DNA from: Magnetospirillum sp.
GTDB taxonomy: Bacteria > Pseudomonadota > Alphaproteobacteria > CACIAM-22H2
Direction of reading: 5' to 3'
Assembly: GCA_027532905.1 (NCBI GenBank)
Contig: JAPZUA010000004.1
Coordinates: forward strand, 432,570-496,569
DNA length: 64,000 nt
Shown here: in pieces, positions 1-64,000 of the stretch
How the letters are laid out: each line of letters begins with the position of its first letter
Numbering within the stretch: the first letter of the stretch is position 1
The notes under the pieces: model-generated
Told to the model about the DNA's origin: nothing
The model's input: only the letters and a program-made list of their open reading frames with translations
Databases searched by the model: none
Made by a program: the position numbers and the translations under genes

Positions 1-1002
1 AGCTCGCGCGGTGCACTATCGCGCGACCTAGTGCCGTTCGCGCTGCTGATTTCGATCGCTACTGGATTGAATGCCGAACAGGTTTTGACGCTCGAACTGA
101 AGGACTTTGAGTTAGTCGACGATATGGGAGAACAGTTTATTATAATAAACGTCTTCAAAGATCGAGCCGGTTCATTCCAAAAAATTCGCAAGCCGGCTGG
201 AGACCTCGATGGAATGGGGCTTGGCTATATTTTCGAGCAATTGAAGCGGGCGACTGAGCGCGCGCGTCGCAGTGCAGCGAGGGAATACAATGGCCGTTTT
301 TTTGTGTTTCGGCCAGCTTGGGGTAGCGCTGTGGGCCGCAACGGATTTGGCACATCTCGTCAACCGGCCACAAGCGATCAAGTTTGGAGAAGTATTTTGG
401 ATCGCTTCATCAGCGACAATGATTTGAAGCGCTTTAACTTGTCGCAAATTCGCCCGACCGTCGGGGACGATATCCAGCAGCGCTTCGGTGCGATCGAAGC
501 GGCGGATTTTCTTGGCCATGAATCCGTCGATACAACCCGGAAATTCTACACGAGCGGCGCTACGCGCCGTCGCGGTCAAGCGCGGGTTGGCGAAGTCCAG
601 CTTCTTTTTCATCGTTGGGCGCATTCCAAGGGCAAGATTGACCCGCGGAAGAATTACCGGGACGGCCGTGACAAGGGGGCGGCTACGCCGGGCTTTACTT
701 GCCGAGACCCGCTTAATTCGCCGAGGCCAAATCAAAAAGCCGGGCAGCTTTGCCAAGCCTACGGCGAATGCGCTGCCTGCCCAAAGGCAGTCGCCTATCC
801 GCATGATAGCATTGCGGCGAGCTATTACATCGCGCTGCAAAAAGCGATTTTTGACGCGGCTGGTTCGTTCGTCACACCGGCCGCGTGGCGCACAAAATGG
901 GCCTCAATCGCCCTGAACCTCGAAGTGCTAATCTCCGCAATACCCGACGACGTGAAGGCCAAGATCAAACCTCTCCCGTACCCCTTGCCGAGCATCCGGT
1001 GA
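1..1002 (+). CDS. Tyrosine recombinase, first of a tandem pair (5' end outside window)
   Basis: The frame is open from base 1, so the N-terminus lies outside the window; the first internal start is the GTG at 31. The visible 333 residues form a C-terminal catalytic domain of the tyrosine recombinase (integrase) fold. A box I-like stretch ATGLNAEQVL is followed by a box II region with SQIRPT, LGHES and TTRKFY. The second arginine, the late histidine and the nucleophile-position tyrosine are present. The box I arginine position reads Asn, and the first box II histidine reads Ser. A Cys-rich tail (TCRD, LCQ, CAACP) may bind zinc. The stop overlaps the GTG of the next recombinase, so the two are probably co-translated. 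Such pairs act together in Tn554-like and related trio-type mobile elements; that assignment is an inference. Confidence 0.8.
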   Translation, partial: SSRGALSRDLVPFALLISIATGLNAEQVLTLELKDFELVDDMGEQFIIINVFKDRAGSFQKIRKPAGDLDGMGLGYIFEQLKRATERARRSAAREYNGRFFVFRPAWGSAVGRNGFGTSRQPATSDQVWRSILDRFISDNDLKRFNLSQIRPTVGDDIQQRFGAIEAADFLGHESVDTTRKFYTSGATRRRGQARVGEVQLLFHRWAHSKGKIDPRKNYRDGRDKGAATPGFTCRDPLNSPRPNQKAGQLCQAYGECAACPKAVAYPHDSIAASYYIALQKAIFDAAGSFVTPAAWRTKWASIALNLEVLISAIPDDVKAKIKPLPYPLPSIR

Positions 1003-3155
1003 CGCACATGCCCGCGCAGATCCGTCAACTCACGATCGCTAATCAATCGACCCAGACGATCATCCAATCGACTGCTTTGAAGCCGCTCTTTCTGCGCACC
1101 AATGCCGAGCTGAAAGACGCCTGGGTGTCGTCGCAGTCGCGGTGGTTCGATGTGCGTTGGGTGCTGGATGGCGATGTGCCGGGGCAGTCCAAAGGTTCTC
1201 GGTCGATCAAGTGGGACATCGAGATTGCCGATGGAGAATACCTCACCGCACCAGACCACGCAGAGATGCTCGATTGGTTGCGGCGGATCGTCTGGTCGTG
1301 CTTCACGAGCCCAGCACGTGGCCATCTCGCCGCGCCTGGTTCGGCGAGTCAGATTTCTAGCGGCACTAAGACGCTCGTTCGTTGGATGATGGAAACGAAG
1401 CGTCGCACGCCGGTCGAGCTAACGCGTGAGGCGTCGTGGGAGTTTGTCGAGGAATTACGGGACCTGTTGGACGCCGGTGACGACTCCGATTTGTCGCGGT
1501 CCCAGGTAAGCCCTTCCGTGCGGTTCTTTCAGCGCGTTTGGGAGCAAGCCCCTGTTATCAAAATCGAACGCGCCTCCACAATGCCGTTCGATGGACAATC
1601 GGTTGAGCAAGCCGTTTCACGAGTTACATCGCGCGAGATCGGCGAAATTCCACCGCTCCAGGACGAAGTGGCCATTCCCGTTCTTAACCAGGCAACGTTC
1701 TTTGTCCAATACGCTGCGAATGACATTTGCGAACTTCTTCATGCGTTCCAGACTGCGACGCCGCCAAATGGGGGCGTTAGCAGATACCCTCAAATGCTGG
1801 CACGACAAAAAGCCGCAAGGGCTTTCGAATTCACCATTCTTCCAGGTGCTTCCAAACCCTGGCATCCCCGGTTGTTCGAGCCAGGAGAAATCGGAAATAC
1901 GGTTCGCGCTTTGGTGGATAGCCTTAAAGCCGCCTGCGTAATTGTCATTCAGGCCACGACCGGCATGCGGATCAGCGAAATCTGCGGTATGCCTTTCGGG
2001 GTGGATAGGGAAAGTGGACTCCCGAACTGCATCGAGAACCGCCAGATAAATGAGGGATTGTTCGAGCTTTACATGCTGCGCTCGAAGCTCAGCAAGACTG
2101 AGGATACACCGCGCGCGGTCGAGTGGGTGATCGGCTTGCGGCCAATGCATTCGAAGGAACTGCCGCTTGCGGTGCAGGCCCTCGTCATCCTCAATCGAGT
2201 CGCTGAACTGTCTGGCGTCACGGCGCAGAAGCCATCTAACCCCAGCGTTCTTGCCGGATTTGCTTTTGGTCGAGGTTTTGCGCGGTCAGATAACGGGATA
2301 AGGAATCCTAGTTCGAATACAATCCGTCAGCACATGAAACGCTTCGTTGAAGAATGGGTCGATCTGTCGAACCTGCCCGATCAGAGCCGCTACGCGATCG
2401 AACCGAACGACTTAGTCAAATGGCGGGAAAGCAAGGGACGGATCATCAAGTCCCACCAATTCCGCAAGACGTTTGCGCAATTCGCCGCATCGATCGACGC
2501 GCGCCTGGTCGAGGCGATCCAGGATCAGTTCAAGCACGTCTCTCTGGCAATGACCATGCAGGGCTACCTGAACACGGCCCAGTTAGCCGCGATCGGGAAG
2601 GGGCAGTATATCCGCGCCCGGCAAAGCATCTTCGCGCACATGCGGCGCGACGCGCCACTTGCCGGTCGAATGGGAGAGCAGATCGAGCAGCACATTCCGG
2701 CCGACTTCAAAGCTGAAATGCAGCGGCTGCCCCCCGCCGAGGCTTGGAAGCGGGTTGTCGCATGGGTAGACGAGCGCGACTTCAAGCTGTTCTTCGCGCC
2801 ACATGGCAAGTGCAATCCGCTAAACCCGACCAGCATGCGCTGCCACGAGGTTGCCGGAACGACCGATTGGCTGCCGCAGCCGCCGAATTATCAGACGCGC
2901 ACGCCCGCCCTCTGCGCCGGCTGCAAGTGCTTTGTCGTCGATGAGCAGCATCAGGATTTCTGGATTCAGAGTTACGTCGAGGACACCAAGGCTATTCGAT
3001 GTGCTGAGACGCCGGACGGCTATCGCGCCGTCGTCGCTTTCGTCAACACGGCGCGTGGACTTTTGAGCAAGCTCAATGTTGATGTCGATGGTTTGGACCA
3101 GCGGATCGATACGGAATTGGCTCAACTGGAATCGAAGGAGATGGGCAATGCCTGA
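999..3155 (+). CDS. Tyrosine recombinase, second of the pair, full catalytic set
   Basis: About 718 residues, a large recombinase. Catalytic residues are readable, numbered from GTG 999: Arg324 in TTGMRISEIC, His486 and Arg489 in SHQFRKTF, His513 in FKHVS, and Tyr523 in MQGYLN. The C-terminal third carries cysteines (HGKCN, MRCHE, LCAGCKC), resembling the Cys-rich tail of its neighbour. GTG 999 is chosen because its GTGA overlaps the upstream stop; ATG 1008 is the alternative and gives 715 aa. The end overlaps the next gene by 8 bp. It is the likely active partner of the pair, joining and cutting the element ends at the attachment site. Confidence 0.9.
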   Translation: MTHMPAQIRQLTIANQSTQTIIQSTALKPLFLRTNAELKDAWVSSQSRWFDVRWVLDGDVPGQSKGSRSIKWDIEIADGEYLTAPDHAEMLDWLRRIVWSCFTSPARGHLAAPGSASQISSGTKTLVRWMMETKRRTPVELTREASWEFVEELRDLLDAGDDSDLSRSQVSPSVRFFQRVWEQAPVIKIERASTMPFDGQSVEQAVSRVTSREIGEIPPLQDEVAIPVLNQATFFVQYAANDICELLHAFQTATPPNGGVSRYPQMLARQKAARAFEFTILPGASKPWHPRLFEPGEIGNTVRALVDSLKAACVIVIQATTGMRISEICGMPFGVDRESGLPNCIENRQINEGLFELYMLRSKLSKTEDTPRAVEWVIGLRPMHSKELPLAVQALVILNRVAELSGVTAQKPSNPSVLAGFAFGRGFARSDNGIRNPSSNTIRQHMKRFVEEWVDLSNLPDQSRYAIEPNDLVKWRESKGRIIKSHQFRKTFAQFAASIDARLVEAIQDQFKHVSLAMTMQGYLNTAQLAAIGKGQYIRARQSIFAHMRRDAPLAGRMGEQIEQHIPADFKAEMQRLPPAEAWKRVVAWVDERDFKLFFAPHGKCNPLNPTSMRCHEVAGTTDWLPQPPNYQTRTPALCAGCKCFVVDEQHQDFWIQSYVEDTKAIRCAETPDGYRAVVAFVNTARGLLSKLNVDVDGLDQRIDTELAQLESKEMGNA

Positions 3156-3639
3156 GATCGCACCCGTCGACAAAATAGAAGCCGACTTCTTCCGGGCGCT
3201 TGAGAGGCTGCACAAAGGGCGGCCCAACCACCCGGACAACAAAGAGGCTGCCGAGGCCGGCAAGCTGAAGATTACCTTCTCGTCTTTGGCGACCGAAGCG
3301 GGGCACAGCCGCACGCTGATCAGTCAAGAGGGGCGGAAGTGCAAGTACCCGCGCGTCCGCAAAGAAGTGATGGAGATAATCACGAAGCGGAGAGGGGTTG
3401 AGACCGTCAGTGGCAGTGACAAGAAGATCCTGTCCATGATGCGGAACCGGGAGCTAGATGTCGAGATCAACTGCCTTAAGGCAAGGATGCAGGCGCTTGT
3501 GATCGAAGTCGAAGCTGAGCGACGACGTTTCAAATCCGACCACGATGCCGACCAGCGTGAGATCAAGCTGCTTCGCGAGCAGCTTACAGCGCTCCGCGAA
3601 CAAGCCGGCAAGGTCGTCTCCATCGTAAAGGGGAAGTGA
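3148..3639 (+). CDS. Small coiled-coil accessory protein of the recombinase operon
   Basis: 163 residues. The start at ATG 3148 is set by an AAGGAG ribosome site at 3135-3140. It lies 8 bp inside the end of the second recombinase gene. The N-terminal half (SSLATEAGHSRTLISQ) resembles a helix-turn-helix segment. The C-terminal half (about 95-150) is a charged coiled coil rich in E, R, K and L. By position it matches the small third protein of Tn554-like and other recombinase-trio elements, which directs or helps recombination. That role is inferred from place and shape only. Confidence 0.75.
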   Translation: MPEIAPVDKIEADFFRALERLHKGRPNHPDNKEAAEAGKLKITFSSLATEAGHSRTLISQEGRKCKYPRVRKEVMEIITKRRGVETVSGSDKKILSMMRNRELDVEINCLKARMQALVIEVEAERRRFKSDHDADQREIKLLREQLTALREQAGKVVSIVKGK

Positions 3640-3640
3640 C

Positions 3641-4093
3641 ATGGCCCGTCCGTCGATCGTCCCTGAAATCCGAGCAAAGCTTGAGCCGTGGCTTGAAGCC
3701 CGGATGGCCGAGTGGAACGCCATGCCGGTTGACGACCGTCAGGCGACGCTCCCCGAGACGCCCGATGGCAAAATCAACGTGCGAGCCGTGACGCTGGCGC
3801 TTGGGCTGCGAAGGACACACGAGCAGCACTTTTTTCGACACGCCGAGCTTCGCACGCTGCTCAATGCAACGGCGGAAGCGCAGCGCCTCTTACCGATCGG
3901 CAGCCGCGAGCAGATCGCAGGGGAAGACGAAATCGTGCGCGAGCGGTTCGCCCTCGTTGCAAGCAATGCCGATAAGCTCGCCAAGTCCCTCGCCGAGCGA
4001 GAGGCGACGATCTTGAAGCTCCGCACGGAGAACGATGCGCTGCGCGCCCAGCTCCGGCTGCTCAGCGAAGTCGGGATGACGCTAAGGACATAG
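3641..4093 (+). CDS. Small unknown protein with C-terminal coiled coil
   Basis: 150 residues, starting one base after the previous stop with a purine-rich site (AAGGGGAAG) just upstream. The N-terminal part (about 1-75) includes INVRAVTLALGL followed by RRTHEQHFFRH, which could be a DNA-binding helix pair. Residues 100-145 form a leucine-heptad coiled coil (LAKSLAEREATILKL). No family is recognised. Placement between the small accessory gene and the helicase suggests it works with the recombination machinery, for example as an adaptor or end-binding protein. Confidence 0.7.
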   Translation: MARPSIVPEIRAKLEPWLEARMAEWNAMPVDDRQATLPETPDGKINVRAVTLALGLRRTHEQHFFRHAELRTLLNATAEAQRLLPIGSREQIAGEDEIVRERFALVASNADKLAKSLAEREATILKLRTENDALRAQLRLLSEVGMTLRT

Positions 4094-4096
4094 CCC

Positions 4097-6250
4097 ATGC
4101 GCGTCGCCGTCCAGACCATCGTTTCAGCGAGAGAATTTGGAGCAATCGTCAGCGCCCGTATCGCTGACCATGATCATCCGTTAGCCGGTCAAACCATCCG
4201 CGTAAAAATCTCCGGCGCGATTACGCCGACGATCGGCGAGACCTGGGACATCGACGGCGACGTTAGGGATACTCAATGGGGCCGGCAAGTCGAAGCCGCC
4301 CGCGCCGTGCGCGTCCTTCCGACCGGCAGACTCGTTATCGATTTTCTCGCTGCACATGCGCCGGGCATTGGGCCCGAGCGCGCGGCGCGGCTCTGGACGC
4401 ATTTTGGGATGGACCTAACTCGGGCGTTGAGCGACCCGAACAATATCGTCGAGATCGCGCGCGTCCTTGCCCCCGACCGCCCCCACCTCGCGCCCCGGCT
4501 TGCGGCAGCCTGTGTGGCAGCATGGCAAGATGCGGAAGCCGAGGCAGCCACGGTAATGTGGCTCTCCGAGAAGGGTATCGAGGATGTGGCGATCGCCCGG
4601 CGCGTTGCGCGCATCCTCGGCGAAGATGCTGTGTCGCGTCTCAATGACAATCCGTATTGCTTGGTACCGCTGCTGAGCTGGACGCGGGTCGATGCGCTTG
4701 GGCTGAAGCTGCTGGCTGAAAGCGGTTGTGCCGATCCGAAACGCGATCAGCGCCGACTAATTGGGGCGGTCGACGCAGCGGTCAAAGCCGCCATCGCAGA
4801 CGGCCACACGGCGGGCGATCTTCCAGACTTGGCCGTGGCGACGGGGCGACTACTAGGTGATCCCGCACTCGCGGCCCGTGCCCTGTCATACGGCGAAAGC
4901 GCGTCGGCCTATTGGATTCCTGTCGGCGGTGGCTGGCGCGCCCCCGGCGCGGGGACGCTCGAGGAAAATCTGATCGAACGGCTTCGATCGGTGCTGAGCA
5001 GCACACCAGAACTCCGACTACCGTCAAAAAAAGCATTAGAGAGTCGCCTGGCGAGTTTTGAGAGCCAAGGGCGCCGATTGCACCCCGAACAGCAGGCCGC
5101 AGTTCTTAGAGCCCTGCAATCGCCTTTGGCGTGCCTGTCTGGTGGTGCTGGGGTTGGAAAGACGACAACGTCCAAGGCAATTTGCGACGTTTGGGAAGAC
5201 TTGGGAGGCCGCGTGATTCTGGCGGCAGTGGCCGGAAAGGCCGCATTGCGTCTGTCTAGGGCGACCGGGCGTCTGGCGGTGACCGTGTTCCGGCTGCTCC
5301 GGAGTTGCGAGGACGAAGACGAGGAAAAGCGAATTCGGATCGATGGCCGTACACTCGTAATCATCGATGAGGCGAGCCTGCTTGATTTGCCGGCGGCGGC
5401 GGCATTACTTGACCAATTCGAGGATGGTGCGCGGCTGCTGCTGGTCGGCGACGAAGCCCAACTTCCGCCAGTCGGATTTGGTTTGGTCTATCACAAGCTG
5501 GTCAGTGATCCGCACATCACGTCACGCCTAACGATCGTCCACCGGCAGACTGAAGCGACTGGAATCCCGGCGGTCAGCGCGGCGATCCGGGCTGGTCTCA
5601 TGCCGACGCTACCCTCATTCAATGGGCAGGCGCAGGGCGTTATGTTGCTGGACTGCGAAAGTGAAGAAATCGGCGACCGGATCGCGGATATGTATCCCAC
5701 CCTATCTACGACCGACGAAACGATGGTCTTGACCCCGCTTAATGACGGCCCCGCCGGTGTCCGGGCGTTGAACAGGCGGCTACATGACTGGCACCGCCAA
5801 AAGCGCGACCAGCCCGAACTGCAGGGATATCTTGGCGAATGGTTCTGCATCGGCGACCCGGTGATTTTCACGCGCAACGATTATTCGCGCTCGCTCTGGA
5901 ACGGCCTAGTTGGGCGAATTGAAGATTTGGATCTCGCTGAGCGCGGTGCTGTCGTGCAGTTCGATGGTGATCCTGCGCCACACGAACTGAACACCGCAGA
6001 CCTGTTTGACCTACGGCTGGCCTACGCAATGTCGGGGCACAAGGCACAGGGTAGCCAAGCAAAGACCGTGATCGTGGCGCTGCCGAAGTGCCGATTGCTG
6101 GACCGAAGCTGGCTCTACACAGCGGTTACCCGCGCCGAAACGGGGGTCGTTCTGGTCGGCAAGCAGGCGGCGCTTGAAGCAGCCGTGGCTGTGCCAGGGC
6201 AGGCCGAGCGGAGGCGTGTTGGGTTCCGTTGGGATCGATCATTTCGCTAG
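4097..6250 (+). CDS. RecD2-like superfamily 1B DNA helicase
   Basis: 717 residues. An N-terminal OB-like region and a helix-hairpin-helix-like part (about 60-230) precede the helicase core, as in RecD2/TraA-type enzymes. Core motifs are complete: Walker A GGAGVGKTT at 349-357, Walker B IIDEAS near 422-427, motif III GDEAQLPPVG, the late SGHKAQGSQ motif, and YTAVTRAE as motif VI. It should be an ATP-driven 5'-3' helicase. It starts 3 bp after the preceding stop, so it belongs to the recombinase operon. A helicase in such an operon suggests that the element is unwound or replicated during transfer or repair of recombination intermediates (inference). Confidence 0.9.
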   Translation: MRVAVQTIVSAREFGAIVSARIADHDHPLAGQTIRVKISGAITPTIGETWDIDGDVRDTQWGRQVEAARAVRVLPTGRLVIDFLAAHAPGIGPERAARLWTHFGMDLTRALSDPNNIVEIARVLAPDRPHLAPRLAAACVAAWQDAEAEAATVMWLSEKGIEDVAIARRVARILGEDAVSRLNDNPYCLVPLLSWTRVDALGLKLLAESGCADPKRDQRRLIGAVDAAVKAAIADGHTAGDLPDLAVATGRLLGDPALAARALSYGESASAYWIPVGGGWRAPGAGTLEENLIERLRSVLSSTPELRLPSKKALESRLASFESQGRRLHPEQQAAVLRALQSPLACLSGGAGVGKTTTSKAICDVWEDLGGRVILAAVAGKAALRLSRATGRLAVTVFRLLRSCEDEDEEKRIRIDGRTLVIIDEASLLDLPAAAALLDQFEDGARLLLVGDEAQLPPVGFGLVYHKLVSDPHITSRLTIVHRQTEATGIPAVSAAIRAGLMPTLPSFNGQAQGVMLLDCESEEIGDRIADMYPTLSTTDETMVLTPLNDGPAGVRALNRRLHDWHRQKRDQPELQGYLGEWFCIGDPVIFTRNDYSRSLWNGLVGRIEDLDLAERGAVVQFDGDPAPHELNTADLFDLRLAYAMSGHKAQGSQAKTVIVALPKCRLLDRSWLYTAVTRAETGVVLVGKQAALEAAVAVPGQAERRRVGFRWDRSFR

Positions 6251-6269
6251 ACTCTTAGGGAGTTGATCA

Positions 6270-6482
6270 ATGTCGCATCTGAGATCCGCGATCCCAAACG
6301 TTGATACTCTTCTCAATACTGTCGTTGAAGCCCTCGCGGCCGGCTGTTCCCGAGCGCAAGATCGCGGCGATCTGCAATCGCTGAGCGAGGTCACGCTGCG
6401 ATCCGCATGCTCAGCGGCCAGACCTTCTGACTCGCCATCATCTTCTCAACGGCGACCGCATGCGCCCGGCCGGCATCGATGA
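6270..6482 (+). CDS. Possible short ORF after the helicase, probably a remnant
   Basis: A 70-residue reading frame with an AGGGAG site upstream of ATG 6270. The first 40 or so residues look protein-like (NVDTLLNTVVEALAAG). The rest runs antisense into the end of the convergent gene at 6391-6756 and becomes Ser/Arg/Pro-rich shadow sequence. It may be the N-terminal stub of a gene cut when the cargo was acquired, or a short leader. No family recognised. Confidence 0.25.
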   Translation: MSHLRSAIPNVDTLLNTVVEALAAGCSRAQDRGDLQSLSEVTLRSACSAARPSDSPSSSQRRPHAPGRHR

Positions 6483-6756
6483 AGTCTTTCAAATCCTCGA
6501 TTCCGACGTCTATCGGCACGACTAAAAACTCGCCGTCGCGCGCGACGACTTTCCAAACGAAAAACGGATCCGCAGCGGCGATATCGTCGGTGCGTTGCCC
6601 GAGCCTATAGACGCTGCCGGAGCGCGTTCTTGCGGTCTCGGCGTCCAGCTCGACGACTGGAGTCGACCACCACCAGTCGTCGCGTTCAATGCCCAGAATG
6701 TGCAGCGTCGCCGTGTCGGCGCGAATCGCAAGAAAATACTGCCAGACAGTTTTCAT
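6391..6756 (-). CDS. Unknown 121-aa protein downstream of phosphoesterases
   Basis: 121 residues with balanced composition and a clear ATG start. No signal peptide or membrane segment. Visible features are a Trp-rich stretch (DDWWWSTPVVELD) and a C-terminal part with FVWKVVARDGEFLVVPI followed by an amphipathic helix. It lies at the end of a three-gene minus-strand run and overlaps the preceding phosphoesterase by 71 bp. That overlap is long for two intact genes and suggests the upstream gene is the damaged one. Function unknown; phage or plasmid accessory origin is likely. Confidence 0.6.
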   Translation of the reverse strand: MKTVWQYFLAIRADTATLHILGIERDDWWWSTPVVELDAETARTRSGSVYRLGQRTDDIAAADPFFVWKVVARDGEFLVVPIDVGIEDLKDFIDAGRAHAVAVEKMMASQKVWPLSMRIAA

Positions 6757-7207
6757 AACGGGCCTCCAGTTTAGATTTCCACAACCATGCGTAAATCGAA
6801 TCCGGGATTATCCGTATCATCCGGATATCCGGCAGCAGGTCCGCGCGTGTCTTGTGTACCGGACGATCCTGATCGTCCCAGGCGCGTGCGTTTTTGACGC
6901 CGCCGAGTCCTGTCATCGACAGCTTGCCGGCGAAGGAAATCCGGCGGTGCAGATTCGCCTTTTTAATATCCGACAGGAACAGATGGTCGTGGAAGGCCTC
7001 AGTGTCGTAATCGTGATTCCCTGGGATCCAATGGATCGGGATCCCAGCATCAATCACCGGCTTCATCTCTACATGGAGTGGGCGTGCGAGATCACAGTCG
7101 CCCAATAACACGACGCAATCAGGCTTGCGCGCGAGCGCCGCACGCACGATCAGACGAAAATCAGCGTGAGGATCCCCTGCGAACAGGATATGCGGAAGAT
7201 CACTCAT
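6686..7207 (-). CDS. Calcineurin-like phosphoesterase, probably C-terminally truncated
   Basis: 173 residues. The start ATG forms an ATGA overlap with the stop of the phosphoesterase upstream. N-terminal metal-binding motifs of the calcineurin fold are present: FAGDPHADF (GDxH), LLGDCDL and PGNHDYD (GNHD/E). Full-length relatives carry a further half with later His-containing metal ligands (GHxH type). Here the sequence after about residue 145 turns into unrelated residues and stops. The active site therefore looks incomplete. A frameshift or recombination near 6756-6780 is the simplest explanation, consistent with the 71-bp overlap into the next gene. Confidence 0.7.
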   Translation of the reverse strand: MSDLPHILFAGDPHADFRLIVRAALARKPDCVVLLGDCDLARPLHVEMKPVIDAGIPIHWIPGNHDYDTEAFHDHLFLSDIKKANLHRRISFAGKLSMTGLGGVKNARAWDDQDRPVHKTRADLLPDIRMIRIIPDSIYAWLWKSKLEARYENCLAVFSCDSRRHGDAAHSGH

Positions 7208-8061
7208 CTCATGCCATCCTTCTTCCACGTGGCCGCGTCCATTCCCGCGGGCCATGCTTGGTGCAGCCGCATCTGGTCGCTGACGATCTCGAGCGCCGTC
7301 AACGGGCCGCCATACTTGACCCCGGTGTCGATACAGATTCGCTTCTTGCCGATAATCGCCGACCGTGTTGGCGTGTGGCCGTGCACAAGAACGCGTCCCT
7401 TTGGAGCCGCGTTTGTTGTCGGATTGAAACGCATCCACAACGGATGAGACTGCTCGCTGTTCCAGCTCGGAAAATCCAGAATCGACGCGCGCGCCTGCTG
7501 CTTTTGCAGTGGCGTTTGCGGTTCGAATCCGGCATGGACCAGAAGATAGGCGTCGTGGTCCGCCCAGATCTTCATGTTATCGAACACGCCGCGTTGCGCG
7601 GGCGTCATGAGCTCGTCGAGTGCTCGAGCGAGAGCACCTTCATGGGGCTTGCCCATCGTCGAAAACCCGAAGCCCCAGGCGGCAACCGTTTCCCGGCCGC
7701 CCTGGTCGTACCAAATTCCATCCATCCACGGCACGTCGACGCGATCGCGACCAGCCTGGCGCGCAATCAAGAAGAATGCGTCATGGTTGCCGGCGAGCAC
7801 ATCGGTACTGCCGCTCGCCTGGTCTTCGGCGACCTGGTCGATCACACCAGCACAATCGTGTTCATGTTCGCGGCGCGGATGCGGATCGATTAGGTCGCCC
7901 AGGTACACGCGCCGGTGCGCCGGCAGTGTCGCCAGATGCGTGCGCAGGGCAAGCAGCAAGTTTGCTGCGCCGTGGATGTCGGCGATCGCGATCAAGGGAG
8001 ACGACACCGGTGAAGGTGCGGGCTGCCAATCGCTGACTGTTATGTTGATCTGAGTTGACAT
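7204..8061 (-). CDS. ApaH/PrpE-type metallophosphoesterase
   Basis: 285 residues with the full calcineurin-like signature: IADIHGA (DxH), YLGDLIDPH (GDxxD), LAGNHDAF (GNHD), LLVHAGFEP and VLVHGHTPT. The last two supply the late His ligands. This pattern matches diadenosine tetraphosphatase/PP1-like Ser/Thr phosphatase enzymes, common in phages and mobile elements, which hydrolyse phosphoesters with two metal ions. Predicted cytoplasmic. It is the first gene of a three-gene minus-strand run and couples by ATGA to the truncated paralogue. Substrate unknown (dinucleotide polyphosphate or phosphoprotein). Confidence 0.85.
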   Translation of the reverse strand: MSTQINITVSDWQPAPSPVSSPLIAIADIHGAANLLLALRTHLATLPAHRRVYLGDLIDPHPRREHEHDCAGVIDQVAEDQASGSTDVLAGNHDAFFLIARQAGRDRVDVPWMDGIWYDQGGRETVAAWGFGFSTMGKPHEGALARALDELMTPAQRGVFDNMKIWADHDAYLLVHAGFEPQTPLQKQQARASILDFPSWNSEQSHPLWMRFNPTTNAAPKGRVLVHGHTPTRSAIIGKKRICIDTGVKYGGPLTALEIVSDQMRLHQAWPAGMDAATWKKDGMR

Positions 8062-8367
8062 GAACCCGCCATTTTGCTGCTTTTGAGAAGCAGCGGCGGG
8101 TCAGGGAATCAGACGCGCGCCGCCGGAACCGAAATCGTCCAAAGACGTTCGGTGCGTTTAATCGGCATTTGAAGTCGGCGGGTCCTCATGATGTTTTGAA
8201 TATATCCGATCAAACACGACCTGTCCAGATTTTTTGCCGCTTATGCGCATCAAGCACACGAACTAGGCCGGTCGAGTGTGGCCTGAAAGCAACCTTATGT
8301 ATAGTATATATTTTACGTATTAAATTTATAAGTTTTTCTCGCATTTTTGAATTGCTACTCTGCGGCC
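8062..8367. promoter_or_regulatory. Divergent intergenic region with two inverted repeats
   Basis: This 306-bp gap separates the minus-strand phosphoesterase run from the plus-strand zinc-ribbon/nuclease genes. It holds a 7-bp stem (GCTGCTT/AAGCAGC, 8076-8094), which would lie in the phosphoesterase leader 15 nt before its ATG. It also holds an interrupted dyad at 8128-8153 (ACCGAA-AT-CGTC, loop CAAA, GACG-TTCGGT). The 8290-8340 part is very AT-rich (TATAGTATATATTT) and is the likely plus-strand promoter. No regulator gene is adjacent. Confidence 0.4.
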
Positions 8368-8514
8368 ATGCCCGAAACGCCGCCCCCTCTCCGGCCATGG
8401 AAATCAAGCGCACCGACGTGCCCGCGCTGCGCCGGCCCTCTGACGACAAAGCAAGAAGACGACCGCAAAACCCGCTGGTGCCGTCGGTGCGGGCCGCTCG
8501 ATTGGCCTCGCTGA
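8368..8514 (+). CDS. 48-aa zinc-ribbon protein
   Basis: A short frame starting at ATG 8368 and ending at the TGA of 8512-8514. It contains two CxxC knuckles, CPRC at residues 18-21 and CRRC at 38-41, spaced as in treble-clef or ribbon zinc fingers, and flanked by a Pro-rich start. It lies 38 bp before the thermonuclease gene on the same strand. Small zinc-ribbon proteins of this sort are common in phage and plasmid cargo, but no specific family is recognised. The overlapping longer frame from 8169 lacks such features and was not chosen. Confidence 0.5.
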   Translation: MPETPPPLRPWKSSAPTCPRCAGPLTTKQEDDRKTRWCRRCGPLDWPR

Positions 8515-8552
8515 CCGAGGACGATGCCGACGAATGATGCTATGTTGGCGGT

Positions 8553-8936
8553 ATGCTTTTTCGACTGCTGCCGCTGCTGATGCTTATGAACTTTGCCCCT
8601 GCCTTTTCACAGCCGGTCAAGAATTGCCACGCTATCGATGGCGATACAATCGTATGTTCGCGAGAGACCATTCGGATCGAAAACATCGACGCGGCCGAGA
8701 TGCCGCCGCATGCTCGGTGCGCCCACGAGGCCGATCTAGCAATCAGGGCAAAACTTTTCATCGTCGATCGCCTGGCGCGCGGCCGTATAGAGCTCGTGCG
8801 GGACCAGAAACGCCCCAGGGACCGCTATGGCCGTACGCTGGCGCTTGTGAAGGTGGATGGCGTTGATCTGGGCGAGGCGCTCATCCAGGCCGGCCTGGCA
8901 AGGCCTTGGGAGGGGAAGCGGCGAGCGTGGTGTTGA
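8553..8936 (+). CDS. Secreted thermonuclease-like (SNase) protein
   Basis: 127 residues. Residues 1-19 form a signal peptide ending AFS. The rest is a compact staphylococcal-nuclease domain: DGDTIVC near 28-34 and IRIENIDAAEMP carry the acidic metal-site residues. DRYGRTLALV supplies the usual Arg-containing strand, and GEALIQAGLARPW closes the fold. The Ca-dependent 5'-phosphodiesterase would act outside the cytoplasm. A partial second copy lies 830 bp downstream (9770-10045), with the HNH gene between them. Confidence 0.85.
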   Translation: MLFRLLPLLMLMNFAPAFSQPVKNCHAIDGDTIVCSRETIRIENIDAAEMPPHARCAHEADLAIRAKLFIVDRLARGRIELVRDQKRPRDRYGRTLALVKVDGVDLGEALIQAGLARPWEGKRRAWC

Positions 8937-8946
8937 GGTTAGCGCA

Positions 8947-9570
8947 CTATTTCAACTCTTCAAGCCCATTCCAGCTCGTTTTCTTGACGGCGCGCTCGCG
9001 CGGATCGGCGAGTCCGAGCTCTGTCAGCGTGTAGTTCATTCTGCCGAAATTGCAGGGCGCGCAGGTAATGACGAGGTTCTCGAATCTATTGTCCCCGCCG
9101 CGCGCATGCGGCAACACGTGGTCGAACTGCAGCCACATCGCCTGGAACGCAGCGTGCTGGGTTGGGTTGGTCCGCCCCCAGGGAACAGCTTCTGGATATA
9201 GTTTTGCAGCGCGCTTGCGAACGCGCGGATGGATGAGCGGTATCTCGCAAAACGCGCACTGGTATCCGTAATGCGCGATTAGGCGTTTTTGGTCGCCGCT
9301 CGGCGGCATTCGACGCTTTATGCGGTCGGCTTTCGCAAGGTGCGGCGGCGAATCTGGAACGTCCCGCTTACAAAGAATTTCCGGCCTGTGCTTGCCCCAG
9401 ATGCTCTCTGTCCATTCTCGTACGGTCGTCATGTTGGCGTCGGCGAAGAGACGCGCCGCTGTTGTTTTATCTTTGCGGAGATGTGCCTCAGCGGCGGATT
9501 TTAAGAGACGTGCTGCCTCCAAGATTTGAGGAACTGGAATGCGCAGGCAGGGACGACTGATTGAGGTCAT
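8947..9570 (-). CDS. HNH endonuclease
   Basis: 207 residues. The C-terminal half is an HNH/treble-clef nuclease: first knuckle CAFCEIP, catalytic segment LQFDHVLPHARGGDN, then FENLVITCAPCN with the second Cys pair. The N-terminal 90 residues are helical and charged and may bind DNA. Metal-dependent nicking or cutting of DNA is expected. It sits between the two thermonuclease copies and points away from them. Such solitary HNH enzymes occur as homing or restriction-type nucleases in phage and islands. Confidence 0.85.
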   Translation of the reverse strand: MTSISRPCLRIPVPQILEAARLLKSAAEAHLRKDKTTAARLFADANMTTVREWTESIWGKHRPEILCKRDVPDSPPHLAKADRIKRRMPPSGDQKRLIAHYGYQCAFCEIPLIHPRVRKRAAKLYPEAVPWGRTNPTQHAAFQAMWLQFDHVLPHARGGDNRFENLVITCAPCNFGRMNYTLTELGLADPRERAVKKTSWNGLEELK

Positions 9571-9769
9571 TTTTTGAGGTTATCACAATTAGTTTTGGTT
9601 CAGTATCTGCCGCGCGCGCTATGAAACCTTGCCAGTTGAAGGGCCTGCAAATCTCGCAAGGCTGCTGTAAAATCGTGCTAGGTCCGACGCGGAGAATGCC
9701 GGGTCAGAATCTGGCTGCAGCCGCCACTTTGGTAGTACGGCAGCTCTGACGGACTGAGTTTCCGGCGCC

Positions 9770-10045
9770 ATGCGCCGACGGCGTATTGAAAATATCGACG
9801 CTGCCGAAATGCCATCACATTCGAAGTGCGCGCTCGAGGCCGACCTGGCAATCAAGGCGAAGCTGTTTGTCGTTGATCGCCTGACTCGCGGCCGCGTGGA
9901 GCTTGTGCGCGATCAGAAACGCCCCAGGGATCAGTATGGGCGAACGTTGGCACTCGTTCGGGTCGATGGCGTGGATCTAGGCGAGGCACTTGTGGCGGCC
10001 GGTCTGGCGCGACTGTGGGAGGGTAAGCGGCGACCGTGGCGTTGA
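9770..10045 (+). pseudogene. N-truncated thermonuclease-like paralogue
   Basis: 91 residues closely matching residues 41 onward of the nuclease at 8553-8936 (shared RIENIDAAEMP, ALEADLAIKAKLF, RDQKRPRDQYGRTLALV). It has no signal peptide and no DGDTI strand, which carries a metal-binding Asp. An in-frame TGA lies five codons before ATG 9770, so it cannot be extended. The region 9571-9769 before it holds no convincing gene. It is either a decayed duplicate or a donor for recombination with the intact copy; nuclease activity is unlikely. Confidence 0.7.
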
Positions 10046-10238
10046 GCTTCGACTGCCTTGAAACAGTAGAATTAGATCAGGCACAGTACGTTCGGGCTCT
10101 ATCGCTTGCTACCCAGGTGAGGAGCTGCTTAAGATGCTACCCTAGGCCGCGTAAGGGATTTTGAAATGCAGTATTGGATCGTCTAAGTTAATCTGATGGC
10201 GGGCGTAGTCAAAAGCGGGAATAAGGGGCGTATCGATC

Positions 10239-10466
10239 ATGGCTGATGAAGAAAAGCCGCAGGAAACACCTGATGCCTTCCTTGCCGCTCTCGGAAATAG
10301 TCTAAAGGAAAAAGAAGGCGTTGATGCCGATCTAGCGGCTGTTCTTGTCGCGAACATTCTAAAAGCTGCTCCAGCACAAAACGCCGTGGCCCAAGCGAAG
10401 GACGCCATTGTAAAGCTCGCCACCGCGCGGGCGAACTCGCCGAAGGTTGGGGTTGTCGATGGCTGA
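10239..10466 (+). CDS. 75-aa partner of the SMC-like ATPase
   Basis: 75 residues, acidic N-terminus (MADEEKPQETPD) followed by Ala-rich amphipathic helices. The start has an AAGGGG site 10 bp upstream, and the stop lies 8 bp inside the ATPase gene, a coupled arrangement. No family recognised. Its size and coupling suggest a small subunit or regulator of the downstream ATPase. The 193 bp before it (10046-10238) should contain the promoter. Confidence 0.7.
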   Translation: MADEEKPQETPDAFLAALGNSLKEKEGVDADLAAVLVANILKAAPAQNAVAQAKDAIVKLATARANSPKVGVVDG

Positions 10467-12978
10467 TCCGTTTTTTTTACAGTCGTTGAGTCTGACTGGG
10501 TTCCGGGCTTACCTCCAGCCGAAGACCTTCGATTTCAGCAAAAAGCGATGTCTTGCTATCTTCGCGCCAAATGGCAGCGGTAAATCGAGCTTCATTGATG
10601 CGCTTGAGTTCATACTTTCCAAAGATGGAACGCTTGAAAAACTAGGGCAGCGCGCGGTTAACAATCAAGCCGGTCCGAATGCCCTTGCGCATAATCTTGC
10701 CGAGAAAGCAAAGATCACACCGACCGTGGCGATCAGCGTAGTTTCAGGTAAGAAGGTCTCGAGCGGTAGTCGCCCTGCAGCAGGTACGAAACGTCCGATT
10801 CCTGATGTTGCAACTACGATCAATGCTTGTTTTGCGGTTCCGCCCATTATTCGCGGTCATTCTCTCCGTTCTTTTGTAGAAGAACATACGCCGGAGCAGC
10901 GTTACACGGATGTCGCAAATTGGTTGCAACTTGGCCCGCTGGTAGAAGTACAAAAGAACCTAAGGCTGCTTCGCACGCAGATTAAGTCTGAGGCCGAAGA
11001 TAAGACGGAGTTCAGGCGCATCGATGTCCAGCTTGCCAAGGAGACCAACCAGGCGATTAAAACTTGGGACGCAGCCGCAGTTGTTTCCCATATCAATACG
11101 GCGATTCTTGCGCCACTTGACTCGGCTCTAGTCCTCACATCCTTTGATGTATCTAATCCAGCCTATATCGAACTAGAGGCGCGCGCCAAAGCGGAGGAGA
11201 ACAAGGTTGGGCTCGCCGGCCTGCGGCAAATCCGAAACGCGGCTGCCGACTTGTGGCTGGCTAAAACTGACAGCGATAGCGGTGAAACAGTCGTCAGTGG
11301 CGCAGTTCCGAGCTTCGATACCGCCGTCGCGACACTCACTGCTGCTGAAGTCAAGGAAGGCGAAGAGCGTGACAAAGCAGCCGGGACCGTGTTTCAGGCT
11401 CTGTGGAAAGCCGCTGAGCCGCTTTTTGCCGAGGACGCGCCGATATTAGATGCCTGTCCGGTTTGTACAACACCGATTGCGAATACGGAGGCCGGCAGCG
11501 CAGAAGCGATTCGCAACCACGTTGCAAAACACCTTGAGCAGCTAGCCGATTATGCAACTGCCAAGAAGGCGCGCGACGATGCTAAGATTCTGGCACTAAA
11601 GGCCCATACACAAGTAGTGGCGTCGCTTCGTGGGTTGATTGGTTTGCTTGGAGATGTGGATGCGCCGCTCAGAACCGAATTGGTTGCGTATCAGTCAGGC
11701 ATCGTCGGTTGGCCGAAAAACGCTGCGTTAGCCTCGATCGAAATCGCAGCCTCGATCTCCAAGCTACTGATAGCTGTCGATAAAGAGATTTCCGACATTG
11801 AGGCTAAACAAGGGGATCACACCTATATCAGGGCCAAAGCACAGGTCGATCGTCTAAGGGAGCTGGAGGGCGAACGGAATCTCGCGCTGCAGATAAGCAA
11901 GGAAATGGGGAAGTTGTCTGATGCGCTCATGGCGCAAACGACAACGATCTCGGCGGAGATCCGAAAGAAAGTGCAGGCACTGCTTGAAAAACTTCAGAAG
12001 CCAATGAATGACATATACAAGATCATTCAGGGCGCGGATGCCAAGCCGATCCGGCTTGAGCTTCCGGGAGAAGAGGATGGAAATCAGCAGCGCCTCAATC
12101 TGCTGATTGATTTTGCTGCGAATCGGACCGGTGTACAGCCGGGCGGCTATTTAAGCGACTCCCAGATCCATTCAGTGGCGTTGGCGCTGCGTATGGCGGC
12201 GATCAAGCAGTTCAACGCGAATGCGCCCATCATCGCGCTCGACGACATTGTCACCTCTTACGATGCCGATCATCGCCGCAACATTTCTGGGCTGATTGCC
12301 ACTATGTTCGGCGACTGCCAAGTTCTAATCACTACCCATGACGAGAGATTCTTTCTCTACTTGAAGGATCAACTTGAAGATAAGGCCTGGCATTTCACCC
12401 GTATTATCGGCACCGACCCAGCCGGGCCGAGATTCGCAGATCATAAGGTGAGTGACGCGATGATCGAGGCTCGTTGGGAGTCCGGGCAGTCGGCGGCCAA
12501 CGAGATGCGCCAAGCCGAAGAGGAATGGTTACTCTGCATTTGCCGCGATTTTGGCGTTAGTGTTCAAATCCGACCACTGGAGAAGGCCTATTCGTACGAG
12601 CGTAGTGAGTTGGCATCAGCGCTGGGCGGTTTCCTCAAGAAAGCTAAGCTGGAACCAGCCTTGGTGCCGAGTGTCGCCAATCGCTTCCTCTCAAGCCTTG
12701 CAACCGGCGTCATTGAAAACTTTGGGAGTCATTTTCAGGACGTGCCTTATGGCAGCGGCTCGATCGGCGATGAAAAGGCACGCTGGGAAGAGTTCAAGAC
12801 CTTCCGAAGCCAGTTCATCTGTAAGAAATGTAATCGCACAAGGTTCCAAAGACCACTCACGCTTAAGAAGCCGGTATGCGCACATGACGGGTGTGAGACC
12901 CAATTTGAGTTCGGAGCTGTGGAGCGGCATAATGGTAAAGCGATCAAGGCCCCTCGAGTTGGCGACGCAGACCTTTGA
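10459..12978 (+). CDS. Rad50/SMC-like ATPase with zinc hook and C-terminal zinc ribbon
   Basis: 839 residues from ATG 10459. It has Walker A APNGSGKSS at 36-44 after an AAA/RecF-type start (LSLTGFRAY). A coiled-coil middle carries CPVC at 333-336, positioned like the Rad50 zinc hook. The ABC signature LSDSQ is at 565-569, Walker B ALDDIV around Asp595-596, and the switch His627 is in TTHDERF. The C-terminus adds a likely zinc ribbon (Cys788, 791, 807, 812). This is a complete ABC-type head, so ATP-driven dimerisation on DNA is expected. Many such ATPases power anti-phage systems. Here it forms a two-gene unit with a 75-aa protein, next to a type I restriction operon. The exact system is not recognised. 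Confidence 0.85.
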   Translation: MADPFFLQSLSLTGFRAYLQPKTFDFSKKRCLAIFAPNGSGKSSFIDALEFILSKDGTLEKLGQRAVNNQAGPNALAHNLAEKAKITPTVAISVVSGKKVSSGSRPAAGTKRPIPDVATTINACFAVPPIIRGHSLRSFVEEHTPEQRYTDVANWLQLGPLVEVQKNLRLLRTQIKSEAEDKTEFRRIDVQLAKETNQAIKTWDAAAVVSHINTAILAPLDSALVLTSFDVSNPAYIELEARAKAEENKVGLAGLRQIRNAAADLWLAKTDSDSGETVVSGAVPSFDTAVATLTAAEVKEGEERDKAAGTVFQALWKAAEPLFAEDAPILDACPVCTTPIANTEAGSAEAIRNHVAKHLEQLADYATAKKARDDAKILALKAHTQVVASLRGLIGLLGDVDAPLRTELVAYQSGIVGWPKNAALASIEIAASISKLLIAVDKEISDIEAKQGDHTYIRAKAQVDRLRELEGERNLALQISKEMGKLSDALMAQTTTISAEIRKKVQALLEKLQKPMNDIYKIIQGADAKPIRLELPGEEDGNQQRLNLLIDFAANRTGVQPGGYLSDSQIHSVALALRMAAIKQFNANAPIIALDDIVTSYDADHRRNISGLIATMFGDCQVLITTHDERFFLYLKDQLEDKAWHFTRIIGTDPAGPRFADHKVSDAMIEARWESGQSAANEMRQAEEEWLLCICRDFGVSVQIRPLEKAYSYERSELASALGGFLKKAKLEPALVPSVANRFLSSLATGVIENFGSHFQDVPYGSGSIGDEKARWEEFKTFRSQFICKKCNRTRFQRPLTLKKPVCAHDGCETQFEFGAVERHNGKAIKAPRVGDADL

Positions 12979-12991
12979 AACGCAAGGCGAT

Positions 12992-13156
12992 TGAACCATC
13001 CCGGGATCGCCTGAGGCTATTTGGCTTAAGTCACGCCGCCCGCTTCTACTCGCTGAGCATAGCGTAGAAACTTGCCTCGGCTTCCGCCGGCGGGATATTG
13101 CCGATAGGCTCCAGTAGCCAACGATTGTTGAACCAGTCTACCCAAGTCATCGTCGC
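12992..13156 (-). mobile_element. IS3-family insertion sequence remnant (3' end)
   Basis: On the minus strand, 13046-13150 encodes 34 residues typical of the C-terminus of IS3-family OrfB transposase (WVDWFNNRWLLEPIG, PPAEAEASFYAMLSE), ending in TAG. The sequence at 12992-13022 (TGAACCATCCCGGGATCGCC) resembles an IS3-type terminal inverted repeat and lies 14 bp after the ATPase stop. Everything upstream of the last 35 codons is missing, so the copy is dead. It marks a past insertion between the ATPase unit and the restriction operon. Confidence 0.75.
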
Positions 13157-13263
13157 AATCCTGGGGCGGTTCGATTTTTGGACGACGTTGTTTAGGCAAA
13201 GCTCAGCTTAACCATGCTGCCCCGAGATACATATCCTCAGCGGTTGACGGCTTCATTTACTTT

Positions 13264-13306
13264 AGTGGGGATTCAGTAAATCCCACTGATATCATTCTTA
13301 TGATAT
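13264..13306. terminator. Pair of AT-rich hairpins between convergent genes
   Basis: Two adjacent inverted repeats lie in the gap between the convergent ATPase and hsdR genes. They are AGTGGGGATT/AATCCCACT (13264-13287, one bulge) and ATATCAT/ATGATAT with loop TCTT (13289-13306), the second followed by TTTT on the plus strand. They could stop transcription arriving from either side. The rest of the 12979-13335 gap is the IS3 remnant plus AT-rich sequence. Confidence 0.35.
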
Positions 13307-13335
13307 TTTGCTCTTAGGGGCCCAGTTTTATAAAC

Positions 13336-16300
13336 TTAATAGTACTCTTTGACATAGGCATATGCCCTCTCAAACAGATCCGCTTCCTGATGAAGCTTGT
13401 AGCGAAAGAGTGTCTGCCGTAGCGCCTTCTTTACCTCGCGCTCGCCAGCGTGTGTCGCCTGCCAACCATCGAAGCGCACCGCGCGCACAATCTCGTCGAT
13501 ATCATCGACGGCCCGTTTGACCATTACCGGCGTGTCGCCGTTCCGCGCCTCCTCGAACAGTGCGGTCAGTGCCGCCTTGCCGCGATCGATATCCTCTTCT
13601 TCGGGAGTTTCGCGCTCGGTCCTCACGACGTCCTTTGCCAGAGCCAGAAGCTCCTTCAAGAAGTCGATCGAAAGGAGCAGACCCTGCTGGTGCCGATTCC
13701 TGAGGTCCTCCAGGCGTTCGCCAAGCGCTTTGAATTTCGGATTGCCTGCGTGTTTCCGTAAGCGGCCCGCCAGCTTTATCGAGATTTCCTTGCCCTTCTT
13801 TTCGGGATCGGGATTTTCGAGCACAGCTTCCAGCAGTCCGGCATCGAGGACCAGCGTGTCGAGATCGTCGCGCACGGCATCAACACGGACGTTGGCGTGG
13901 ATCAACTCTATGGTCTTGGCGCCAAGGCGATGCCAGAGGAGCCGACCTGTGCCGCTAGACGGTTTCAGTGATTCGTAGACCTGTGCCAGCCAGCGAAAGT
14001 CAGACTCAAACTGGGTAAGCACCGGATCGGGCGACAACGCCTCCCAAATCCGCGCCAGGACGCCAAAGTCGGCAGCGAACGCGTCGCGCAGGTCGTTGTT
14101 CGGGATGCACTCCTGCGCGGCGATCAGGCCCTCGTATCCGGTCAGGCTGCGATCCACGCCAGCGAAATAGGCGAGGCACTTTTGTAAGGCTGTAGGGAGT
14201 GCGTTGATCAACTCGGCGATGTTCGACACCGCCTTCTGCACACCTTCCTCGTCGAACTTCAGCGCCTGCGCCACGTCGTCGAAGATGCCGAGGTAGTCGA
14301 CGATCAGACCATGCGTCTTCTGCTCGCCATACGGACGGTTAGTGCGGCAGATTGCCTGCAGCAGCGTGTGATCGCGCAGCGGCTTGTCCAGGTACATCGT
14401 CTGCAAGATCGGCGCGTCGAAGCCGGTCAACAGCTTCGACGTCACTATGATGATCTTGAGTGGGTCCTTCGGATCGCGGAAACGGTCTAATAGCTTTTCC
14501 TCGGCATCCCGATCACGCTTAAAGGGCGCGTATTGCGGCTCGCCGCTGTTGACCGAGATCACAACGTCTGAGACCTCGGGCGGCAGGTGCCGGTCGAGTT
14601 CCTGCTTGTAGAGCAGGCAGCTTTCGCGGTCGAAGGTCACCACCTGCGCGCCGAAACCGTTCGGGGCGACCTTCTCCTGGAAATGCTTGGCGATATCGCC
14701 ACAGATCGCACGGATGCGCTCGGGCGCTTTCACCAGGATCGACATCTTCGCAGCAGCCTTGCCCAGCCGATCTTTGTCCTCGTCTGTCAGGCCCTGCGTC
14801 AACTCGGCGTATGCTTCCTCGATGGCCTTCTGGTCGATGTGCAGGTCTACCAGTCGCGGCTCGAAATGCAGCTCTTTTGTTGCGCCGTCGCGAATCGAGT
14901 CGTTGAGCCCATAGCGGCTCATGTAGCCGCCCTCGTCAGTCTCGGCGCCGAAAGCGTAGAAGGTGTTCTTGTCGGCCCGGTTGATCGGCGTACCGGTTAG
15001 ACCGAACAGAAACGCGTTCGGAAGCGCTTCGCGCATTCTGCGGCCGAGATCGCCTTCTTGCGTTCGGTGCGCCTCATCGACCAGGACGATGATGTTGTCG
15101 CGGTCATTCAGCACGCCATCGGCTTCGGCGAATTTGTGAATCGTGGTGATCACCACCTTGCGCGCATCCTTAGCCAGCAGATCGGCCAGGTCCTTGCGTT
15201 TTTCGGTGCGCACCATGTTGGGCATGTCGGCGGCATAGAAGGTGCCGGAGATTTGGCTATCGAGGTCGATTCGGTCGACCACCACCAGCACAGTGGGGTT
15301 CTTCAGCGCCGGATGTAGCCTTAGCTTGCGCGCGGCGAACAGCATCAAGAGCGACTTGCCCGAACCCTGGAAATGCCAGATCAGCCCTTTGCGCGGCTGT
15401 CCCGCCACCACCCGCGAGACGATCTTGTTGACGCCGTCCACCTGCTGATAGCGCGCGATTACCTTGATGCGGAGCTTGCCCTTCTGCGTCGCGAACGCGG
15501 TGAAGCTTCCGAGCATGTCGAGAACCATCGCCGGTCGCAGCATCGAGGTGGCGGCCTTTTCCACCGCGCCCAGCGATTGCGCTCCGTCGCCCTCTCGCCA
15601 GGGGCCCCAAAGGTCGACCGGCATCCGAACCGAGCCATAGCGGAACTCCTTTCCCTCGGTCGCCACCGAAAAGACGTTGGGCACGAACAGTTCCGGCACG
15701 TTTCGTTCGTAGTTGTCATGCACCTGCAAGGCGGCGTCGAGCCAGCTCTGGCTTGACCGCACCGGCGTCTTTGCCTCGATCAGGACAAGAGGAATGCCGT
15801 TGACGAGAAGAACCAGATCGGCGCGCTTTTCGGTCTTGCCCGCCCGGATAGTGAACTGCTGGGTGACGATGAAACTGTTCTTCTCGATATCGTCAAAATC
15901 GATCAATCGGATGGTGACGTGCTCGCCATTTGCGCCGAGCGGCATTGAGCGCTCGCCCAAGGCCCACGCAGAAAATTCCTCGTTCGCCTTAACCAGACCG
16001 TCCGACCGCGCGCCCATGACGATGGCGCGCAGGCGGTAGAGCACGTCATCGGCCCGGCCTGGGGTGGCAGCAATATCGGGGTTCAGGCGGATCAGTGCAT
16101 CACGAAGATGGGCTTCGACGAGTACCTCTTGCGACTGCCGGGGCAGGTCGACGGGGGAGATATAGTGCCAGCCGAGGCCCGCAATCCTGCCACCCGCGCG
16201 GGCCAAGCCAGGCGAAAACTCTCGAGGACGTGAAATCGATGGACCAGCCAGGATATCGCGCAGATGCGCTTCAACGGTGTTCCCTTCATTGAAGCTGGCT

Positions 16301-16878
16301 ATACGACGGGCGCGTTCGTCTTGGAATGATGCGCTTTCCACGCCAGGTTCAATCCCAGCCACTTTGATGGGTCCCAACAGGGCTTGCAGTTTGAATTGAG
16401 TTTCCACCGAATGCAGCAATCTGTCGGCTCCATCAGCCGGAACCGAAACAGTCAGAAGAATGCTGCCCTGCTTTACGGACACGATAAGCACGTCCTTCGG
16501 CGAGGCGTCGATAACCGCCGCGATCGCTGCGAGCACTCGATTCCTCTCTTGTTCGAAGTTATCCTTGGTCGTATCGAGCTCAAGAGTTACCAACGTTTTT
16601 GGTCCGAAATCGGCCGAGACGCCTTTATAGCGAGCCACCCACGGCTTTTTCTTATACTTCTTGAGCGTCTTTGCATCCCACTTTTGATCATGTGAAAGCT
16701 TATGGCAAAGGCTGCAAAGCACGACCAGATTCTCGAATGAATGGTCTTTAGTCTCCGACCACGGGATGATATGCGCTTTCTCTAGCGAAACAGTTTCGCC
16801 GCATGCACAACACCGATGCCCGCACTCAATCATCAGGTTGCGCTGTGTTTCCGCAGGGATTAACGGGCGGGTCGGCAT
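13336..16878 (-). CDS. hsdR: Type I restriction subunit HsdR with N-terminal HNH fusion
   Basis: 1180 residues from ATG 16878, chosen for its TGATG overlap with the preceding small gene (GTG 16881 is the alternative). Residues 19-63 form an HNH nuclease (CCACG, KAHIIPWSE, SFENLVVLCSLCHKL). Residues 93-175 form a small alpha/beta domain (VKQGSILLTVSVP). The normal HsdR N-terminus begins near 193 (ASFNEGNTVEAHLRD). It is followed by the PD-(D/E)xK nuclease (RADLVLLVN, LIEAK at 367-370), Walker A FQGSGKS around 503-509, DEAH at 601-604 and LTGTP at 627-631. The motor translocates DNA and cuts unmodified targets with HsdM and HsdS. A second nuclease at the N-terminus is unusual and makes the protein about 190 residues longer than normal. 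Confidence 0.95.
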   Translation of the reverse strand: MPTRPLIPAETQRNLMIECGHRCCACGETVSLEKAHIIPWSETKDHSFENLVVLCSLCHKLSHDQKWDAKTLKKYKKKPWVARYKGVSADFGPKTLVTLELDTTKDNFEQERNRVLAAIAAVIDASPKDVLIVSVKQGSILLTVSVPADGADRLLHSVETQFKLQALLGPIKVAGIEPGVESASFQDERARRIASFNEGNTVEAHLRDILAGPSISRPREFSPGLARAGGRIAGLGWHYISPVDLPRQSQEVLVEAHLRDALIRLNPDIAATPGRADDVLYRLRAIVMGARSDGLVKANEEFSAWALGERSMPLGANGEHVTIRLIDFDDIEKNSFIVTQQFTIRAGKTEKRADLVLLVNGIPLVLIEAKTPVRSSQSWLDAALQVHDNYERNVPELFVPNVFSVATEGKEFRYGSVRMPVDLWGPWREGDGAQSLGAVEKAATSMLRPAMVLDMLGSFTAFATQKGKLRIKVIARYQQVDGVNKIVSRVVAGQPRKGLIWHFQGSGKSLLMLFAARKLRLHPALKNPTVLVVVDRIDLDSQISGTFYAADMPNMVRTEKRKDLADLLAKDARKVVITTIHKFAEADGVLNDRDNIIVLVDEAHRTQEGDLGRRMREALPNAFLFGLTGTPINRADKNTFYAFGAETDEGGYMSRYGLNDSIRDGATKELHFEPRLVDLHIDQKAIEEAYAELTQGLTDEDKDRLGKAAAKMSILVKAPERIRAICGDIAKHFQEKVAPNGFGAQVVTFDRESCLLYKQELDRHLPPEVSDVVISVNSGEPQYAPFKRDRDAEEKLLDRFRDPKDPLKIIIVTSKLLTGFDAPILQTMYLDKPLRDHTLLQAICRTNRPYGEQKTHGLIVDYLGIFDDVAQALKFDEEGVQKAVSNIAELINALPTALQKCLAYFAGVDRSLTGYEGLIAAQECIPNNDLRDAFAADFGVLARIWEALSPDPVLTQFESDFRWLAQVYESLKPSSGTGRLLWHRLGAKTIELIHANVRVDAVRDDLDTLVLDAGLLEAVLENPDPEKKGKEISIKLAGRLRKHAGNPKFKALGERLEDLRNRHQQGLLLSIDFLKELLALAKDVVRTERETPEEEDIDRGKAALTALFEEARNGDTPVMVKRAVDDIDEIVRAVRFDGWQATHAGEREVKKALRQTLFRYKLHQEADLFERAYAYVKEYY

Positions 16879-17021
16879 CACACTTGCTCTCTGAGATCGG
16901 AGTACTCGCCATCGATGACAACGTCGGCGCTAAGTCGCGCAGAATTGACCAGGGGCGCGCCCGCGAGAAGGTCGCGCAGATGGACTTCGACGGTGTTGGC
17001 GCCATTGAACTTCATACCCAT
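16878..17021 (-). CDS. 47-aa peptide related to the HsdR N-terminal motif
   Basis: A short frame between hsdS and hsdR, joined to both by TGATG stop-start overlaps (17019-17023 and 16876-16880). That strongly suggests it is translated. Its residues 5-20 (NGANTVEVHLRDLLAG) repeat HsdR residues 197-212 (NEGNTVEAHLRDILAG), and the DNA also matches at roughly three quarters of the bases by eye. The C-terminal half is unrelated to HsdR. It is either the stub of the original hsdR start, left when the HNH module was inserted, or a small separate subunit that mimics the HsdR docking segment. Confidence 0.6.
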   Translation of the reverse strand: MGMKFNGANTVEVHLRDLLAGAPLVNSARLSADVVIDGEYSDLREQV

Positions 17022-18178
17022 CACGCATCGAACACTTTCGCTGAAATCTTCTGGTAGAAGCATTGGAAGCTATCTCGCCGTCTTTCTGCCGCTACGCGCT
17101 GGTTTTCGAGCACGGCAATCTCCGCGACGATTTCCTTCTGTTCGTCGATGCGCGGTACCCAAATGGGGAAATCAGATACTAGCTTCGTATTCAAAGCATG
17201 CTGATTGGTTCCGTGGCTCCAATGGCGTAGCGGCTCGTAGCAGGATTCAAGCTGATAGAAGAGGAACTCGGGAACGATGCCCTCACTAGGCGATACCGCC
17301 GCAAAGTTCTGATTGGTGGTGGCGTCGATCCTGAGCAGCGCCGCCTTACCGCGTGTTGTTCCTTCGCCGATCATGGCCACGAGTGTCGAACCTGCCGGGA
17401 TCAGCCGAAGTGAGCATTTTCTCAGAGCGAGTTCAGTTATGCACTCAGTAGCCGCTTCGATGTAACGTTCATTGACCTTTCCTGTCGGCAGCCACGGAAC
17501 GTTTCCGTTCCAGAAGTCTGGGTTCTCACGACTGGGTGTTGTGCCGTTTCGAACGGTTGCGACCTCCCCAATGCGCGTTCGCGCAATCTCTTTTCTCTTC
17601 TCAATGAACAGTGTCTTGCAGAACGAACGCATCGCTAACGCAGCAGAGTCGGCGACAGTACCGAGTCCATCACGGACCTCATTTGCTGCCATCAGTGCTC
17701 CCACCATCCGCGCCTGCTCCTGGATTGGTGGTAGTAGGAACTCGAACGTTGCCAGACTGGTCCAGTTGGTGCGCGGCGACAGCGACCCGGCCGAGGTACC
17801 GACGGCATGATCGAAGAAGGCATCGGTCTGACACAGAAACGGCAGCAATTCGGGCATCAGCCGATCAATCGCCGGTTCCAGCACATAGATGTCGCCGGAA
17901 CAAACCCCTTCGAAATCCGCCACCGCCACCTTGCGCTGATAGGCACGGCGCTTGCCGAACAGAACCTGTCCCGGCTTGAACAACGTGGTGAAGGTAGTGC
18001 CATCGGCCACGTCACCCCAGCGCCGGATGCGCAAGTCTCCGGGTTCGATATGCTCCAGCCCCACCACACGTTCGATCCCGGCGGCCTCCGGATCGGCCAC
18101 ACGCACTTTCGACAGGCGTACCACGTCGCCAAAGGCCACGCGTGTCGACCCCGCCTTGGAAATCGGCCGCTCAAGCAT
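17021..18178 (-). CDS. hsdS: Type I specificity subunit HsdS
   Basis: 385 residues. The start ATG lies 8 bp inside the end of hsdM. Two target-recognition domains are seen: the first about 10-150 (RVAFGDVVRLSKVRV to SPRTNWTSLATFEFLLPP) and the second about 200-345 (IGEVATVRNGTTPSR to FPIWVPRIDEQ). Each is followed by a helical conserved region (QARMVGAL, QKEIVAEI). It reads the two halves of a split target site and positions HsdM and HsdR. Sharing two different HsdM proteins in the operon with this single HsdS is unusual. Confidence 0.95.
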   Translation of the reverse strand: MLERPISKAGSTRVAFGDVVRLSKVRVADPEAAGIERVVGLEHIEPGDLRIRRWGDVADGTTFTTLFKPGQVLFGKRRAYQRKVAVADFEGVCSGDIYVLEPAIDRLMPELLPFLCQTDAFFDHAVGTSAGSLSPRTNWTSLATFEFLLPPIQEQARMVGALMAANEVRDGLGTVADSAALAMRSFCKTLFIEKRKEIARTRIGEVATVRNGTTPSRENPDFWNGNVPWLPTGKVNERYIEAATECITELALRKCSLRLIPAGSTLVAMIGEGTTRGKAALLRIDATTNQNFAAVSPSEGIVPEFLFYQLESCYEPLRHWSHGTNQHALNTKLVSDFPIWVPRIDEQKEIVAEIAVLENQRVAAERRRDSFQCFYQKISAKVFDA

Positions 18179-19694
18179 CGGAATCCTCCGAAGGCGCAAG
18201 GCCATCGAGCATGTCCACCAGCGCGTCCATGCCCGTCCAGAACTCGCGCCCTTCCTCATCAAACGCCGCCCAGGTCGCCGCCAGCGTGGTACCCCCACCT
18301 GCCACCGCAGCCTTGAGCCGCTTCACATAGCGGGCAATCGACAGATTGCCGTCAGCCGCCAGCACATCGGTCGCCTCCGCCACCGCGGCAAAGCCGGGAT
18401 CATCGGCAAAGGCCTGATAGGCCGACAGGATGCGCATTTGATGGTCCGGGCGCAGTAAGCTTTGCGCCCGTTCGCGCGCAATCTCGGCCACCGCATCGAT
18501 GAACAGGATACGGCCCTTGCGCGCCGCCGGTTTCCGCGACCTGCAGATTACCACGCAGGCCTCCATCGGTGAGTTGTAGAACAGCCCCGGCCCCAGCCCC
18601 AGTACGCATTCGACCCGGTCGGATTCGATCAGCCTACGCCGCATCTCGGCCTCTTCGTTGCGGAACAGCACGCCATGTGGGAACAGGACCGCACAACGCC
18701 CGGTCTTCGGGTCCATCGACGACAGGATGTGCTGGAAGAACGCGTAATCCGCCCGCCCCTGCGGCGGAGTGCCGAGGAAGTTGCGGCCCCAGGCATCCTG
18801 CTCCCAAGCGCCCCGGTTCCATTTCTTGATAGAATAGGGTGGGTTGGCCAGGACCACGTCGAAAGTTCTTAGTCGATCGCCCTCCACGAAGGCGGGCGTT
18901 GCCAGCGTGTTGCCGCTGGCGATGTGGAAATCGTCCACGCCATGGATGACTAGGTTCATCCGCGCGATGGCAGCGGTGATGGTGATCAACTCCTGCCCAT
19001 AAAGACCGTTGGTGCGGATATCACCGCCGCGCCTCTTCACCTCGGCCAAGCATGAGATCAACATGCCACCGGTGCCGCAGGTCGGGTCATAGATGCTTTC
19101 GCCGGGCTGGGGCTCCAGCATCTGCGCCATCAGATGGACAAGTGTGCGGTTGGTGTAGAACTCCTGTGCAGTGTGACCGCTGTCGTCGGCGAATTTCTTG
19201 ATCAAGTATTCGTAGCCATTGCCGAGCTCATCCTCTGGCACGGCAGCAAGGGTCAGGTCGTGCTTGGAGAAATGCTCGATCAAATTCTTCAGCGTGCTGT
19301 CGGGCGTCTCGGCCTTATCGGTCCAGTTCGCATTACCGAAGACGCCCTGCAGGCGTTCTGGATTCGCCGACTCGATGGCGAGGAAGGCCGACAGCAGTGC
19401 GCGCCCCACATCGCGCGGCGCGACGCGGACATCTCTCCAGTGGGCGCCTTTGGGGATCACGAAGCGATCGTTGGCGGTGTCAGTGGCATAGCCCGCGTCC
19501 CCAGTTTCATCGAGGGCTTTTTGATAATCCTCGTCCCAAACGTCGGACAGGCGTTTAAAGAACATCAGCGGGAAGATGTATTGCTTGTAGTCGCTGGCAT
19601 CGATGAGGCCACGCAGCAGGGTCGCAGCGCCCCAGAGATAGCTTTCGAGTTCGCGTTGGCTAATCTGGCCCATACTTATTGGCTTTCCAGCCAT
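18171..19694 (-). CDS. hsdM: Type I adenine methyltransferase HsdM, copy adjacent to hsdS
   Basis: 507 residues. N-terminal helical domain (LRGLIDASDYKQYIFPLMFFKR), SAM-binding motif I YDPTCGTGGMLI and catalytic motif IV NPPYS are intact. It should methylate N6 of adenine in the HsdS-specified site. The start overlaps the 126-aa gene by 19 bp and the end overlaps hsdS by 8 bp. It is clearly homologous to the second HsdM upstream, yet differs at many positions (NPPY here, NPPF there), so it is not a recent tandem copy. Confidence 0.95.
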   Translation of the reverse strand: MAGKPISMGQISQRELESYLWGAATLLRGLIDASDYKQYIFPLMFFKRLSDVWDEDYQKALDETGDAGYATDTANDRFVIPKGAHWRDVRVAPRDVGRALLSAFLAIESANPERLQGVFGNANWTDKAETPDSTLKNLIEHFSKHDLTLAAVPEDELGNGYEYLIKKFADDSGHTAQEFYTNRTLVHLMAQMLEPQPGESIYDPTCGTGGMLISCLAEVKRRGGDIRTNGLYGQELITITAAIARMNLVIHGVDDFHIASGNTLATPAFVEGDRLRTFDVVLANPPYSIKKWNRGAWEQDAWGRNFLGTPPQGRADYAFFQHILSSMDPKTGRCAVLFPHGVLFRNEEAEMRRRLIESDRVECVLGLGPGLFYNSPMEACVVICRSRKPAARKGRILFIDAVAEIARERAQSLLRPDHQMRILSAYQAFADDPGFAAVAEATDVLAADGNLSIARYVKRLKAAVAGGGTTLAATWAAFDEEGREFWTGMDALVDMLDGLAPSEDSDA

Positions 19695-20056
19695 CGTTCA
19701 GCGGGGGCAAATAGATTCTGACCCTGTACATGGACCACATGTGTCCATTGCGTGCCGACGAGCGAGAAAATCACGATTGCCGAGCCGCTGTTGATGAAGT
19801 CCTCATCCAGCACGTAGTGCGCCTTCAAGCTACCCGGGCTGAAACCATCACCCCTTCGCTGCGGCCTGAAGGCAATCCTGTCAAACAGTTCTTTTTGCTG
19901 GTCCGAAAGAAGATCGGAAACGCTAGTCCAGCGGGTGTTCACGCCTGCCAGCTTGAAGACAAACGAAGTGTCATCGTTGTCGCAACATAGCTGGTCCAGG
20001 AACGCGGTGAGTTCCTTTCCTTCGACTGAAACAGAAACTGGTGTGGCGATGCTCAT
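19676..20056 (-). CDS. 126-aa unknown protein between the two hsdM genes
   Basis: 126 residues from ATG 20056, which makes an ATGA overlap with the stop of the upstream hsdM (an ATG nine bases earlier is also possible). The end overlaps the next hsdM by 19 bp. It has mixed alpha/beta composition, no Cys pair motif beyond QLCCDND, and no membrane segment; the C-terminal half has FSLVGTQWTHVVHVQG. No family recognised. Tight coupling in the restriction operon argues for a role in modification or control, such as inhibiting restriction or modulating one HsdM. Confidence 0.75.
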   Translation of the reverse strand: MSIATPVSVSVEGKELTAFLDQLCCDNDDTSFVFKLAGVNTRWTSVSDLLSDQQKELFDRIAFRPQRRGDGFSPGSLKAHYVLDEDFINSGSAIVIFSLVGTQWTHVVHVQGQNLFAPAERWLESQ

Positions 20057-21573
20057 TGCAGCCACCCCCCTTCGGTCAGCACCTTGCGCAGATAATCCTC
20101 GGCTGCCCGGGCATCGACGAGCGCAGTCTTGAACGCCTCTACGGCGTCGGGCAGCGGCGGGATATCCTCGCCGATGGGTGGCAGGACGTAGCGCGAAATA
20201 TTCAGCGTCCAGCCTTCCTTCTTGATCTCGTCAAGTGTTACGACCTTGGCGCGGTCCTCGGCATCCTCGAAGGCGCGGTGCCAAGCAACAATCTGGTCGC
20301 TGTGCTCCTGGTCGAGAAAGTTCTGCGCCCGGCCTTTCCGGAACAGGCTGGAAGCGTCGATGATCAGGACCTTATTCTTGCGGGCTGCGGGCTTCTTGCG
20401 GCGCAGTACCATCACACAGCCTGCCAGTTGCGTGCCGTAGAACAAGTTCGACGCTAGGCCGATGACCGACTCGACCATGTCCTTTTCGAGCAGAGCCTGC
20501 CGGATGGAGCCTTCGGCCGATTTCCGGAACAGCGCACCTTGAGGCAGGACGACCGCCATGCGGCTGTTCCCGGCGGGCGCCATCGACGCAATCATGTGCT
20601 GGACAAAGGCATAGTCGCCATAGCTCTCGGGCGGGATGCCGTACTGGGCGCGGCCCCAAGGGTCGGCCTCCCAAATATCGCGGCCCCATTCCTTGAGCGA
20701 GAACGGCGGATTCGCGATCACGCAGTCGAAGGTGGCTAGTCCGCCAGTGCTGGAATCCGTAAAGGCCGGATTGCGCAGCGTGTCCTCGCGCGCCACCTGG
20801 AAATCCTCAATCCCGTGCAGAACGAGGTTCATCCGCGCGATCGCAGCCGTGGTCAGGTTCTTCTCCTGACCATAAATCTTGCCGTAGAAGGTGCGTGGAT
20901 CACCGCCTTTGCGGACAACGTGCTCGATAGCCCCAAGCAGCATGCCGCCAGTTCCGCAAGCGGGATCGTAGATACTCTCGCTTTCCTTGGGGTCGAGGAT
21001 CTCGACCATCATGCGCACGACACTGCGCGGGGTGTAGAACTCACCCGCCTTGTTTCGGCGCGTGACGTCAGCAAACTTACCGACCAGATACTCGTACGCG
21101 TCACCGAGCACGTCCGTGCTGACCGTCGTGTTGCCCAGCCCGATCTCGGAGAACCCCTCAATCAGATCCTTCAGCAATTCGTCGGAGAACTTCTCCTTGT
21201 TGCCCCAGTCTGCCGAGCCGAAGACGCGGAAGAGCGTGTCCGGGTTGGCCCGCTCGATCTGCTGCATGGCCTTTTGCAGAGCGGCGCCGACGTTAGCGGG
21301 TGCCTCCCTGATGTCATTCCAGTGGCAGCCGTCCGGGAGCACGAAGCGATGCACCTCGGGAAAGAGTGACGAGTCCGCATCACCGAAAATCTCGCGAGCA
21401 GCAACGGTTTCTTCGTCCCAGACGTCGGAGATGCGCTTGAAGAACAGCAAAGGAAGGATGTAGCCCTTCCAATCTGTGCGATCGACTGCGGAACCGCGAA
21501 GAGTGTTCGCCGCGTCCCACATGGCTGACTTTAGCTGACGTCCTTGGTCTTCCGGTTCATTGGCCGTCGACAT
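20053..21573 (-). CDS. hsdM: Type I adenine methyltransferase HsdM, first gene of operon
   Basis: 506 residues from ATG 21573 (a TTG four codons earlier is less likely). Motif I YDPACGTGGML and motif IV NPPFS are intact, with the N-terminal helical domain (LRGSAVDRTDWKGYILPLL) and C-terminal RAAEDYLRKVL. It is a complete HsdM and the first well-supported gene of the minus-strand operon hsdM, 126-aa gene, hsdM, hsdS, 47-aa gene, hsdR. All junctions overlap. It may pair with the other HsdM as a heterodimer on one HsdS, or serve another HsdS elsewhere. Confidence 0.95.
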   Translation of the reverse strand: MSTANEPEDQGRQLKSAMWDAANTLRGSAVDRTDWKGYILPLLFFKRISDVWDEETVAAREIFGDADSSLFPEVHRFVLPDGCHWNDIREAPANVGAALQKAMQQIERANPDTLFRVFGSADWGNKEKFSDELLKDLIEGFSEIGLGNTTVSTDVLGDAYEYLVGKFADVTRRNKAGEFYTPRSVVRMMVEILDPKESESIYDPACGTGGMLLGAIEHVVRKGGDPRTFYGKIYGQEKNLTTAAIARMNLVLHGIEDFQVAREDTLRNPAFTDSSTGGLATFDCVIANPPFSLKEWGRDIWEADPWGRAQYGIPPESYGDYAFVQHMIASMAPAGNSRMAVVLPQGALFRKSAEGSIRQALLEKDMVESVIGLASNLFYGTQLAGCVMVLRRKKPAARKNKVLIIDASSLFRKGRAQNFLDQEHSDQIVAWHRAFEDAEDRAKVVTLDEIKKEGWTLNISRYVLPPIGEDIPPLPDAVEAFKTALVDARAAEDYLRKVLTEGGWLQ

Positions 21574-21823
21574 ACACACCGTCAATCATGCTTGGAGATA
21601 TGGGATCAACCATGGCGCGCCCAACTAGACGGGAGGCCGAAAGTTCATTCAAGGGACAGGGTGCCATGCTTTCTGAATGTATCGCATCCGATTCTTGCAA
21701 TAAGTTTGACCATACGGACCAAACCATTCCAGGCAAGGTGGCCGCCGAAGTATGCAGAGCCTCAACCTCGGTTTTTTGAGACACTGTTAAATCACGGAAA
21801 AAGTGTTCACAATATTTGTTCAC
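21557..21823 (-). CDS. Possible short ORF at the head of the hsd operon
   Basis: An 88-residue frame from a GTG start, overlapping the start of hsdM by 17 bp. The composition is plausible (LHTSAATLPGMVWSVWSNLLQ), but the ribosome site is weak, and it lies where the operon promoter is expected: TTGCCC and TATAGG 16 bp apart, minus strand, about 21836-21863. It could be a leader or remnant rather than a gene. No family recognised. Confidence 0.2.
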   Translation of the reverse strand: MNKYCEHFFRDLTVSQKTEVEALHTSAATLPGMVWSVWSNLLQESDAIHSESMAPCPLNELSASRLVGRAMVDPISPSMIDGVYVDGQ

Positions 21824-21877
21824 ATCTTCAAACCTATAAATCAGCTTACTTACAGGGCAATCTACATAGTATGAACA
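21804..21877. repeat. Subterminal TGTTCA repeats near the island end
   Basis: TGTTCACA occurs twice in direct orientation (21804-21811 and 21817-21824, 13 bp apart), and its core recurs inverted as TGAACA at 21872-21877. All lie within 100 bp of the island boundary at about 21,899. Repeats at this distance from an end are typical of recombinase or accessory-protein binding sites. That role is inferred. The other island end is outside the window, so it cannot be compared. Confidence 0.4.
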
Positions 21878-21889
21878 TAATTGGACGGA

Positions 21890-21910
21890 TATAACGCTTG
21901 GCTGCGTCTA
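21890..21910. other. Right boundary of the island (attachment site)
   Basis: Left of about 21,899 the sequence is lower-GC cargo. From 21900 (GGCTGCGTCTATTGTTATGC) it encodes, without interruption, a conserved host protein. The codons at the junction are those of the radical SAM cysteine motif. Family members read CEHGCVYCYARP, whereas here the frame reads ITLGCVYCYARP. The change between positions 21899 and 21900 therefore marks the crossover point of the element that begins at the left of the window. Confidence 0.7.
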
Positions 21911-22739
21911 TTGTTATGCGCGGCCCACGCACGCCTATCTTGGCCTGTCGCCGGGGCTCGATTTCGAGACCAAACTATTCGCCAAGCACGATGCGCCTGA
22001 ATTGTTGGCGGCCGAGTTGCGCAAGCCCGGCTACAAGCCGATGGCGATCGCACTCGGCACCAACACCGATCCCTACCAGCCGATCGAACGCGATCTCAAA
22101 ATCACGCGCCGCATTCTCGAGACGTTGGCGGCGTTTTCGCATCCGTTCTCGATCGTCACCAAATCCGATCTCGTGGCGCGCGACCGCGACATTATCGGCC
22201 CGATGGCCGCGCGCAATCTCGCCCACGTGTTCGTGTCGGTGACAACGCTCGACCGCGATTTGGCACGCACGCTTGAGCCGCGCGCACCCACGCCTGCCAA
22301 GCGCCTGGCCGCAATCCGCGCGCTCGTCGATGCGGGCTGCAAAGTGGGTGTGATGGCGGCCCCCATGATCCCGGCCCTCAACGATGCCGAGCTTGAGGCG
22401 ATCCTCGAAGCATCGCGCGATGCAGGCGCTACGAGTGCGGGCTACACGCTGCTGCGCCTGCCCTTGGAGCTCAAAGAAATCTTCGACGAATGGCTCGAAG
22501 CGCACGCCCCGCTCAAAAAGAAACACGTGCTGTCGCTGGTGCGCGACACGCGCGGGGGTGCCCTCAATTCGGCCGAATTCGGCACGCGCTTCGTGGGCAA
22601 CGGCCCTTATGCCGCCCTGCTGAACCAGCGCTTCAAAAAAGCGCGCACGCGCTTGAGCCTCGACCGCAACGATTGGTCGACAGACCTCACGCAGTTCAAG
22701 CCGCCGCCGCAGAAGGGCGACCAGCTCGCGTTTTTCTAG
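21900..22739 (+). pseudogene. PA0069-type radical SAM protein, 5' part lost to the island
   Basis: The frame encodes about 279 residues of a PA0069/Rv2578c-type radical SAM protein: GCVYCYARPTHAYLG, then the TIM-barrel half (GTNTDPYQPIERD, VTKSDLVARD, RDTRGG). It has no start codon; an in-frame TAG lies at 21867 and no ATG, GTG or TTG falls between that and the motif. The first cluster Cys and the N-terminal region are missing, so the enzyme cannot be made from this copy. It would be restored if the element excised, with the 5' half expected beyond the left edge. It converges on pheA with a 4-bp overlap of stops. Confidence 0.85.
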
Positions 22740-23593
22740 CGGCCCTTGAAACGATACGGGTGGGCGGGATAGACGCCGATGATCTTCACGAAATCCGAGA
22801 AGAAGCCGAGCTCTTCGAGTGCGTGCGCAAAATTGGTTTCGCTTGGGTGGCCTTCGACGTCGGCATAGAACTGCGTGGCCGTGAACACGCCGCCCAGCAT
22901 GTAGCTTTCGAGCTTGGTCATGTTGACGCCGTTGGTCGCAAACCCGCCCATCGCCTTGTAGAGTGCTGCCGGGCGGTTCTTGACGCGGAATACGAAGGTG
23001 GTCACGGCCGGGCCCTTTTTGGGATCGGCCTCTTGTGCCTTTTTGGACAGCACCACGAAGCGCGTGGTGTTGTGCGCGACGTCCTCGAGATCTTTTTTCA
23101 GCGATTTGAGCCCGTAGATTTCGCCCGCCAGCGACGAGGCGATGGCCGCCCGCGTGGGGTCGTTCGCCTGCGCGATTTCGGCGGCCGAACCGGCCGTGTC
23201 GGCACCCACCACGCGCTTCAAGCCCAGCCTCTTGGTCGTCTCGCGGCACTGGTCGAGCGCTTGGATATGGCTCTGCACCGTGCGCAGCGTCGCAAGCGTG
23301 GCGCCGCGCGGGGCCAGCAGATGGTGGTTCACCCGCTGGAAATGTTCGCCCACGATATGCAGGCCTGCACTCGGGATCAGATGGTGGATTTCGGCCACGC
23401 GGCCCGCGAGCGAGTTTTCGATCGGGATCATGCCGAGTTCCGCCCGGCCGCTGCGCACGGCCTCGAACGCTTCTTCAAAGCTCGGGCACGGCAGCGGCTC
23501 GAAATCCGGACGAGCCGCTTTGCAGGCCAGATGCGAATAAGCGCCCGGAACGCCCTGGAATGCGATGCGGGGCGGGGTTTTGGGTTTCGGCAT
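22736..23593 (-). CDS. pheA: Prephenate dehydratase
   Basis: 285 residues from ATG 23593 (ATG 23602 also possible). The N-terminal periplasmic-binding-like catalytic domain carries RIAFQGVPGAYSH, IPIENSLAGRV, the HHLLAP segment and the NTTRFVVL motif with the catalytic Thr. A C-terminal ACT domain follows (FRVKNRPAALYKAMG, KLESYMLGG), which binds phenylalanine for feedback inhibition. It converts prephenate to phenylpyruvate. Length matches the usual monofunctional alphaproteobacterial form without chorismate mutase. Confidence 0.95.
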   Translation of the reverse strand: MPKPKTPPRIAFQGVPGAYSHLACKAARPDFEPLPCPSFEEAFEAVRSGRAELGMIPIENSLAGRVAEIHHLIPSAGLHIVGEHFQRVNHHLLAPRGATLATLRTVQSHIQALDQCRETTKRLGLKRVVGADTAGSAAEIAQANDPTRAAIASSLAGEIYGLKSLKKDLEDVAHNTTRFVVLSKKAQEADPKKGPAVTTFVFRVKNRPAALYKAMGGFATNGVNMTKLESYMLGGVFTATQFYADVEGHPSETNFAHALEELGFFSDFVKIIGVYPAHPYRFKGR

Positions 23594-23784
23594 GGCAACC
23601 ATTTCGGCACACGAGGAAAAGGGCGCGGAGTATCCGGGGCCAAGCGGGCCTGCGTCAACAGCGCACCTGCGGCAGACTGTCGCAGGCCGCAGATGTATTT
23701 GTTTGGGTTGCGCAGGTCCGAACAGGCCTCTAAATTGCGGCACGTTTGTCAATCGCCAATTCAGCACGAGTCGGGGCCGCGACC

Positions 23785-24339
23785 ATGAACTCCTACGAAC
23801 TCAACAAGATTTTCGGCGCCGTCGTCGGTTCGGTGCTGGTTGTGACGGTCCTTGGGTTCATCGCCAACATGCTGGTGCAACCGCGCCAGCTCGAAAAGTC
23901 CGTGCTCGACATCAAGCTGCCGGAGACCGCCGTCGCGGCGGCACCTGCCGAACCGGCCGTCGCACTCCCGCCGATCGGCCCGCTGCTGGCTTCGGCCGAT
24001 ATCGAGGCGGGCAAGGCTGCCTTACGCAACTGCACCTCGTGCCATACGTTCGAGAAGGGCGGCCGCAACGGCGTGGGTCCCAATCTGTGGGATGTCGTCG
24101 CCAAGAAGAAGGCGCATATCGACGGCTTCAACTATTCGCAGGCTTTGACGGCCGCTGCCGCCCGCCCGGGCGAAGACGGCCAGTGGGGCTACGAGCAGCT
24201 CAACGGCTTCCTTGCCAACCCGCGCGCCTATCTTGCCGGCACGCGTATGGCGTTTGCAGGCATTCGTCGCGCCGAAGACCGCGCCAATCTGATCGCCTAC
24301 ATGCGCACGCTGTCGGACAGCCCGGCAGCGTTGCCGTAA
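23785..24339 (+). CDS. Membrane-anchored c-type cytochrome
   Basis: 184 residues from ATG 23785. One N-terminal membrane anchor (about 8-32, IFGAVVGSVLVVTVLGF), an Ala/Pro linker, then a class I cytochrome c domain with the CTSCH haem site, GVGPNLWDVV and the axial Met in TRMAFAGI. It resembles the CycM/c552 type that carries electrons from the bc1 complex to oxidases in alphaproteobacteria. Divergent from pheA, with 191 bp between. Confidence 0.92.
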   Translation: MNSYELNKIFGAVVGSVLVVTVLGFIANMLVQPRQLEKSVLDIKLPETAVAAAPAEPAVALPPIGPLLASADIEAGKAALRNCTSCHTFEKGGRNGVGPNLWDVVAKKKAHIDGFNYSQALTAAAARPGEDGQWGYEQLNGFLANPRAYLAGTRMAFAGIRRAEDRANLIAYMRTLSDSPAALP

Positions 24340-24353
24340 CGAAGCGCCCAACC

Positions 24354-24623
24354 ATGGCCGGCCAAACATACAATGTCGCCGTCGTGCCCGTCGGCGGCAT
24401 CGAGATCGTGGTCGTCCATGTCGATGCGGCCTCGTGCTCGACGCCCGAAATGCAGACGCGCTCGATGAAGTTTTTCCAAGCCCGCCTGCTCGGCAAGCAT
24501 GTGGTGCTGATGCATGTCGATCTGATGCGCAAGCCCGTCTATCTCGGCGCGCCCAATCTCGTCGCCTCCCTGCGCGGCAAGGGCACGGCCGATCTCAAAT
24601 GGCAGAAAGTCGTGATGGCCTGA
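24354..24623 (+). CDS. Unknown 89-aa protein
   Basis: 89 residues starting 14 bp after the cytochrome gene. Beta-rich N-terminus (YNVAVVPVGGIEIVVVHVD), one CS pair and a basic C-terminal half (MRKPVYLG, RGKGTADLKW). No signal peptide or membrane segment. Codon use matches the neighbours, so it is likely real. No family recognised; it may be co-transcribed with the cytochrome or lead into the creatininase gene. Confidence 0.6.
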   Translation: MAGQTYNVAVVPVGGIEIVVVHVDAASCSTPEMQTRSMKFFQARLLGKHVVLMHVDLMRKPVYLGAPNLVASLRGKGTADLKWQKVVMA

Positions 24624-24691
24624 AGCGGCACGCCGCTTGCCTAACGCAAGCCTCGAAGCAAGATTTTTCTGACGCAAACGAGGCCGCGCAA

Positions 24692-25495
24692 ATGTCCAAA
24701 CTGCCCAAACGCCACTGGCACGAAATGACGTGGCCGGACTTCGCCGCCCTCGACGCGGAGCGCGCGATCGCGGTCCTGCCGGTGGCGGCGATCGAGCAGC
24801 ACGGGCCGCATCTGCCCGTCTATGTCGACGCCTGCATCAATGCGGGCGTGATCGCCAAAGCGATCGAGACGATGCCCGCGGATCTGCCGGTCACGTTCCT
24901 GCCGCCGATGCCGGTCGGCAAATCGAACGAACATATTTCCTATCCGGGCACGCTCACGCTTTCGGCCGAAACGCTGATCCGGCTGTGGGCCGAAATCGGC
25001 GAGTCGGTTGCGCGCGCCGGGATCCGCAAATTCGTGATCTTCAACAGCCATGGCGGCCAGCCGCAGGTCTCGGACATCGTGTGCCGCGAACTGCGCGTTC
25101 GCCATAAAATGTTTGCGGTCGCGATCAACTACTACGCGCTCGGCAAGCCGCCCAATCTGTTTCCGGAGGGCGAACTCAAACACGGCATCCATGGCGGCTC
25201 GGGCGAAACCTCGATGATGATGCATCTGCGCGGCGATCTCGTGAAGACGGAAGAATGCCGCAATTTCGAGCCGTTGTCGGTGCGCATGGAAAAGGACTAC
25301 GAAATCCTTGCCCCTGAAGGCCGTATCGGCTTCGGCTGGGAAACCCAGGACCTGCACCCGATGGGGGCGTGCGGCAATGCCGCCGATGCCGATGCCGCGC
25401 GCGGCAAGATCCTCGTCGAGCATTTTGCGGCCCGCTTCGTCAAAGCCTTGCAGGAAATCGACCGCTATCCGCTGTCCAACATCGTATCGCGCTGA
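24692..25495 (+). CDS. Creatininase-family amidohydrolase
   Basis: 267 residues. Metal-site motifs of the family are present: IEQHGPHLPV, VDACINAG, FNSHGGQ and HGGSGETSMM. The family opens cyclic or linear amides (creatinine, formamidopyrimidines, mycofactocin precursors) with two metals, so the substrate cannot be read from sequence. It lies just before an uptake system of NMT1/THI5 type and a cytosine-deaminase-like enzyme, which points to an N-heterocyclic compound. The gap of 177 bp to the next gene holds a possible promoter (TTGCCT, 18 bp, TAGGAT at 25519-25548). Confidence 0.85.
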   Translation: MSKLPKRHWHEMTWPDFAALDAERAIAVLPVAAIEQHGPHLPVYVDACINAGVIAKAIETMPADLPVTFLPPMPVGKSNEHISYPGTLTLSAETLIRLWAEIGESVARAGIRKFVIFNSHGGQPQVSDIVCRELRVRHKMFAVAINYYALGKPPNLFPEGELKHGIHGGSGETSMMMHLRGDLVKTEECRNFEPLSVRMEKDYEILAPEGRIGFGWETQDLHPMGACGNAADADAARGKILVEHFAARFVKALQEIDRYPLSNIVSR

Positions 25496-25672
25496 GGTTT
25501 GCTGCAATCGCTGGCGCATTGCCTAAATTTACGGCAGCTTGCTAGGATGTTGGCGGGGCCAGCGACCGGCCCTTGGCAGGACCGCAATGGTACGGGTTTT
25601 GCTGCTTTCGCGGACCGGAAAAGACTGCCTGAAACCCTTGTTTTACCCCCCTCCCCGGACAGGAGCATCGCA

Positions 25673-26686
25673 ATGAGCGAAACAAAAATTTCGCGCCGCC
25701 ATTCGCTTGGTTTGTTTGGCGCCGCCGCAGCCTTCGGCACCTTGGCGGCCCCCGCCTTGCGCGCCCAGACGCTCGACAAATTCTCGTACCAGACCAACTG
25801 GCGCGCCCAGGCCGAACATGGCGGCTTCTACCAGGCGGTCGCGACCGGCATTTACCGCAAATACGGCATCGACGCCGAAATCCGCATGGGCGGCCCGCAG
25901 CAAGATCCCAATACGCTGCTGGTCGGCGGCCGGGTCGATGCGATCATGTCGAACTCGTTCGCGGGCTTCAACTACGCGTCCGAAAACCTGCCCTTCGTCG
26001 TCGTCGCGGCCGTGATGCAGAAAGACCCGCAGGTGCTGATCTCGCACCCGGGCATGGGCAACGACACGCTGCCGGCCCTCAAGGGCAAGCCGATCCTGAT
26101 CGGTGCGGGCGGGCGCACGTCGTACTGGCCGTGGCTCAAGTCGAAATTCGGCTTCACCGACGAGCAGGCGCGCCCCTACACCTTCAACATGGCGCCGTTC
26201 CTGGCCGACAAGACGCTCTCGCAGCAGGGCTTCCTGTCGAGCGAGCCGTTCGCGATCGAACAGGCTGGCGTGAAGCCGGTCGTGCATCTGATGGCCAATT
26301 ACGGCTTCGACAACTACCAGACCACGATCAACACCTCGTGGAAGATGGTCAACGAGAAGCCCGACCTCATGCAGCGCTTCGTGAGCGCTTCGATCGAGGG
26401 CTGGGTTTCGTACCTGAACGGCGATCCGGCCCCGGCCAATGCGCTCATCAAGCGCGACAACCCCGACATGGACGACACCAAGATTGCCTACGCGATCAAG
26501 GCCATGAAGGACAACGGCATCGTGCAGTCGGGCGACGCGACCACGCTGGGCGTGGGTGCGATGACCGACGCGCGCTGGAAGAGCTTCTACGACGCGATGG
26601 TCGCCGCCGGTGCCGTCAAGGCCGGGCTCGACCTCTCGAAGGCCTACACGCTGCGCTTCGTCAACAAGCGCGTCGGGATGGGCTGA
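25673..26686 (+). CDS. ABC transporter substrate-binding protein, NMT1/THI5-like
   Basis: 337 residues, ATG preceded by AGGAG. The export signal has a twin arginine (ISRRHSLGLFG) and ends at ALRA, so Tat export is possible. The mature part has the NMT1/THI5 pattern seen in binders of pyrimidines, sulfonates and nitrate-like solutes: YQTNWRAQAEHGGFYQAV, GIYRKYGID, VGGRVDAIM. It delivers solute to the permease and ATPase encoded directly downstream. Confidence 0.9.
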   Translation: MSETKISRRHSLGLFGAAAAFGTLAAPALRAQTLDKFSYQTNWRAQAEHGGFYQAVATGIYRKYGIDAEIRMGGPQQDPNTLLVGGRVDAIMSNSFAGFNYASENLPFVVVAAVMQKDPQVLISHPGMGNDTLPALKGKPILIGAGGRTSYWPWLKSKFGFTDEQARPYTFNMAPFLADKTLSQQGFLSSEPFAIEQAGVKPVVHLMANYGFDNYQTTINTSWKMVNEKPDLMQRFVSASIEGWVSYLNGDPAPANALIKRDNPDMDDTKIAYAIKAMKDNGIVQSGDATTLGVGAMTDARWKSFYDAMVAAGAVKAGLDLSKAYTLRFVNKRVGMG

Positions 26687-26688
26687 AC

Positions 26689-27522
26689 TTGATCGCTGCC
26701 GACAACGCGGCCGCAATCGCGCGACCGGCCGGGCCCTCCGCCCGGCCGGTCGTTGCCGTTCGCGGCGTTGCCAAGCTGTTTTCCAACGGCACCTTGGCAC
26801 TCCAAAACGTCAATCTCGATATCGGGCGTCGCCAATTCATGTCGCTTCTGGGTCCGTCGGGCTGCGGCAAATCGACCTTGCTGCGCATGATCGCAGGGCT
26901 CGGCTCGGCTTCGGCCGGCACCATCGACTGGCCCGAGGCCGACCACGACGCGCATGGCGCAGCCTTGCCACGCCTTTCCTTCGTGTTCCAGGAACCCACG
27001 CTGATGCCGTGGGCGACCGCCATCAAAAACGTGATGCTGCCTTTGAAGCTCGCAGGCGTTCCCAAAGAGGAGCGCCGCGCGCGCGCGTCCGAAGCGCTCG
27101 CCATGGTGGGTTTGGGCGCTTTCGAAAACGCCTACCCGCGCGAACTTTCGGGCGGCATGAAGATGCGCGTGTCTATCGCGCGCGGCATGGTGACCAAGCC
27201 CGACGTGCTGCTGATGGACGAGCCGTTTGCGGCACTCGACGAAATCACGCGCTTCAAGCTCAACAACGATTTGCTCGAATTGTGGCACGCGTCCAATTTC
27301 ACGGTCGTGTTCGTGACACACTCGGTGTTCGAGAGCGTTTATCTCTCGCAGCGCATCGTCGTGATGGCCGCGCGCCCCGGGCGCATCATCGCCGATCTCG
27401 ACACGACCGCCCCCTATCCACGCACGCCCGACTATCGCACCTCGCCGCTCTACAACGACCATTGCCGCCGCGCCTCGCAAGCACTCGAAGTCGCGATGGG
27501 TCACGCCCTGGGAGCGCATTGA
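26689..27522 (+). CDS. ABC transporter ATP-binding protein
   Basis: 277 residues from a TTG start two bases after the binding-protein stop, with GGGATGGG upstream. Walker A GPSGCGKST, Q-loop FVFQEPTLMPW, signature LSGGMKMR, Walker B VLLMDEPFAALDE and switch His in FVTHSVFES are all intact. It resembles the TauB/SsuB/ThiZ subgroup. It energises uptake with the permease that follows. Confidence 0.93.
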   Translation: MIAADNAAAIARPAGPSARPVVAVRGVAKLFSNGTLALQNVNLDIGRRQFMSLLGPSGCGKSTLLRMIAGLGSASAGTIDWPEADHDAHGAALPRLSFVFQEPTLMPWATAIKNVMLPLKLAGVPKEERRARASEALAMVGLGAFENAYPRELSGGMKMRVSIARGMVTKPDVLLMDEPFAALDEITRFKLNNDLLELWHASNFTVVFVTHSVFESVYLSQRIVVMAARPGRIIADLDTTAPYPRTPDYRTSPLYNDHCRRASQALEVAMGHALGAH

Positions 27523-27524
27523 AA

Positions 27525-28394
27525 ATGGCCGAAGCCGCCCGCCCCGCCATCACGATCGGCGACGACGCGCCGCCCGTCATCCTGCAGCACAAGCGCGTGC
27601 TCGGCGTGTCGGTCGCGACGTGGCCTAAGATTCTGATGCCGCTCGCCGTCGGGATTCTCGCCCTCGCCGGCTGGGAGCTTGCCGTGCGTCTGCAGGGCAT
27701 TCCCGTCTATATCCTGCCCGGACCCATCCTGATCGCCAAAACCATGGTGGCGGATTGGGGCACGCTCTCGGGTTCGCTGTGGATCACGCTGTCGATCAGC
27801 TTGGCGGCCTTGAGTGCGGCCGTGGTCCTCGGCGTGAGCCTGTCGGTGCTGTTCGCGCAATCCAAATGGGTCGAGATTTCGTTCTTCCCCTATGCTGTGA
27901 TCTTGCAGGTCACGCCCATCGTCGCGATCGCGCCCTTGATCATCATCTGGGTCAACGATGTGAAGCTTTCGCTGCTGATCTGCGCTTGGATCGTCGCGTT
28001 TTTCCCGATCCTGTCGAACACCACGCTCGGCCTCAATTCTGCCGACCACAATCTGCTCAATCTGTTCCAGCTCTACAAAGCCACGCGTTTCCAGACGCTG
28101 ATGAATCTGCGCCTGCCCTCGGCGCTGCCCTACTTTTTGGGTGGCCTCAAGATTTCGGGCGGGCTTGCGTTGATCGGCGCCGTCGTCGCCGAGTTCGTGG
28201 CCGGAACCGGCGGCAGCCAATCGGGCCTTGCCTATCGCATTCTCGAATCGGGCTACCAATTGCGCATCCCGCGCATGTTCGCGGCCCTGTTCATGATTTC
28301 GATTTCTGGCATCGTGATTTTCATGTGCCTGTCGCTGCTGTCGCACTTGACGCTGCGGCGCTGGCACGAGAGCGCGCTCAAGCGGGAAAACTGA
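27525..28394 (+). CDS. ABC transporter permease
   Basis: 289 residues with six likely membrane helices and a cytoplasmic coupling loop (RLPSALPYFLGGLKISGG) of the BPD_transp_1 type. It begins 2 bp after the ATPase gene. The subgroup (TauC/SsuC/ThiX) matches the partner proteins, completing a full importer. The gene for the deaminase-like enzyme follows after a single base. Confidence 0.93.
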   Translation: MAEAARPAITIGDDAPPVILQHKRVLGVSVATWPKILMPLAVGILALAGWELAVRLQGIPVYILPGPILIAKTMVADWGTLSGSLWITLSISLAALSAAVVLGVSLSVLFAQSKWVEISFFPYAVILQVTPIVAIAPLIIIWVNDVKLSLLICAWIVAFFPILSNTTLGLNSADHNLLNLFQLYKATRFQTLMNLRLPSALPYFLGGLKISGGLALIGAVVAEFVAGTGGSQSGLAYRILESGYQLRIPRMFAALFMISISGIVIFMCLSLLSHLTLRRWHESALKREN

Positions 28395-28395
28395 C

Positions 28396-29730
28396 ATGCG
28401 AACTGGATTCTTCGTCCCGCCTGCGGCAGCACGCTATGCGCTGCGCCATGTGCGCGTTCCTGCCGCTCTGGTCTCGGGCGTTGTGGCGCCGCAAACCGCC
28501 GACGGCCATCTCGAACTCGACATCGCGATCGCCGACGGGCGCGTGGCAGGCCTTGCACCGGCCGGCAGCATGGATGCGGGGTCCGGCCCAGATCTGCGCC
28601 AGGCGAGCGTGTGGCCGACCTTCGCCGATCTGCACACGCATCTCGACAAGGGCCATATCTGGCCGCGCTCGCCCAATCCGGACGGCTCGTTTGCCGGCGC
28701 TTTTGCCGCCGTTGGCAACGACCGCAAGAAAAACTGGCTGGCCGCCGACATCGAGCCGCGCTTCGAATTTGCGCTGCGCTGCGCGTATGCGCACGGCGTG
28801 TCGGCGATCCGCACGCATCTCGACAGTTTCTCGCCGCAAGCCGAAATCTCGTGGCCGGTGTTCGCCAAGCTGCGCGACCGCTGGGCCGGGCGCATCACGC
28901 TGCAAGCCTCCTCGATTGTGGCGATGGATCCGATCGCGACCGACGACGGGCCGCGCCTCGCCGACCTCGTCGCCAAAACCGGCGGGCAGCTCGGCGTGGT
29001 CACGCGCCTCACAGGCCAGGATCACGTGGGCGTTCCCGCCAATTTCGACGACTACATGCAACGCGTGTTCGAGCTTGCCGAAGAGCGCGGCCTCGATCTC
29101 GACCTGCATGTCGACGAGACGGGCGATCCGACCGCGCGCACTTTGATCCGCATCGCGCGCATGGCCGCCAAGCGCGGCTTCAAGCGCCCGATCCTGGTCG
29201 GCCATTGCTGCTCGCTGTCGGTGCAGCCCGACGAAGCGGTCGAAGAAACGCTGAAGCTGTGTGCGGACGCGCGCATCGACATGGTGAGCCTGCCGATGTG
29301 CAACATGTATCTGCAAGGGCGCACCCCGGCGCGCACGCCGCGCTGGCGCGGCGTGACCGTGCTGCACGAGGCGCGTGCGGCGGGCCTGCGCGTGGCCGTG
29401 GCCGGCGACAATGTGCGCGATCCTTTCTACGCCTACGGCGACCACGACATGCTCGAGACCTTCGTGCAGTCGGTGCGCATCGCCCAGCTCGACCATCCGC
29501 TCGGCGATTGGGTCAAGGCCGTGACGACCACGCCCGCCGACATCATGAAACTGCCCGAGACCGGCCGCATTGCGGCGGGCTTGCCCGCCGACCTCGTGGT
29601 GCTGCCGGCGCGCAGCTTCTCCGAGTTGCTGTCGCGCCAGCAGCACGACCGTGTAGTGATCCGCAACGGGCGCGCCATCGACACAAGCCTGCCGGACTAT
29701 CGCGAACTCGACGCCGTCGTAGGAGCCTGA
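28396..29730 (+). CDS. Cytosine-deaminase-like amidohydrolase
   Basis: 444 residues. Amidohydrolase metal motifs are FADLHTHLDKGH near 75-86, the HLDSFS strand, LHVDETGD, VGHCCSLS and VAGDNVRDPF, the last with the catalytic Asp. This is the CodA-type arrangement. It should hydrolytically deaminate or open a ring of a pyrimidine-like compound in the cytoplasm. Its place directly behind a pyrimidine-type importer supports this. The true substrate is unproven. Confidence 0.88.
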   Translation: MRTGFFVPPAAARYALRHVRVPAALVSGVVAPQTADGHLELDIAIADGRVAGLAPAGSMDAGSGPDLRQASVWPTFADLHTHLDKGHIWPRSPNPDGSFAGAFAAVGNDRKKNWLAADIEPRFEFALRCAYAHGVSAIRTHLDSFSPQAEISWPVFAKLRDRWAGRITLQASSIVAMDPIATDDGPRLADLVAKTGGQLGVVTRLTGQDHVGVPANFDDYMQRVFELAEERGLDLDLHVDETGDPTARTLIRIARMAAKRGFKRPILVGHCCSLSVQPDEAVEETLKLCADARIDMVSLPMCNMYLQGRTPARTPRWRGVTVLHEARAAGLRVAVAGDNVRDPFYAYGDHDMLETFVQSVRIAQLDHPLGDWVKAVTTTPADIMKLPETGRIAAGLPADLVVLPARSFSELLSRQQHDRVVIRNGRAIDTSLPDYRELDAVVGA

Positions 29731-29732
29731 GC

Positions 29733-31091
29733 ATGGATGCGGGCGGCCACGGCTACGACCTTGCCGGTTTCCGCAAAGCGGTCGCCGGCATTGCGTTGAT
29801 CGACGATCCGCAGCTCGTGCGCCAGCGCAGCCGCGACTTCTTCTGGTACAGCCCGATCCTGAAGGCCGAGCTGAACCGCAAATCGGCCGATCTCGTGGCC
29901 GTGCCGAAGGACCAGGACGAAGCCTTGCGCATCTTGGGCGCATGCGCGCAGTTCCGCATTCCGCTCGTGGCACGCGGCGGGGCCACCGGCAATTACGGCC
30001 AGCTCGTACCGCTCCATGGCGGCATCGTGCTCGACACCGAAAAGCTCGACCGCACCTTGTTCATCAAGCCCGGTGTGGGCCGCTTCGAAGCGGGTGCGAA
30101 TCTCGTTTCGATCGACGCGCAAGCGCGCAAGATCGGTTGGGAACTGCGCATGCACCCTTCGACCAAGCGCCAATCCGCACTCGGCGGGTTCGTCGCCGGC
30201 GGTGCCGCCGGCGTGGGCTCGGCGATGCTGGGCCAGTTGCGCGACTGGGGCAGCATCCCGGCCGTGCGCGTGGCCACGTGCGAGAACGTGCCGCGCGTGT
30301 TCGATTTCCGCGGCCGCGACGTCGCCGCCGCAACGCACGCCTATGGCACCACGGGCGTGCTGCTCGAAGTCGAGATCGCTTTGGCGCTCGTCTATCCGTG
30401 GCGCGACGCCATCGTCGCGTTCGACGATTTCATGGATGCCGCCCGCTTCGGCCAAGCGCTCGGCGAGGCCGACGGCATCGTCAAAAAAGAAATCGCCGTC
30501 ATCGCGGGTTCGATCGCCGTCTATTTCAAGGCGCTCAAACCCCATTGCCCCGAGGGCAAACATTTTGCGTTCTGCATGGTCGCCGACAGCGAGCGGGCCG
30601 CATTCGAGAGGCTCGCGGCCGAACATCGCGGCACGGTCACGCTGTGGAAAGACACGCCCGACGAAACCGTCGGCAACGACGTGCCGCTCTACGAATATTG
30701 CTGGAACCACACGACGCTGCAGGTGCTGAAGCTCGACAAGGGGGTCACGTATCTGCAGACCGTGTTCCCGATCGGGCGCAATCTCGAAACCGTCGAGACG
30801 ATGTACAAACGCTACGGCGACGAGGTGATGCTGCATCTCGAATTCCAACGCCGCTTCGGCCGCGTCAACAATTCGGCGCTGCAGGTCGTGCGCTGGACCA
30901 CGCAGGAGCGCCTCTACGAGATCATCCGCGACCACGAGGCGGCGGGCTGCATCGTGCCCAATCCGCACACCTACATTCTCGAAGACAAAGGCCCGAAGGT
31001 GATCGCGGGCGACGCCCAGCTTGCGTTCAAGAAGCAATCCGATCCCTACGGGCTGCTCAATCCCGGCAAAATGACGCGTTGGACCCAATGA
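29733..31091 (+). CDS. FAD-linked oxidase, copy 1 of 3
   Basis: 452 residues with the FAD_binding_4 (PCMH) fold of GlcD-type oxidases: DLVAVPKDQDEALRI, RGGATGNYGQLVPLHGG for the pyrophosphate, and GGFVAGGAAGVGS. The C-terminus ends in DPYGLLNPGKM, as in glycolate-oxidase-like enzymes. It oxidises a hydroxy acid or amine with FAD. It is the first of three homologues in tandem, joined to the next by an ATGA overlap. Confidence 0.88.
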   Translation: MDAGGHGYDLAGFRKAVAGIALIDDPQLVRQRSRDFFWYSPILKAELNRKSADLVAVPKDQDEALRILGACAQFRIPLVARGGATGNYGQLVPLHGGIVLDTEKLDRTLFIKPGVGRFEAGANLVSIDAQARKIGWELRMHPSTKRQSALGGFVAGGAAGVGSAMLGQLRDWGSIPAVRVATCENVPRVFDFRGRDVAAATHAYGTTGVLLEVEIALALVYPWRDAIVAFDDFMDAARFGQALGEADGIVKKEIAVIAGSIAVYFKALKPHCPEGKHFAFCMVADSERAAFERLAAEHRGTVTLWKDTPDETVGNDVPLYEYCWNHTTLQVLKLDKGVTYLQTVFPIGRNLETVETMYKRYGDEVMLHLEFQRRFGRVNNSALQVVRWTTQERLYEIIRDHEAAGCIVPNPHTYILEDKGPKVIAGDAQLAFKKQSDPYGLLNPGKMTRWTQ

Positions 31092-32503
31092 AAAACGAGT
31101 GGAAAGACCCCCCCGCCCCGGTTTCGCACAACGCCGACTGGGCCGCTTTCAAAAAGGCGATCGCCCCGGTCGAGACGATCGACGAGCCCGCCCTCGTCAA
31201 ACAGAAATCGCGCGATTTTTACTGGTACTCGCCGGTGCTCAAACGCCAGCTCGGCAAACACTTCGGCGATCTCGTCGTGATCCCGAAGAGCGAAGAAGAA
31301 GTGATCAAGGTCGCCAGCGAATGCGCCAAGCGCCGCATTCCCTTGACCGTGCGCGGAGCCGGAACCGGTAATTACGGCCAGGCAATGCCGCTTGCGGGCG
31401 GCGTGGTGCTCGATATGACGGCGATGGACAAGATCGTGTCGCTCGACAAGGGTACGCTCAAGGTCCAGCCCGGCATGAAGCTCATCGATCTCGAAGCCGA
31501 GACCCTGCCGCAAGGCTGGGAGATGCGCTTCCATCCTTCGACGCGCCGCACGGCCACGATCGGCGGCTTCATCGCCGGCGGCTCGGGCGGCATCGGCTCG
31601 ATCAATTTCGGCGTGCTGCGCGACCGCGGCAACGTGAAAGCATTGCGCGTCGTCACGGTCGAAGAAACCCCGCGCATCGTGACCCTCGTGGGCGACGACG
31701 CGCAGAAGGTTGTGCATGCCTACGGCACCAACGGCATCGTGACCGAGCTCGAAATCGCAATGGCGCGCGCTTGGCCGTGGACCGACTGCATCGCGAGCTT
31801 CCCCGAATTCATGGCGAGCGTGCGTTTTGCGCAAAGCCTGTGCGAAGCCGATGCGATCGTGAAAAAAGAAGTCGCCCCCGTCGCCTGGGGGGCCGCCAAA
31901 TATTTCAAGCCGCTCTTGGGCCATCTCAAAGAGGGCGAGCATATCGTGATCTGCATGATCGCCGATCCGAGCCTCGATGCCTTCAAGGATCTGCTGGCCG
32001 AACATGGCGGCAGCCTCGTCTATAGCCGCGAACTTGCCGACGAGAGCGGCGAAATCCCGCCGCTCTACGAATTCACGTGGAACCACACCACGCTGCAGGC
32101 GCTCAAGGTCGACAAGACCATCACCTATCTGCAGACTTTGTTTCCACCGCCGCAGCACGTAGCCCTCGTCGAGAAGCTCTACAAGGAGTTCGGCGACGAG
32201 GTGCCGATGCATCTCGAATTCGTGCGATTGGGCGGCCAAGTCGCGTGTTTCGGCCTGCAGCTCGTGCGCTACACGACGCAAGAGCGACTGGCCGAAATCA
32301 TCGCGGCACACGAAGCGGCCGGCGCCCCGATCTTCGATCCGCACACCTATCTGCTCGAAGACGGCGGCATGCGCGTGGTCGACGAGGCGCAGTACGAATT
32401 CAAGCGCGCGTCCGATCCGCACGGGCTTTTGAACAAGTTCAAAATGCGCGCCTGGGACGAGCGCACGCCGACCGAAGGCAAGTGGGCCGAGGTCGATCTG
32501 TGA
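31088..32503 (+). CDS. FAD-linked oxidase, copy 2 of 3
   Basis: 471 residues. Same fold as its neighbours: DLVVIPKSEEEVIKV, RGAGTGNYGQAMPLAGG, GGFIAGGSGGIGS, HTYLLEDGG and PHGLLNKFKM. It differs from copy 1 in a longer C-terminal tail (about 15 residues after KMRAWDE). The ATG overlaps the upstream stop and the stop overlaps the GTG of copy 3. All three are likely made together and may form a hetero-oligomer. Confidence 0.88.
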   Translation: MKNEWKDPPAPVSHNADWAAFKKAIAPVETIDEPALVKQKSRDFYWYSPVLKRQLGKHFGDLVVIPKSEEEVIKVASECAKRRIPLTVRGAGTGNYGQAMPLAGGVVLDMTAMDKIVSLDKGTLKVQPGMKLIDLEAETLPQGWEMRFHPSTRRTATIGGFIAGGSGGIGSINFGVLRDRGNVKALRVVTVEETPRIVTLVGDDAQKVVHAYGTNGIVTELEIAMARAWPWTDCIASFPEFMASVRFAQSLCEADAIVKKEVAPVAWGAAKYFKPLLGHLKEGEHIVICMIADPSLDAFKDLLAEHGGSLVYSRELADESGEIPPLYEFTWNHTTLQALKVDKTITYLQTLFPPPQHVALVEKLYKEFGDEVPMHLEFVRLGGQVACFGLQLVRYTTQERLAEIIAAHEAAGAPIFDPHTYLLEDGGMRVVDEAQYEFKRASDPHGLLNKFKMRAWDERTPTEGKWAEVDL

Positions 32504-33894
32504 GCGACCTTGCCCGTTTTCGCGACCTGCTCGGCGACGTGCCGGTGCGCGACGACGCGGCGAGCTTGCGCCTCAAAAGCCGCGACTTCTTCTGGTTTTC
32601 GCCGATCCTGCGCGAAGAACTCGGCGCCCTCGCCGCCGACCTTGTGGTGATGCCGCGCGACGAGGCCGACGTGCTTGCAGTCTTGCAAGCGGCCGCCGCA
32701 ACCGACATGCCGCTCACGCCGCGCGGCGGCGGGACCGGCAATTACGGCCAAGCGATGCCGCTTGCGGGCGGGGCCATCGTCGATCTCTCGGCGCTCGAAG
32801 GTATACGCGCGGTCACACCGGGCCGCGTGCGCGCGGGTGCCGGCACCAAGATCATGGCGCTCGATTTCGAGCTGCGGCTGCAGCACGGGGCCGAATTGCG
32901 CCTGCATCCTTCGACCGCGCGCACGGCAACGCTCGGCGGCTTCATCGCCGGCGGCTCGGGCGGGATCGGCTCGATCCAATGGGGCATGCTGCGCGACCGC
33001 GGCAACGTGTTGGGTTTGCGTGTTGCCACGTTGGGGCCGAGCCCGCAAATCGTCGATCTCGAAGGCGACGCGGTGCAGCAGGCCAACCACGCCTACGGCA
33101 CCAACGGGCTCATCCTGTCGGTCGACGTGCCGATCCAGAACGCGATCGACTGGCGCGAGGGCGTCGTCGCGTTTTCGAGCTTCGAAAGCGCCTTGCGCTT
33201 CGGGCTCGCCCTTGCTGCATCCGACGGCATCGCCAAAAAGCTTGCGGGCGTGGTGCATCCGGCCCTTGCCGCGAATTTCGGTCCCATTCGCGAGGCGTGC
33301 CCGGCCGGCCAGTGGATCGTGCTGACGATGGTCGCCGATTTCGCGCGCATGGCGTGGCAAGATCTCGTGCGCGAAATGGGTGGGGAGATCACGCTCGACC
33401 GGCTGGCAGGCGAAGCGCCCGGCGAGCCGCCGCTCTACGAGTATTCCTGGGGCCACACGACCTTGCACACGATCCGCAAGGACCGCAGCGTGACCTATCT
33501 GCAGAGCATGCTGCCGCCCGGCGATACGGTGGCGCGTGCCGTGGCCCTCGAAGCCGCAACAGGCGGCGAGATGATGCACCATTACGAATGCGTGCGCTTC
33601 AACGGGGTGGTCACGTGCCAGGGCGTGCCGGTCTTCAAATGGCAGGACCGCGCCCAGCTCGACCGGCTCGTGCGCGCGCACGAAGAACTCGGCATCCGCA
33701 TCGCCAATCCGCATACGTGGTTGCTGCAGAACGGCGGCATGAAGCGCATCGACGAAGCGCAGTTCGAATTCCGCCGCCGCCACGATCCCAAGGGCCTGAT
33801 GAATCCCGGCAAGATGGCGGGCTGGCCGACGGGCCCGGCGCTCAAAACATTGGGCGGCGGTGCGGTCGAACTCGAAACGACGGGCTGGATCTAG
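32500..33894 (+). CDS. FAD-linked oxidase, copy 3 of 3
   Basis: 464 residues from GTG 32500 (GTGA overlap). Conserved FAD motifs are RGGGTGNYGQAMPLAGG, GGFIAGGSGGIGS and PKGLMNPGKM. It is most like copy 2 in the FAD loop. It ends the plus-strand operon, which meets the minus-strand reductase genes after 15 bp. Confidence 0.88.
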   Translation: MSDLARFRDLLGDVPVRDDAASLRLKSRDFFWFSPILREELGALAADLVVMPRDEADVLAVLQAAAATDMPLTPRGGGTGNYGQAMPLAGGAIVDLSALEGIRAVTPGRVRAGAGTKIMALDFELRLQHGAELRLHPSTARTATLGGFIAGGSGGIGSIQWGMLRDRGNVLGLRVATLGPSPQIVDLEGDAVQQANHAYGTNGLILSVDVPIQNAIDWREGVVAFSSFESALRFGLALAASDGIAKKLAGVVHPALAANFGPIREACPAGQWIVLTMVADFARMAWQDLVREMGGEITLDRLAGEAPGEPPLYEYSWGHTTLHTIRKDRSVTYLQSMLPPGDTVARAVALEAATGGEMMHHYECVRFNGVVTCQGVPVFKWQDRAQLDRLVRAHEELGIRIANPHTWLLQNGGMKRIDEAQFEFRRRHDPKGLMNPGKMAGWPTGPALKTLGGGAVELETTGWI

Positions 33895-33909
33895 AACTTC
33901 TCGCCGCGC

Positions 33910-34491
33910 CTAAAACTTCTCGAACGTACGGCGGACTTTTTCGAGAAAGACCGTGCGCTGTTCGTGCGTGCGGCTGTCCATGCGCCCGAGGCCGCGCCAC
34001 AGGAAGCGGCAGCCGGGTTTGCACATGGCGCGCACGCCGCGCGACAGGAACATGCGGCCCGGATGGCCCATGTACCAGGAGAACCACCAGGGTGCGCCCA
34101 TCGTGGTCACGACCGCGACGGTTTCGATATTGCCCATCAACGGGCGGATCACGCCGCCATTGATTTCGAACGCCACACCGGGCGCCCATACGCGGTCGAA
34201 CCAACCTTTGAGCATCGCGGGCAGCCCGTACCACCAGGTCGGATAGACGAAGACCAAAGCTTGCGCTTGGCGCAAACGTTCGATCTCGCTTTCGATGCCG
34301 ATGCAGTTTTTGGCGACGTCGTGGTAGTCGAAACGCTCCTGGGCCGTCAGCACGGGCTGGAAGTTTTCGGCGTAGAGATCGGCCAGCGCCACCTTGTGGC
34401 CGGCCTTGCCGAGGGCAGCCACGACAGTGTCTTTGAGCGCATGCACGAACGAGTCGGTGCGCGGATGGCAATAGACGACCAGGACATTCAT
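33910..34491 (-). CDS. Flavodoxin-fold NAD(P)H quinone reductase, copy 2
   Basis: 193 residues, NQO1/KefF-type fold: VLVVYCHPRTDSF at the N-terminus binds the FMN/FAD phosphate, FVYPTWWYGLPAMLKGWFD is the family signature, and GNIETVAVVTTMGAPWW follows. It transfers two electrons from NAD(P)H to quinones or similar acceptors. The ATG overlaps the end of its paralogue (ATGA). Last gene of the minus-strand run that starts with the CocE-like hydrolase. Confidence 0.9.
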   Translation of the reverse strand: MNVLVVYCHPRTDSFVHALKDTVVAALGKAGHKVALADLYAENFQPVLTAQERFDYHDVAKNCIGIESEIERLRQAQALVFVYPTWWYGLPAMLKGWFDRVWAPGVAFEINGGVIRPLMGNIETVAVVTTMGAPWWFSWYMGHPGRMFLSRGVRAMCKPGCRFLWRGLGRMDSRTHEQRTVFLEKVRRTFEKF

Positions 34492-35078
34492 CGGAACGAC
34501 TTCATCTCGGTTGCAACGCGCGCCAGGAACTTGGCGCGGGTTTCCGGCGTGGAGCGGTTCATGTCGTAGTGCGCGAGCCACTTGGTGCGTGCACGCCCGC
34601 CGGAAAGCAGCTTGAAATAGCGCAGGATATGGCGCTTGGGAAGATTGCTGATCACGAACGTCGCGACCCACCAGGGCCGCCCGTAGGTGGAAATGCCGGC
34701 AATGCTCTTGATGTTGCGCAAGGCAGGGACCGCAATGCCTTCGTCCGTCAGTTCGAACGAAACGCCGGGCAGCAGCACGCGGTCGAACCAGCCTTTGAGC
34801 ATGGCCGGCAAGCCATAGCACCAGGTGGGGAACACGAAGACGAGCCCCTCGGCCCATTGCAGCAGATCGACATAACGCTGCACCTTCAGCCGATTGACGC
34901 TCTGGTCGTGGTAGCTGAGCCGGTCCTCGCGCGTCAGCACGGGATCGAAACCTTCGGCGTAGAGATCGACGTCTTCGACCTCGTGCCCGCCGGCGCGCAG
35001 GGAAGCGACAGCGGTGCGATGGATCTCGGCATTGAAGCTGGTTTCGACCGGATGGCAGTAGACGACGAGGATTTTCAT
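34488..35078 (-). CDS. Flavodoxin-fold NAD(P)H quinone reductase, copy 1
   Basis: 196 residues, clearly paralogous to its downstream neighbour (ILVVYCHPVETSF, FVFPTWCYGLPAMLKGWFD, RNIKSIAGISTYGRPWW). ATGA overlaps on both sides tie it to the hydrolase gene upstream and the second reductase downstream. Two related reductases side by side may form a heterodimer or act on successive intermediates of the cluster's pathway. Confidence 0.9.
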   Translation of the reverse strand: MKILVVYCHPVETSFNAEIHRTAVASLRAGGHEVEDVDLYAEGFDPVLTREDRLSYHDQSVNRLKVQRYVDLLQWAEGLVFVFPTWCYGLPAMLKGWFDRVLLPGVSFELTDEGIAVPALRNIKSIAGISTYGRPWWVATFVISNLPKRHILRYFKLLSGGRARTKWLAHYDMNRSTPETRAKFLARVATEMKSFR

Positions 35079-36703
35079 TCAGGCACGACCGGCAGAAGAA
35101 TCGCAGACGGGGCAGCTGCACCGCTGCCGATGGAAAGACACAGAATGCGCTGGGCATCGACCGCATCCGTGCCGGGGACATTGCCCGTACCGGGATTGAC
35201 CGAGAAAGCCGGAAACGCACCCGCCGACAGAGACAGGCGCAAACGATGCCCCGGCTTCAATACCGCACAGGTGGCGCGCATCGCAACCTGAACCGGTAAT
35301 TGCACATTCTCGACGCGCACAATTCCTTGCGTGAGGTTCCAGACTTTGCCGTCCGGTGCGACGTCCGACAGGACGGCGAACAGATCGAAACAGGGGGCGT
35401 CGGCCGTTACATGGATTTCGGCGGCCACATCGCCCGCCAGGTGCAAGGCACGCTCGAGCACCGGGCCTGTGTAGGTCGCGACATCCGTGCGCGCATCGAT
35501 CGCAGCCCGGTCGTACGCCCCCGAGACAGGGCCGGTATGGCCGCCATGGCTTGGGGTGGGGCGCCACGGATCGAACACCAGTCGGTCGATAGCGGTCGTA
35601 GACGCGGGCGCGGCGCCAAGCGTGCCTGCTGCGATGTCGCTTGCGGCAAGCCCGTCGCTTGCCAGGAAATAGCGCGTCGGCGCAGGCTCAGGCCACGCCG
35701 AGAAGCCCCGCCAGCGATCCCCGCCCATCTCGAAAAACTCGACGGCCGGCTCGTCCGGCAGCGGCGCCCCTTTGAGCCAATGGTCGAACCAAGCGAGCTG
35801 AATGCGATCCATGCCGCGTGCGGCCGAGGCGCCGAAATCGCGCTCGCCGACCTTGCGGCCCCAGGGTAGATGCGTCCACGGCCCGATCTTGAGGCGCTGC
35901 GGCGCCCCGCTTTTGGCCATGTGTTTCCACAGGCCCAGCGTGCCGGTCAACAGCGAATCGAACCAGCCGCCGATATGCAGCATCGGCAGATCGCAGGCGC
36001 CCAACTGTGCCGATGCCGACATCGCCGCCCAATAGGGTCCGGGCTTAGGATGTGCCAGCCAGTTCGCGTAATGACCGTATTTTTCAAGCAGCACCAGGAT
36101 CGGCGGGCGTTCCGGAATCGCGGCCGTCAATGGCAAGCCGCGCGAGGCGGCGATGAAAGCGGCAAATGCGTCGTGGTCGCCCGCCCGCCGCGCATTGTCG
36201 GCGGCCATCTGCACGCCCCATAGCAGCGCCTGGTGCAGCCGGAATGCCCCGCCCTCGTAGGCCATGTCGGCATAGACATCGAAAGCCGGCATGGCGGGCG
36301 ATAGGCAGGCGAGGCCCTTGGCCCCGGACGCGGCCGCGAGAAGCTGCGTGCTGGCCTGGTACGAGAAGCCGTACATGCCGACCTTGCCGGTCGTGTCGGG
36401 CAGGGTCGCGATCCAGTCGAGTGTCGCTTTGCCGTCGGCCGCTTCGTCTTGCCAAAGTCGAAATTCGCCGCCCGAACTGCCGCGGCCGCGCACATCCTGG
36501 ATCACCACAATATATCCCTGGGCGGCGTACCAGGACGGATGCGCCCAGACCACGGTCGAGGCGATTGCCCGCCCGTAAGGCTGGCGCATCAGCAGCACCG
36601 GGAAGGGGCCGGGCGCTGCCGGGCGCCACAGATCGGCGTCGAGCCGCACCCCATCCGGCGTGGTCATTGAAATCGTTTGCGGTTCGGCGATCTCGAACGT
36701 CAT
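35075..36703 (-). CDS. CocE/NonD-family serine hydrolase
   Basis: 542 residues from ATG 36703, which has an AAGGACAG site upstream (ATG 36745 is a less likely start). Alpha/beta-hydrolase fold of the X-Pro dipeptidyl-peptidase/cocaine esterase family: QDVRGRGSSGGEF, the nucleophile serine in MYGFSYQAS, and a C-terminal jelly-roll domain (about 330-540). It hydrolyses an ester or amide bond. No signal peptide, so it is cytoplasmic. It leads the minus-strand operon and diverges from the Rieske gene. Confidence 0.88.
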   Translation of the reverse strand: MTFEIAEPQTISMTTPDGVRLDADLWRPAAPGPFPVLLMRQPYGRAIASTVVWAHPSWYAAQGYIVVIQDVRGRGSSGGEFRLWQDEAADGKATLDWIATLPDTTGKVGMYGFSYQASTQLLAAASGAKGLACLSPAMPAFDVYADMAYEGGAFRLHQALLWGVQMAADNARRAGDHDAFAAFIAASRGLPLTAAIPERPPILVLLEKYGHYANWLAHPKPGPYWAAMSASAQLGACDLPMLHIGGWFDSLLTGTLGLWKHMAKSGAPQRLKIGPWTHLPWGRKVGERDFGASAARGMDRIQLAWFDHWLKGAPLPDEPAVEFFEMGGDRWRGFSAWPEPAPTRYFLASDGLAASDIAAGTLGAAPASTTAIDRLVFDPWRPTPSHGGHTGPVSGAYDRAAIDARTDVATYTGPVLERALHLAGDVAAEIHVTADAPCFDLFAVLSDVAPDGKVWNLTQGIVRVENVQLPVQVAMRATCAVLKPGHRLRLSLSAGAFPAFSVNPGTGNVPGTDAVDAQRILCLSIGSGAAAPSAILLPVVPE

Positions 36704-36729
36704 TTTCTGTCCTTGCCCGTTTGGCCGGA

Positions 36730-36752
36730 AGCTTGCAACGATCATGCAAGCT
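36730..36752. promoter_or_regulatory. Perfect 8-7-8 inverted repeat in a divergent promoter
   Basis: AGCTTGCA (36730-36737) and TGCAAGCT (36745-36752) are separated by ACGATCA. The dyad is centred within a base or so of the middle of the 74-bp gap between the CocE-like hydrolase and the Rieske oxygenase genes. An interrupted TTGCA-N7-TGCAA dyad at this place looks like an operator for a dimeric regulator, such as LysR or GntR type. The regulator gene is not adjacent. It probably controls both directions together. Confidence 0.55.
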
Positions 36753-36777
36753 CACTGTCTTTAGCCAAGGCTTTGCC

Positions 36778-37794
36778 ATGCTCGTGACCCAACAGAAAGT
36801 CCTGCGCCGCTTCTGGTACCCGGTTTTGCCGCTCGATCGGCTCGGCGACCAGCCGGTACCATTTACGCTGCTGGGCGAGGCGATCGTGCTGTGGCGAAAC
36901 GAAGCCGGCGAGCCCGCTGCCGCCATCGATCGCTGCTGCCATCGCACGGCCAAGCTCTCGAAAGGTTTCTGCCAGCAGGGCCGCCTCGTGTGCGGCTATC
37001 ACGGCTGGGAGTTCGACGGCACAGGGGCGTGCGTGCGCATCCCGCAGCACAAGGACCCGACGCGCACGCCCAAATTCAAGATCGACAGCTACCGCACCCA
37101 AGCGCGCTACGGCTATGTGTGGGTGGCGTTAGACGAACCGCTGTTCGATATCCCGGCGATCCCGGAGGCCGACGATCCTTCCTTCCGCCACATCCCTGAA
37201 TTTTACGAGACGTGGAATGCCGGCGCTTTGCGCGTGCTCGAAAACTCGTTCGACAACGCGCATTTCACCTTCGTGCACAAATCGAGCTTCGGCGATCCGG
37301 ATCCTTCGCCCTCGGAGATGACCTACACGGACTATCCGTGGGGCTTCGAAACGCACTCGCTGGTGCACGTCAAGAATCCGGATCTGCAGAAGAAGAATCT
37401 CGGCCTCGCCGACGAGATGACCGTGCGCGACAATACGCGCACCTGGTACATGCCGTTCTTCCGCAAGCTGCGCATCAAATATCCGAACGGCCTCGTCCAC
37501 GCGATCCTGACGGGGGCCACCCCCATCGACGACCGCACGAGCCAGCTCGTGCAGTTCGTGTACCGCAACGACACCGAGGCCGACACGCCGGCCGCCTCCG
37601 TCGTGGCGTTCGACCGGCAGGTGACGCAGGAAGACCGCGCCGTGCTCGAGGCGTGCGACTGGGACGTGCCGCTCCAGCGCATGTCGGGCGAAGAATTCCA
37701 CATGCCGTCCGACAAGCCGGGCTTGCTGATGCGCGACAAGCTGGCGGCGCTGCTCGCCCAGGCGGGCGAAACGGAAGTGCGCCGCAGCGCCTAG
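36778..37794 (+). CDS. Rieske non-haem iron oxygenase, alpha-subunit type
   Basis: 338 residues. Rieske [2Fe-2S] ligands are CCH near 46-48 and CGYH in LVCGYHGWEFDG. The mononuclear iron site follows in VLENSFDNAHFTFVH. The architecture fits vanillate-demethylase/pheophorbide-type single-subunit oxygenases, which hydroxylate or dealkylate ring compounds using a separate reductase. Here the reductase may be among the flavin enzymes of the cluster. The stop overlaps that of the convergent Bax-like gene. Confidence 0.9.
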   Translation: MLVTQQKVLRRFWYPVLPLDRLGDQPVPFTLLGEAIVLWRNEAGEPAAAIDRCCHRTAKLSKGFCQQGRLVCGYHGWEFDGTGACVRIPQHKDPTRTPKFKIDSYRTQARYGYVWVALDEPLFDIPAIPEADDPSFRHIPEFYETWNAGALRVLENSFDNAHFTFVHKSSFGDPDPSPSEMTYTDYPWGFETHSLVHVKNPDLQKKNLGLADEMTVRDNTRTWYMPFFRKLRIKYPNGLVHAILTGATPIDDRTSQLVQFVYRNDTEADTPAASVVAFDRQVTQEDRAVLEACDWDVPLQRMSGEEFHMPSDKPGLLMRDKLAALLAQAGETEVRRSA

Positions 37795-38726
37795 CCGTCC
37801 AGATTCAGCTTGGCCTGGTCGAAGCTGCGCAGCGCGTTGGCGCGCATCATACTGCGCACATCGCGCACATAGTCCATGCGCCGCTCGGAATAGCGGTGCA
37901 GATGCTGGGCGAGGCTGTGGCCGTCGAGCGGCTTGCCCTCGGCCCGCAAGGCGGCGCGCGCGCGGCGGAACTCAGCATAAGCGCGGTGCGTATTGAGATT
38001 GAGCGCATAGGCCTCGACCGACGTCGGTAGATCGGCGAAATGCCGCACGCGGCCTTCGTCGTCGACGCCGAAGCGCATATGGCCGAACACCGAATGCCCG
38101 TCCTTGGCGCCGCGGCTCGTCCCCCAGCCGCTTTCGAGGGCGGCCTGCGCCAAGGCGAGCGAGACCGGCACGACGTCGACCCGCCGCAGCAATTCGCGCA
38201 GATTTCCGGGGCCTGAATCGTAGCGCTCGGCAAGCTCCGCGAGGAAAGCGGTATCGGTTGCGTCCGGCGGGCCGATCCTCTCGACGATGGCGATCAGCTT
38301 TTCGCGCTCGGCCGCAATGCGCTCGTTTTCGAGCAGCAGCAGCGGCAGCAGCGATTTGATGAACACCGATTTGCGCAGATCGATCGAGTCGAGGGCTGCC
38401 AGATCGCCCGGCAATTGCTCGACCACGAGGCGCGGGACGGGCTCGCCGCCGCGCCGCAAGCTGCCGAGCTCGTAGCCGCGTTCGACGAACAGCGCGTAGA
38501 GATCGCCCGCCGCCATGCGCGCGAGGCGCGGCATGTCGGGCGCCGCCGCTTCTGGCGTTTGCGGCAGCTGTTCGGCGAGCCCATGCGTGAGGCCCGGCGC
38601 GCGCGCACCCGGCGGCACGAGCGCGAGGGCAAGCGCTATCGGTGCCAGAATCGCGGCGACGAGGACGGTACCGCCGGTGCGAAAGCCGCCCGACGGCGCC
38701 GCACGAAGTGCGGAGTCGTATGCCAT
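37791..38726 (-). CDS. Bax/FlgJ-type glucosaminidase with membrane anchor
   Basis: 311 residues from ATG 38726. One N-terminal membrane segment (about 17-38, TGGTVLVAAILAPIALALAL), then a helical region. The C-terminal half (about 175-300) is a Bax-like mannosyl-glycoprotein endo-beta-N-acetylglucosaminidase domain (ALAQAALESGWGTSRGA, with the catalytic Glu in LES). Expected to cut peptidoglycan in the periplasm. Domestic neighbour of the NifU-like gene, not part of the catabolic cluster. Confidence 0.85.
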   Translation of the reverse strand: MAYDSALRAAPSGGFRTGGTVLVAAILAPIALALALVPPGARAPGLTHGLAEQLPQTPEAAAPDMPRLARMAAGDLYALFVERGYELGSLRRGGEPVPRLVVEQLPGDLAALDSIDLRKSVFIKSLLPLLLLENERIAAEREKLIAIVERIGPPDATDTAFLAELAERYDSGPGNLRELLRRVDVVPVSLALAQAALESGWGTSRGAKDGHSVFGHMRFGVDDEGRVRHFADLPTSVEAYALNLNTHRAYAEFRRARAALRAEGKPLDGHSLAQHLHRYSERRMDYVRDVRSMMRANALRSFDQAKLNLDG

Positions 38727-38767
38727 CTCGATAGAAAAACCTTTCGAAAGTGCCGCAGCTTCGCCCG

Positions 38768-39325
38768 TCAGGCGACTGCGCGAACCTCGACGATTTCGGG
38801 AATGTAGTGGCGCAGCATATTCTCGATGCCCATCTTGAGCGTCGCCGTCGAAGACGGGCAGCCCGAGCACGAACCCTGCATCGTGAGATACACCACGCCG
38901 TCTTCGTATTTGTGGAACAGAATGTCGCCGCCGTCCTGCGCCACGGCCGGGCGCACGCGCGTATCGAGCAGTTCGATGATTTGCTGCACGAGCTCGCCGT
39001 CTTCGCCGCTGGCCGTCCCGTGCGCGGTTTCACCGCCCGCCGCCAGCGTGGCGGCACCGGACGTGAAATGCTCCATGATGGCACCCAGCAAAGCCGGCTT
39101 CATCAGGTGCCAATCTTTGTCGTCGGTCTTGGTCACGGTCACGAAATCCGAGCCCAAGAACACGCCGGTGACGCCTTCGACGCCGAAGAGCTTGGCGGCG
39201 AGCGGCGAGCGGGCGGCCGCATCGTCGGCGCTCGCAAAATCGGCGGAGCCCGCGGCCAGCACTTCGCGGCCGGGCAGGAATTTCAGCGTCGCCGGATTCG
39301 GCGTGGTTTCGGTCTGGATGAACAT
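38768..39325 (-). CDS. NifU-like iron-sulfur scaffold (Nfu)
   Basis: 185 residues from ATG 39325. The N-terminal Nfu_N domain starts FIQTETTPNPATLKFLPG, and the C-terminal NifU domain has the cluster ligands in QGSCSGCPSST. It receives and passes [4Fe-4S] or [2Fe-2S] clusters to target enzymes. Typical of alphaproteobacteria and mitochondria. Intact and of usual length. Confidence 0.95.
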   Translation of the reverse strand: MFIQTETTPNPATLKFLPGREVLAAGSADFASADDAAARSPLAAKLFGVEGVTGVFLGSDFVTVTKTDDKDWHLMKPALLGAIMEHFTSGAATLAAGGETAHGTASGEDGELVQQIIELLDTRVRPAVAQDGGDILFHKYEDGVVYLTMQGSCSGCPSSTATLKMGIENMLRHYIPEIVEVRAVA

Positions 39326-39464
39326 TCGATTTACTCCGGCCATGCGCAGCGCTAAGAGCAGCGCTATGAACTGAAGAAGGAAGTTGGGTTATCTGCTGAC
39401 TTGGCGCCGAACGCCGACCCTGTCAAGCCTTGCACTGCAACATATTGAAACAGAAAGAGTTAAA

Positions 39465-40760
39465 TTGAGCTCATCGCCGCCGAATCGGAGCAACGCACGC
39501 CCTGCCGGCGTACACGGCCATCGCCGCTATGTGCGCCCGGTGGCGGCGCGCCCGAAACACGCGACGCGCGATTCGGTTCTGCTGTGGCTGCGCGGCCCCG
39601 CCCACGGGGCGGGCAGCCCGATCAAGCTGCTCGACGGTCTGTGCTGGCGCCTCGTCGCCGCCGGCGTGCCGATCGACCGGGCCGGCGTTTCGGTTTCCCT
39701 GCTGCACCCGCAATTCGCGGGCTACGGCATCCGCTGGTGGCGCGAAAGCGGCGAGGCCGAAGAATCGCTGATCGAACATGGCGTGCGCGACAGCGACGCC
39801 TACCGAAGCAGCCCATTCCCGGCCGTGGTCGAACGCGGCGAGACGGTACGCCTGCAAATTGGCCCGCTTCAGAACGAAGATCCCTATCCGGTGATCACGG
39901 AATTGCGCGAACAAGGTTTCACGGGCTATCTCGCCCAGCCGCTGTCGCTGTACGGCTTTCTGCCGAGCACGTTCGAGCGCCCGTTCCAGGCCGTCAATTG
40001 GGCGACCAAACGCCCCGGCGGCTTCGCAGACGCGGACGTCGCCTACCTCGCGCACGTGTTGGCCGAACTCGCCGCCCCGCTCACGCTCGTAACCGAACGG
40101 CGCATTGCGCGCGATCTCCTGTCGATCTATCTCGGCCGCTCGACCGGCCCGCGCGTGCTGGCGGGCGAAATCAGGCGCGGTGCCGGCGAGCCTTTGCGGG
40201 CCGCGATCCTGGCGACCGACATGCGCGGCTTTACGCGGCTGAGCGACCGGTTGCCGGCCGAACGCATGGTCGAGATCGTCAATGCCTGGTTCGAGCGCCA
40301 AGTGGGGGCCGTGCATGCGCATGGCGGCGAGGTGATCAAATTCATCGGCGACGGCATGCTGGCGATCTTCCCGATCGTCGATGTCGAGCTTGCGCGCATG
40401 GCCGCACGCGATGCGCTGGGGGCCGCGCGCGACGCGATCAAGGCGGCGAACGCCATGAACACCGACCCGGCCTTTGCCGACGCACTCCCCTTGCGCGCCG
40501 TGGCCGCCCTGCACACGGGCGAGATTTTCCTCGGCAATATCGGTGCCCCCGACCGACTCGATTTCACGGCGATCGGCCCGTCGGTCAACGTGGTCTCGCG
40601 GCTCGAACAGCTGGTCAAATCGCTCGACCGCGAACTGATCGTGTCGGCCGCCTTTGCCGCGATCAGCTCGGAAAAACTCGCCTCGCTGGGCAGCCACCCG
40701 CTCAGAGGTGTCGCCGAGCCGGTCGAGGTCTTCACCTGCCCGACGATGGCGCCCGCCTGA
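39465..40760 (+). CDS. Class III adenylate/guanylate cyclase
   Basis: About 431 residues from TTG 39465, chosen for an AAAGAG site 6 bp upstream; TTG 39384 would extend it by 27 residues. The N-terminal region (about 30-200) is a sensor-like domain of unknown ligand. The C-terminal cyclase domain has the first metal Asp in LATDMRGFTRLSD, the second in IGDGMLAIF, and the transition-state residues in GPSVNVVSRLEQ. A base-specifying Asp in LDFTAIG suggests ATP as substrate. It should make cAMP in the cytoplasm. The N-terminal half has no membrane helix. Confidence 0.88.
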   Translation: MSSSPPNRSNARPAGVHGHRRYVRPVAARPKHATRDSVLLWLRGPAHGAGSPIKLLDGLCWRLVAAGVPIDRAGVSVSLLHPQFAGYGIRWWRESGEAEESLIEHGVRDSDAYRSSPFPAVVERGETVRLQIGPLQNEDPYPVITELREQGFTGYLAQPLSLYGFLPSTFERPFQAVNWATKRPGGFADADVAYLAHVLAELAAPLTLVTERRIARDLLSIYLGRSTGPRVLAGEIRRGAGEPLRAAILATDMRGFTRLSDRLPAERMVEIVNAWFERQVGAVHAHGGEVIKFIGDGMLAIFPIVDVELARMAARDALGAARDAIKAANAMNTDPAFADALPLRAVAALHTGEIFLGNIGAPDRLDFTAIGPSVNVVSRLEQLVKSLDRELIVSAAFAAISSEKLASLGSHPLRGVAEPVEVFTCPTMAPA

Positions 40761-40859
40761 CGCGACGCTTGCGCGACATAGACGCGACATCGGCGCAACG
40801 GACACGCGACCCAGAAGCGACATAAAGGCGACGTTTTTCAACCCAGGCCATTGAAAACG
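40761..40859. repeat. GCGAC repeats and a hairpin after the cyclase gene
   Basis: GCGAC, often GCGACAT, recurs about seven times between 40761 and 40833, roughly every 10-15 bp. An inverted repeat CGTTTTTCAA/TTGAAAACG (40832-40859, 9-nt loop) follows directly and may terminate cyclase transcription. The repeats have no unique spacers of constant length and are not a CRISPR array. Confidence 0.4.
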
Positions 40860-41024
40860 CTCGGTTCTATCCATGATTCCGCCGAAATTTCAGCGGAACT
40901 GGACTGAACACTCTGTATTCACTTTTCAAACAGCGCCTACCCACGAGGGCATTAGCTACATGGTAGAATGTTCGAGTTTTGTTTGCAATAAGAATATAAG
41001 CTGAAGAAGCCTGATAGCTGATCA

Positions 41025-41096
41025 GATTCGAATCAATTTATTTGTCAATTTTTTTCTTGATTTTGGTATTCGAATCGCCAAGAATGTTAATTCGAA
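41025..41096 (+). promoter_or_regulatory. Three phased TTCGAA operators before the XRE-ImmA module
   Basis: TTCGAA occurs at 41027-41032 (within the palindrome GATTCGAATC), 41069-41074 (ATTCGAATC) and 41091-41096. The spacings of 42 and 22 bp are close to four and two helical turns, so the sites face the same side. A possible promoter (TTGTCA at 41042, TATTCG at 41067) has its -10 under the middle site. The third site abuts the GGAG ribosome site. This layout fits autorepression by the HTH protein encoded downstream. The rest of the 40860-41024 gap shows nothing clear. Confidence 0.5.
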
Positions 41097-41106
41097 GGAG
41101 CCGCCA

Positions 41107-41712
41107 ATGGTCCCAACCGAGCATCACGCCCAAAGCATACTGTCCCGCTATGAGCGGAAGCTTTGCGAAATCATAAACACAGCATGGAGTCAGGTTTCGA
41201 ACCTGCCGGGTCGGGCAAGTTACGATTACAAACGAACAATCGCTGTTCTGATGCATCAGCATGTAATGAACGAAGTGCGCGCAGAATTTGGCGAAAGCAA
41301 AGACGTGCGACTGCTCGAAGAGCATGAGACCATTCGGCTTTTGATTAATCGAGAAATTGTTGTGCGCTTAAAGAAGATGGATCGGCGAGGCTATACGCGA
41401 GCTCAACCCACTCAAGCGACGCTGGCATTGACAAACGAGTTACCTCTCCCGTTCGCGTACGAAGATTTGCCCGATATCCATACGATAGACTTCGGATATG
41501 TGCTCAACGAACTCGAGACAAAAATCGAATACATTCTTGTAGCGGCGCGGTTAGGCGAGTCGGTAGTTTGGAGCTATCAGCCGGATCACGATGCCGGCGA
41601 AGCCGTGGTCGCTTCCATAAATCCGACAGCGCCGCCGTCGATCGGAACGCCTCGTTCGAATATCATCAAGCTCCCTGCTACCCAAAAGGGTCGCAAGGAC
41701 GACGAAAAGTAA
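41107..41712 (+). CDS. Unknown 201-aa partner of the XRE-ImmA regulator
   Basis: 201 residues, ATG preceded by GGAG. Mostly helical and charged at the N-terminus (LSRYERKLCEIINTAW, KRTIAVLMHQHVMNEV), with a short beta-rich middle (IHTIDFGYVLNELETKI) and a basic disordered tail. No family recognised. It is 5 bp upstream of the regulator gene, so the two form an operon. The composition is AT-richer than the flanking genes, suggesting an acquired module. A toxin or effector controlled by the partner is possible. Confidence 0.7.
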   Translation: MVPTEHHAQSILSRYERKLCEIINTAWSQVSNLPGRASYDYKRTIAVLMHQHVMNEVRAEFGESKDVRLLEEHETIRLLINREIVVRLKKMDRRGYTRAQPTQATLALTNELPLPFAYEDLPDIHTIDFGYVLNELETKIEYILVAARLGESVVWSYQPDHDAGEAVVASINPTAPPSIGTPRSNIIKLPATQKGRKDDEK

Positions 41713-41717
41713 AAATT

Positions 41718-42791
41718 GTGAGCAAGTTTAACGGTTATATGCTGCGCTTAGCGCGGCAGTATCGCGGATTCCACCAGAAAGAACTGGCGGAACGAGTGGG
41801 CGTAGACGCTGCGTATCTTTCGCGAGCAGAAAATGGAGCGCTAGAACCATCCGGGCTGATTGTTTCTAAATGCGCAGAAGCGTTGCGAGTAAGAACCAAT
41901 TTCTTTGAGTTTTCGAGCCAGCCATCGGGATTGCCTCTTAGCTTTCACTCTATGTGGAGAAAGCGGCAATCAGTATCCCAGCGGGACATTGACCGCGTGC
42001 TGGCAGACTCAAATATCCGAGCATTACATCTTCGTGCACTCATGCCGTCGATAGTCTTTGAGCCCGAACTAACTTTACCGCGCTATGAGCCGGGAGACTA
42101 TAGCGGAAATTGCAAGGAGATTGCCAAGCTTGTTCGCCGCGCGTGGTCGATTCCAGCAGGGCCACTCCACAATCTAACGAGCTATGTCGAGCGCGCAGGC
42201 ATTTTCGTATTTCACTCTGACCTGGACAAAATTGATGTAGATGGCCTCTCTCTTAGATTGACTGGGCTCCCTCCGATTATTGTCCTTAATCGCCAACTCC
42301 CCGCAGACCGGATGCGCTTTACCTTGGCGCATGAGTTGGGACATCTCGTCATGCACCTCATCCCGACGCCTGAAATGGAGAAGGAAGCAAATGCCTTTGC
42401 CAGTGGCATTCTACTTCCCCAGGACGATCTTCGCCCTTATTTCCGTGGTCGAAGAATCGATATCCAAATGCTTGCGAGACTGAAGCCGGAGTGGCGCGTC
42501 TCTATGGCTGCGCTTTTGTACGCCGCTGATGAGCTTGGTTACATAGGCCCAGGTCAGAAACAGCTATTGTGGAAGAAATTTAGCTCCATGGGGTACAGGC
42601 GCGCTGAACCGCCCGAATTGGATTTTCCTATAGAGACAACTACGCTCGACAAGGAATTAATCGAAGCTCATTTAAAAGGGCTTCACTATACCCTGGACGA
42701 TCTTGCAGATTTGTTTGCCATCGAAGCAGCCGACATTTGCGAGATGTATGGAATTCCTAAGCCACGCCAAGGACTGAGAATTGTTAGTTAG
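41718..42791 (+). CDS. XRE-family regulator fused to an ImmA/IrrE metallopeptidase
   Basis: 357 residues from GTG 41718. Residues 5-60 form an XRE helix-turn-helix (LARQYRGFHQKELAERV, YLSRAENG). The middle holds an ImmA/IrrE (COG2856) metallopeptidase with HELGHLVMH as zinc site and a downstream Glu (EKEANAFASGIL). Proteins of this kind repress genes and cleave a partner or themselves on a stress signal, as with ImmA on ICEBs1 and IrrE in Deinococcus. Here the likely targets are the 201-aa neighbour and the phased sites upstream. Confidence 0.85.
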   Translation: MSKFNGYMLRLARQYRGFHQKELAERVGVDAAYLSRAENGALEPSGLIVSKCAEALRVRTNFFEFSSQPSGLPLSFHSMWRKRQSVSQRDIDRVLADSNIRALHLRALMPSIVFEPELTLPRYEPGDYSGNCKEIAKLVRRAWSIPAGPLHNLTSYVERAGIFVFHSDLDKIDVDGLSLRLTGLPPIIVLNRQLPADRMRFTLAHELGHLVMHLIPTPEMEKEANAFASGILLPQDDLRPYFRGRRIDIQMLARLKPEWRVSMAALLYAADELGYIGPGQKQLLWKKFSSMGYRRAEPPELDFPIETTTLDKELIEAHLKGLHYTLDDLADLFAIEAADICEMYGIPKPRQGLRIVS

Positions 42792-42907
42792 CTGCCATCG
42801 CGCGGTGTATTTCGATTTAGTATACTAGATTACTCTGCAAATCAGCCAGAAAGAGCTGACTAGATACAGCCTTAGAAATCAAAAGTGCTGGCAGCACTAT
42901 CACCCCC

Positions 42908-43390
42908 TCACGTAATCGCGTCGATCTCGTCGTCGGCCAAGCTGCCGGGCACGATGGTCAGCGGCACGCGCAGCTTGTTGGCGTATTTGCCCGTCAGCGC
43001 CGACACGAGCGGGCCGGGGCCTTTGGCCGACGTGCCCGCCCCCAGCACCAGAATCGAGATCGAGGGTTCTTCCTCGAGGAGCTTCAGCAATTCGTCGCGC
43101 ACGTCGCCTTCGCGCACATGCAGCATCGGCATCTGGCCCGACAATTCCTGCACGAGGCTCGAGAGTTCCTGCAGGCGCGCTTCGGCCTCCTGGCGGCGCT
43201 CTTCGCGCATGAGTTCGCCAACACCCATCCATTCCACGCCCTCGGCGGGCTCGGTCACGAACAGCATCGCCACGCGCCCGCCCGAATGGAAAGCGCGGCG
43301 GCACGCGAAGCGCAACGCGATCTTGAGTTCCGGCGTCTGGTCGACGACGACCAGAAAAATGCGCTGGGTGTGCGGCTGACGGTTCGGCAT
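42908..43390 (-). CDS. Universal stress protein
   Basis: 160 residues of the UspA fold: IFLVVVDQTPELKIALRF, a helical middle, and a C-terminal strand-loop SILVLGAGTSAKGPGPLVS that approximates the nucleotide-binding GxxGxxxxG(S/T). Cytoplasmic, with stress-related roles. It follows the TIGR02186-type gene by 27 bp on the minus strand, the same order as in Rhodospirillales relatives as I remember them. Confidence 0.88.
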   Translation of the reverse strand: MPNRQPHTQRIFLVVVDQTPELKIALRFACRRAFHSGGRVAMLFVTEPAEGVEWMGVGELMREERRQEAEARLQELSSLVQELSGQMPMLHVREGDVRDELLKLLEEEPSISILVLGAGTSAKGPGPLVSALTGKYANKLRVPLTIVPGSLADDEIDAIT

Positions 43391-43417
43391 CGTGTCCCCC
43401 AGTCTTCGGCTTGCGGG

Positions 43418-44149
43418 TTACTTCCTGAAGATCGCACCGGCAGCCCAGCCGGCGAAGACGGCAATCAGCACGGCGAGCAGCCCATAGATCGCCGCCCAAT
43501 CGTGCGCGAAATCGTAGATGTCCGCACCCACGCCCACTTTGTTCACGAACATCGGCGTGGTCTGCGCCCCGATCACCTGGCCGCCGCGCACGAGCAGCAC
43601 TTCGACCGAGTAGGCGCCCGTCGGCACGTTGGCCGGAAACAGGATACGCGTGCGGAACAGCCGCGGGCCGAGGAACGACACGCGGCCGATTTCCGCATCG
43701 TACAGATTCTGCGCTTCCTTGTTGCGCAAGAGCCCCGCACGGAACGATGCGACCTCGTCGGGGGCCGCATTGGCAGGGGCTTGCAGGCGCAAAAATTCGG
43801 CGCCGATCTGGTAGCGCTGGCGCAAGGCGGGCGGCACGAACTCGGCAAGCGGCTTGGAGGCCGCCACGCGGTAGAAGGCGGGGGCACCCGCAAAGCGCAT
43901 CTCGTCGCGGTTGATCCAGAGCCCTGCGACGCGCGCTTTGCGCCGCACGCTGGTTTCGCTGTCGGGCCCGCGCACGATGACGACGACGTCGCCCTCGCCT
44001 TCGGTGGCGCCGAACAGCAACAGCTCGGTGCCGGCAAAGCCCGTGGTGATCGCGATCAAATGGCTCGACAGATCGGCCACCAGCGGCTGCGCTTTGGCGA
44101 CAGGAGCGAAGGTCAGCAATGCGAGCAGTGCGAGGGCAAAACGCATCAT
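43418..44149 (-). CDS. TIGR02186-type membrane protein
   Basis: 243 residues. Cleavable signal (MMRFALALLALLTF, ending AKA), a periplasmic beta-rich domain and one C-terminal membrane helix (about 215-238). Recognised as the conserved hypothetical family TIGR02186, usually found beside TauE/SafE permeases as here. The ATG overlaps the permease stop (ATGA). Function unknown; perhaps a periplasmic partner of sulfur-compound export. Confidence 0.85.
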   Translation of the reverse strand: MMRFALALLALLTFAPVAKAQPLVADLSSHLIAITTGFAGTELLLFGATEGEGDVVVIVRGPDSETSVRRKARVAGLWINRDEMRFAGAPAFYRVAASKPLAEFVPPALRQRYQIGAEFLRLQAPANAAPDEVASFRAGLLRNKEAQNLYDAEIGRVSFLGPRLFRTRILFPANVPTGAYSVEVLLVRGGQVIGAQTTPMFVNKVGVGADIYDFAHDWAAIYGLLAVLIAVFAGWAAGAIFRK

Positions 44150-45105
44150 GGCGTTTCCCCCTGCGGCGGCGGGGCGACATCGAAACGGATCGAATAGAGA
44201 TCGTCCGGCCGCTCGACGAGGCCGTAGCCAAGCTGGCCCGCAACGGCGAGCACGAGCAAAGCCAGCAGCACGCGCAAGCGCGCGGCCCCGAGCTTCGCGC
44301 CGAGCCTCGCACCCAAGGGCGCCGCCACGACGCTACCCGCGATCAGCAAACCCGCCAGTACGATATCGACCGTCTGGTGCGAAACCGCCTGCAGGAACGT
44401 GACATTGGCCGACACGAACACGATCTGGAACAAAGACGTGCCGACGACCGTGGCCGTCGGCATCGCCAACAAATAGATCATCGCGGGGACCAGCAGAAAT
44501 CCGCCGCCCACACCCATGAGCCCCGTGAGCACGCCGATGAAGATGCCGAGCACAAGCGGGGCAAGCGCGCTCGTGTCGATGCCCGATTTGGGAAAGCGCA
44601 TCTGCCACGGCAAGCCGCGCAGCCACTGCCCGCGCGGCTTGGCCACGGCCGGTTTGCCATGTGCGGCACGCACGGGTTTCGCCAAGATCGCGCGCATGCT
44701 TTCGGCGAACATCAGTATTCCAACGCCCCCCAGCAGCACCACGTAGCAAAGCGCCACCACGAGATCGATCTGGCCGAGTTTCGTGAGCCAGCCGAAAACC
44801 CATACGCTCGCCCCCGAGCCTGCAAGCCCGCCCAGCAGCAGCAGCGTGCCCATTTTGAGGTCGAGCGTGCCGCGCCGCCAATGCGCGATCGCCCCCGCGG
44901 CCGACGAGGCCACGACCGTGTTGGCCCCGGTTGCCGCCGCGATCGGCGGCGGTACGCCCAAAAAGATCAGCATCGGCGTGATCAGAAACCCGCCGCCCAC
45001 GCCGAACATGCCCGACATCAAACCCACGCCCGCCCCGATCGCGACGAGCAGCAAGCCGTCGATCGCTGTTTCGGCAAGCGGCAGATAGACCGGCAGCAGC
45101 GCCAT
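44146..45105 (-). CDS. TauE/SafE-family permease, copy 2
   Basis: 319 residues with eight or so membrane helices and two inverted repeats of the family motif (MFGVGGGFLITPMLIF and LMGVGGGFLLVPAMIY). The family exports sulfite or organosulfonates. It lies 3 bp from its paralogue and overlaps the TIGR02186-type gene, forming one operon. Confidence 0.9.
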   Translation of the reverse strand: MALLPVYLPLAETAIDGLLLVAIGAGVGLMSGMFGVGGGFLITPMLIFLGVPPPIAAATGANTVVASSAAGAIAHWRRGTLDLKMGTLLLLGGLAGSGASVWVFGWLTKLGQIDLVVALCYVVLLGGVGILMFAESMRAILAKPVRAAHGKPAVAKPRGQWLRGLPWQMRFPKSGIDTSALAPLVLGIFIGVLTGLMGVGGGFLLVPAMIYLLAMPTATVVGTSLFQIVFVSANVTFLQAVSHQTVDIVLAGLLIAGSVVAAPLGARLGAKLGAARLRVLLALLVLAVAGQLGYGLVERPDDLYSIRFDVAPPPQGETP

Positions 45106-45108
45106 GGC

Positions 45109-46038
45109 CTAGCCCCCCGCCTTGGTGCGGCTGCCGAGCGAATAGAGATCTTCGGGCGTCGAAACGAGATCGACGAGCAGCTTGGCCGCAACGGCGAGCA
45201 CCATCAACGCCAGCAGGCCGCGCAATTGTTCGCCGCGCAATTTGGACCCCGCACGCACGCCGAACTGCGCACCCACCACGCCGCCCACAAGCAGCAGCAA
45301 GGCCAGCACGATGTCGACCGTCTGGTTCTGCCAGGCTTGCAGGAAGGTCACGTTGGCCGTGACGAACACGATCTGGAACAAAGACGTGCCGACCACGACC
45401 GAGGTGGGCATGCCCAAGAGATAGATCATGGCCGGCACCATGATGAAGCCGCCGCCCACGCCCATCAAAGCCGCGAGCACGCCGACGGCAAGCCCGATCG
45501 AAAACGGGGCGATAGCGCTGATATAGAGCATCGAATGCGGGAAGCGCATTTTGAACGGCAGCCCGTGGATCCACAGATGCTGGTGGCGTTTGACGGGTGC
45601 GGCACGCCTGCCGCCCGAGCGCCGGCGCAAAGCACGCACCGATTCGACCAGCATCAAGAGGCCGATCGCGCCCAACACGGCCACAAACGCCAGCGACACG
45701 AACAAATCGATTTGGCCGAGGCCTTGCAGCAATTTGAAAATCTGCACGCCGAGCGTCGAGCCGACAATGCCACCCGCCAACAGGACCCCACCCATGCGGA
45801 AATCGACATTGCCGCGCCGCATATGGGCGAGCACGCCCGAGACCGACGCCGCGACGATCTGGGCTGCTTCCGAACCCACGGCCACGGCCGGCGGAATGCC
45901 GACGAAAATCAGCAGCGGCGTCATCAAAAAGCCGCCACCGACGCCGAACAAACCCGACAGAAACCCCACGCCGCCGCCGAGCAGCAGCAGCAGAAAAACG
46001 TCGACCGAAACTTCGGCAAGGGGCAGATAGATCAGCAC
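45109..46038 (-). CDS. TauE/SafE-family permease, copy 1
   Basis: 309 residues from GTG 46038, chosen by alignment with the paralogue (LIYLPLAEV matches VYLPLAET); TTG 46077 would add 13 residues. Family motifs LFGVGGGFLMTPLLIF and LMGVGGGFIMVPAMIY are intact. The two permeases are closely similar along their length and probably form a pair. The 82-bp gap to trpS holds two TTTGCAGCAAG direct repeats (about 46083-46106). Confidence 0.88.
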   Translation of the reverse strand: MLIYLPLAEVSVDVFLLLLLGGGVGFLSGLFGVGGGFLMTPLLIFVGIPPAVAVGSEAAQIVAASVSGVLAHMRRGNVDFRMGGVLLAGGIVGSTLGVQIFKLLQGLGQIDLFVSLAFVAVLGAIGLLMLVESVRALRRRSGGRRAAPVKRHQHLWIHGLPFKMRFPHSMLYISAIAPFSIGLAVGVLAALMGVGGGFIMVPAMIYLLGMPTSVVVGTSLFQIVFVTANVTFLQAWQNQTVDIVLALLLLVGGVVGAQFGVRAGSKLRGEQLRGLLALMVLAVAAKLLVDLVSTPEDLYSLGSRTKAGG

Positions 46039-46120
46039 GCGCTGCCGAGAATGCGCCCGCCCGCCCCGATACGGCAAGCGCTTTGCAGCAAGCTTTTTGC
46101 AGCAAGAGCTTTGGCCGGCC

Positions 46121-47119
46121 TTACGGCGCCAAGAAGCCGATCAGTTCGTAGACTTGGCGCAGATTGGGCTTGGCGATCGCGTTAGCCTTTTCGGCCCCCT
46201 GCTTCAGGATCGCGTCGATGGCACCGGGATCGGCCATGAGCCGGTTCATCTCGGCCGTGATCGGCGACAGCACGGCCACGGCCATGTCGGCCAAAGCGCC
46301 CTTGAACGTCGAAAACTGCGCGCCTGCGAATTCCGCCACGACGGCTTCGAGGGTCTTGTCGGTCAGGGCTGCGTAGATGCCGAGCAGGTTCTCGGCTTCC
46401 GGCCGACCTTCGAGGCCCGCCACGCTGTCGGGCAGCGGATGCGGGTCGGTCTTGGCCTTGCGGATTTTGGACGCGATCGTGTCGGCATCGTCGGTCAGGT
46501 TGATGCGGCTCTGCTCCGACGGCTCGGACTTGCTCATTTTCTTGGTGCCGTCGCGCAGGCTCATCACGCGCGTGGCGGCACCGAAAATCTGCGGTTCGGG
46601 CAGCGGGAAGAACTCGACGCCGTAACGGTGGTTGAAGGCGCCCGCAATGTCGCGCGCGAGTTCGAGATGCTGCTTCTGGTCTTCGCCGACCGGCACGTGC
46701 GTGGCTTTGTAGAGCAGAATGTCGGCCGCCATCAGCACCGGATAGGCGTAGAGGCCAAGGCCCGCATTGTCGCGCTGCTTGCCCGCCTTCTCCTTGAACT
46801 GGGTCATGCGGTTGAGCCAGCCAAGCGGGGCAAAACAGCCGAGCGTCCAGCCCAATTCCGCATGGCCCGGCACGGTCGATTGGTTGAAGATCGTGCAGGC
46901 GACGGGATTGATGCCGCAGGCGATGTACGCAGCCGTCACTTCGCGCGTGGCTTTGCGCAAGGCGGCGGGCTCCTGCGGCATCGTGATCGCGTGCAGATCG
47001 ACGATGCAGAAAATGCATTCGTAGTCGCGCTGCAGCTTGACCCAGTTGCGGATCGCGCCGAGATAGTTGCCGAGGTGCAGGTTGCCGGTGGGCTGGATGC
47101 CCGAGAATATGCGGTTCAT
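46121..47119 (-). CDS. trpS: Tryptophanyl-tRNA synthetase
   Basis: 332 residues, full length for a bacterial class I TrpRS. It starts [18 protein letters not shown], with the HIGH-type motif in LHLGN and the KMSKS loop at [10 protein letters not shown]. It charges tRNA-Trp. On the minus strand between murJ and the permease genes. Confidence 0.97.
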
Positions 47120-47153
47120 GGGGCGCAGCTTATGGCGGCCTTTGCGGCGTTAA

Positions 47154-48701
47154 TCAAGTGCGGCGCGACAGCAATGCGCGCAGATCCGCACGATCGGCCG
47201 CCCCGCAGGCCCAGGCGGCGGCAGCATAGAGGACGAGCCCCAACGCGATCAGCCCCGCCAGCGCAAAAAGGCGCAAAATACCGGGCTCGGCCATGAACGG
47301 GGATGCGGCCTGCAGGGCAAGCCACAGGCCCAACGCCATTGCCGCCGTCGCGGCCAGCTGTCGCGGCAGGCGTTGGCGCAGCCGGGCACTGGCAGCAAAC
47401 TGGCCACGCGCGGCAAGGGCACGCAGCAGCAGCAGTGCGTTCAACGTCGCCGACAGCGCGGTTGCGAGCGCCAAGCCGACATGGCCGACGAACTGCATCG
47501 AGACGAACCCGACGATGCTGTTCAAGGCAACGCACAGCACGGCGATCTTGACCGGCGTTTTGGTGTCTTCGCGCGCATAGAAGGCGGGTGCCAGCACTTT
47601 CACGGCCACGTAAGCCGGCAGGCCCACCGTGTAGGCGATAAGCGCCGCGGCGGTGGCGGCAACGTCGGCAGCCGCAAAAGCGCCGCGCTCGAACAGACCT
47701 GCGACGATGGGCTCGGCCAGCACCACGAGGGCGGCGGTTGCGGGCAGCGTTAGCAGGCCTGCGGCTTCGAGCGCGCGGTTCTGCGTGGCAAGGGCGGCGG
47801 CCTCGTCGCCGCTGCGCACCTGTTTGGACATCAGCGGCAGCAGGGCCGTTCCGATCGCAATGCCGATCACGGCGAGCGGCAATTCGTAGACGCGGTCGGC
47901 GTAATAGAGCCAGCTGATCGACCCTGCCGCGAGCAGCGAGGCCAGCATCACGTCGATCACAAGATTGATCTGCACGGCGCCCGAACCGAGAGCCACCGGC
48001 GCCATGCGCTTCAGCAATGTCTTGGCGTTGTCGCTCAAGCGCGGCCAGCGCAGGCGCAAAGCCATGTCGGCGCGGCTGCACGCATATGCAAGGAACAGGA
48101 ACTGCGCCAAGCCCGCCGCAAGCACGCCCCACGACGCGGCATGGCCGGCCGTCGGCACGCGACCCACGAGGCCCAGCAACGCGCCGATCATGCACAGATT
48201 GAGCAGGATGGGCGTTGCCGCCACGGCCGCGAATTTGTCGAGCGAGTTGAGCACGCCGCCTTGCAGCGATACGAGGCTGATAAACAGCAGATACGGAAAC
48301 GTGATGCGCGTGAATTCGACCGCGAGCGTAAAGCGCGTCGGCTCGTCGGCAAAGCCGGGGGCGACGACGCGCAAAATCCACGGCATGGCGAACTCGCACG
48401 CGACCACGAGCGCGAACAAAGCGACCAGCAACACGGCAAGCGCTTCTTCGGCGAATTCGCGCGCCGCCGCTTTGCTCTTGGTCGCGACCGTGCCTGCGAA
48501 CATCGGCACGAAGGCGGCGGCGAATGCGCCTTCGGCGAACAGGCGGCGGAAGAAGTTCGGGAATTTGAACGCGACGAAAAACGCGTCGGCGACCGGCCCT
48601 GCCCCCAGATACGCCGCAATCAGCATGTCGCGCACGAAGCCCAGCACGCGGCTCAAAAGCGTGTAGGCGCCGACCGTCGCGATGGGGCGCGCAAGCGACA
48701 T
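47154..48701 (-). CDS. murJ: Lipid II flippase MurJ
   Basis: 515 residues from ATG 48701, with about 14 membrane helices. Conserved MurJ features include GFVRDMLIAAYLGAG near the start, NFFRRLFAEGAFAAAF with functional Arg residues, and the PAFYAREDTKTPVKIA loop. It moves lipid II across the inner membrane for peptidoglycan synthesis. Confidence 0.95.
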   Translation of the reverse strand: MSLARPIATVGAYTLLSRVLGFVRDMLIAAYLGAGPVADAFFVAFKFPNFFRRLFAEGAFAAAFVPMFAGTVATKSKAAAREFAEEALAVLLVALFALVVACEFAMPWILRVVAPGFADEPTRFTLAVEFTRITFPYLLFISLVSLQGGVLNSLDKFAAVAATPILLNLCMIGALLGLVGRVPTAGHAASWGVLAAGLAQFLFLAYACSRADMALRLRWPRLSDNAKTLLKRMAPVALGSGAVQINLVIDVMLASLLAAGSISWLYYADRVYELPLAVIGIAIGTALLPLMSKQVRSGDEAAALATQNRALEAAGLLTLPATAALVVLAEPIVAGLFERGAFAAADVAATAAALIAYTVGLPAYVAVKVLAPAFYAREDTKTPVKIAVLCVALNSIVGFVSMQFVGHVGLALATALSATLNALLLLRALAARGQFAASARLRQRLPRQLAATAAMALGLWLALQAASPFMAEPGILRLFALAGLIALGLVLYAAAAWACGAADRADLRALLSRRT

Positions 48702-48721
48702 GGGATGCGGCTGTCCCTGCT

Positions 48722-48970
48722 TTACGTTTCGTCGCGGCGGTCGGGCAAGGCAAGGCCCCACATCGCCAGCCACGGCGCCCAGAGCTGACGCTGGAAGCCG
48801 AGCCACGCCCCTATCGGATCGAATGCGACTTCCGGCAGATGCGGCTGGCCCGTCAGCACGATGCCGATCGCCTCGGGGGCCCCCGGCGATGCCTTGCGAT
48901 GGCGCAGTTCGACGGTCATGCCGGGCAATTGAGCGCGCGCGCGCAATTCTTCGGGAAAGGAGGATGCCAT
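48722..48970 (-). CDS. Small conserved-looking protein between glnD and murJ
   Basis: 82 residues, no membrane segment, starting 7 bp after the glnD stop. Composition is ordinary (ELRHRKASPGAPEAIGIVL, then Trp-rich FQRQLWAPWLAMWGLALP near the C-terminus). No family recognised. Position in the glnD-murJ run and matching codon use support a real gene. Confidence 0.6.
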   Translation of the reverse strand: MASSFPEELRARAQLPGMTVELRHRKASPGAPEAIGIVLTGQPHLPEVAFDPIGAWLGFQRQLWAPWLAMWGLALPDRRDET

Positions 48971-48977
48971 CCTGTGT

Positions 48978-51842
48978 CTATTCCGCAGCTTCGGAGCTTC
49001 CGCGTTTGCGCGGTTTGACGGGGTCCGCCGCCTCGGGATCGACGAGCGCTTGCAGCAGCGTTTCGCGGATGCGCTCGAGCTTGTCGTCTTCGACGATCTT
49101 CTGGCCGAACACGTCGACGACGTAGAACACGTCGACCGCGCGTTCGCCGTAGGTCGTGATCTTGGCCATGCGGATCGACAGGCCCAAGGCCGTGATTGCG
49201 GCCGTGACGTCGTAGAGGAAACCCACGCGGTCGCGGCCGTTCACTTCGACGAGCGTGTGGTACTTGGACGCGAGATTGTCGATCAGCACGCGCGGCGGCA
49301 CGGTGAAGACCTGCATGCGGCTCGGGATCGCGGGCCGCTTGCGCAGCTGCTCGCGCAAGCGCAGACGCCCGCCCAGCGCCCCCTCGATGTGCGTGGCAAG
49401 CCGGGCGAGCTTTTCGGGCCGCGCATAGGCGGCCGGCTGCGCGTCGAGATCGCCCGCCGCTTCCTGGATCGAGAAGGTGTCGAGTGCCCGCCCGTTCGAC
49501 AGCGTGAACACGTTGGCCGCTACGATGTTGGCGCCGCCATACGCGATGGCGCCGGCGATGCGCGAGAACAGGCCCGGATGGTCGTCGGTATAGATCGTGA
49601 TCTCGGTGATCGAGCGCGCGCGGTCGATGCGCGTATCGATGGCGAGCGGCAGATGCGCCTGCTCGGCCTCGCGCACGAAGCGCGCATGGCGGGCTTGCGA
49701 GCCCGCATCGAGCGACAGCCAGTAGGCGGGATAGGCAAGGCCCGAGAACCAAGCGAAATCGGCGTCGTTCCAATCGCGCAATTCTTCGCGCAAGCGCGCT
49801 TGCGCTGCCGCCACGCGCTGCAACGTGCCGGTCTCGCCGTAATTGCCCGCGAGCGCTTCGGCCGTGCGTGCGTAAAGCTCGCGCAGCAACGTGGCCTTCC
49901 AATTGTTCCACACGCCGGGCCCGACCGCGCGGATGTCGGCGACCGTCAGGCACAGCAGCAAGCGCAGCCGCTCCGGGCTCTGCACATGCTCGGCAAAGGC
50001 GCGGATCGCCTGCGGGTCCTGGATGTCGCGCTTGAAGGCGGTGGCCGACATGGCCAGATGCCAGCGCACGAGCCACGCGCAGGTTTCGGTTTCTTCTTCC
50101 GTGAGCCCTAGGCGCGGCCCGAGCTTGAGTGCGATCTCCGCCCCCAGGATCGAATGGTCGCCGCCGCGGCCCTTGGCGATGTCGTGCAAGAGGACTGCGA
50201 GATAAAGTGCGCGACGCGAGGCGACTTGGTGGATCACTTCGCTGGCGAGCGGATGGTCGGCGACAAGCTCGCCCGCTTCGATGCGGTGCAAAATGCCGAT
50301 CGCGAAGATCGTGTGCTCGTCGACCGTGTACACATGGTACATGTCGTGCTGCATCTGCGCGACGACGCGGCCGAAATCGGGCACGAAGCGGCCGAACACG
50401 CCCGCTTCGTTCAAGCGCCGCAGCGTCGTCTCGGCGCGGCTGTCGGTCAGCATGTCGAGGAACAGCTTGTTGGCGTCCGGATTGGCGCGCAACGCGCCGT
50501 CCACGCGCCGCAGCGACTGACGCACGAGGCGCAGCGCGTAAGGGTGGATGTCGAGCTCGCTTTCCTGCGCCACGCGGAACAGGCGCAGGAAATTGACGGG
50601 GTCCTTTTCGAACACGTCGGCGCGCGCCACGGTAAGGCGCCCGCTTTCGACCGCAAAGCGCCCGTCGCCGAGCTTCTTGGCGCGGCCTTTGAACATCGAT
50701 TTCCAGCCGCCCACGCCGAGCGTGGCGCGCTTGCCCTCCTCGATCTCGAGGGCCGAGCAGAAGATGCGCGTCAAATCGCCGACGTCTTTGGCGACGAGGA
50801 AATAGTGCTTCATGAAGCGCTCGACGCCGCGCGTGCCGCGATGGTCGGTATAGCCCATGCGGCGGCCGATCTCGCCCTGCACGTCGAAAGTGAGCCGGTC
50901 TTCGGGCCGGCCCGCGACATAGTGCAGATGGCAGCGCACGCTTGTGAGGAACTCCTGGCACTTGTCGAACTTGGCGGCTTCGTCGGACGTGAAGACACCC
51001 TTCAAGACGAGATCGGCCACCTGGTCGACGCGATGCACGTATTTGCCGATCCAGAACAGCGTATGCAGATCGCGCAAGCCGCCTTTGCCGTCTTTGACGT
51101 TGGGCTCGAGCACGTAGCGCGAATCGCCGGTGCGTTGGTGGCGCTTGTTGCGCTCGTCGAGCTTGGCCTCGACGAAATCGGCCGCCGTCGATTTGGCGAT
51201 CTCGGCGAAGAAGCGCTTCTTGAGCTCGAGGAACAGCTTGTCGTCGCCCCACAGATAGCGGCTCTCGAGCAGAGCCGTGCGGATCGTATGGTCCTCGCGC
51301 GCAAGGCGCAGGCATTCCTCGATCGAGCGCGTGGCGTGCCCGACCTTCAAGCCCAGATCCCACAAAAGATAGAGCACGAATTCGACGAGCTGTTCGATGC
51401 GCGGATTGGATTTGTAGGGCCGCACGAACAGAAGATCGATGTCGGACTGCGGTGCGAGCTCCGCGCGCCCGTAGCCGCCGACGGCCGCGATCGTCACACG
51501 CTCGGCCGTGGTCGGGTTGGGCAGCGGATAGACATGTCGGTCGGCAAAGTCGTAGACGAGCCGCACGATCTGGTCGATCAGGAACGAGCCCGCGCGCGCG
51601 GTCTGGCCGCCGCTGGCTTCGCGCTCCTCGAAGCGGCGGCGGATTTCGGTACGGCCTGCCTGCAAAGCGGCTTTGAGCACGTCGCGCATCGCCGCGCGCC
51701 GCTGCTCGGGCTCGCGCGCGAGGCGTGTGGCAAGCGCTTGCAGTTCCCCATCGACTGCGCGCCGGTCGAGAATGGCGCGTTGGTTCGGCACCTCTTTCGA
51801 GGTCGATAGGGGCAGTTCGTCGAGGCGTTCGGCCGTTTCCAT
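48978..51842 (-). CDS. glnD: PII uridylyltransferase/uridylyl-removing enzyme
   Basis: 954 residues from ATG 51842. Nucleotidyltransferase motif GGYGRAELAPQSDIDLLF near 118-135, a middle helical linker, the HD domain with LLHDIAKGRGGDHS, and two C-terminal ACT domains (TIYTDDHPGLFSRIAG and VNGRDRVGFLYDVTAA). It uridylylates and deuridylylates PII in response to glutamine. The gene is complete and sits in the expected mutS-glnD-murJ neighbourhood. Confidence 0.96.
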   Translation of the reverse strand: METAERLDELPLSTSKEVPNQRAILDRRAVDGELQALATRLAREPEQRRAAMRDVLKAALQAGRTEIRRRFEEREASGGQTARAGSFLIDQIVRLVYDFADRHVYPLPNPTTAERVTIAAVGGYGRAELAPQSDIDLLFVRPYKSNPRIEQLVEFVLYLLWDLGLKVGHATRSIEECLRLAREDHTIRTALLESRYLWGDDKLFLELKKRFFAEIAKSTAADFVEAKLDERNKRHQRTGDSRYVLEPNVKDGKGGLRDLHTLFWIGKYVHRVDQVADLVLKGVFTSDEAAKFDKCQEFLTSVRCHLHYVAGRPEDRLTFDVQGEIGRRMGYTDHRGTRGVERFMKHYFLVAKDVGDLTRIFCSALEIEEGKRATLGVGGWKSMFKGRAKKLGDGRFAVESGRLTVARADVFEKDPVNFLRLFRVAQESELDIHPYALRLVRQSLRRVDGALRANPDANKLFLDMLTDSRAETTLRRLNEAGVFGRFVPDFGRVVAQMQHDMYHVYTVDEHTIFAIGILHRIEAGELVADHPLASEVIHQVASRRALYLAVLLHDIAKGRGGDHSILGAEIALKLGPRLGLTEEETETCAWLVRWHLAMSATAFKRDIQDPQAIRAFAEHVQSPERLRLLLCLTVADIRAVGPGVWNNWKATLLRELYARTAEALAGNYGETGTLQRVAAAQARLREELRDWNDADFAWFSGLAYPAYWLSLDAGSQARHARFVREAEQAHLPLAIDTRIDRARSITEITIYTDDHPGLFSRIAGAIAYGGANIVAANVFTLSNGRALDTFSIQEAAGDLDAQPAAYARPEKLARLATHIEGALGGRLRLREQLRKRPAIPSRMQVFTVPPRVLIDNLASKYHTLVEVNGRDRVGFLYDVTAAITALGLSIRMAKITTYGERAVDVFYVVDVFGQKIVEDDKLERIRETLLQALVDPEAADPVKPRKRGSSEAAE

Positions 51843-51887
51843 CGCACCAGTATATAGTGGGTTCTCGCGTCGCCGGGAGTTCGATCT

Positions 51888-52316
51888 TTGCGCCCTGTTT
51901 TTGTCCTCTTTGTGGCCCTGTCGGCGGCCGGGTGCGCGGCCCCGGCCCCGCAGATCCGCACGCAGCTTGCCGACGGCGGGCGGGCCATCGAGATCGTCGC
52001 GACGGGGGCCGAACGCTTGCTTAGTGCCGCCCTGATCGCCCCCGACGGATCGCGCCTTGCGGCCGAAATCGCGACGACGGCGGCAGCGCCCGAGCGCCCC
52101 CGCGTTGGCATCGGGGCGGCGGGCGGCTCCAGTTCGGGTATCGATCCAGGTATCGGGGTATCCATCCCGATCGGTTGGCTCAGCGGCGGCGGTGCTTCCC
52201 AAATCGAGTCGCGCGCGCGCATCCAGTTGCCGCCCGACGCGGCCCCGCCCTATGGCCGCCTCGAGCTTGTGTTCGCGCGTGCCGGAACAGTGGCAATGCC
52301 GGCCCCACGCCGCTAG
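51888..52316 (+). CDS. Small lipoprotein of unknown function
   Basis: 142 residues from TTG 51888 with GGGAG 7 bp upstream. Lipobox LSAAGC near residue 15 follows a short signal. The rest is Gly/Ser- and Pro-rich in the middle ([17 protein letters not shown]) and beta-prone at the C-terminus. Divergent from glnD and 10 bp before the FKBP gene. Confidence 0.65.
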
Positions 52317-52326
52317 AGTGCGGCGC

Positions 52327-52776
52327 ATGAAAAACCTCGCCCTCACCCGCCGCCTCTTGCTCGGAACCCTCATTGCCATGACCGCGATCGACCCTTCGGA
52401 CGCCCAGACGCCAGACCTTGCGACAGCCACCCGCACACGCTCGGGCCTCGGCATTCTCGACATTGTCGAGGGCACGGGAGCCGCACCTGCGTCCGGCCAG
52501 ACCGCACGCGTTCATTACACGGGCTGGCTGCTCCAAGACGGCAAACGGGGCGCCAAATTCGATTCCTCGGTCGACCGCGGCCAACCTTTCGAATTTCCGC
52601 TCGGCCAGGGCCGCGTCATCCGCGGCTGGGACGAAGGTGTGGCGACGATGAAAATCGGCGGCAAACGCACGCTCGTGATCCCGCCCGAGCTCGGCTACGG
52701 CGCACGCGGTGCGGGCAACGTGATCCCGCCCAATGCCACGCTGGTGTTCGACGTCGAACTGCTTGGCGCGCGCTAA
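52327..52776 (+). CDS. Periplasmic FKBP-type peptidyl-prolyl isomerase
   Basis: 149 residues. Signal peptide 1-30 ending SDAQ. One FKBP domain follows: [37 protein letters not shown] and [13 protein letters not shown]. It catalyses proline isomerisation during protein folding, and the signal peptide places it in the periplasm. Confidence 0.93.
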
Positions 52777-53468
52777 ACCCCGCGCGTAATCCCGCCATCG
52801 ACGCGTAGGTTTTGGCCGGTGATGTAGCCCGCGTCGTCGGAAAGCAGGAACGCCGCCGTCTTGGCGATTTCTTCGGCTTTGCCGTAGCGGCCCATGGGAA
52901 TGCGCGGCAGAAGCACTTCTTTGACGGGCAGCGAGTCGACGAAACCGGGCAGCAGATTGTTCATGCGAATGCCGGCCTTGGCGTAGCGGTCGGCATAGAG
53001 TTTGGCGAAGGCGCCGAGGCCTGCGCGCATCGCGCACGAGATCGGGAACATGAGGTCGGGTTCGAAGGCGGCGAAGGTCGAGATATTGACCCACGCGCCC
53101 GAGCCCTGCTTTTCCATGATCGGCGTTGCGAGGCGTGCCAAGCGCACAACGTCCAAAATCACAAGCTCGAGGCCCTTGGCCCAGTCTTCGTCGGTGAGGG
53201 CCAAGAGGTCGCCTTTGGGCGGATGGCCGGTGGACGTAACCACGCCGTCGATGCGGCCCCATTTTGCCATCGCAGCATCGACGAGCTTTTGCAGATCGGC
53301 GGTTTCCAAGACCGAACCCGTGACGCCCACGCCGCCGAGTTCGTTTGCAAGCTCAACCGCACGACCCGACGGCGACAGCAAAGCCACACCCCAGCCGCGT
53401 GCGGCGAGTTCGCGGGCGCACGCAGCACCCATGCCTTTGCCAGCCCCCGTGACCAACGCGACTTTCAT
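52773..53468 (-). CDS. Short-chain dehydrogenase/reductase lacking the usual YxxxK
   Basis: 231 residues. The Rossmann start [14 protein letters not shown] (TGxxxGxG) and the C-terminal GQNLRVDGG are standard. The catalytic helix reads [16 protein letters not shown], so the expected Tyr and Lys are Ile and Met at the aligned positions. An Asp/Asn-linked strand (STGHPP, ISTFAAF) remains. Such variants are known in the family and may bind NAD(P) without normal catalysis or use another acid/base. ATGA coupling to mutS upstream. Confidence 0.85.
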
Positions 53469-56164
53469 TCGGCCTTCTCCTTAAGCAAAAGCGCTTTGAG
53501 CGCGTAAAGCGCTTCAAGCGCTTGTTTGGGGGCAAGTTCGTCGGGATTGAGATCGGCGAGCGCTTTGGACAAAGCACTCGGGGCCGCGTCGGCGCCCGCT
53601 CCAGCATTGGCGGGTCCGCCTTTGGGCCGTGCGGCAAACAGCGGCAGATCTTCGGCGAGCTTGCCGAGATTGCGTTGTTCCGGGCTGCTTTCCAGCGCCG
53701 CCAGAACGGTTTCGGCACGTGCGACGGCGGCGGCCGGCAGGCCTGCGAGCTTGGCCACATGGATGCCGTAGGAACGGTCGGCGGTGCCGGCTGCAATCTC
53801 GTGCAGGAACACGACCTCGCCCTTCCATTCCTTGACGCGCATCGTGCGGCAGGCAAGGCCCGAGAGTTTTGCGGCAAGTGCTGTGAGCTCGTGATAGTGC
53901 GTGGCGAACAAGGCGCGCGCGCGGTTGACGTCGTGCAGATGCTCCACGCACGCCCACGCGATCGAAAGCCCGTCGTAGGTCGCCGTACCGCGCCCGATCT
54001 CGTCGAGAATCACGAGCGAGCGTTCGGTCGCAAGATTGAGGATCGCGGCCGTCTCGACCATTTCGACCATAAACGTCGACCGCCCGCGCGCCAGATCGTC
54101 GGCCGCACCCACGCGGCTGAACAGCCGGTCGGCCACGCCGATACGTGCTGCTTTGGCCGGCACGTAGGATCCGCTCTGCGCCAGAATGGCGATCAACGCG
54201 TTTTGACGCAGATACGTGGATTTGCCGGCCATGTTGGGGCCCGTGACGAGCCACAAAAATTGCCCGCCGTCGGCATCAAGGCGGCAATCGTTGGCGACAA
54301 AACCTTGCGCCTGTTCGGCCAACGCCGCCTCGACGACAGGATGGCGCCCGCCTTCGACTGCGAAGACGCGGCTGCCGTCCACCACAGGCCGGCACCATTC
54401 GCGCTCGACCGCAAGGTCGGCCAAGGCAGCTGCGACGTCGAGTTCGGCCAACGCGCGGGCAGCGCGCAAAATCGCATCGCTGTGCGCGAGCACGTCGCGC
54501 ACGAGGTCGGCGAATATCGAAAGTTCGAGGGCGAGCGCTTTGTCGCGCGCACCCACGACCGCGTTTTCGAGCTCGCCGAGTTCGACCGTGGTGAAGCGCA
54601 CGGCCCCTGCCATCGTCTGGCGATGGATGAAGATGCCGCCGGGCTTCGACAGCCGGTCGGCGACGTTGGCGTTCGCTTCGACGAAATAGCCGATCACATT
54701 GTTGTGTTTGATGCGCAATGTGGAAATACCGGTCGCCTCGACATAGCGCTGCTGCAGAGCAGCCACCAGGCGACGGCTTTCGTCGCGCAGCTCAAGAATG
54801 CGATCGAGCTCGGCGGCAAATCCTGCGCGCACGAAGCCGCCGTCGCGCATATCGAGCGGCAGGTCGGCCCCCAAGGCGCGCGCCAACAGATCGGCCAGCG
54901 CCGAATGTTCGCCCAAATCGTCGAGCGCTTGGCCGATTCCTTCGGGGGCGGCGTCGAGACCTTGTGCGCGCACTTGCGCGCGCACTTGCGGCAAGCGCGC
55001 AAGACCCTGGCCCAACGCCGCCAAATCGCGCGGGCCGCCGCGCTGAAGCGCCAAGCGCTGCACGGCACGCTCGAGATCGGGGAAGCCCTTCAGCGTTTCG
55101 CGCAAGGATGCGCGCGCATGTTCGGACTCGACGAAATAGCCGAGCATGTCGAGCCTGCGGCCGATCGCGCGCGCGTCGGCCAAGGGGGCTGCGAGGCGCG
55201 CGGCCAAAAGACGCGCACCGGCGGCCGTCTGCGTGCGGTCGATCGTGGCGAGCAGCGACCCTTTGCGCTCGCCCGTCTGCGTTTCGGCGATTTCGAGCGA
55301 GCGGCGCGTGGCGGGATCGATCTCAAGCAGGCCAGCCGCCGATTGGCGCTGCGGCGTTTGCAGGCGGCCAACACGGCCTTTTTGCGTGAGTTCGACATAA
55401 TCGACGAGGGCGCCTGCCGCCGCGATTTCCGCGCGTGCGAAGGCGCCGAATCCGTCGAGAGATTTGACGCCATAGAGCGCTTCGAGCCGCCGCTTGGCGT
55501 TTTCGCTGTCGAAGCGCGCGGACGGCAGCGGCGTCAGCGCGCGTTTGAGCGGGGATACAGCGGCAGCAATGTCGTCGCGCGCGAGCAAGCGGTCGGCGAG
55601 CAGCAATTCGCCGGGTGCGATGCGCGCGAGTGCTGCCGACAGGCCCGGTGCCGTGGCCGTTTCGACGCGGAAATCGCCGGTCGAAAGATCGAGCCACGCA
55701 AGGCCAAGCGTGCCGGCCGCTTCCGCCAGGCAGCACAAAAAATTGTTGGCGCGCGCATCGAGCAACGTGTCTTCGGTAAGCGTACCCGGTGTCACGACAC
55801 GCACGACGTCGCGCCGCACGAGGCTTTTGCCGCTGCCGCGTTTTTTGGCCTCGGCCGGGTCTTCGATCTGCTCGCAGATCGCGACACGGAAACCCTGGCG
55901 GATCAGCCTGGCCAAATAGGCTTCGTGCGCGTGCCACGGCACGCCGCACATCGGAATAGGTTCGCCCGCATGCGTGCCGCGGCGCGTGAGCGTGATGTCG
56001 AGCGCCTTGGAAGCGGCGACTGCATCCTCGAAGAACAGCTCGTAGAAATCGCCCATGCGGTAGAACAGCAGCGCACCTTCATGCTGGCGCTTCAATTCCA
56101 GATACTGCGCCATCATCGGCGTGGGGGCTTGGTCGCTTTGCGGCTCGCGGACAGTGTCGGACAT
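53465..56164 (-). CDS. mutS: DNA mismatch repair protein MutS
   Basis: 899 residues from ATG 56164. The mismatch-binding N-terminal motif [11 protein letters not shown] (with the Phe wedge), the clamp and lever domains, and ATPase motifs [13 protein letters not shown] (Walker A) and [11 protein letters not shown] (Walker B) are intact. It recognises mispairs and recruits MutL. Full length; the stop overlaps the SDR start. Confidence 0.97.
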
Positions 56165-56277
56165 TGCAGTGCAGCATTTCCATTGGTTCGTGCGTTTTGA
56201 CGAACGGCACCCGTTCCCCGTACCATGGCGAACCAAAGCCTAGCAAAACGAGTTTCACAGGGAAGGCAAACGCAATT

Positions 56278-58575
56278 ATGGCGAACGAGACCGGGCCCGT
56301 CACCGAACAAGAATCCTTGCTGTTCCACAATCAGGGCGGCAAAGCGGGCAAGATCGAAATCACCGCCACCAAGCCGCTGACGACCCAGCGCGATCTGAGC
56401 CTTGCCTATTCGCCGGGCGTGGCGTGGCCGTGCCTGCACATCGCCAAGAACCCGGACGCCGCCTACGACTATACGGCCAAGGGCAATCTCGTGGCCGTGA
56501 TCTCGAACGGCACGGCCGTGCTGGGCTTGGGCGATCTGGGTGCGCTGGGCGGCAAACCCGTGATGGAAGGCAAAGCCGTTCTGTTCAAGCGTTTTGCCGA
56601 CGTCGATTCGATCGATATCGAGGTCGATACCAAGGACGTCGACAAGTTCGTCGAGTGCGTGCGCTATATCGGCGTCACGTTCGGCGGCATCAATCTCGAA
56701 GACATCAAAGCACCCGAGTGTTTCGTGATCGAGCAGCGCTTGCGCGAGCTCCTCGACATTCCGGTTTTCCACGATGACCAGCACGGCACGGCCATCGTTG
56801 CGGCGGCCGGCCTCATCAACGCGCTGGATCTCACGGGCCGCGACATGCGCACGACCAAGATGGTCATCAACGGCGCGGGCTCGGCTGGTATTGCGTGCGC
56901 CGAGCTCGTGAAGTCGCTCGGCATGCCGCACGAAAACGTGATCCTGTGCGATACCAAGGGCGTGATCTACCAGGGCCGCACCGACTCCATGAACCAGTGG
57001 AAATCGGCGCATGCCGTGCCGACCAAGGCGCGCACGCTGACCGAAGCGCTTGCGGGGGCGGACGTTTTCTTCGGCCTGTCGGTCAAGGGTGCGCTCACGC
57101 AGGACATGCTGAAGACGATGGCGCCCAAGCCCATCATCTTCGCGATGGCCAATCCCGATCCCGAAATCACGCCCGAGGAAGCCAAGGCGGCACGGCCCGA
57201 CTGCATCATCGCCACGGGCCGGTCGGACTACGCGAACCAGGTCAACAACGTGCTGGGCTTCCCCTTCATCTTTCGCGGTGCGCTCGACGTGCGCGCGCGC
57301 ACGATCAATGAAGCGATGAAGGCCGCCGCAGCACACGCGATCGCCGAGCTTGCGCGCGAAGACGTGCCCGACGATCTTGACGCCGCCTACGGCGGCCAAC
57401 GCCTGCGCTACGGGCCCGACTACATCATCCCCGTGCCCTTCGATCCGCGGCTGATTTCGGTCGTCCCTGCGGCCGTCGCGCAAGCCGCGATGGATTCAGG
57501 CGTTGCCCGCAAACCCATCGCCGACATGGCGGCATATCGCCATTCGCTCAATCTGCGCCGCGATCCGACGGGGGCGATGCTCGACCGCATCTTCGAGACC
57601 GTGCGCGCCAACCCCAAGCGCACTGTGTTCGCCGAAGGCGAAGACGAAAAGACGATCCGCGCCGCGATCAGCTACCGCAATTCGGGCTACGGCACGCCGG
57701 TGCTGATCGGCCGCGTCGAGCGCATCGAGGCGACGATGGCGGCGATGGGCCTGACCGATAGCCCGGCCGAGCTCGGCCTCGAGATCCACAATGCGCGCCT
57801 GTCGCGCGACAACACGCGCTACACCGATTTTCTCTACGCCAAGCTGCGCCGCCAGGGCTATCTGCAGCGCGACTGCCAGCGCCTCGTGAACCAGGACCGC
57901 AACATCTTCGCGGCGACCATGGTGGCCGTGGGCGACGCCGACGCGATGGTGACGGGCACCACGCGCAGCTACTACCAGGCGCTCGACGACGTGCGCCGCG
58001 TGATCGACGTCGAGAAGGGCAAGCGCTGCATCGGCGTGTCGGTGATGATGACCAAGGAGCGCACGGTGTTCATCGCCGACGCGACGGTGACGGAACTCCC
58101 CACCGCGCGCGACATGGCCGAAATCGCGATCGGCGCCGCCGCCGCCGCAAGGCGCCTCGGCCACGAGCCGCGCGTGGCGCTGACCTCGTTCTCGAATTTC
58201 GGCAATCCGCAGCGCGAGAAGGCAACGCAGGTGCGCGAGGCAGTGCAGGAACTCGAAAACATGGCCGAGGGCGGGCGCACGATTGATTTCGAATATGACG
58301 GCGAAATGAGCCCGGACGTGGCCCTCGACTACGATCTGATGCGCAGCCTGTTTCCGTTCTGCCGCCTCACGGGCCCTGCCAACGTGCTCGTGATGCCGGG
58401 CCTGCATTCGGCGAATATTTCGTCGAAGCTCGTGCAGAAACTCGCGGGCGGCACAATGCTCGGGCCGATCCTGATCGGCCTGTCGAAGCCGGCGCAGATC
58501 GTGCCGATCGGTGCATCGGTCGGCGAGATCGTCAATATGGCGGCCCTTGCCGCCTTCCAGTCGATCACGCGGTAG
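56278..58575 (+). CDS. maeB: NADP-dependent malic enzyme with phosphotransacetylase-like domain
   Basis: 765 residues, ATG preceded by GGAAGG. N-terminal malic enzyme domain ([33 protein letters not shown] for NADP) and C-terminal phosphate-acetyltransferase-like domain (about 435-765, [14 protein letters not shown]), the MaeB layout. It decarboxylates malate to pyruvate. Divergent from mutS. A perfect 9-bp hairpin follows the stop. Confidence 0.95.
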
Positions 58576-58576
58576 A

Positions 58577-58598
58577 GCGAGGCCCGGCAGGGCCTCGC
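58577..58598. terminator. Hairpin between convergent maeB and bfr
   Basis: GCGAGGCCC and GGGCCTCGC pair perfectly over 9 bp around a GGCA loop, in the 29-bp gap between the convergent genes. No U-tract follows on either strand, so it may work as a weak bidirectional terminator or as an end-protecting stem. Confidence 0.55.
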
Positions 58599-58604
58599 CT
58601 ACGC

Positions 58605-59087
58605 TCAGCTCGACGCGCCGGGTTCCATCTGGCTCTGCAGATAGTTCTGCACGCCGACCTTCTCGATCAGCGCGAGCTGGGTTTCGAGATAATCGATATG
58701 TTCTTCGGTGTCGTCGAGAATGTGCAGCAGCATGTCGCGCGACACGTAGTCGTGCGCGCCTTCGCAGACTTTGATCGCCGCCTGAAGCATCGGCCGCGCG
58801 TTTCTCTCGAGATCGAGATCGCACGCGAGACCCTCGGGAACGGTCTCGCCGATCTTCAGTTTGCCGAGATCCTGGAGATTGGGATGGCCGTCGAGCATCA
58901 GAATGCGCTCGATCACCTTGTCGGCGTGTTTCATCTCCTCGATCGACTCGTCGTATTCGTGTTTGGCGAGCTTGGCGAAGCCCCACTGCCGCCACATCCG
59001 CGCATGCAGGAAATACTGGTTCACGGCGGTGAGTTCGTTGGTCAGCAGCTTGTTGAGTTCGGCCAGAACGGCCTTGTCGCCTTTCAT
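58605..59087 (-). CDS. bfr: Bacterioferritin
   Basis: 160 residues. Ferroxidase ligands are seen in [35 protein letters not shown] and [18 protein letters not shown], with the haem-ligand Met in ILMLDGHP. It stores iron in a 24-mer shell. The ATG overlaps the stop of the 41-aa membrane peptide (ATGA), tying it to the bfd operon. Confidence 0.95.
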
Positions 59088-59209
59088 CGATTTCCTCGCT
59101 TGTTCGAGTCGCGCGCAGAATCGCGCAACGCAACCCTTAAGCGCAAGAAAATTGTGATCGCCGCCCCGGCGACCGCGCAGCCGACGGCAACGGCGAGCGC
59201 GGCGCTCAT
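59084..59209 (-). CDS. 41-aa membrane peptide between bfd and bfr
   Basis: A short frame with ATGA overlaps at both ends (59206-59209 with bfd, 59084-59087 with bfr). Residues 4-25 ([21 protein letters not shown]) form one membrane helix, followed by a basic tail ending NKRGNR. The double overlap is strong evidence that it is translated as a fixed part of the operon. No known family. It might place iron release or reduction at the membrane. Confidence 0.6.
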
Positions 59210-59391
59210 TCGGCGGCGGCGGCCGACATTGTTTGGCGCTCGAGTGTGGCGCGGATCTCGGGAATGCACTTGCCGCAGCAGGGCGGCGCATCGGCCATGC
59301 GCTCGAACAACGCGCGCACGGTCCGGCAACCCGCTTCGCGCGCAGCCTCGACTTGCGAGGCTCGAATTCCATGGCAGTTGCAAAGAAACAT
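59206..59391 (-). CDS. bfd: Bacterioferritin-associated ferredoxin
   Basis: 61 residues with the BFD-type [2Fe-2S] ligands CNC at the N-terminus (FLCNCHG) and CCGKC near 38-42. It reduces the haem of bacterioferritin to release iron. First gene of the bfd, 41-aa peptide, bfr operon, with a palindromic iron-box-like site upstream. Confidence 0.93.
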
Positions 59392-59430
59392 TCAGCCGCC
59401 TCCCAAGAGTGAGGGAAGCACGATAGCTCA

Positions 59431-59449
59431 ATTGAGAATGCTTCTCAAT
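59431..59449 (-). promoter_or_regulatory. Iron-box-like palindrome before bfd
   Basis: ATTGAGAA-TGC-TTCTCAAT is a perfect 8-3-8 palindrome 40 bp before the bfd ATG. An overlapping CTCAATTGAG palindrome (59428-59437) adjoins it. On the minus strand, TTGAGA and TATCGT 17 bp apart make a possible promoter whose -35 lies inside the palindrome. The spacing and TTCTCAA arms match Fur/Irr-type iron-control elements of alphaproteobacteria. Which of the two regulators binds cannot be told. Confidence 0.6.
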
Positions 59450-59467
59450 AGCAAAATATGCCGCAGC

Positions 59468-60313
59468 CTACCCCCTAAGACCACGCACGACCGCGAGATA
59501 ATCGGGATCGTCGGGGCTGTAGAGGCCGTGGCGCACAAAAAAATCGATCAGCACGAGATTGCAGTTGTATTTGAATTCGTTCGTGTCGGCGACGATGCGC
59601 GCCACGTCCCGCCACGGCCACAGGAAAAATTCTTCGATCTCGCCGTCGGTGTTGCGCGGCACGAAATCGGCCGGCATTTCGAGATCGTAGCAAAACTGCA
59701 CATCGGGCTTGAGCCCGTCGGCCGCATCCATTTTGTAGGCGATCGCTCCCACGCTGATCGCCTGCGCCGCCAAAGCTTTGGGGATGCCCGCTTCTTCCGC
59801 GCATTCCTTGGCAAGATTTTCGCGAAGGCCCAAGCCCACGGGCTGGCCGCCGGCGACCGTATTGTCGAGCATGCCGGGATAAGTCGGCTTCACGCGCGAC
59901 CGGCGGGCGACCCAAATATGGATGCCGTCTTCCTTGCGCACATAGCCTGTCATGTGCACGCCGTAGCTGCGCATGCCGAAATGCGGGGCGGCCGCCCGCT
60001 CGATTTGGAAAAGCGGTGATGCGCCCCATTCAAGCAAAGCGGGATAGGCTTCGTTGCGCCGCCCGCCGACGATGCCTTCGGCCTCGAGTGCGCGCACGAC
60101 CGTGTCGAGCGCAGCCGTGCGTGCTGCAGGATTTGCGAGCGTTTCGGCGAGTGCGACACGGTTGGCCGCAACGTCGAACACCGAAGGAAAGCCGCGCAGG
60201 CGTTCGGCGAGTTTGTGGCGCACGGCCCCCACCTGGTGCCCCGCAACGACGAACGGCCGAAAGGCGGCGGGATCGTGCGTGTTGCATTCGACGATGCGGT
60301 CGAGAAATGACAT
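59468..60313 (-). CDS. DUF4743/Nudix hydrolase
   Basis: 281 residues. The N-terminal DUF4743 domain (about 1-110) leads into a Nudix domain. The box is altered: RENLAKECAEEAGI keeps the EE and Gly, but the first Glu and the Arg of the consensus are changed (Leu and Lys). Relatives such as the Nudix part of yeast Tnr3 and plant Nudix 20/24 hydrolyse damaged thiamine diphosphate. The same role is possible here. Divergent from the acyl-CoA dehydrogenase. Confidence 0.8.
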   Translation of the reverse strand: MSFLDRIVECNTHDPAAFRPFVVAGHQVGAVRHKLAERLRGFPSVFDVAANRVALAETLANPAARTAALDTVVRALEAEGIVGGRRNEAYPALLEWGASPLFQIERAAAPHFGMRSYGVHMTGYVRKEDGIHIWVARRSRVKPTYPGMLDNTVAGGQPVGLGLRENLAKECAEEAGIPKALAAQAISVGAIAYKMDAADGLKPDVQFCYDLEMPADFVPRNTDGEIEEFFLWPWRDVARIVADTNEFKYNCNLVLIDFFVRHGLYSPDDPDYLAVVRGLRG

Positions 60314-60374
60314 GGAACGGCTCCGCGGAGAAAACTGGTTCGCTCGGGCGCCGTTCTATAGCATAGGTGCTTCG

Positions 60375-61988
60375 ATGTTTTCCCCCGCCCTTGTCGCGTG
60401 CCGAAATCTTGAAGAAGCTGCGCGTGTTGCGTTGGCCGCGCGCGTTCTTCGCGACGGGCGCGTGGACGCAGCGGCACTCGCGCAGCACCAGATGGCAGCA
60501 CACGGCTATGCGTGGCTTGCCGCCAATGTGGCGGGCTTGAATGCGTTGGCCGAGTGGGCCGCGCGCGCATCTGCCGATCCGGCGGCCGCAATTCTCGCCC
60601 GGCTCGGTTTTGCCGAAGGACTCGGCCGCCTTGCCTTCGGTATCGCGATCAGCCAGAGCGAAACGGTGCGGCCCGCCGAAATGGGCATTGCCGCAGAGGC
60701 CGCTGCTTTCGCCGCCGACCCCGCCGTTGCGGCTTTGGTGGGTGATGAAGCGCTGCCCGAGCTGCGCCGCCGCCTCGTCGAAAGCATGGAAACGGAGCGG
60801 CTCGCGGCCGACCCCGATCTCGAAGACGATTCGTTGGCGCAGATGCGAGAGACGCTGCGGCGCTTCGCGAAGACGGAAATCGCACCGCATGCCAACGACT
60901 GGCACCGGCATGACCGTAAGATTCCGCTCGATGTGATCGAAAAGCTTGGGCGCCTCGGCGTGTTCGGCCTGTGCGTGCCCGAGGAATTTGGCGGGCTTGG
61001 GCTCGGCAAGATCGCGATGTGCGTGGCCTCCGAAGAATTGTCGGCCGCCCATCTCGCGACCGGCTCGCTTGCCACGCGCGCCGAAATCGCCGCCGAGCTT
61101 GTGCGCGGCGGCGGTACGGCGGCACAACGCGCGCACTGGCTGCCCGCCCTTGCGTCGGGCGCTTGCCTTGCGGCCGCGTGTTTCACCGAACCCGACACGG
61201 GCTCCGATCTCGGGGCGATCACCACACGTGCGACGTTCGACGGGCGCGTGTGGCGCCTCACCGGTGCCAAAAGCTGGGCCACGCATGCGGCACGCGCCGA
61301 TTTGCTCGTGGTGTTGGCGCGCACCGATTCCGCCAGCAAAGACCATCGCGGCCTGTCGATTTTCTTGGCGCCGAGGCCGCGCGGCCACGACGGCGATCCG
61401 TTTCCGGTGGCAGGCCTCAAGGGCAGCGAGATCGCCACACTCGGCTATCGCGGCATGGGCGAATACGAGCTCGCCTTCGACGGTTTCGAAGTGCCGGCCG
61501 ACGGGCTGCTGGGCAACGCGACCGGCGAAGGTTTTCGTCAATTGATGGCGACGTTCGAGACCGCACGCATCCAGACGGCCGCGCGCGCCGTCGGCGTGGC
61601 GCAAGCAGCCACGCTTGCGGCCCTTGCCTATGCGCGCACACGGCGCCAGTTCGGCAAAGCGATCGTCGAATTTCCGCGCGTGCACGGCAAGCTCGCCGCG
61701 ATGGCGGTCGAAACCACGGTCGCGCGCCTGCTCACAAGGCGGGCGGCAAGCACCAAGGATTCGGGCCGGCGCTGCGACATCGAAGCCGGGATCGCCAAGC
61801 TCTATGCCGCGCGCGCGGCCTGGGTCGCCGCCGACGATTGCGTACAGATCCATGGCGGCAACGGCTATGCACTCGAATACGACGCGGCCCGCCTATTGGC
61901 GGATGCGCGCATTCTGAATATCTTCGAAGGGGCCGCCGAGATCCAAGCCAACATCGTGGCGCGCGGCTTGTTGGAACGGAGAAACTGA
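60375..61988 (+). CDS. Acyl-CoA dehydrogenase
   Basis: 537 residues from ATG 60375. An N-terminal extension of about 130 residues precedes the standard fold (FGLCVPEEFGGLG, CFTEPDTGSDLGAI, TGAKSWATHA for FAD, RRQFGKAIVEF and QIHGGNGYALEYDAARLLADARI). The final segment has the region of the catalytic Glu (IFEGAAEIQANIVARG). FAD-dependent oxidation of an acyl-CoA is expected, passing electrons to ETF, whose beta subunit is encoded nearby (63599). Confidence 0.92.
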   Translation: MFSPALVACRNLEEAARVALAARVLRDGRVDAAALAQHQMAAHGYAWLAANVAGLNALAEWAARASADPAAAILARLGFAEGLGRLAFGIAISQSETVRPAEMGIAAEAAAFAADPAVAALVGDEALPELRRRLVESMETERLAADPDLEDDSLAQMRETLRRFAKTEIAPHANDWHRHDRKIPLDVIEKLGRLGVFGLCVPEEFGGLGLGKIAMCVASEELSAAHLATGSLATRAEIAAELVRGGGTAAQRAHWLPALASGACLAAACFTEPDTGSDLGAITTRATFDGRVWRLTGAKSWATHAARADLLVVLARTDSASKDHRGLSIFLAPRPRGHDGDPFPVAGLKGSEIATLGYRGMGEYELAFDGFEVPADGLLGNATGEGFRQLMATFETARIQTAARAVGVAQAATLAALAYARTRRQFGKAIVEFPRVHGKLAAMAVETTVARLLTRRAASTKDSGRRCDIEAGIAKLYAARAAWVAADDCVQIHGGNGYALEYDAARLLADARILNIFEGAAEIQANIVARGLLERRN

Positions 61989-61993
61989 CGACG

Positions 61994-62431
61994 ATGCGGT
62001 TTTTGTTTTCGGCATTTCTTGCGCTGCTGCTGCTCGCAGCAGCCCCTGCCTTCGCCAACGAAGCCGAATGGCGGCGCATCGGCACCGAGCTGCGCTTGCG
62101 CGACGTCGACGGGTTCGTTGCGACCGTCAAGAGTATTCGCGAAACAGGCCGCCTGCCGCGCGAGCGCTATCTCGACAAGGACGCGGCCGAAAAGGCCGGC
62201 TGGCGGCCGGGTGCGGACCTTTGCCGTGTGGCACCCGGCAAAGCAATCGGCGGCGACCGCTTCTGGAACCGCGAAGGGCGCCTGCCCAACGCCGCCAACC
62301 GGCGCTGGACCGAGGCCGATCTCGACTATGCGTGCGGACGACGCAACGCCAAACGGTTGGTTTTTTCGAGCGACCGTCTGATTTTCGTAACGCTCGATCA
62401 TTACGAATCGTTCCGCGAGGTGCCGCGATGA
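61994..62431 (+). CDS. Secreted barnase-type ribonuclease
   Basis: 145 residues. Signal peptide 1-21 ending AFA, then a mature barnase fold with all key residues: Glu107 in RWTEADLDY, Arg117 and Arg121 in RRNAKRLVFSSD, His136 in LDHYESF, plus the VAPGKAIGGDRF strand. Two Cys (77 and 114) could form a disulfide. It cuts single-stranded RNA after guanine. The stop overlaps the barstar ATG. Confidence 0.92.
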   Translation: MRFLFSAFLALLLLAAAPAFANEAEWRRIGTELRLRDVDGFVATVKSIRETGRLPRERYLDKDAAEKAGWRPGADLCRVAPGKAIGGDRFWNREGRLPNAANRRWTEADLDYACGRRNAKRLVFSSDRLIFVTLDHYESFREVPR

Positions 62432-62697
62432 AACGCGCGAGATTGGGTCCCGAACACGACACGATGGAAAAGGTCTATCGCCAGATCGCGGCCGATCTGC
62501 AGCTCTCGGCACATTTTGCGCACAATCTCGATGCGCTGTGGGATGCGCTCTTGCGCGACGTCGAAGGTCCGTTCGAGATCGTGTGGCCGCAAGCCGCAAC
62601 GGCCGGCAAGTCCATCGGCCCCAAATTCAAAGCCTTGCTGGCATTGCTGGGCGAGCTTGAAGAAGCGCGCGGCGATTTCAAATTCAAGCGGCGCTAG
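62428..62697 (+). CDS. Barstar-type ribonuclease inhibitor
   Basis: 89 residues from ATG 62428 (ATGA overlap with the RNase gene). The barstar signature HNLDALWDALLRDVEG is present, with acidic residues for binding the RNase active site. It protects the cytoplasm from the RNase before export. It is shorter at the N-terminus than Bacillus barstar. Confidence 0.88.
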   Translation: MKRARLGPEHDTMEKVYRQIAADLQLSAHFAHNLDALWDALLRDVEGPFEIVWPQAATAGKSIGPKFKALLALLGELEEARGDFKFKRR

Positions 62698-62729
62698 ACT
62701 TCCGCCGATCCGCGGCCTACATCGTGGCC

Positions 62730-62942
62730 ATGGATATGCTGCTTGTCGTTCTGCCCTACGCGATCGGGGTCGCCATTCTGGGCGTCATCGTGTCGCTGTT
62801 CACCGGCCTTGGCGGCATGGCCCAGGGCGGGGCCTTCAACAAACGCCACGGCAACCGCATGATGCGCTGGCGCGTGGGCCTGCAGGGCCTCGCACTGGTG
62901 CTGCTGATTTTCTACGTATGGGTCAAAAGAAACCATGGTTAG
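62730..62942 (+). CDS. HIG1-domain twin-transmembrane protein
   Basis: 70 residues from ATG 62730. Two membrane helices (about 5-30 and 48-65) flank a short loop with GGAFNKRHGNRMMRWRV, the HIG1 signature. Bacterial members are linked to terminal oxidases and hypoxia, as RcfA/RcfB are in mitochondria. The stop overlaps the next ATG. Confidence 0.82.
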   Translation: MDMLLVVLPYAIGVAILGVIVSLFTGLGGMAQGGAFNKRHGNRMMRWRVGLQGLALVLLIFYVWVKRNHG

Positions 62943-63498
62943 GCTGACGCGCATCTACACCAAAGGCGGCGACACGGGCCAGACGTCGCTGGGCGACGGC
63001 GAACGCGTCGACAAGTTCGACGACCGCGTCGGCGCCTACGGCACGGTCGACGAGGCCAATGCCTGCATCGGCCTCGCACGCCTCCATGCCACAGGCCCGA
63101 TCGACGCGATGCTGGCTGCCATCCAGAACGATCTGTTCGACCTCGGTGCCGATCTCTGCACGCCCGAAACGCCGGATCCAAAATATCCGCCTTTGCGCAT
63201 CGTCGAAGCGCAGATCGAACGGCTCGAGCGCGAGATCGACGCCATGAACGCGGCCTTGGCGCCGCTCAACTCATTCATCCTGCCCGGCGGCAGTGCGCTT
63301 GCGGCCAATCTGCATCTGGCGCGCACGGTCGCACGCCGCGCCGAGCGCGAAATCGTGCGGCTTGCCGCACACACGCAGATCAACCCGGCCGCGATCCGCT
63401 ACATCAACCGCCTGTCGGACCATCTGTTCGTGCTGTCGCGCCACGCCAACGAAGACGGGGCCAGCGACGTGCTGTGGGTGCCGGGCAAGAACCGCTAG
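62935..63498 (+). CDS. PduO-type cob(I)alamin adenosyltransferase
   Basis: 187 residues. Motifs [18 protein letters not shown] (ATP loop), [14 protein letters not shown] and [12 protein letters not shown] are those of the PduO/EutT-like family. It adds the adenosyl group to cobalamin to make coenzyme B12. It starts 8 bp inside the HIG1 gene. Confidence 0.93.
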
Positions 63499-63598
63499 CA
63501 CGCAGCTGGCAGCCCTGCCGGGCGCTCGATTGACGGGCGCGGGCGGCCCGCCTATTGTCCGGCTCCTGTTTTTCGAACAAAAGAGCCAGGTTCTGCCA

Positions 63599-64000
63599 AT
63601 GAAAGTGCTGGTCGCGGTCAAGCGGGTTGTCGACTACAACGTCAAAATCCGCGTGAAGGCCGACAAATCGGGCGTCGAGCTTGCCAACGTCAAAATGTCG
63701 ATGAATCCGTTCGACGAAATCGGCGTCGAAGAGGCCGTGCGCCTCAAGGAAAAAGGTGCGGCCACCGAAATCGTCGCGGTGTCGCTGGGGGCAGCCCAAT
63801 GCCAGGAAACGCTGCGCACCGCGCTTGCGATGGGCGCCGATCGCGGCATCCTCGTGCAGACGGATGCGGATCTGCAGCCGCTCGCCGTCGCCAAATGCCT
63901 CAAGGCCATTATCGACAAGGAACAGCCCGCCCTCGTCATTCTCGGCAAGCAGGCGATCGACGACGATTGCAACCAGACTGGCCAGATGCTGGCGGGGCTG
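63599..64000 (+). CDS. etfB: Electron transfer flavoprotein beta subunit (3' end outside window)
   Basis: The first 134 residues of EtfB from ATG 63599, open to the end of the window. The typical start [18 protein letters not shown], then [19 protein letters not shown] and the signature [18 protein letters not shown] are seen. It accepts electrons from acyl-CoA dehydrogenases, including probably the one at 60375, and passes them to ETF-ubiquinone oxidoreductase. The alpha subunit is expected downstream, beyond the window. Confidence 0.96.

Follow-up and report, generated by a model that had tools for sequence, protein, structure and literature searches.

Does a small gene that overlaps a Rad50-like ATPase gene in a Magnetospirillum genome form a defence unit with it, and if so, where is the effector? 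In the window (the whole 64 000-nucleotide stretch of DNA analysed here) an initial annotation had placed two ORFs with an 8-bp overlap beside a type I restriction system, describing the first product as acidic and the second as having an ABC head, a CPVC hook and a C-terminal zinc ribbon. All of this is borne out. The first gene (10239-10466, plus strand) encodes a protein of 75 aa with a pI of 4.7, and the second (10459-12978, plus strand, ATG at 10459) encodes a Rad50/SMC-like ABC ATPase of 839 aa; the stop of one and the start of the other fall within the overlap ATGGCTGA (10459-10466, plus strand), which likely couples their translation. Promoter and terminator scans gave results at chance level only. 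The adjoining type I system, at 13336-21585, lies entirely on the minus strand and comprises HsdR with an N-terminal HNH (1181 aa, 13336-16881), HsdS (17021-18298) and two HsdM (18171-19694 and 20053-21585).

The ATPase head is marked by NGSGKSS (residues 38-44), LSDSQ (565-569), LDD (594-596) and THDE (626-629), and the protein matches Pfam SMC_N with 69 bits (cut-off 40) and AAA_23 with 42 bits (cut-off 27). The zinc hook CPVC (residues 333-336; 11455-11466, plus strand) is kept as CPxC in 50/50 homologues. The C-terminal ribbon consists of CKKC (788-791) and CAHDGC (807-812), that is, C788-x2-C791 and C807-x4-C812 (12820-12894, plus strand); three ribbon cysteines are kept in 49 of the 50 aligned ATPases.

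The two genes are a conserved unit. The small gene was nowhere missing beside homologues of the ATPase: a homologous small ORF lies just upstream in each of the 69 intact homologues for which upstream sequence exists, a set that reaches down to ~20% identity and spans at least four phyla. The overlap is exactly 8 bp in 48 of these 69, as in the window, and 4 bp in eight. Some ORF was also found in an equally loose upstream window at 164 of 315 random unrelated genes; since this happens by chance about half the time, the case for a true pairing is built on the constant spacing and on sequence homology. Alignment of the small proteins gave P 4e-15 within the main subfamily and P 2.5e-5 between two divergent subfamilies, and was weaker between the main and the divergent subfamilies (P 0.004). 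The small gene differs from its homologue at locus L008 at 12/12/28 first, second and third codon positions, so mostly at third positions, the pattern of a coding gene. Among the homologues, the small proteins have a median pI of 4.6 and a median length of 74 aa. Searches of Pfam, NCBIfam and PADLOC with the 75-aa protein gave no convincing match; a PDZ match (E 0.086) was taken as chance.

The likely effector was overlooked in the initial annotation. It is the tail of the ATPase, where the sequence indicates what is probably an RNA-cutting HEPN domain (residues about 660-788; 12436-12822, plus strand). In an alignment of 50 ATPases with identity as low as 18-23%, the sole invariant polar residues of this domain (50/50) are R684 (12508-12510), E688 (12520-12522) and H758 (12730-12732, all plus strand); N754 is kept in 49/50, D771 in 48/50 and S757, the serine before the histidine, in 43/50. 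The link is the R-x3-E...SH signature, which also connected RloC to PrrC; for RloC it reads R-x3-E-x36-52-H, often with Ser before His, and change of any triad residue abolishes the tRNase activity of RloC (PMC2610378). Nuclease domains of the RloC/PrrC type are HEPN domains, and proteins that fuse ABC and HEPN domains form an established class of defence proteins, often found near restriction operons (PMC3710099).

As a control we used 21 intact RloC-type proteins retrieved with Pfam AAA_13, in which R, E and H each occur in 20/21 at the corresponding places. The E-H spacing is 69 in the ATPase of the window, 63-83 across its family and 36-44 in this control set. With hhalign, the R-x3-E helix and N-x2-SH of the family tail come into register with the 21 RloC tails, if weakly (P 0.001-0.012, probability 3-19%), and the HMM-to-sequence comparison of the tails gave E 0.003 at best. 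The canonical HEPN catalytic motif is Rx4-6H. The family tail does not have it and shows N-x3-H instead (49/50); the N is also there in 12 of the 21 RloC proteins.

AlphaFold models of the tail were built from input rows with plasmid-derived sequences left out, and were compared by VIA-align, whose own note warns that Z <8 does not establish the fold of a helical domain: for residues 629-839 (pLDDT 83) the first three rows were HEPN toxins (Z 4.2-5.4), and for the trimmed domain 660-788 (pLDDT 75) HEPN proteins took all six top places among the PDB entries. These are 2jpu (Z 7.4) and 2q00 (7.1), which we take to be HEPN proteins, followed by 5yep (6.5), 1o3u (6.0), 6m6w (5.9) and 6m6u (5.8), which are annotated HEPN or known HEPN toxin pairs; the best non-HEPN entry came after a gap, at Z 4.2. 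Foldseek scores alone gave no significant match for the tail models, nor did BFVD, and a profile search of the PDB with the ATPase C-terminus found no relative. Because Foldseek was not significant and such modest Z values can arise by chance in helical bundles, we regard a HEPN fold of the tail as probable, not proven.

RloC had been set aside in the initial annotation as differing in partners or domains. A difference in domains is not supported: RloC also has a zinc hook, and since the RloC/PrrC triad is present in the tail, whose fold is probably HEPN, RloC is the nearest functional model. The two share Rad50-like heads, a CxxC zinc hook, the C-terminal R-x3-E...SH triad, a similar length (about 720-790 aa) and sporadic occurrence. 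They differ in that the family adds a zinc ribbon and keeps a small partner gene beside the ATPase gene, whereas no constant small gene was found at 24 RloC-type control loci, and in the E-H spacing (63-83 against the published 36-52). Our ATPase missed the cut-off of the RloC-type model AAA_13 (28.1 versus 36 bits, over residues 455-642 only), and in the tree, whose branches are long, the family forms its own clade (100/95) beside a separate RloC clade (100/99). Given this separate clade, the missed cut-off and the different E-H distance, we describe the family as working like RloC by its anatomy and do not file it as RloC.

We thus favour, as the more probable account, a unit of ABC ATPase and HEPN ribonuclease that works like RloC and has a co-translated small regulator. 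RloC is a wobble nucleotide-excising anticodon nuclease. Its nuclease is switched on by its own ATPase with linear DNA and is governed through the zinc hook (PMC3874168). For the present pair we infer RNase activity, a tRNA target, sensing of DNA ends, a regulatory role of the small protein and an anti-phage function, as follows. Two ATPase chains would be held together by their heads and by the CPVC zinc hook, and would use these parts to sense an invasion-related signal; the analogy of RloC and Rad50 points to DNA ends or abnormal replication structures as the probable signal. Binding or hydrolysis of ATP would then release the C-terminal HEPN-like domain. R684, E688 and H758 would cut RNA, most likely tRNA, so that translation stops and with it the spread of phage or plasmid, while the zinc ribbon beside the nuclease probably helps to bind substrate or partner. 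The 75-aa protein, whose translation precedes that of the ATPase and is coupled to it, would act as a regulator, in a role like that of the type I restriction complex for PrrC. Conserved in many distant bacteria, the pair looks like a self-limiting defence unit.

Judged by position, size and charge only, the small protein is most likely a stoichiometric regulator, either a silencer or a trigger sensor. RloC is thought to carry an internal switch and PrrC is silenced by the restriction enzyme; if our reading is true, a dedicated small protein that is always made just before the nuclease would be a third control arrangement for dangerous RNases, and the pair a small, easily tested unit. A possible objection is that the small protein, rather than silencing the nuclease, plays a structural or DNA-binding part in the ATPase complex, comparable to that of DndE, a kleisin or the middle component of Lamassu. 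This has an appreciable if lesser chance of being right: the genes are paired in 69/69 cases, and DndE pairs similarly with its ABC ATPase (PMC10853773), but acidity at a median pI of 4.6 is unusual for a DNA-binding subunit and the three database searches tied the small protein to no known family. The objection concerns the small protein only; what the RloC-like reading says of the nuclease can stand beside it.

A further objection is that the small protein and the ATPase are a sensor module that activates a separate third gene, as in Lamassu/ABC-3C, while the role of the HEPN-like domain is limited to binding RNA or protein. A third gene does lie closely behind the ATPase gene (-49 to +85 bp) in 21/71 loci (HamC in nine, HD-CE in six, Mrr-nSTAND3 in six), the window holds a HamC remnant, and LmuA effectors vary likewise (PMC10586767). 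However, 42 of the 71 loci lack a third gene in close linkage, and the invariance of R, E and H in 50/50 proteins suits catalysis better than binding, so that we consider the sensor module unlikely. Keeping the RloC-like nuclease as effector, we put forward more tentatively, at slightly less than even confidence, that these loci represent a widespread unnamed two-gene defence family in which a dedicated, co-translated small protein silences an RloC-like ATPase-HEPN tRNase or is its trigger sensor, with HamC, HD-CE/GHKL and Mrr-nSTAND3 as optional add-on effectors.

In related loci an intact DUF3223/HamC gene, named HamC2 by PADLOC (E 9e-55), lies directly 3' of the ATPase gene. The remnant in the window (12932-12994, plus strand; tblastn E about 5e-6 to 9e-6, ~65% identity) runs for 20 codons before a stop, and DNA similarity to locus L008 stops there. 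The third gene may have been removed by an insertion or deletion beside the remnant. HamC had so far been a component of Hachiman type II (PMC8565338), and the related loci connect it with a second unit. Directly beyond the broken HamC gene of the window, at 13026-13199 on the minus strand, the translation (NNRWLLEPIGNIPPAEAEASFYAMLSE) looks like the C-terminal end of an IS3-type transposase, apparently a remnant; Pfam gave no match for the ORF tried there. The HD-CE/GHKL-ATPase gene directly follows the pair in L013, L014, L019, L020, L025 and L045, and in L045 it is itself followed by HamC.

One genome scan yielded 74 homologue loci, in Proteobacteria, Chloroflexota, Planctomycetota, Cloacimonadota and candidate lineages. 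Plasmid homologues are 68-75% identical and distant ones ~23%, all with the small gene just upstream. Occurrence is sporadic (1/23 genomes of the order, 7/385 of the class), and the neighbours include restriction enzymes, AbiE, Septu PtuA, TniQ, T4SS genes and integrases; such mobile or defence surroundings agree with the defence-type location proposed in the initial annotation. No relatives were found in the phage collection; viral contigs gave three weak ones. This distribution bears on the reading of the ATPase as a RecF/SbcC-like DNA-repair or housekeeping protein without a conflict role. Its heads match SMC_N and RecF-type models and SbcD-like genes lie near 11 homologues, but those SbcD genes that were viewed are each accompanied by a separate SbcC, Rad50/SbcC has no such C-terminal domain (PMC2610378), and the family is rare, scattered, carried on plasmids and placed beside defence and mobility genes, which makes a repair role very improbable. 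SbcCD/Rad50-Mre11 was also considered for the window locus itself, where the genes scanned include no adjacent Mre11/SbcD gene. In eight members of one divergent branch (L005, L067, L069, L070, L072-L075) a GIY-YIG nuclease-like gene, on either strand, lies just upstream of the pair.

The pair had been said to match no named system, and indeed no curated Pfam, NCBIfam or PADLOC family names it. A literature search outside the ABC-ATPase catalogue of Krishnan et al. 2020, reportedly the main one for ABC ATPases in conflict systems, found no description of it. The ordinary-looking ATPase is thus one half of a conserved and apparently unnamed unit, probably of the ABC-HEPN kind. Several known systems share parts of its anatomy. 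PrrC, encoded with EcoprrI, has an ABC head and the C-terminal nuclease triad, and the pair here likewise adjoins a type I restriction system; PrrC lacks the zinc hook, however, where the family ATPase has CPxC. The PbeABCD/CxC ABC-ATPase systems combine a hooked ABC ATPase with a small protein that evolves fast and may be regulatory (PMC10853773), but their HKD-helicase nuclease and DndE gene were not seen at the pair. HepT-MntA and other HEPN toxins share the probable HEPN fold and control by a partner, yet these are standalone toxins, paired with a nucleotidyltransferase antitoxin, whereas the HEPN-like domain here is fused to an ATPase. Septu and PARIS were rejected, as the similarity to the PtuA and AriA models is confined to the P-loop region of the ATPase and no PtuB or AriB gene is coupled to it.

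Lamassu/ABC-3C (LmuB, LmuC, LmuA) also has a hooked SMC-like ATPase, a small accessory protein and an optional variable third gene, but the LmuB model ends at the head, without such a tail domain. That the pair is a compact Lamassu member (LmuB plus a short LmuC) is the least credible reading of all and was dropped: although LmuB is the best PADLOC match of the ATPase (E 3e-25, 87 bits), a control on the model proved it SMC-generic, as it also scores long SMC-type proteins at 1e-16 to 1e-24 and gives hits in 9/14 control genomes, and this low specificity explains the match, whose 87 bits are close to what ordinary SMC-type proteins reach, while clear LmuB proteins, one of them in the Magnetospirillum source genome, score 5e-77 to 1e-134 (260-450 bits), LmuB rows fall outside the family's clade in the tree and no LmuA gene is adjacent to the pair. 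The clear LmuB of the source genome (L128) lies elsewhere, on contig C2 at 1057095-1059050 (PADLOC E 1.5e-127).

The GC content is 53-62% in the first 22 kb of the window, against mostly 62-67% in most of the remainder, and a prephenate dehydratase gene at 22.7 kb suggests that the core chromosome starts near that point. Within the type I system, HsdR has two nuclease domains in one subunit, HNH at residues 24-66 (E 1e-7) and HSDR_N at 235-419. Its tandem HsdM genes are both complete and differ from each other, beside a single HsdS and a single HsdR. Upstream of the pair, two mutually similar SNase-like ORFs (8553-8936 and 9770-10045, plus strand) flank an HNH gene (8947-9570, minus strand); the second copy has no N-terminus and thus looks like a partial duplication.
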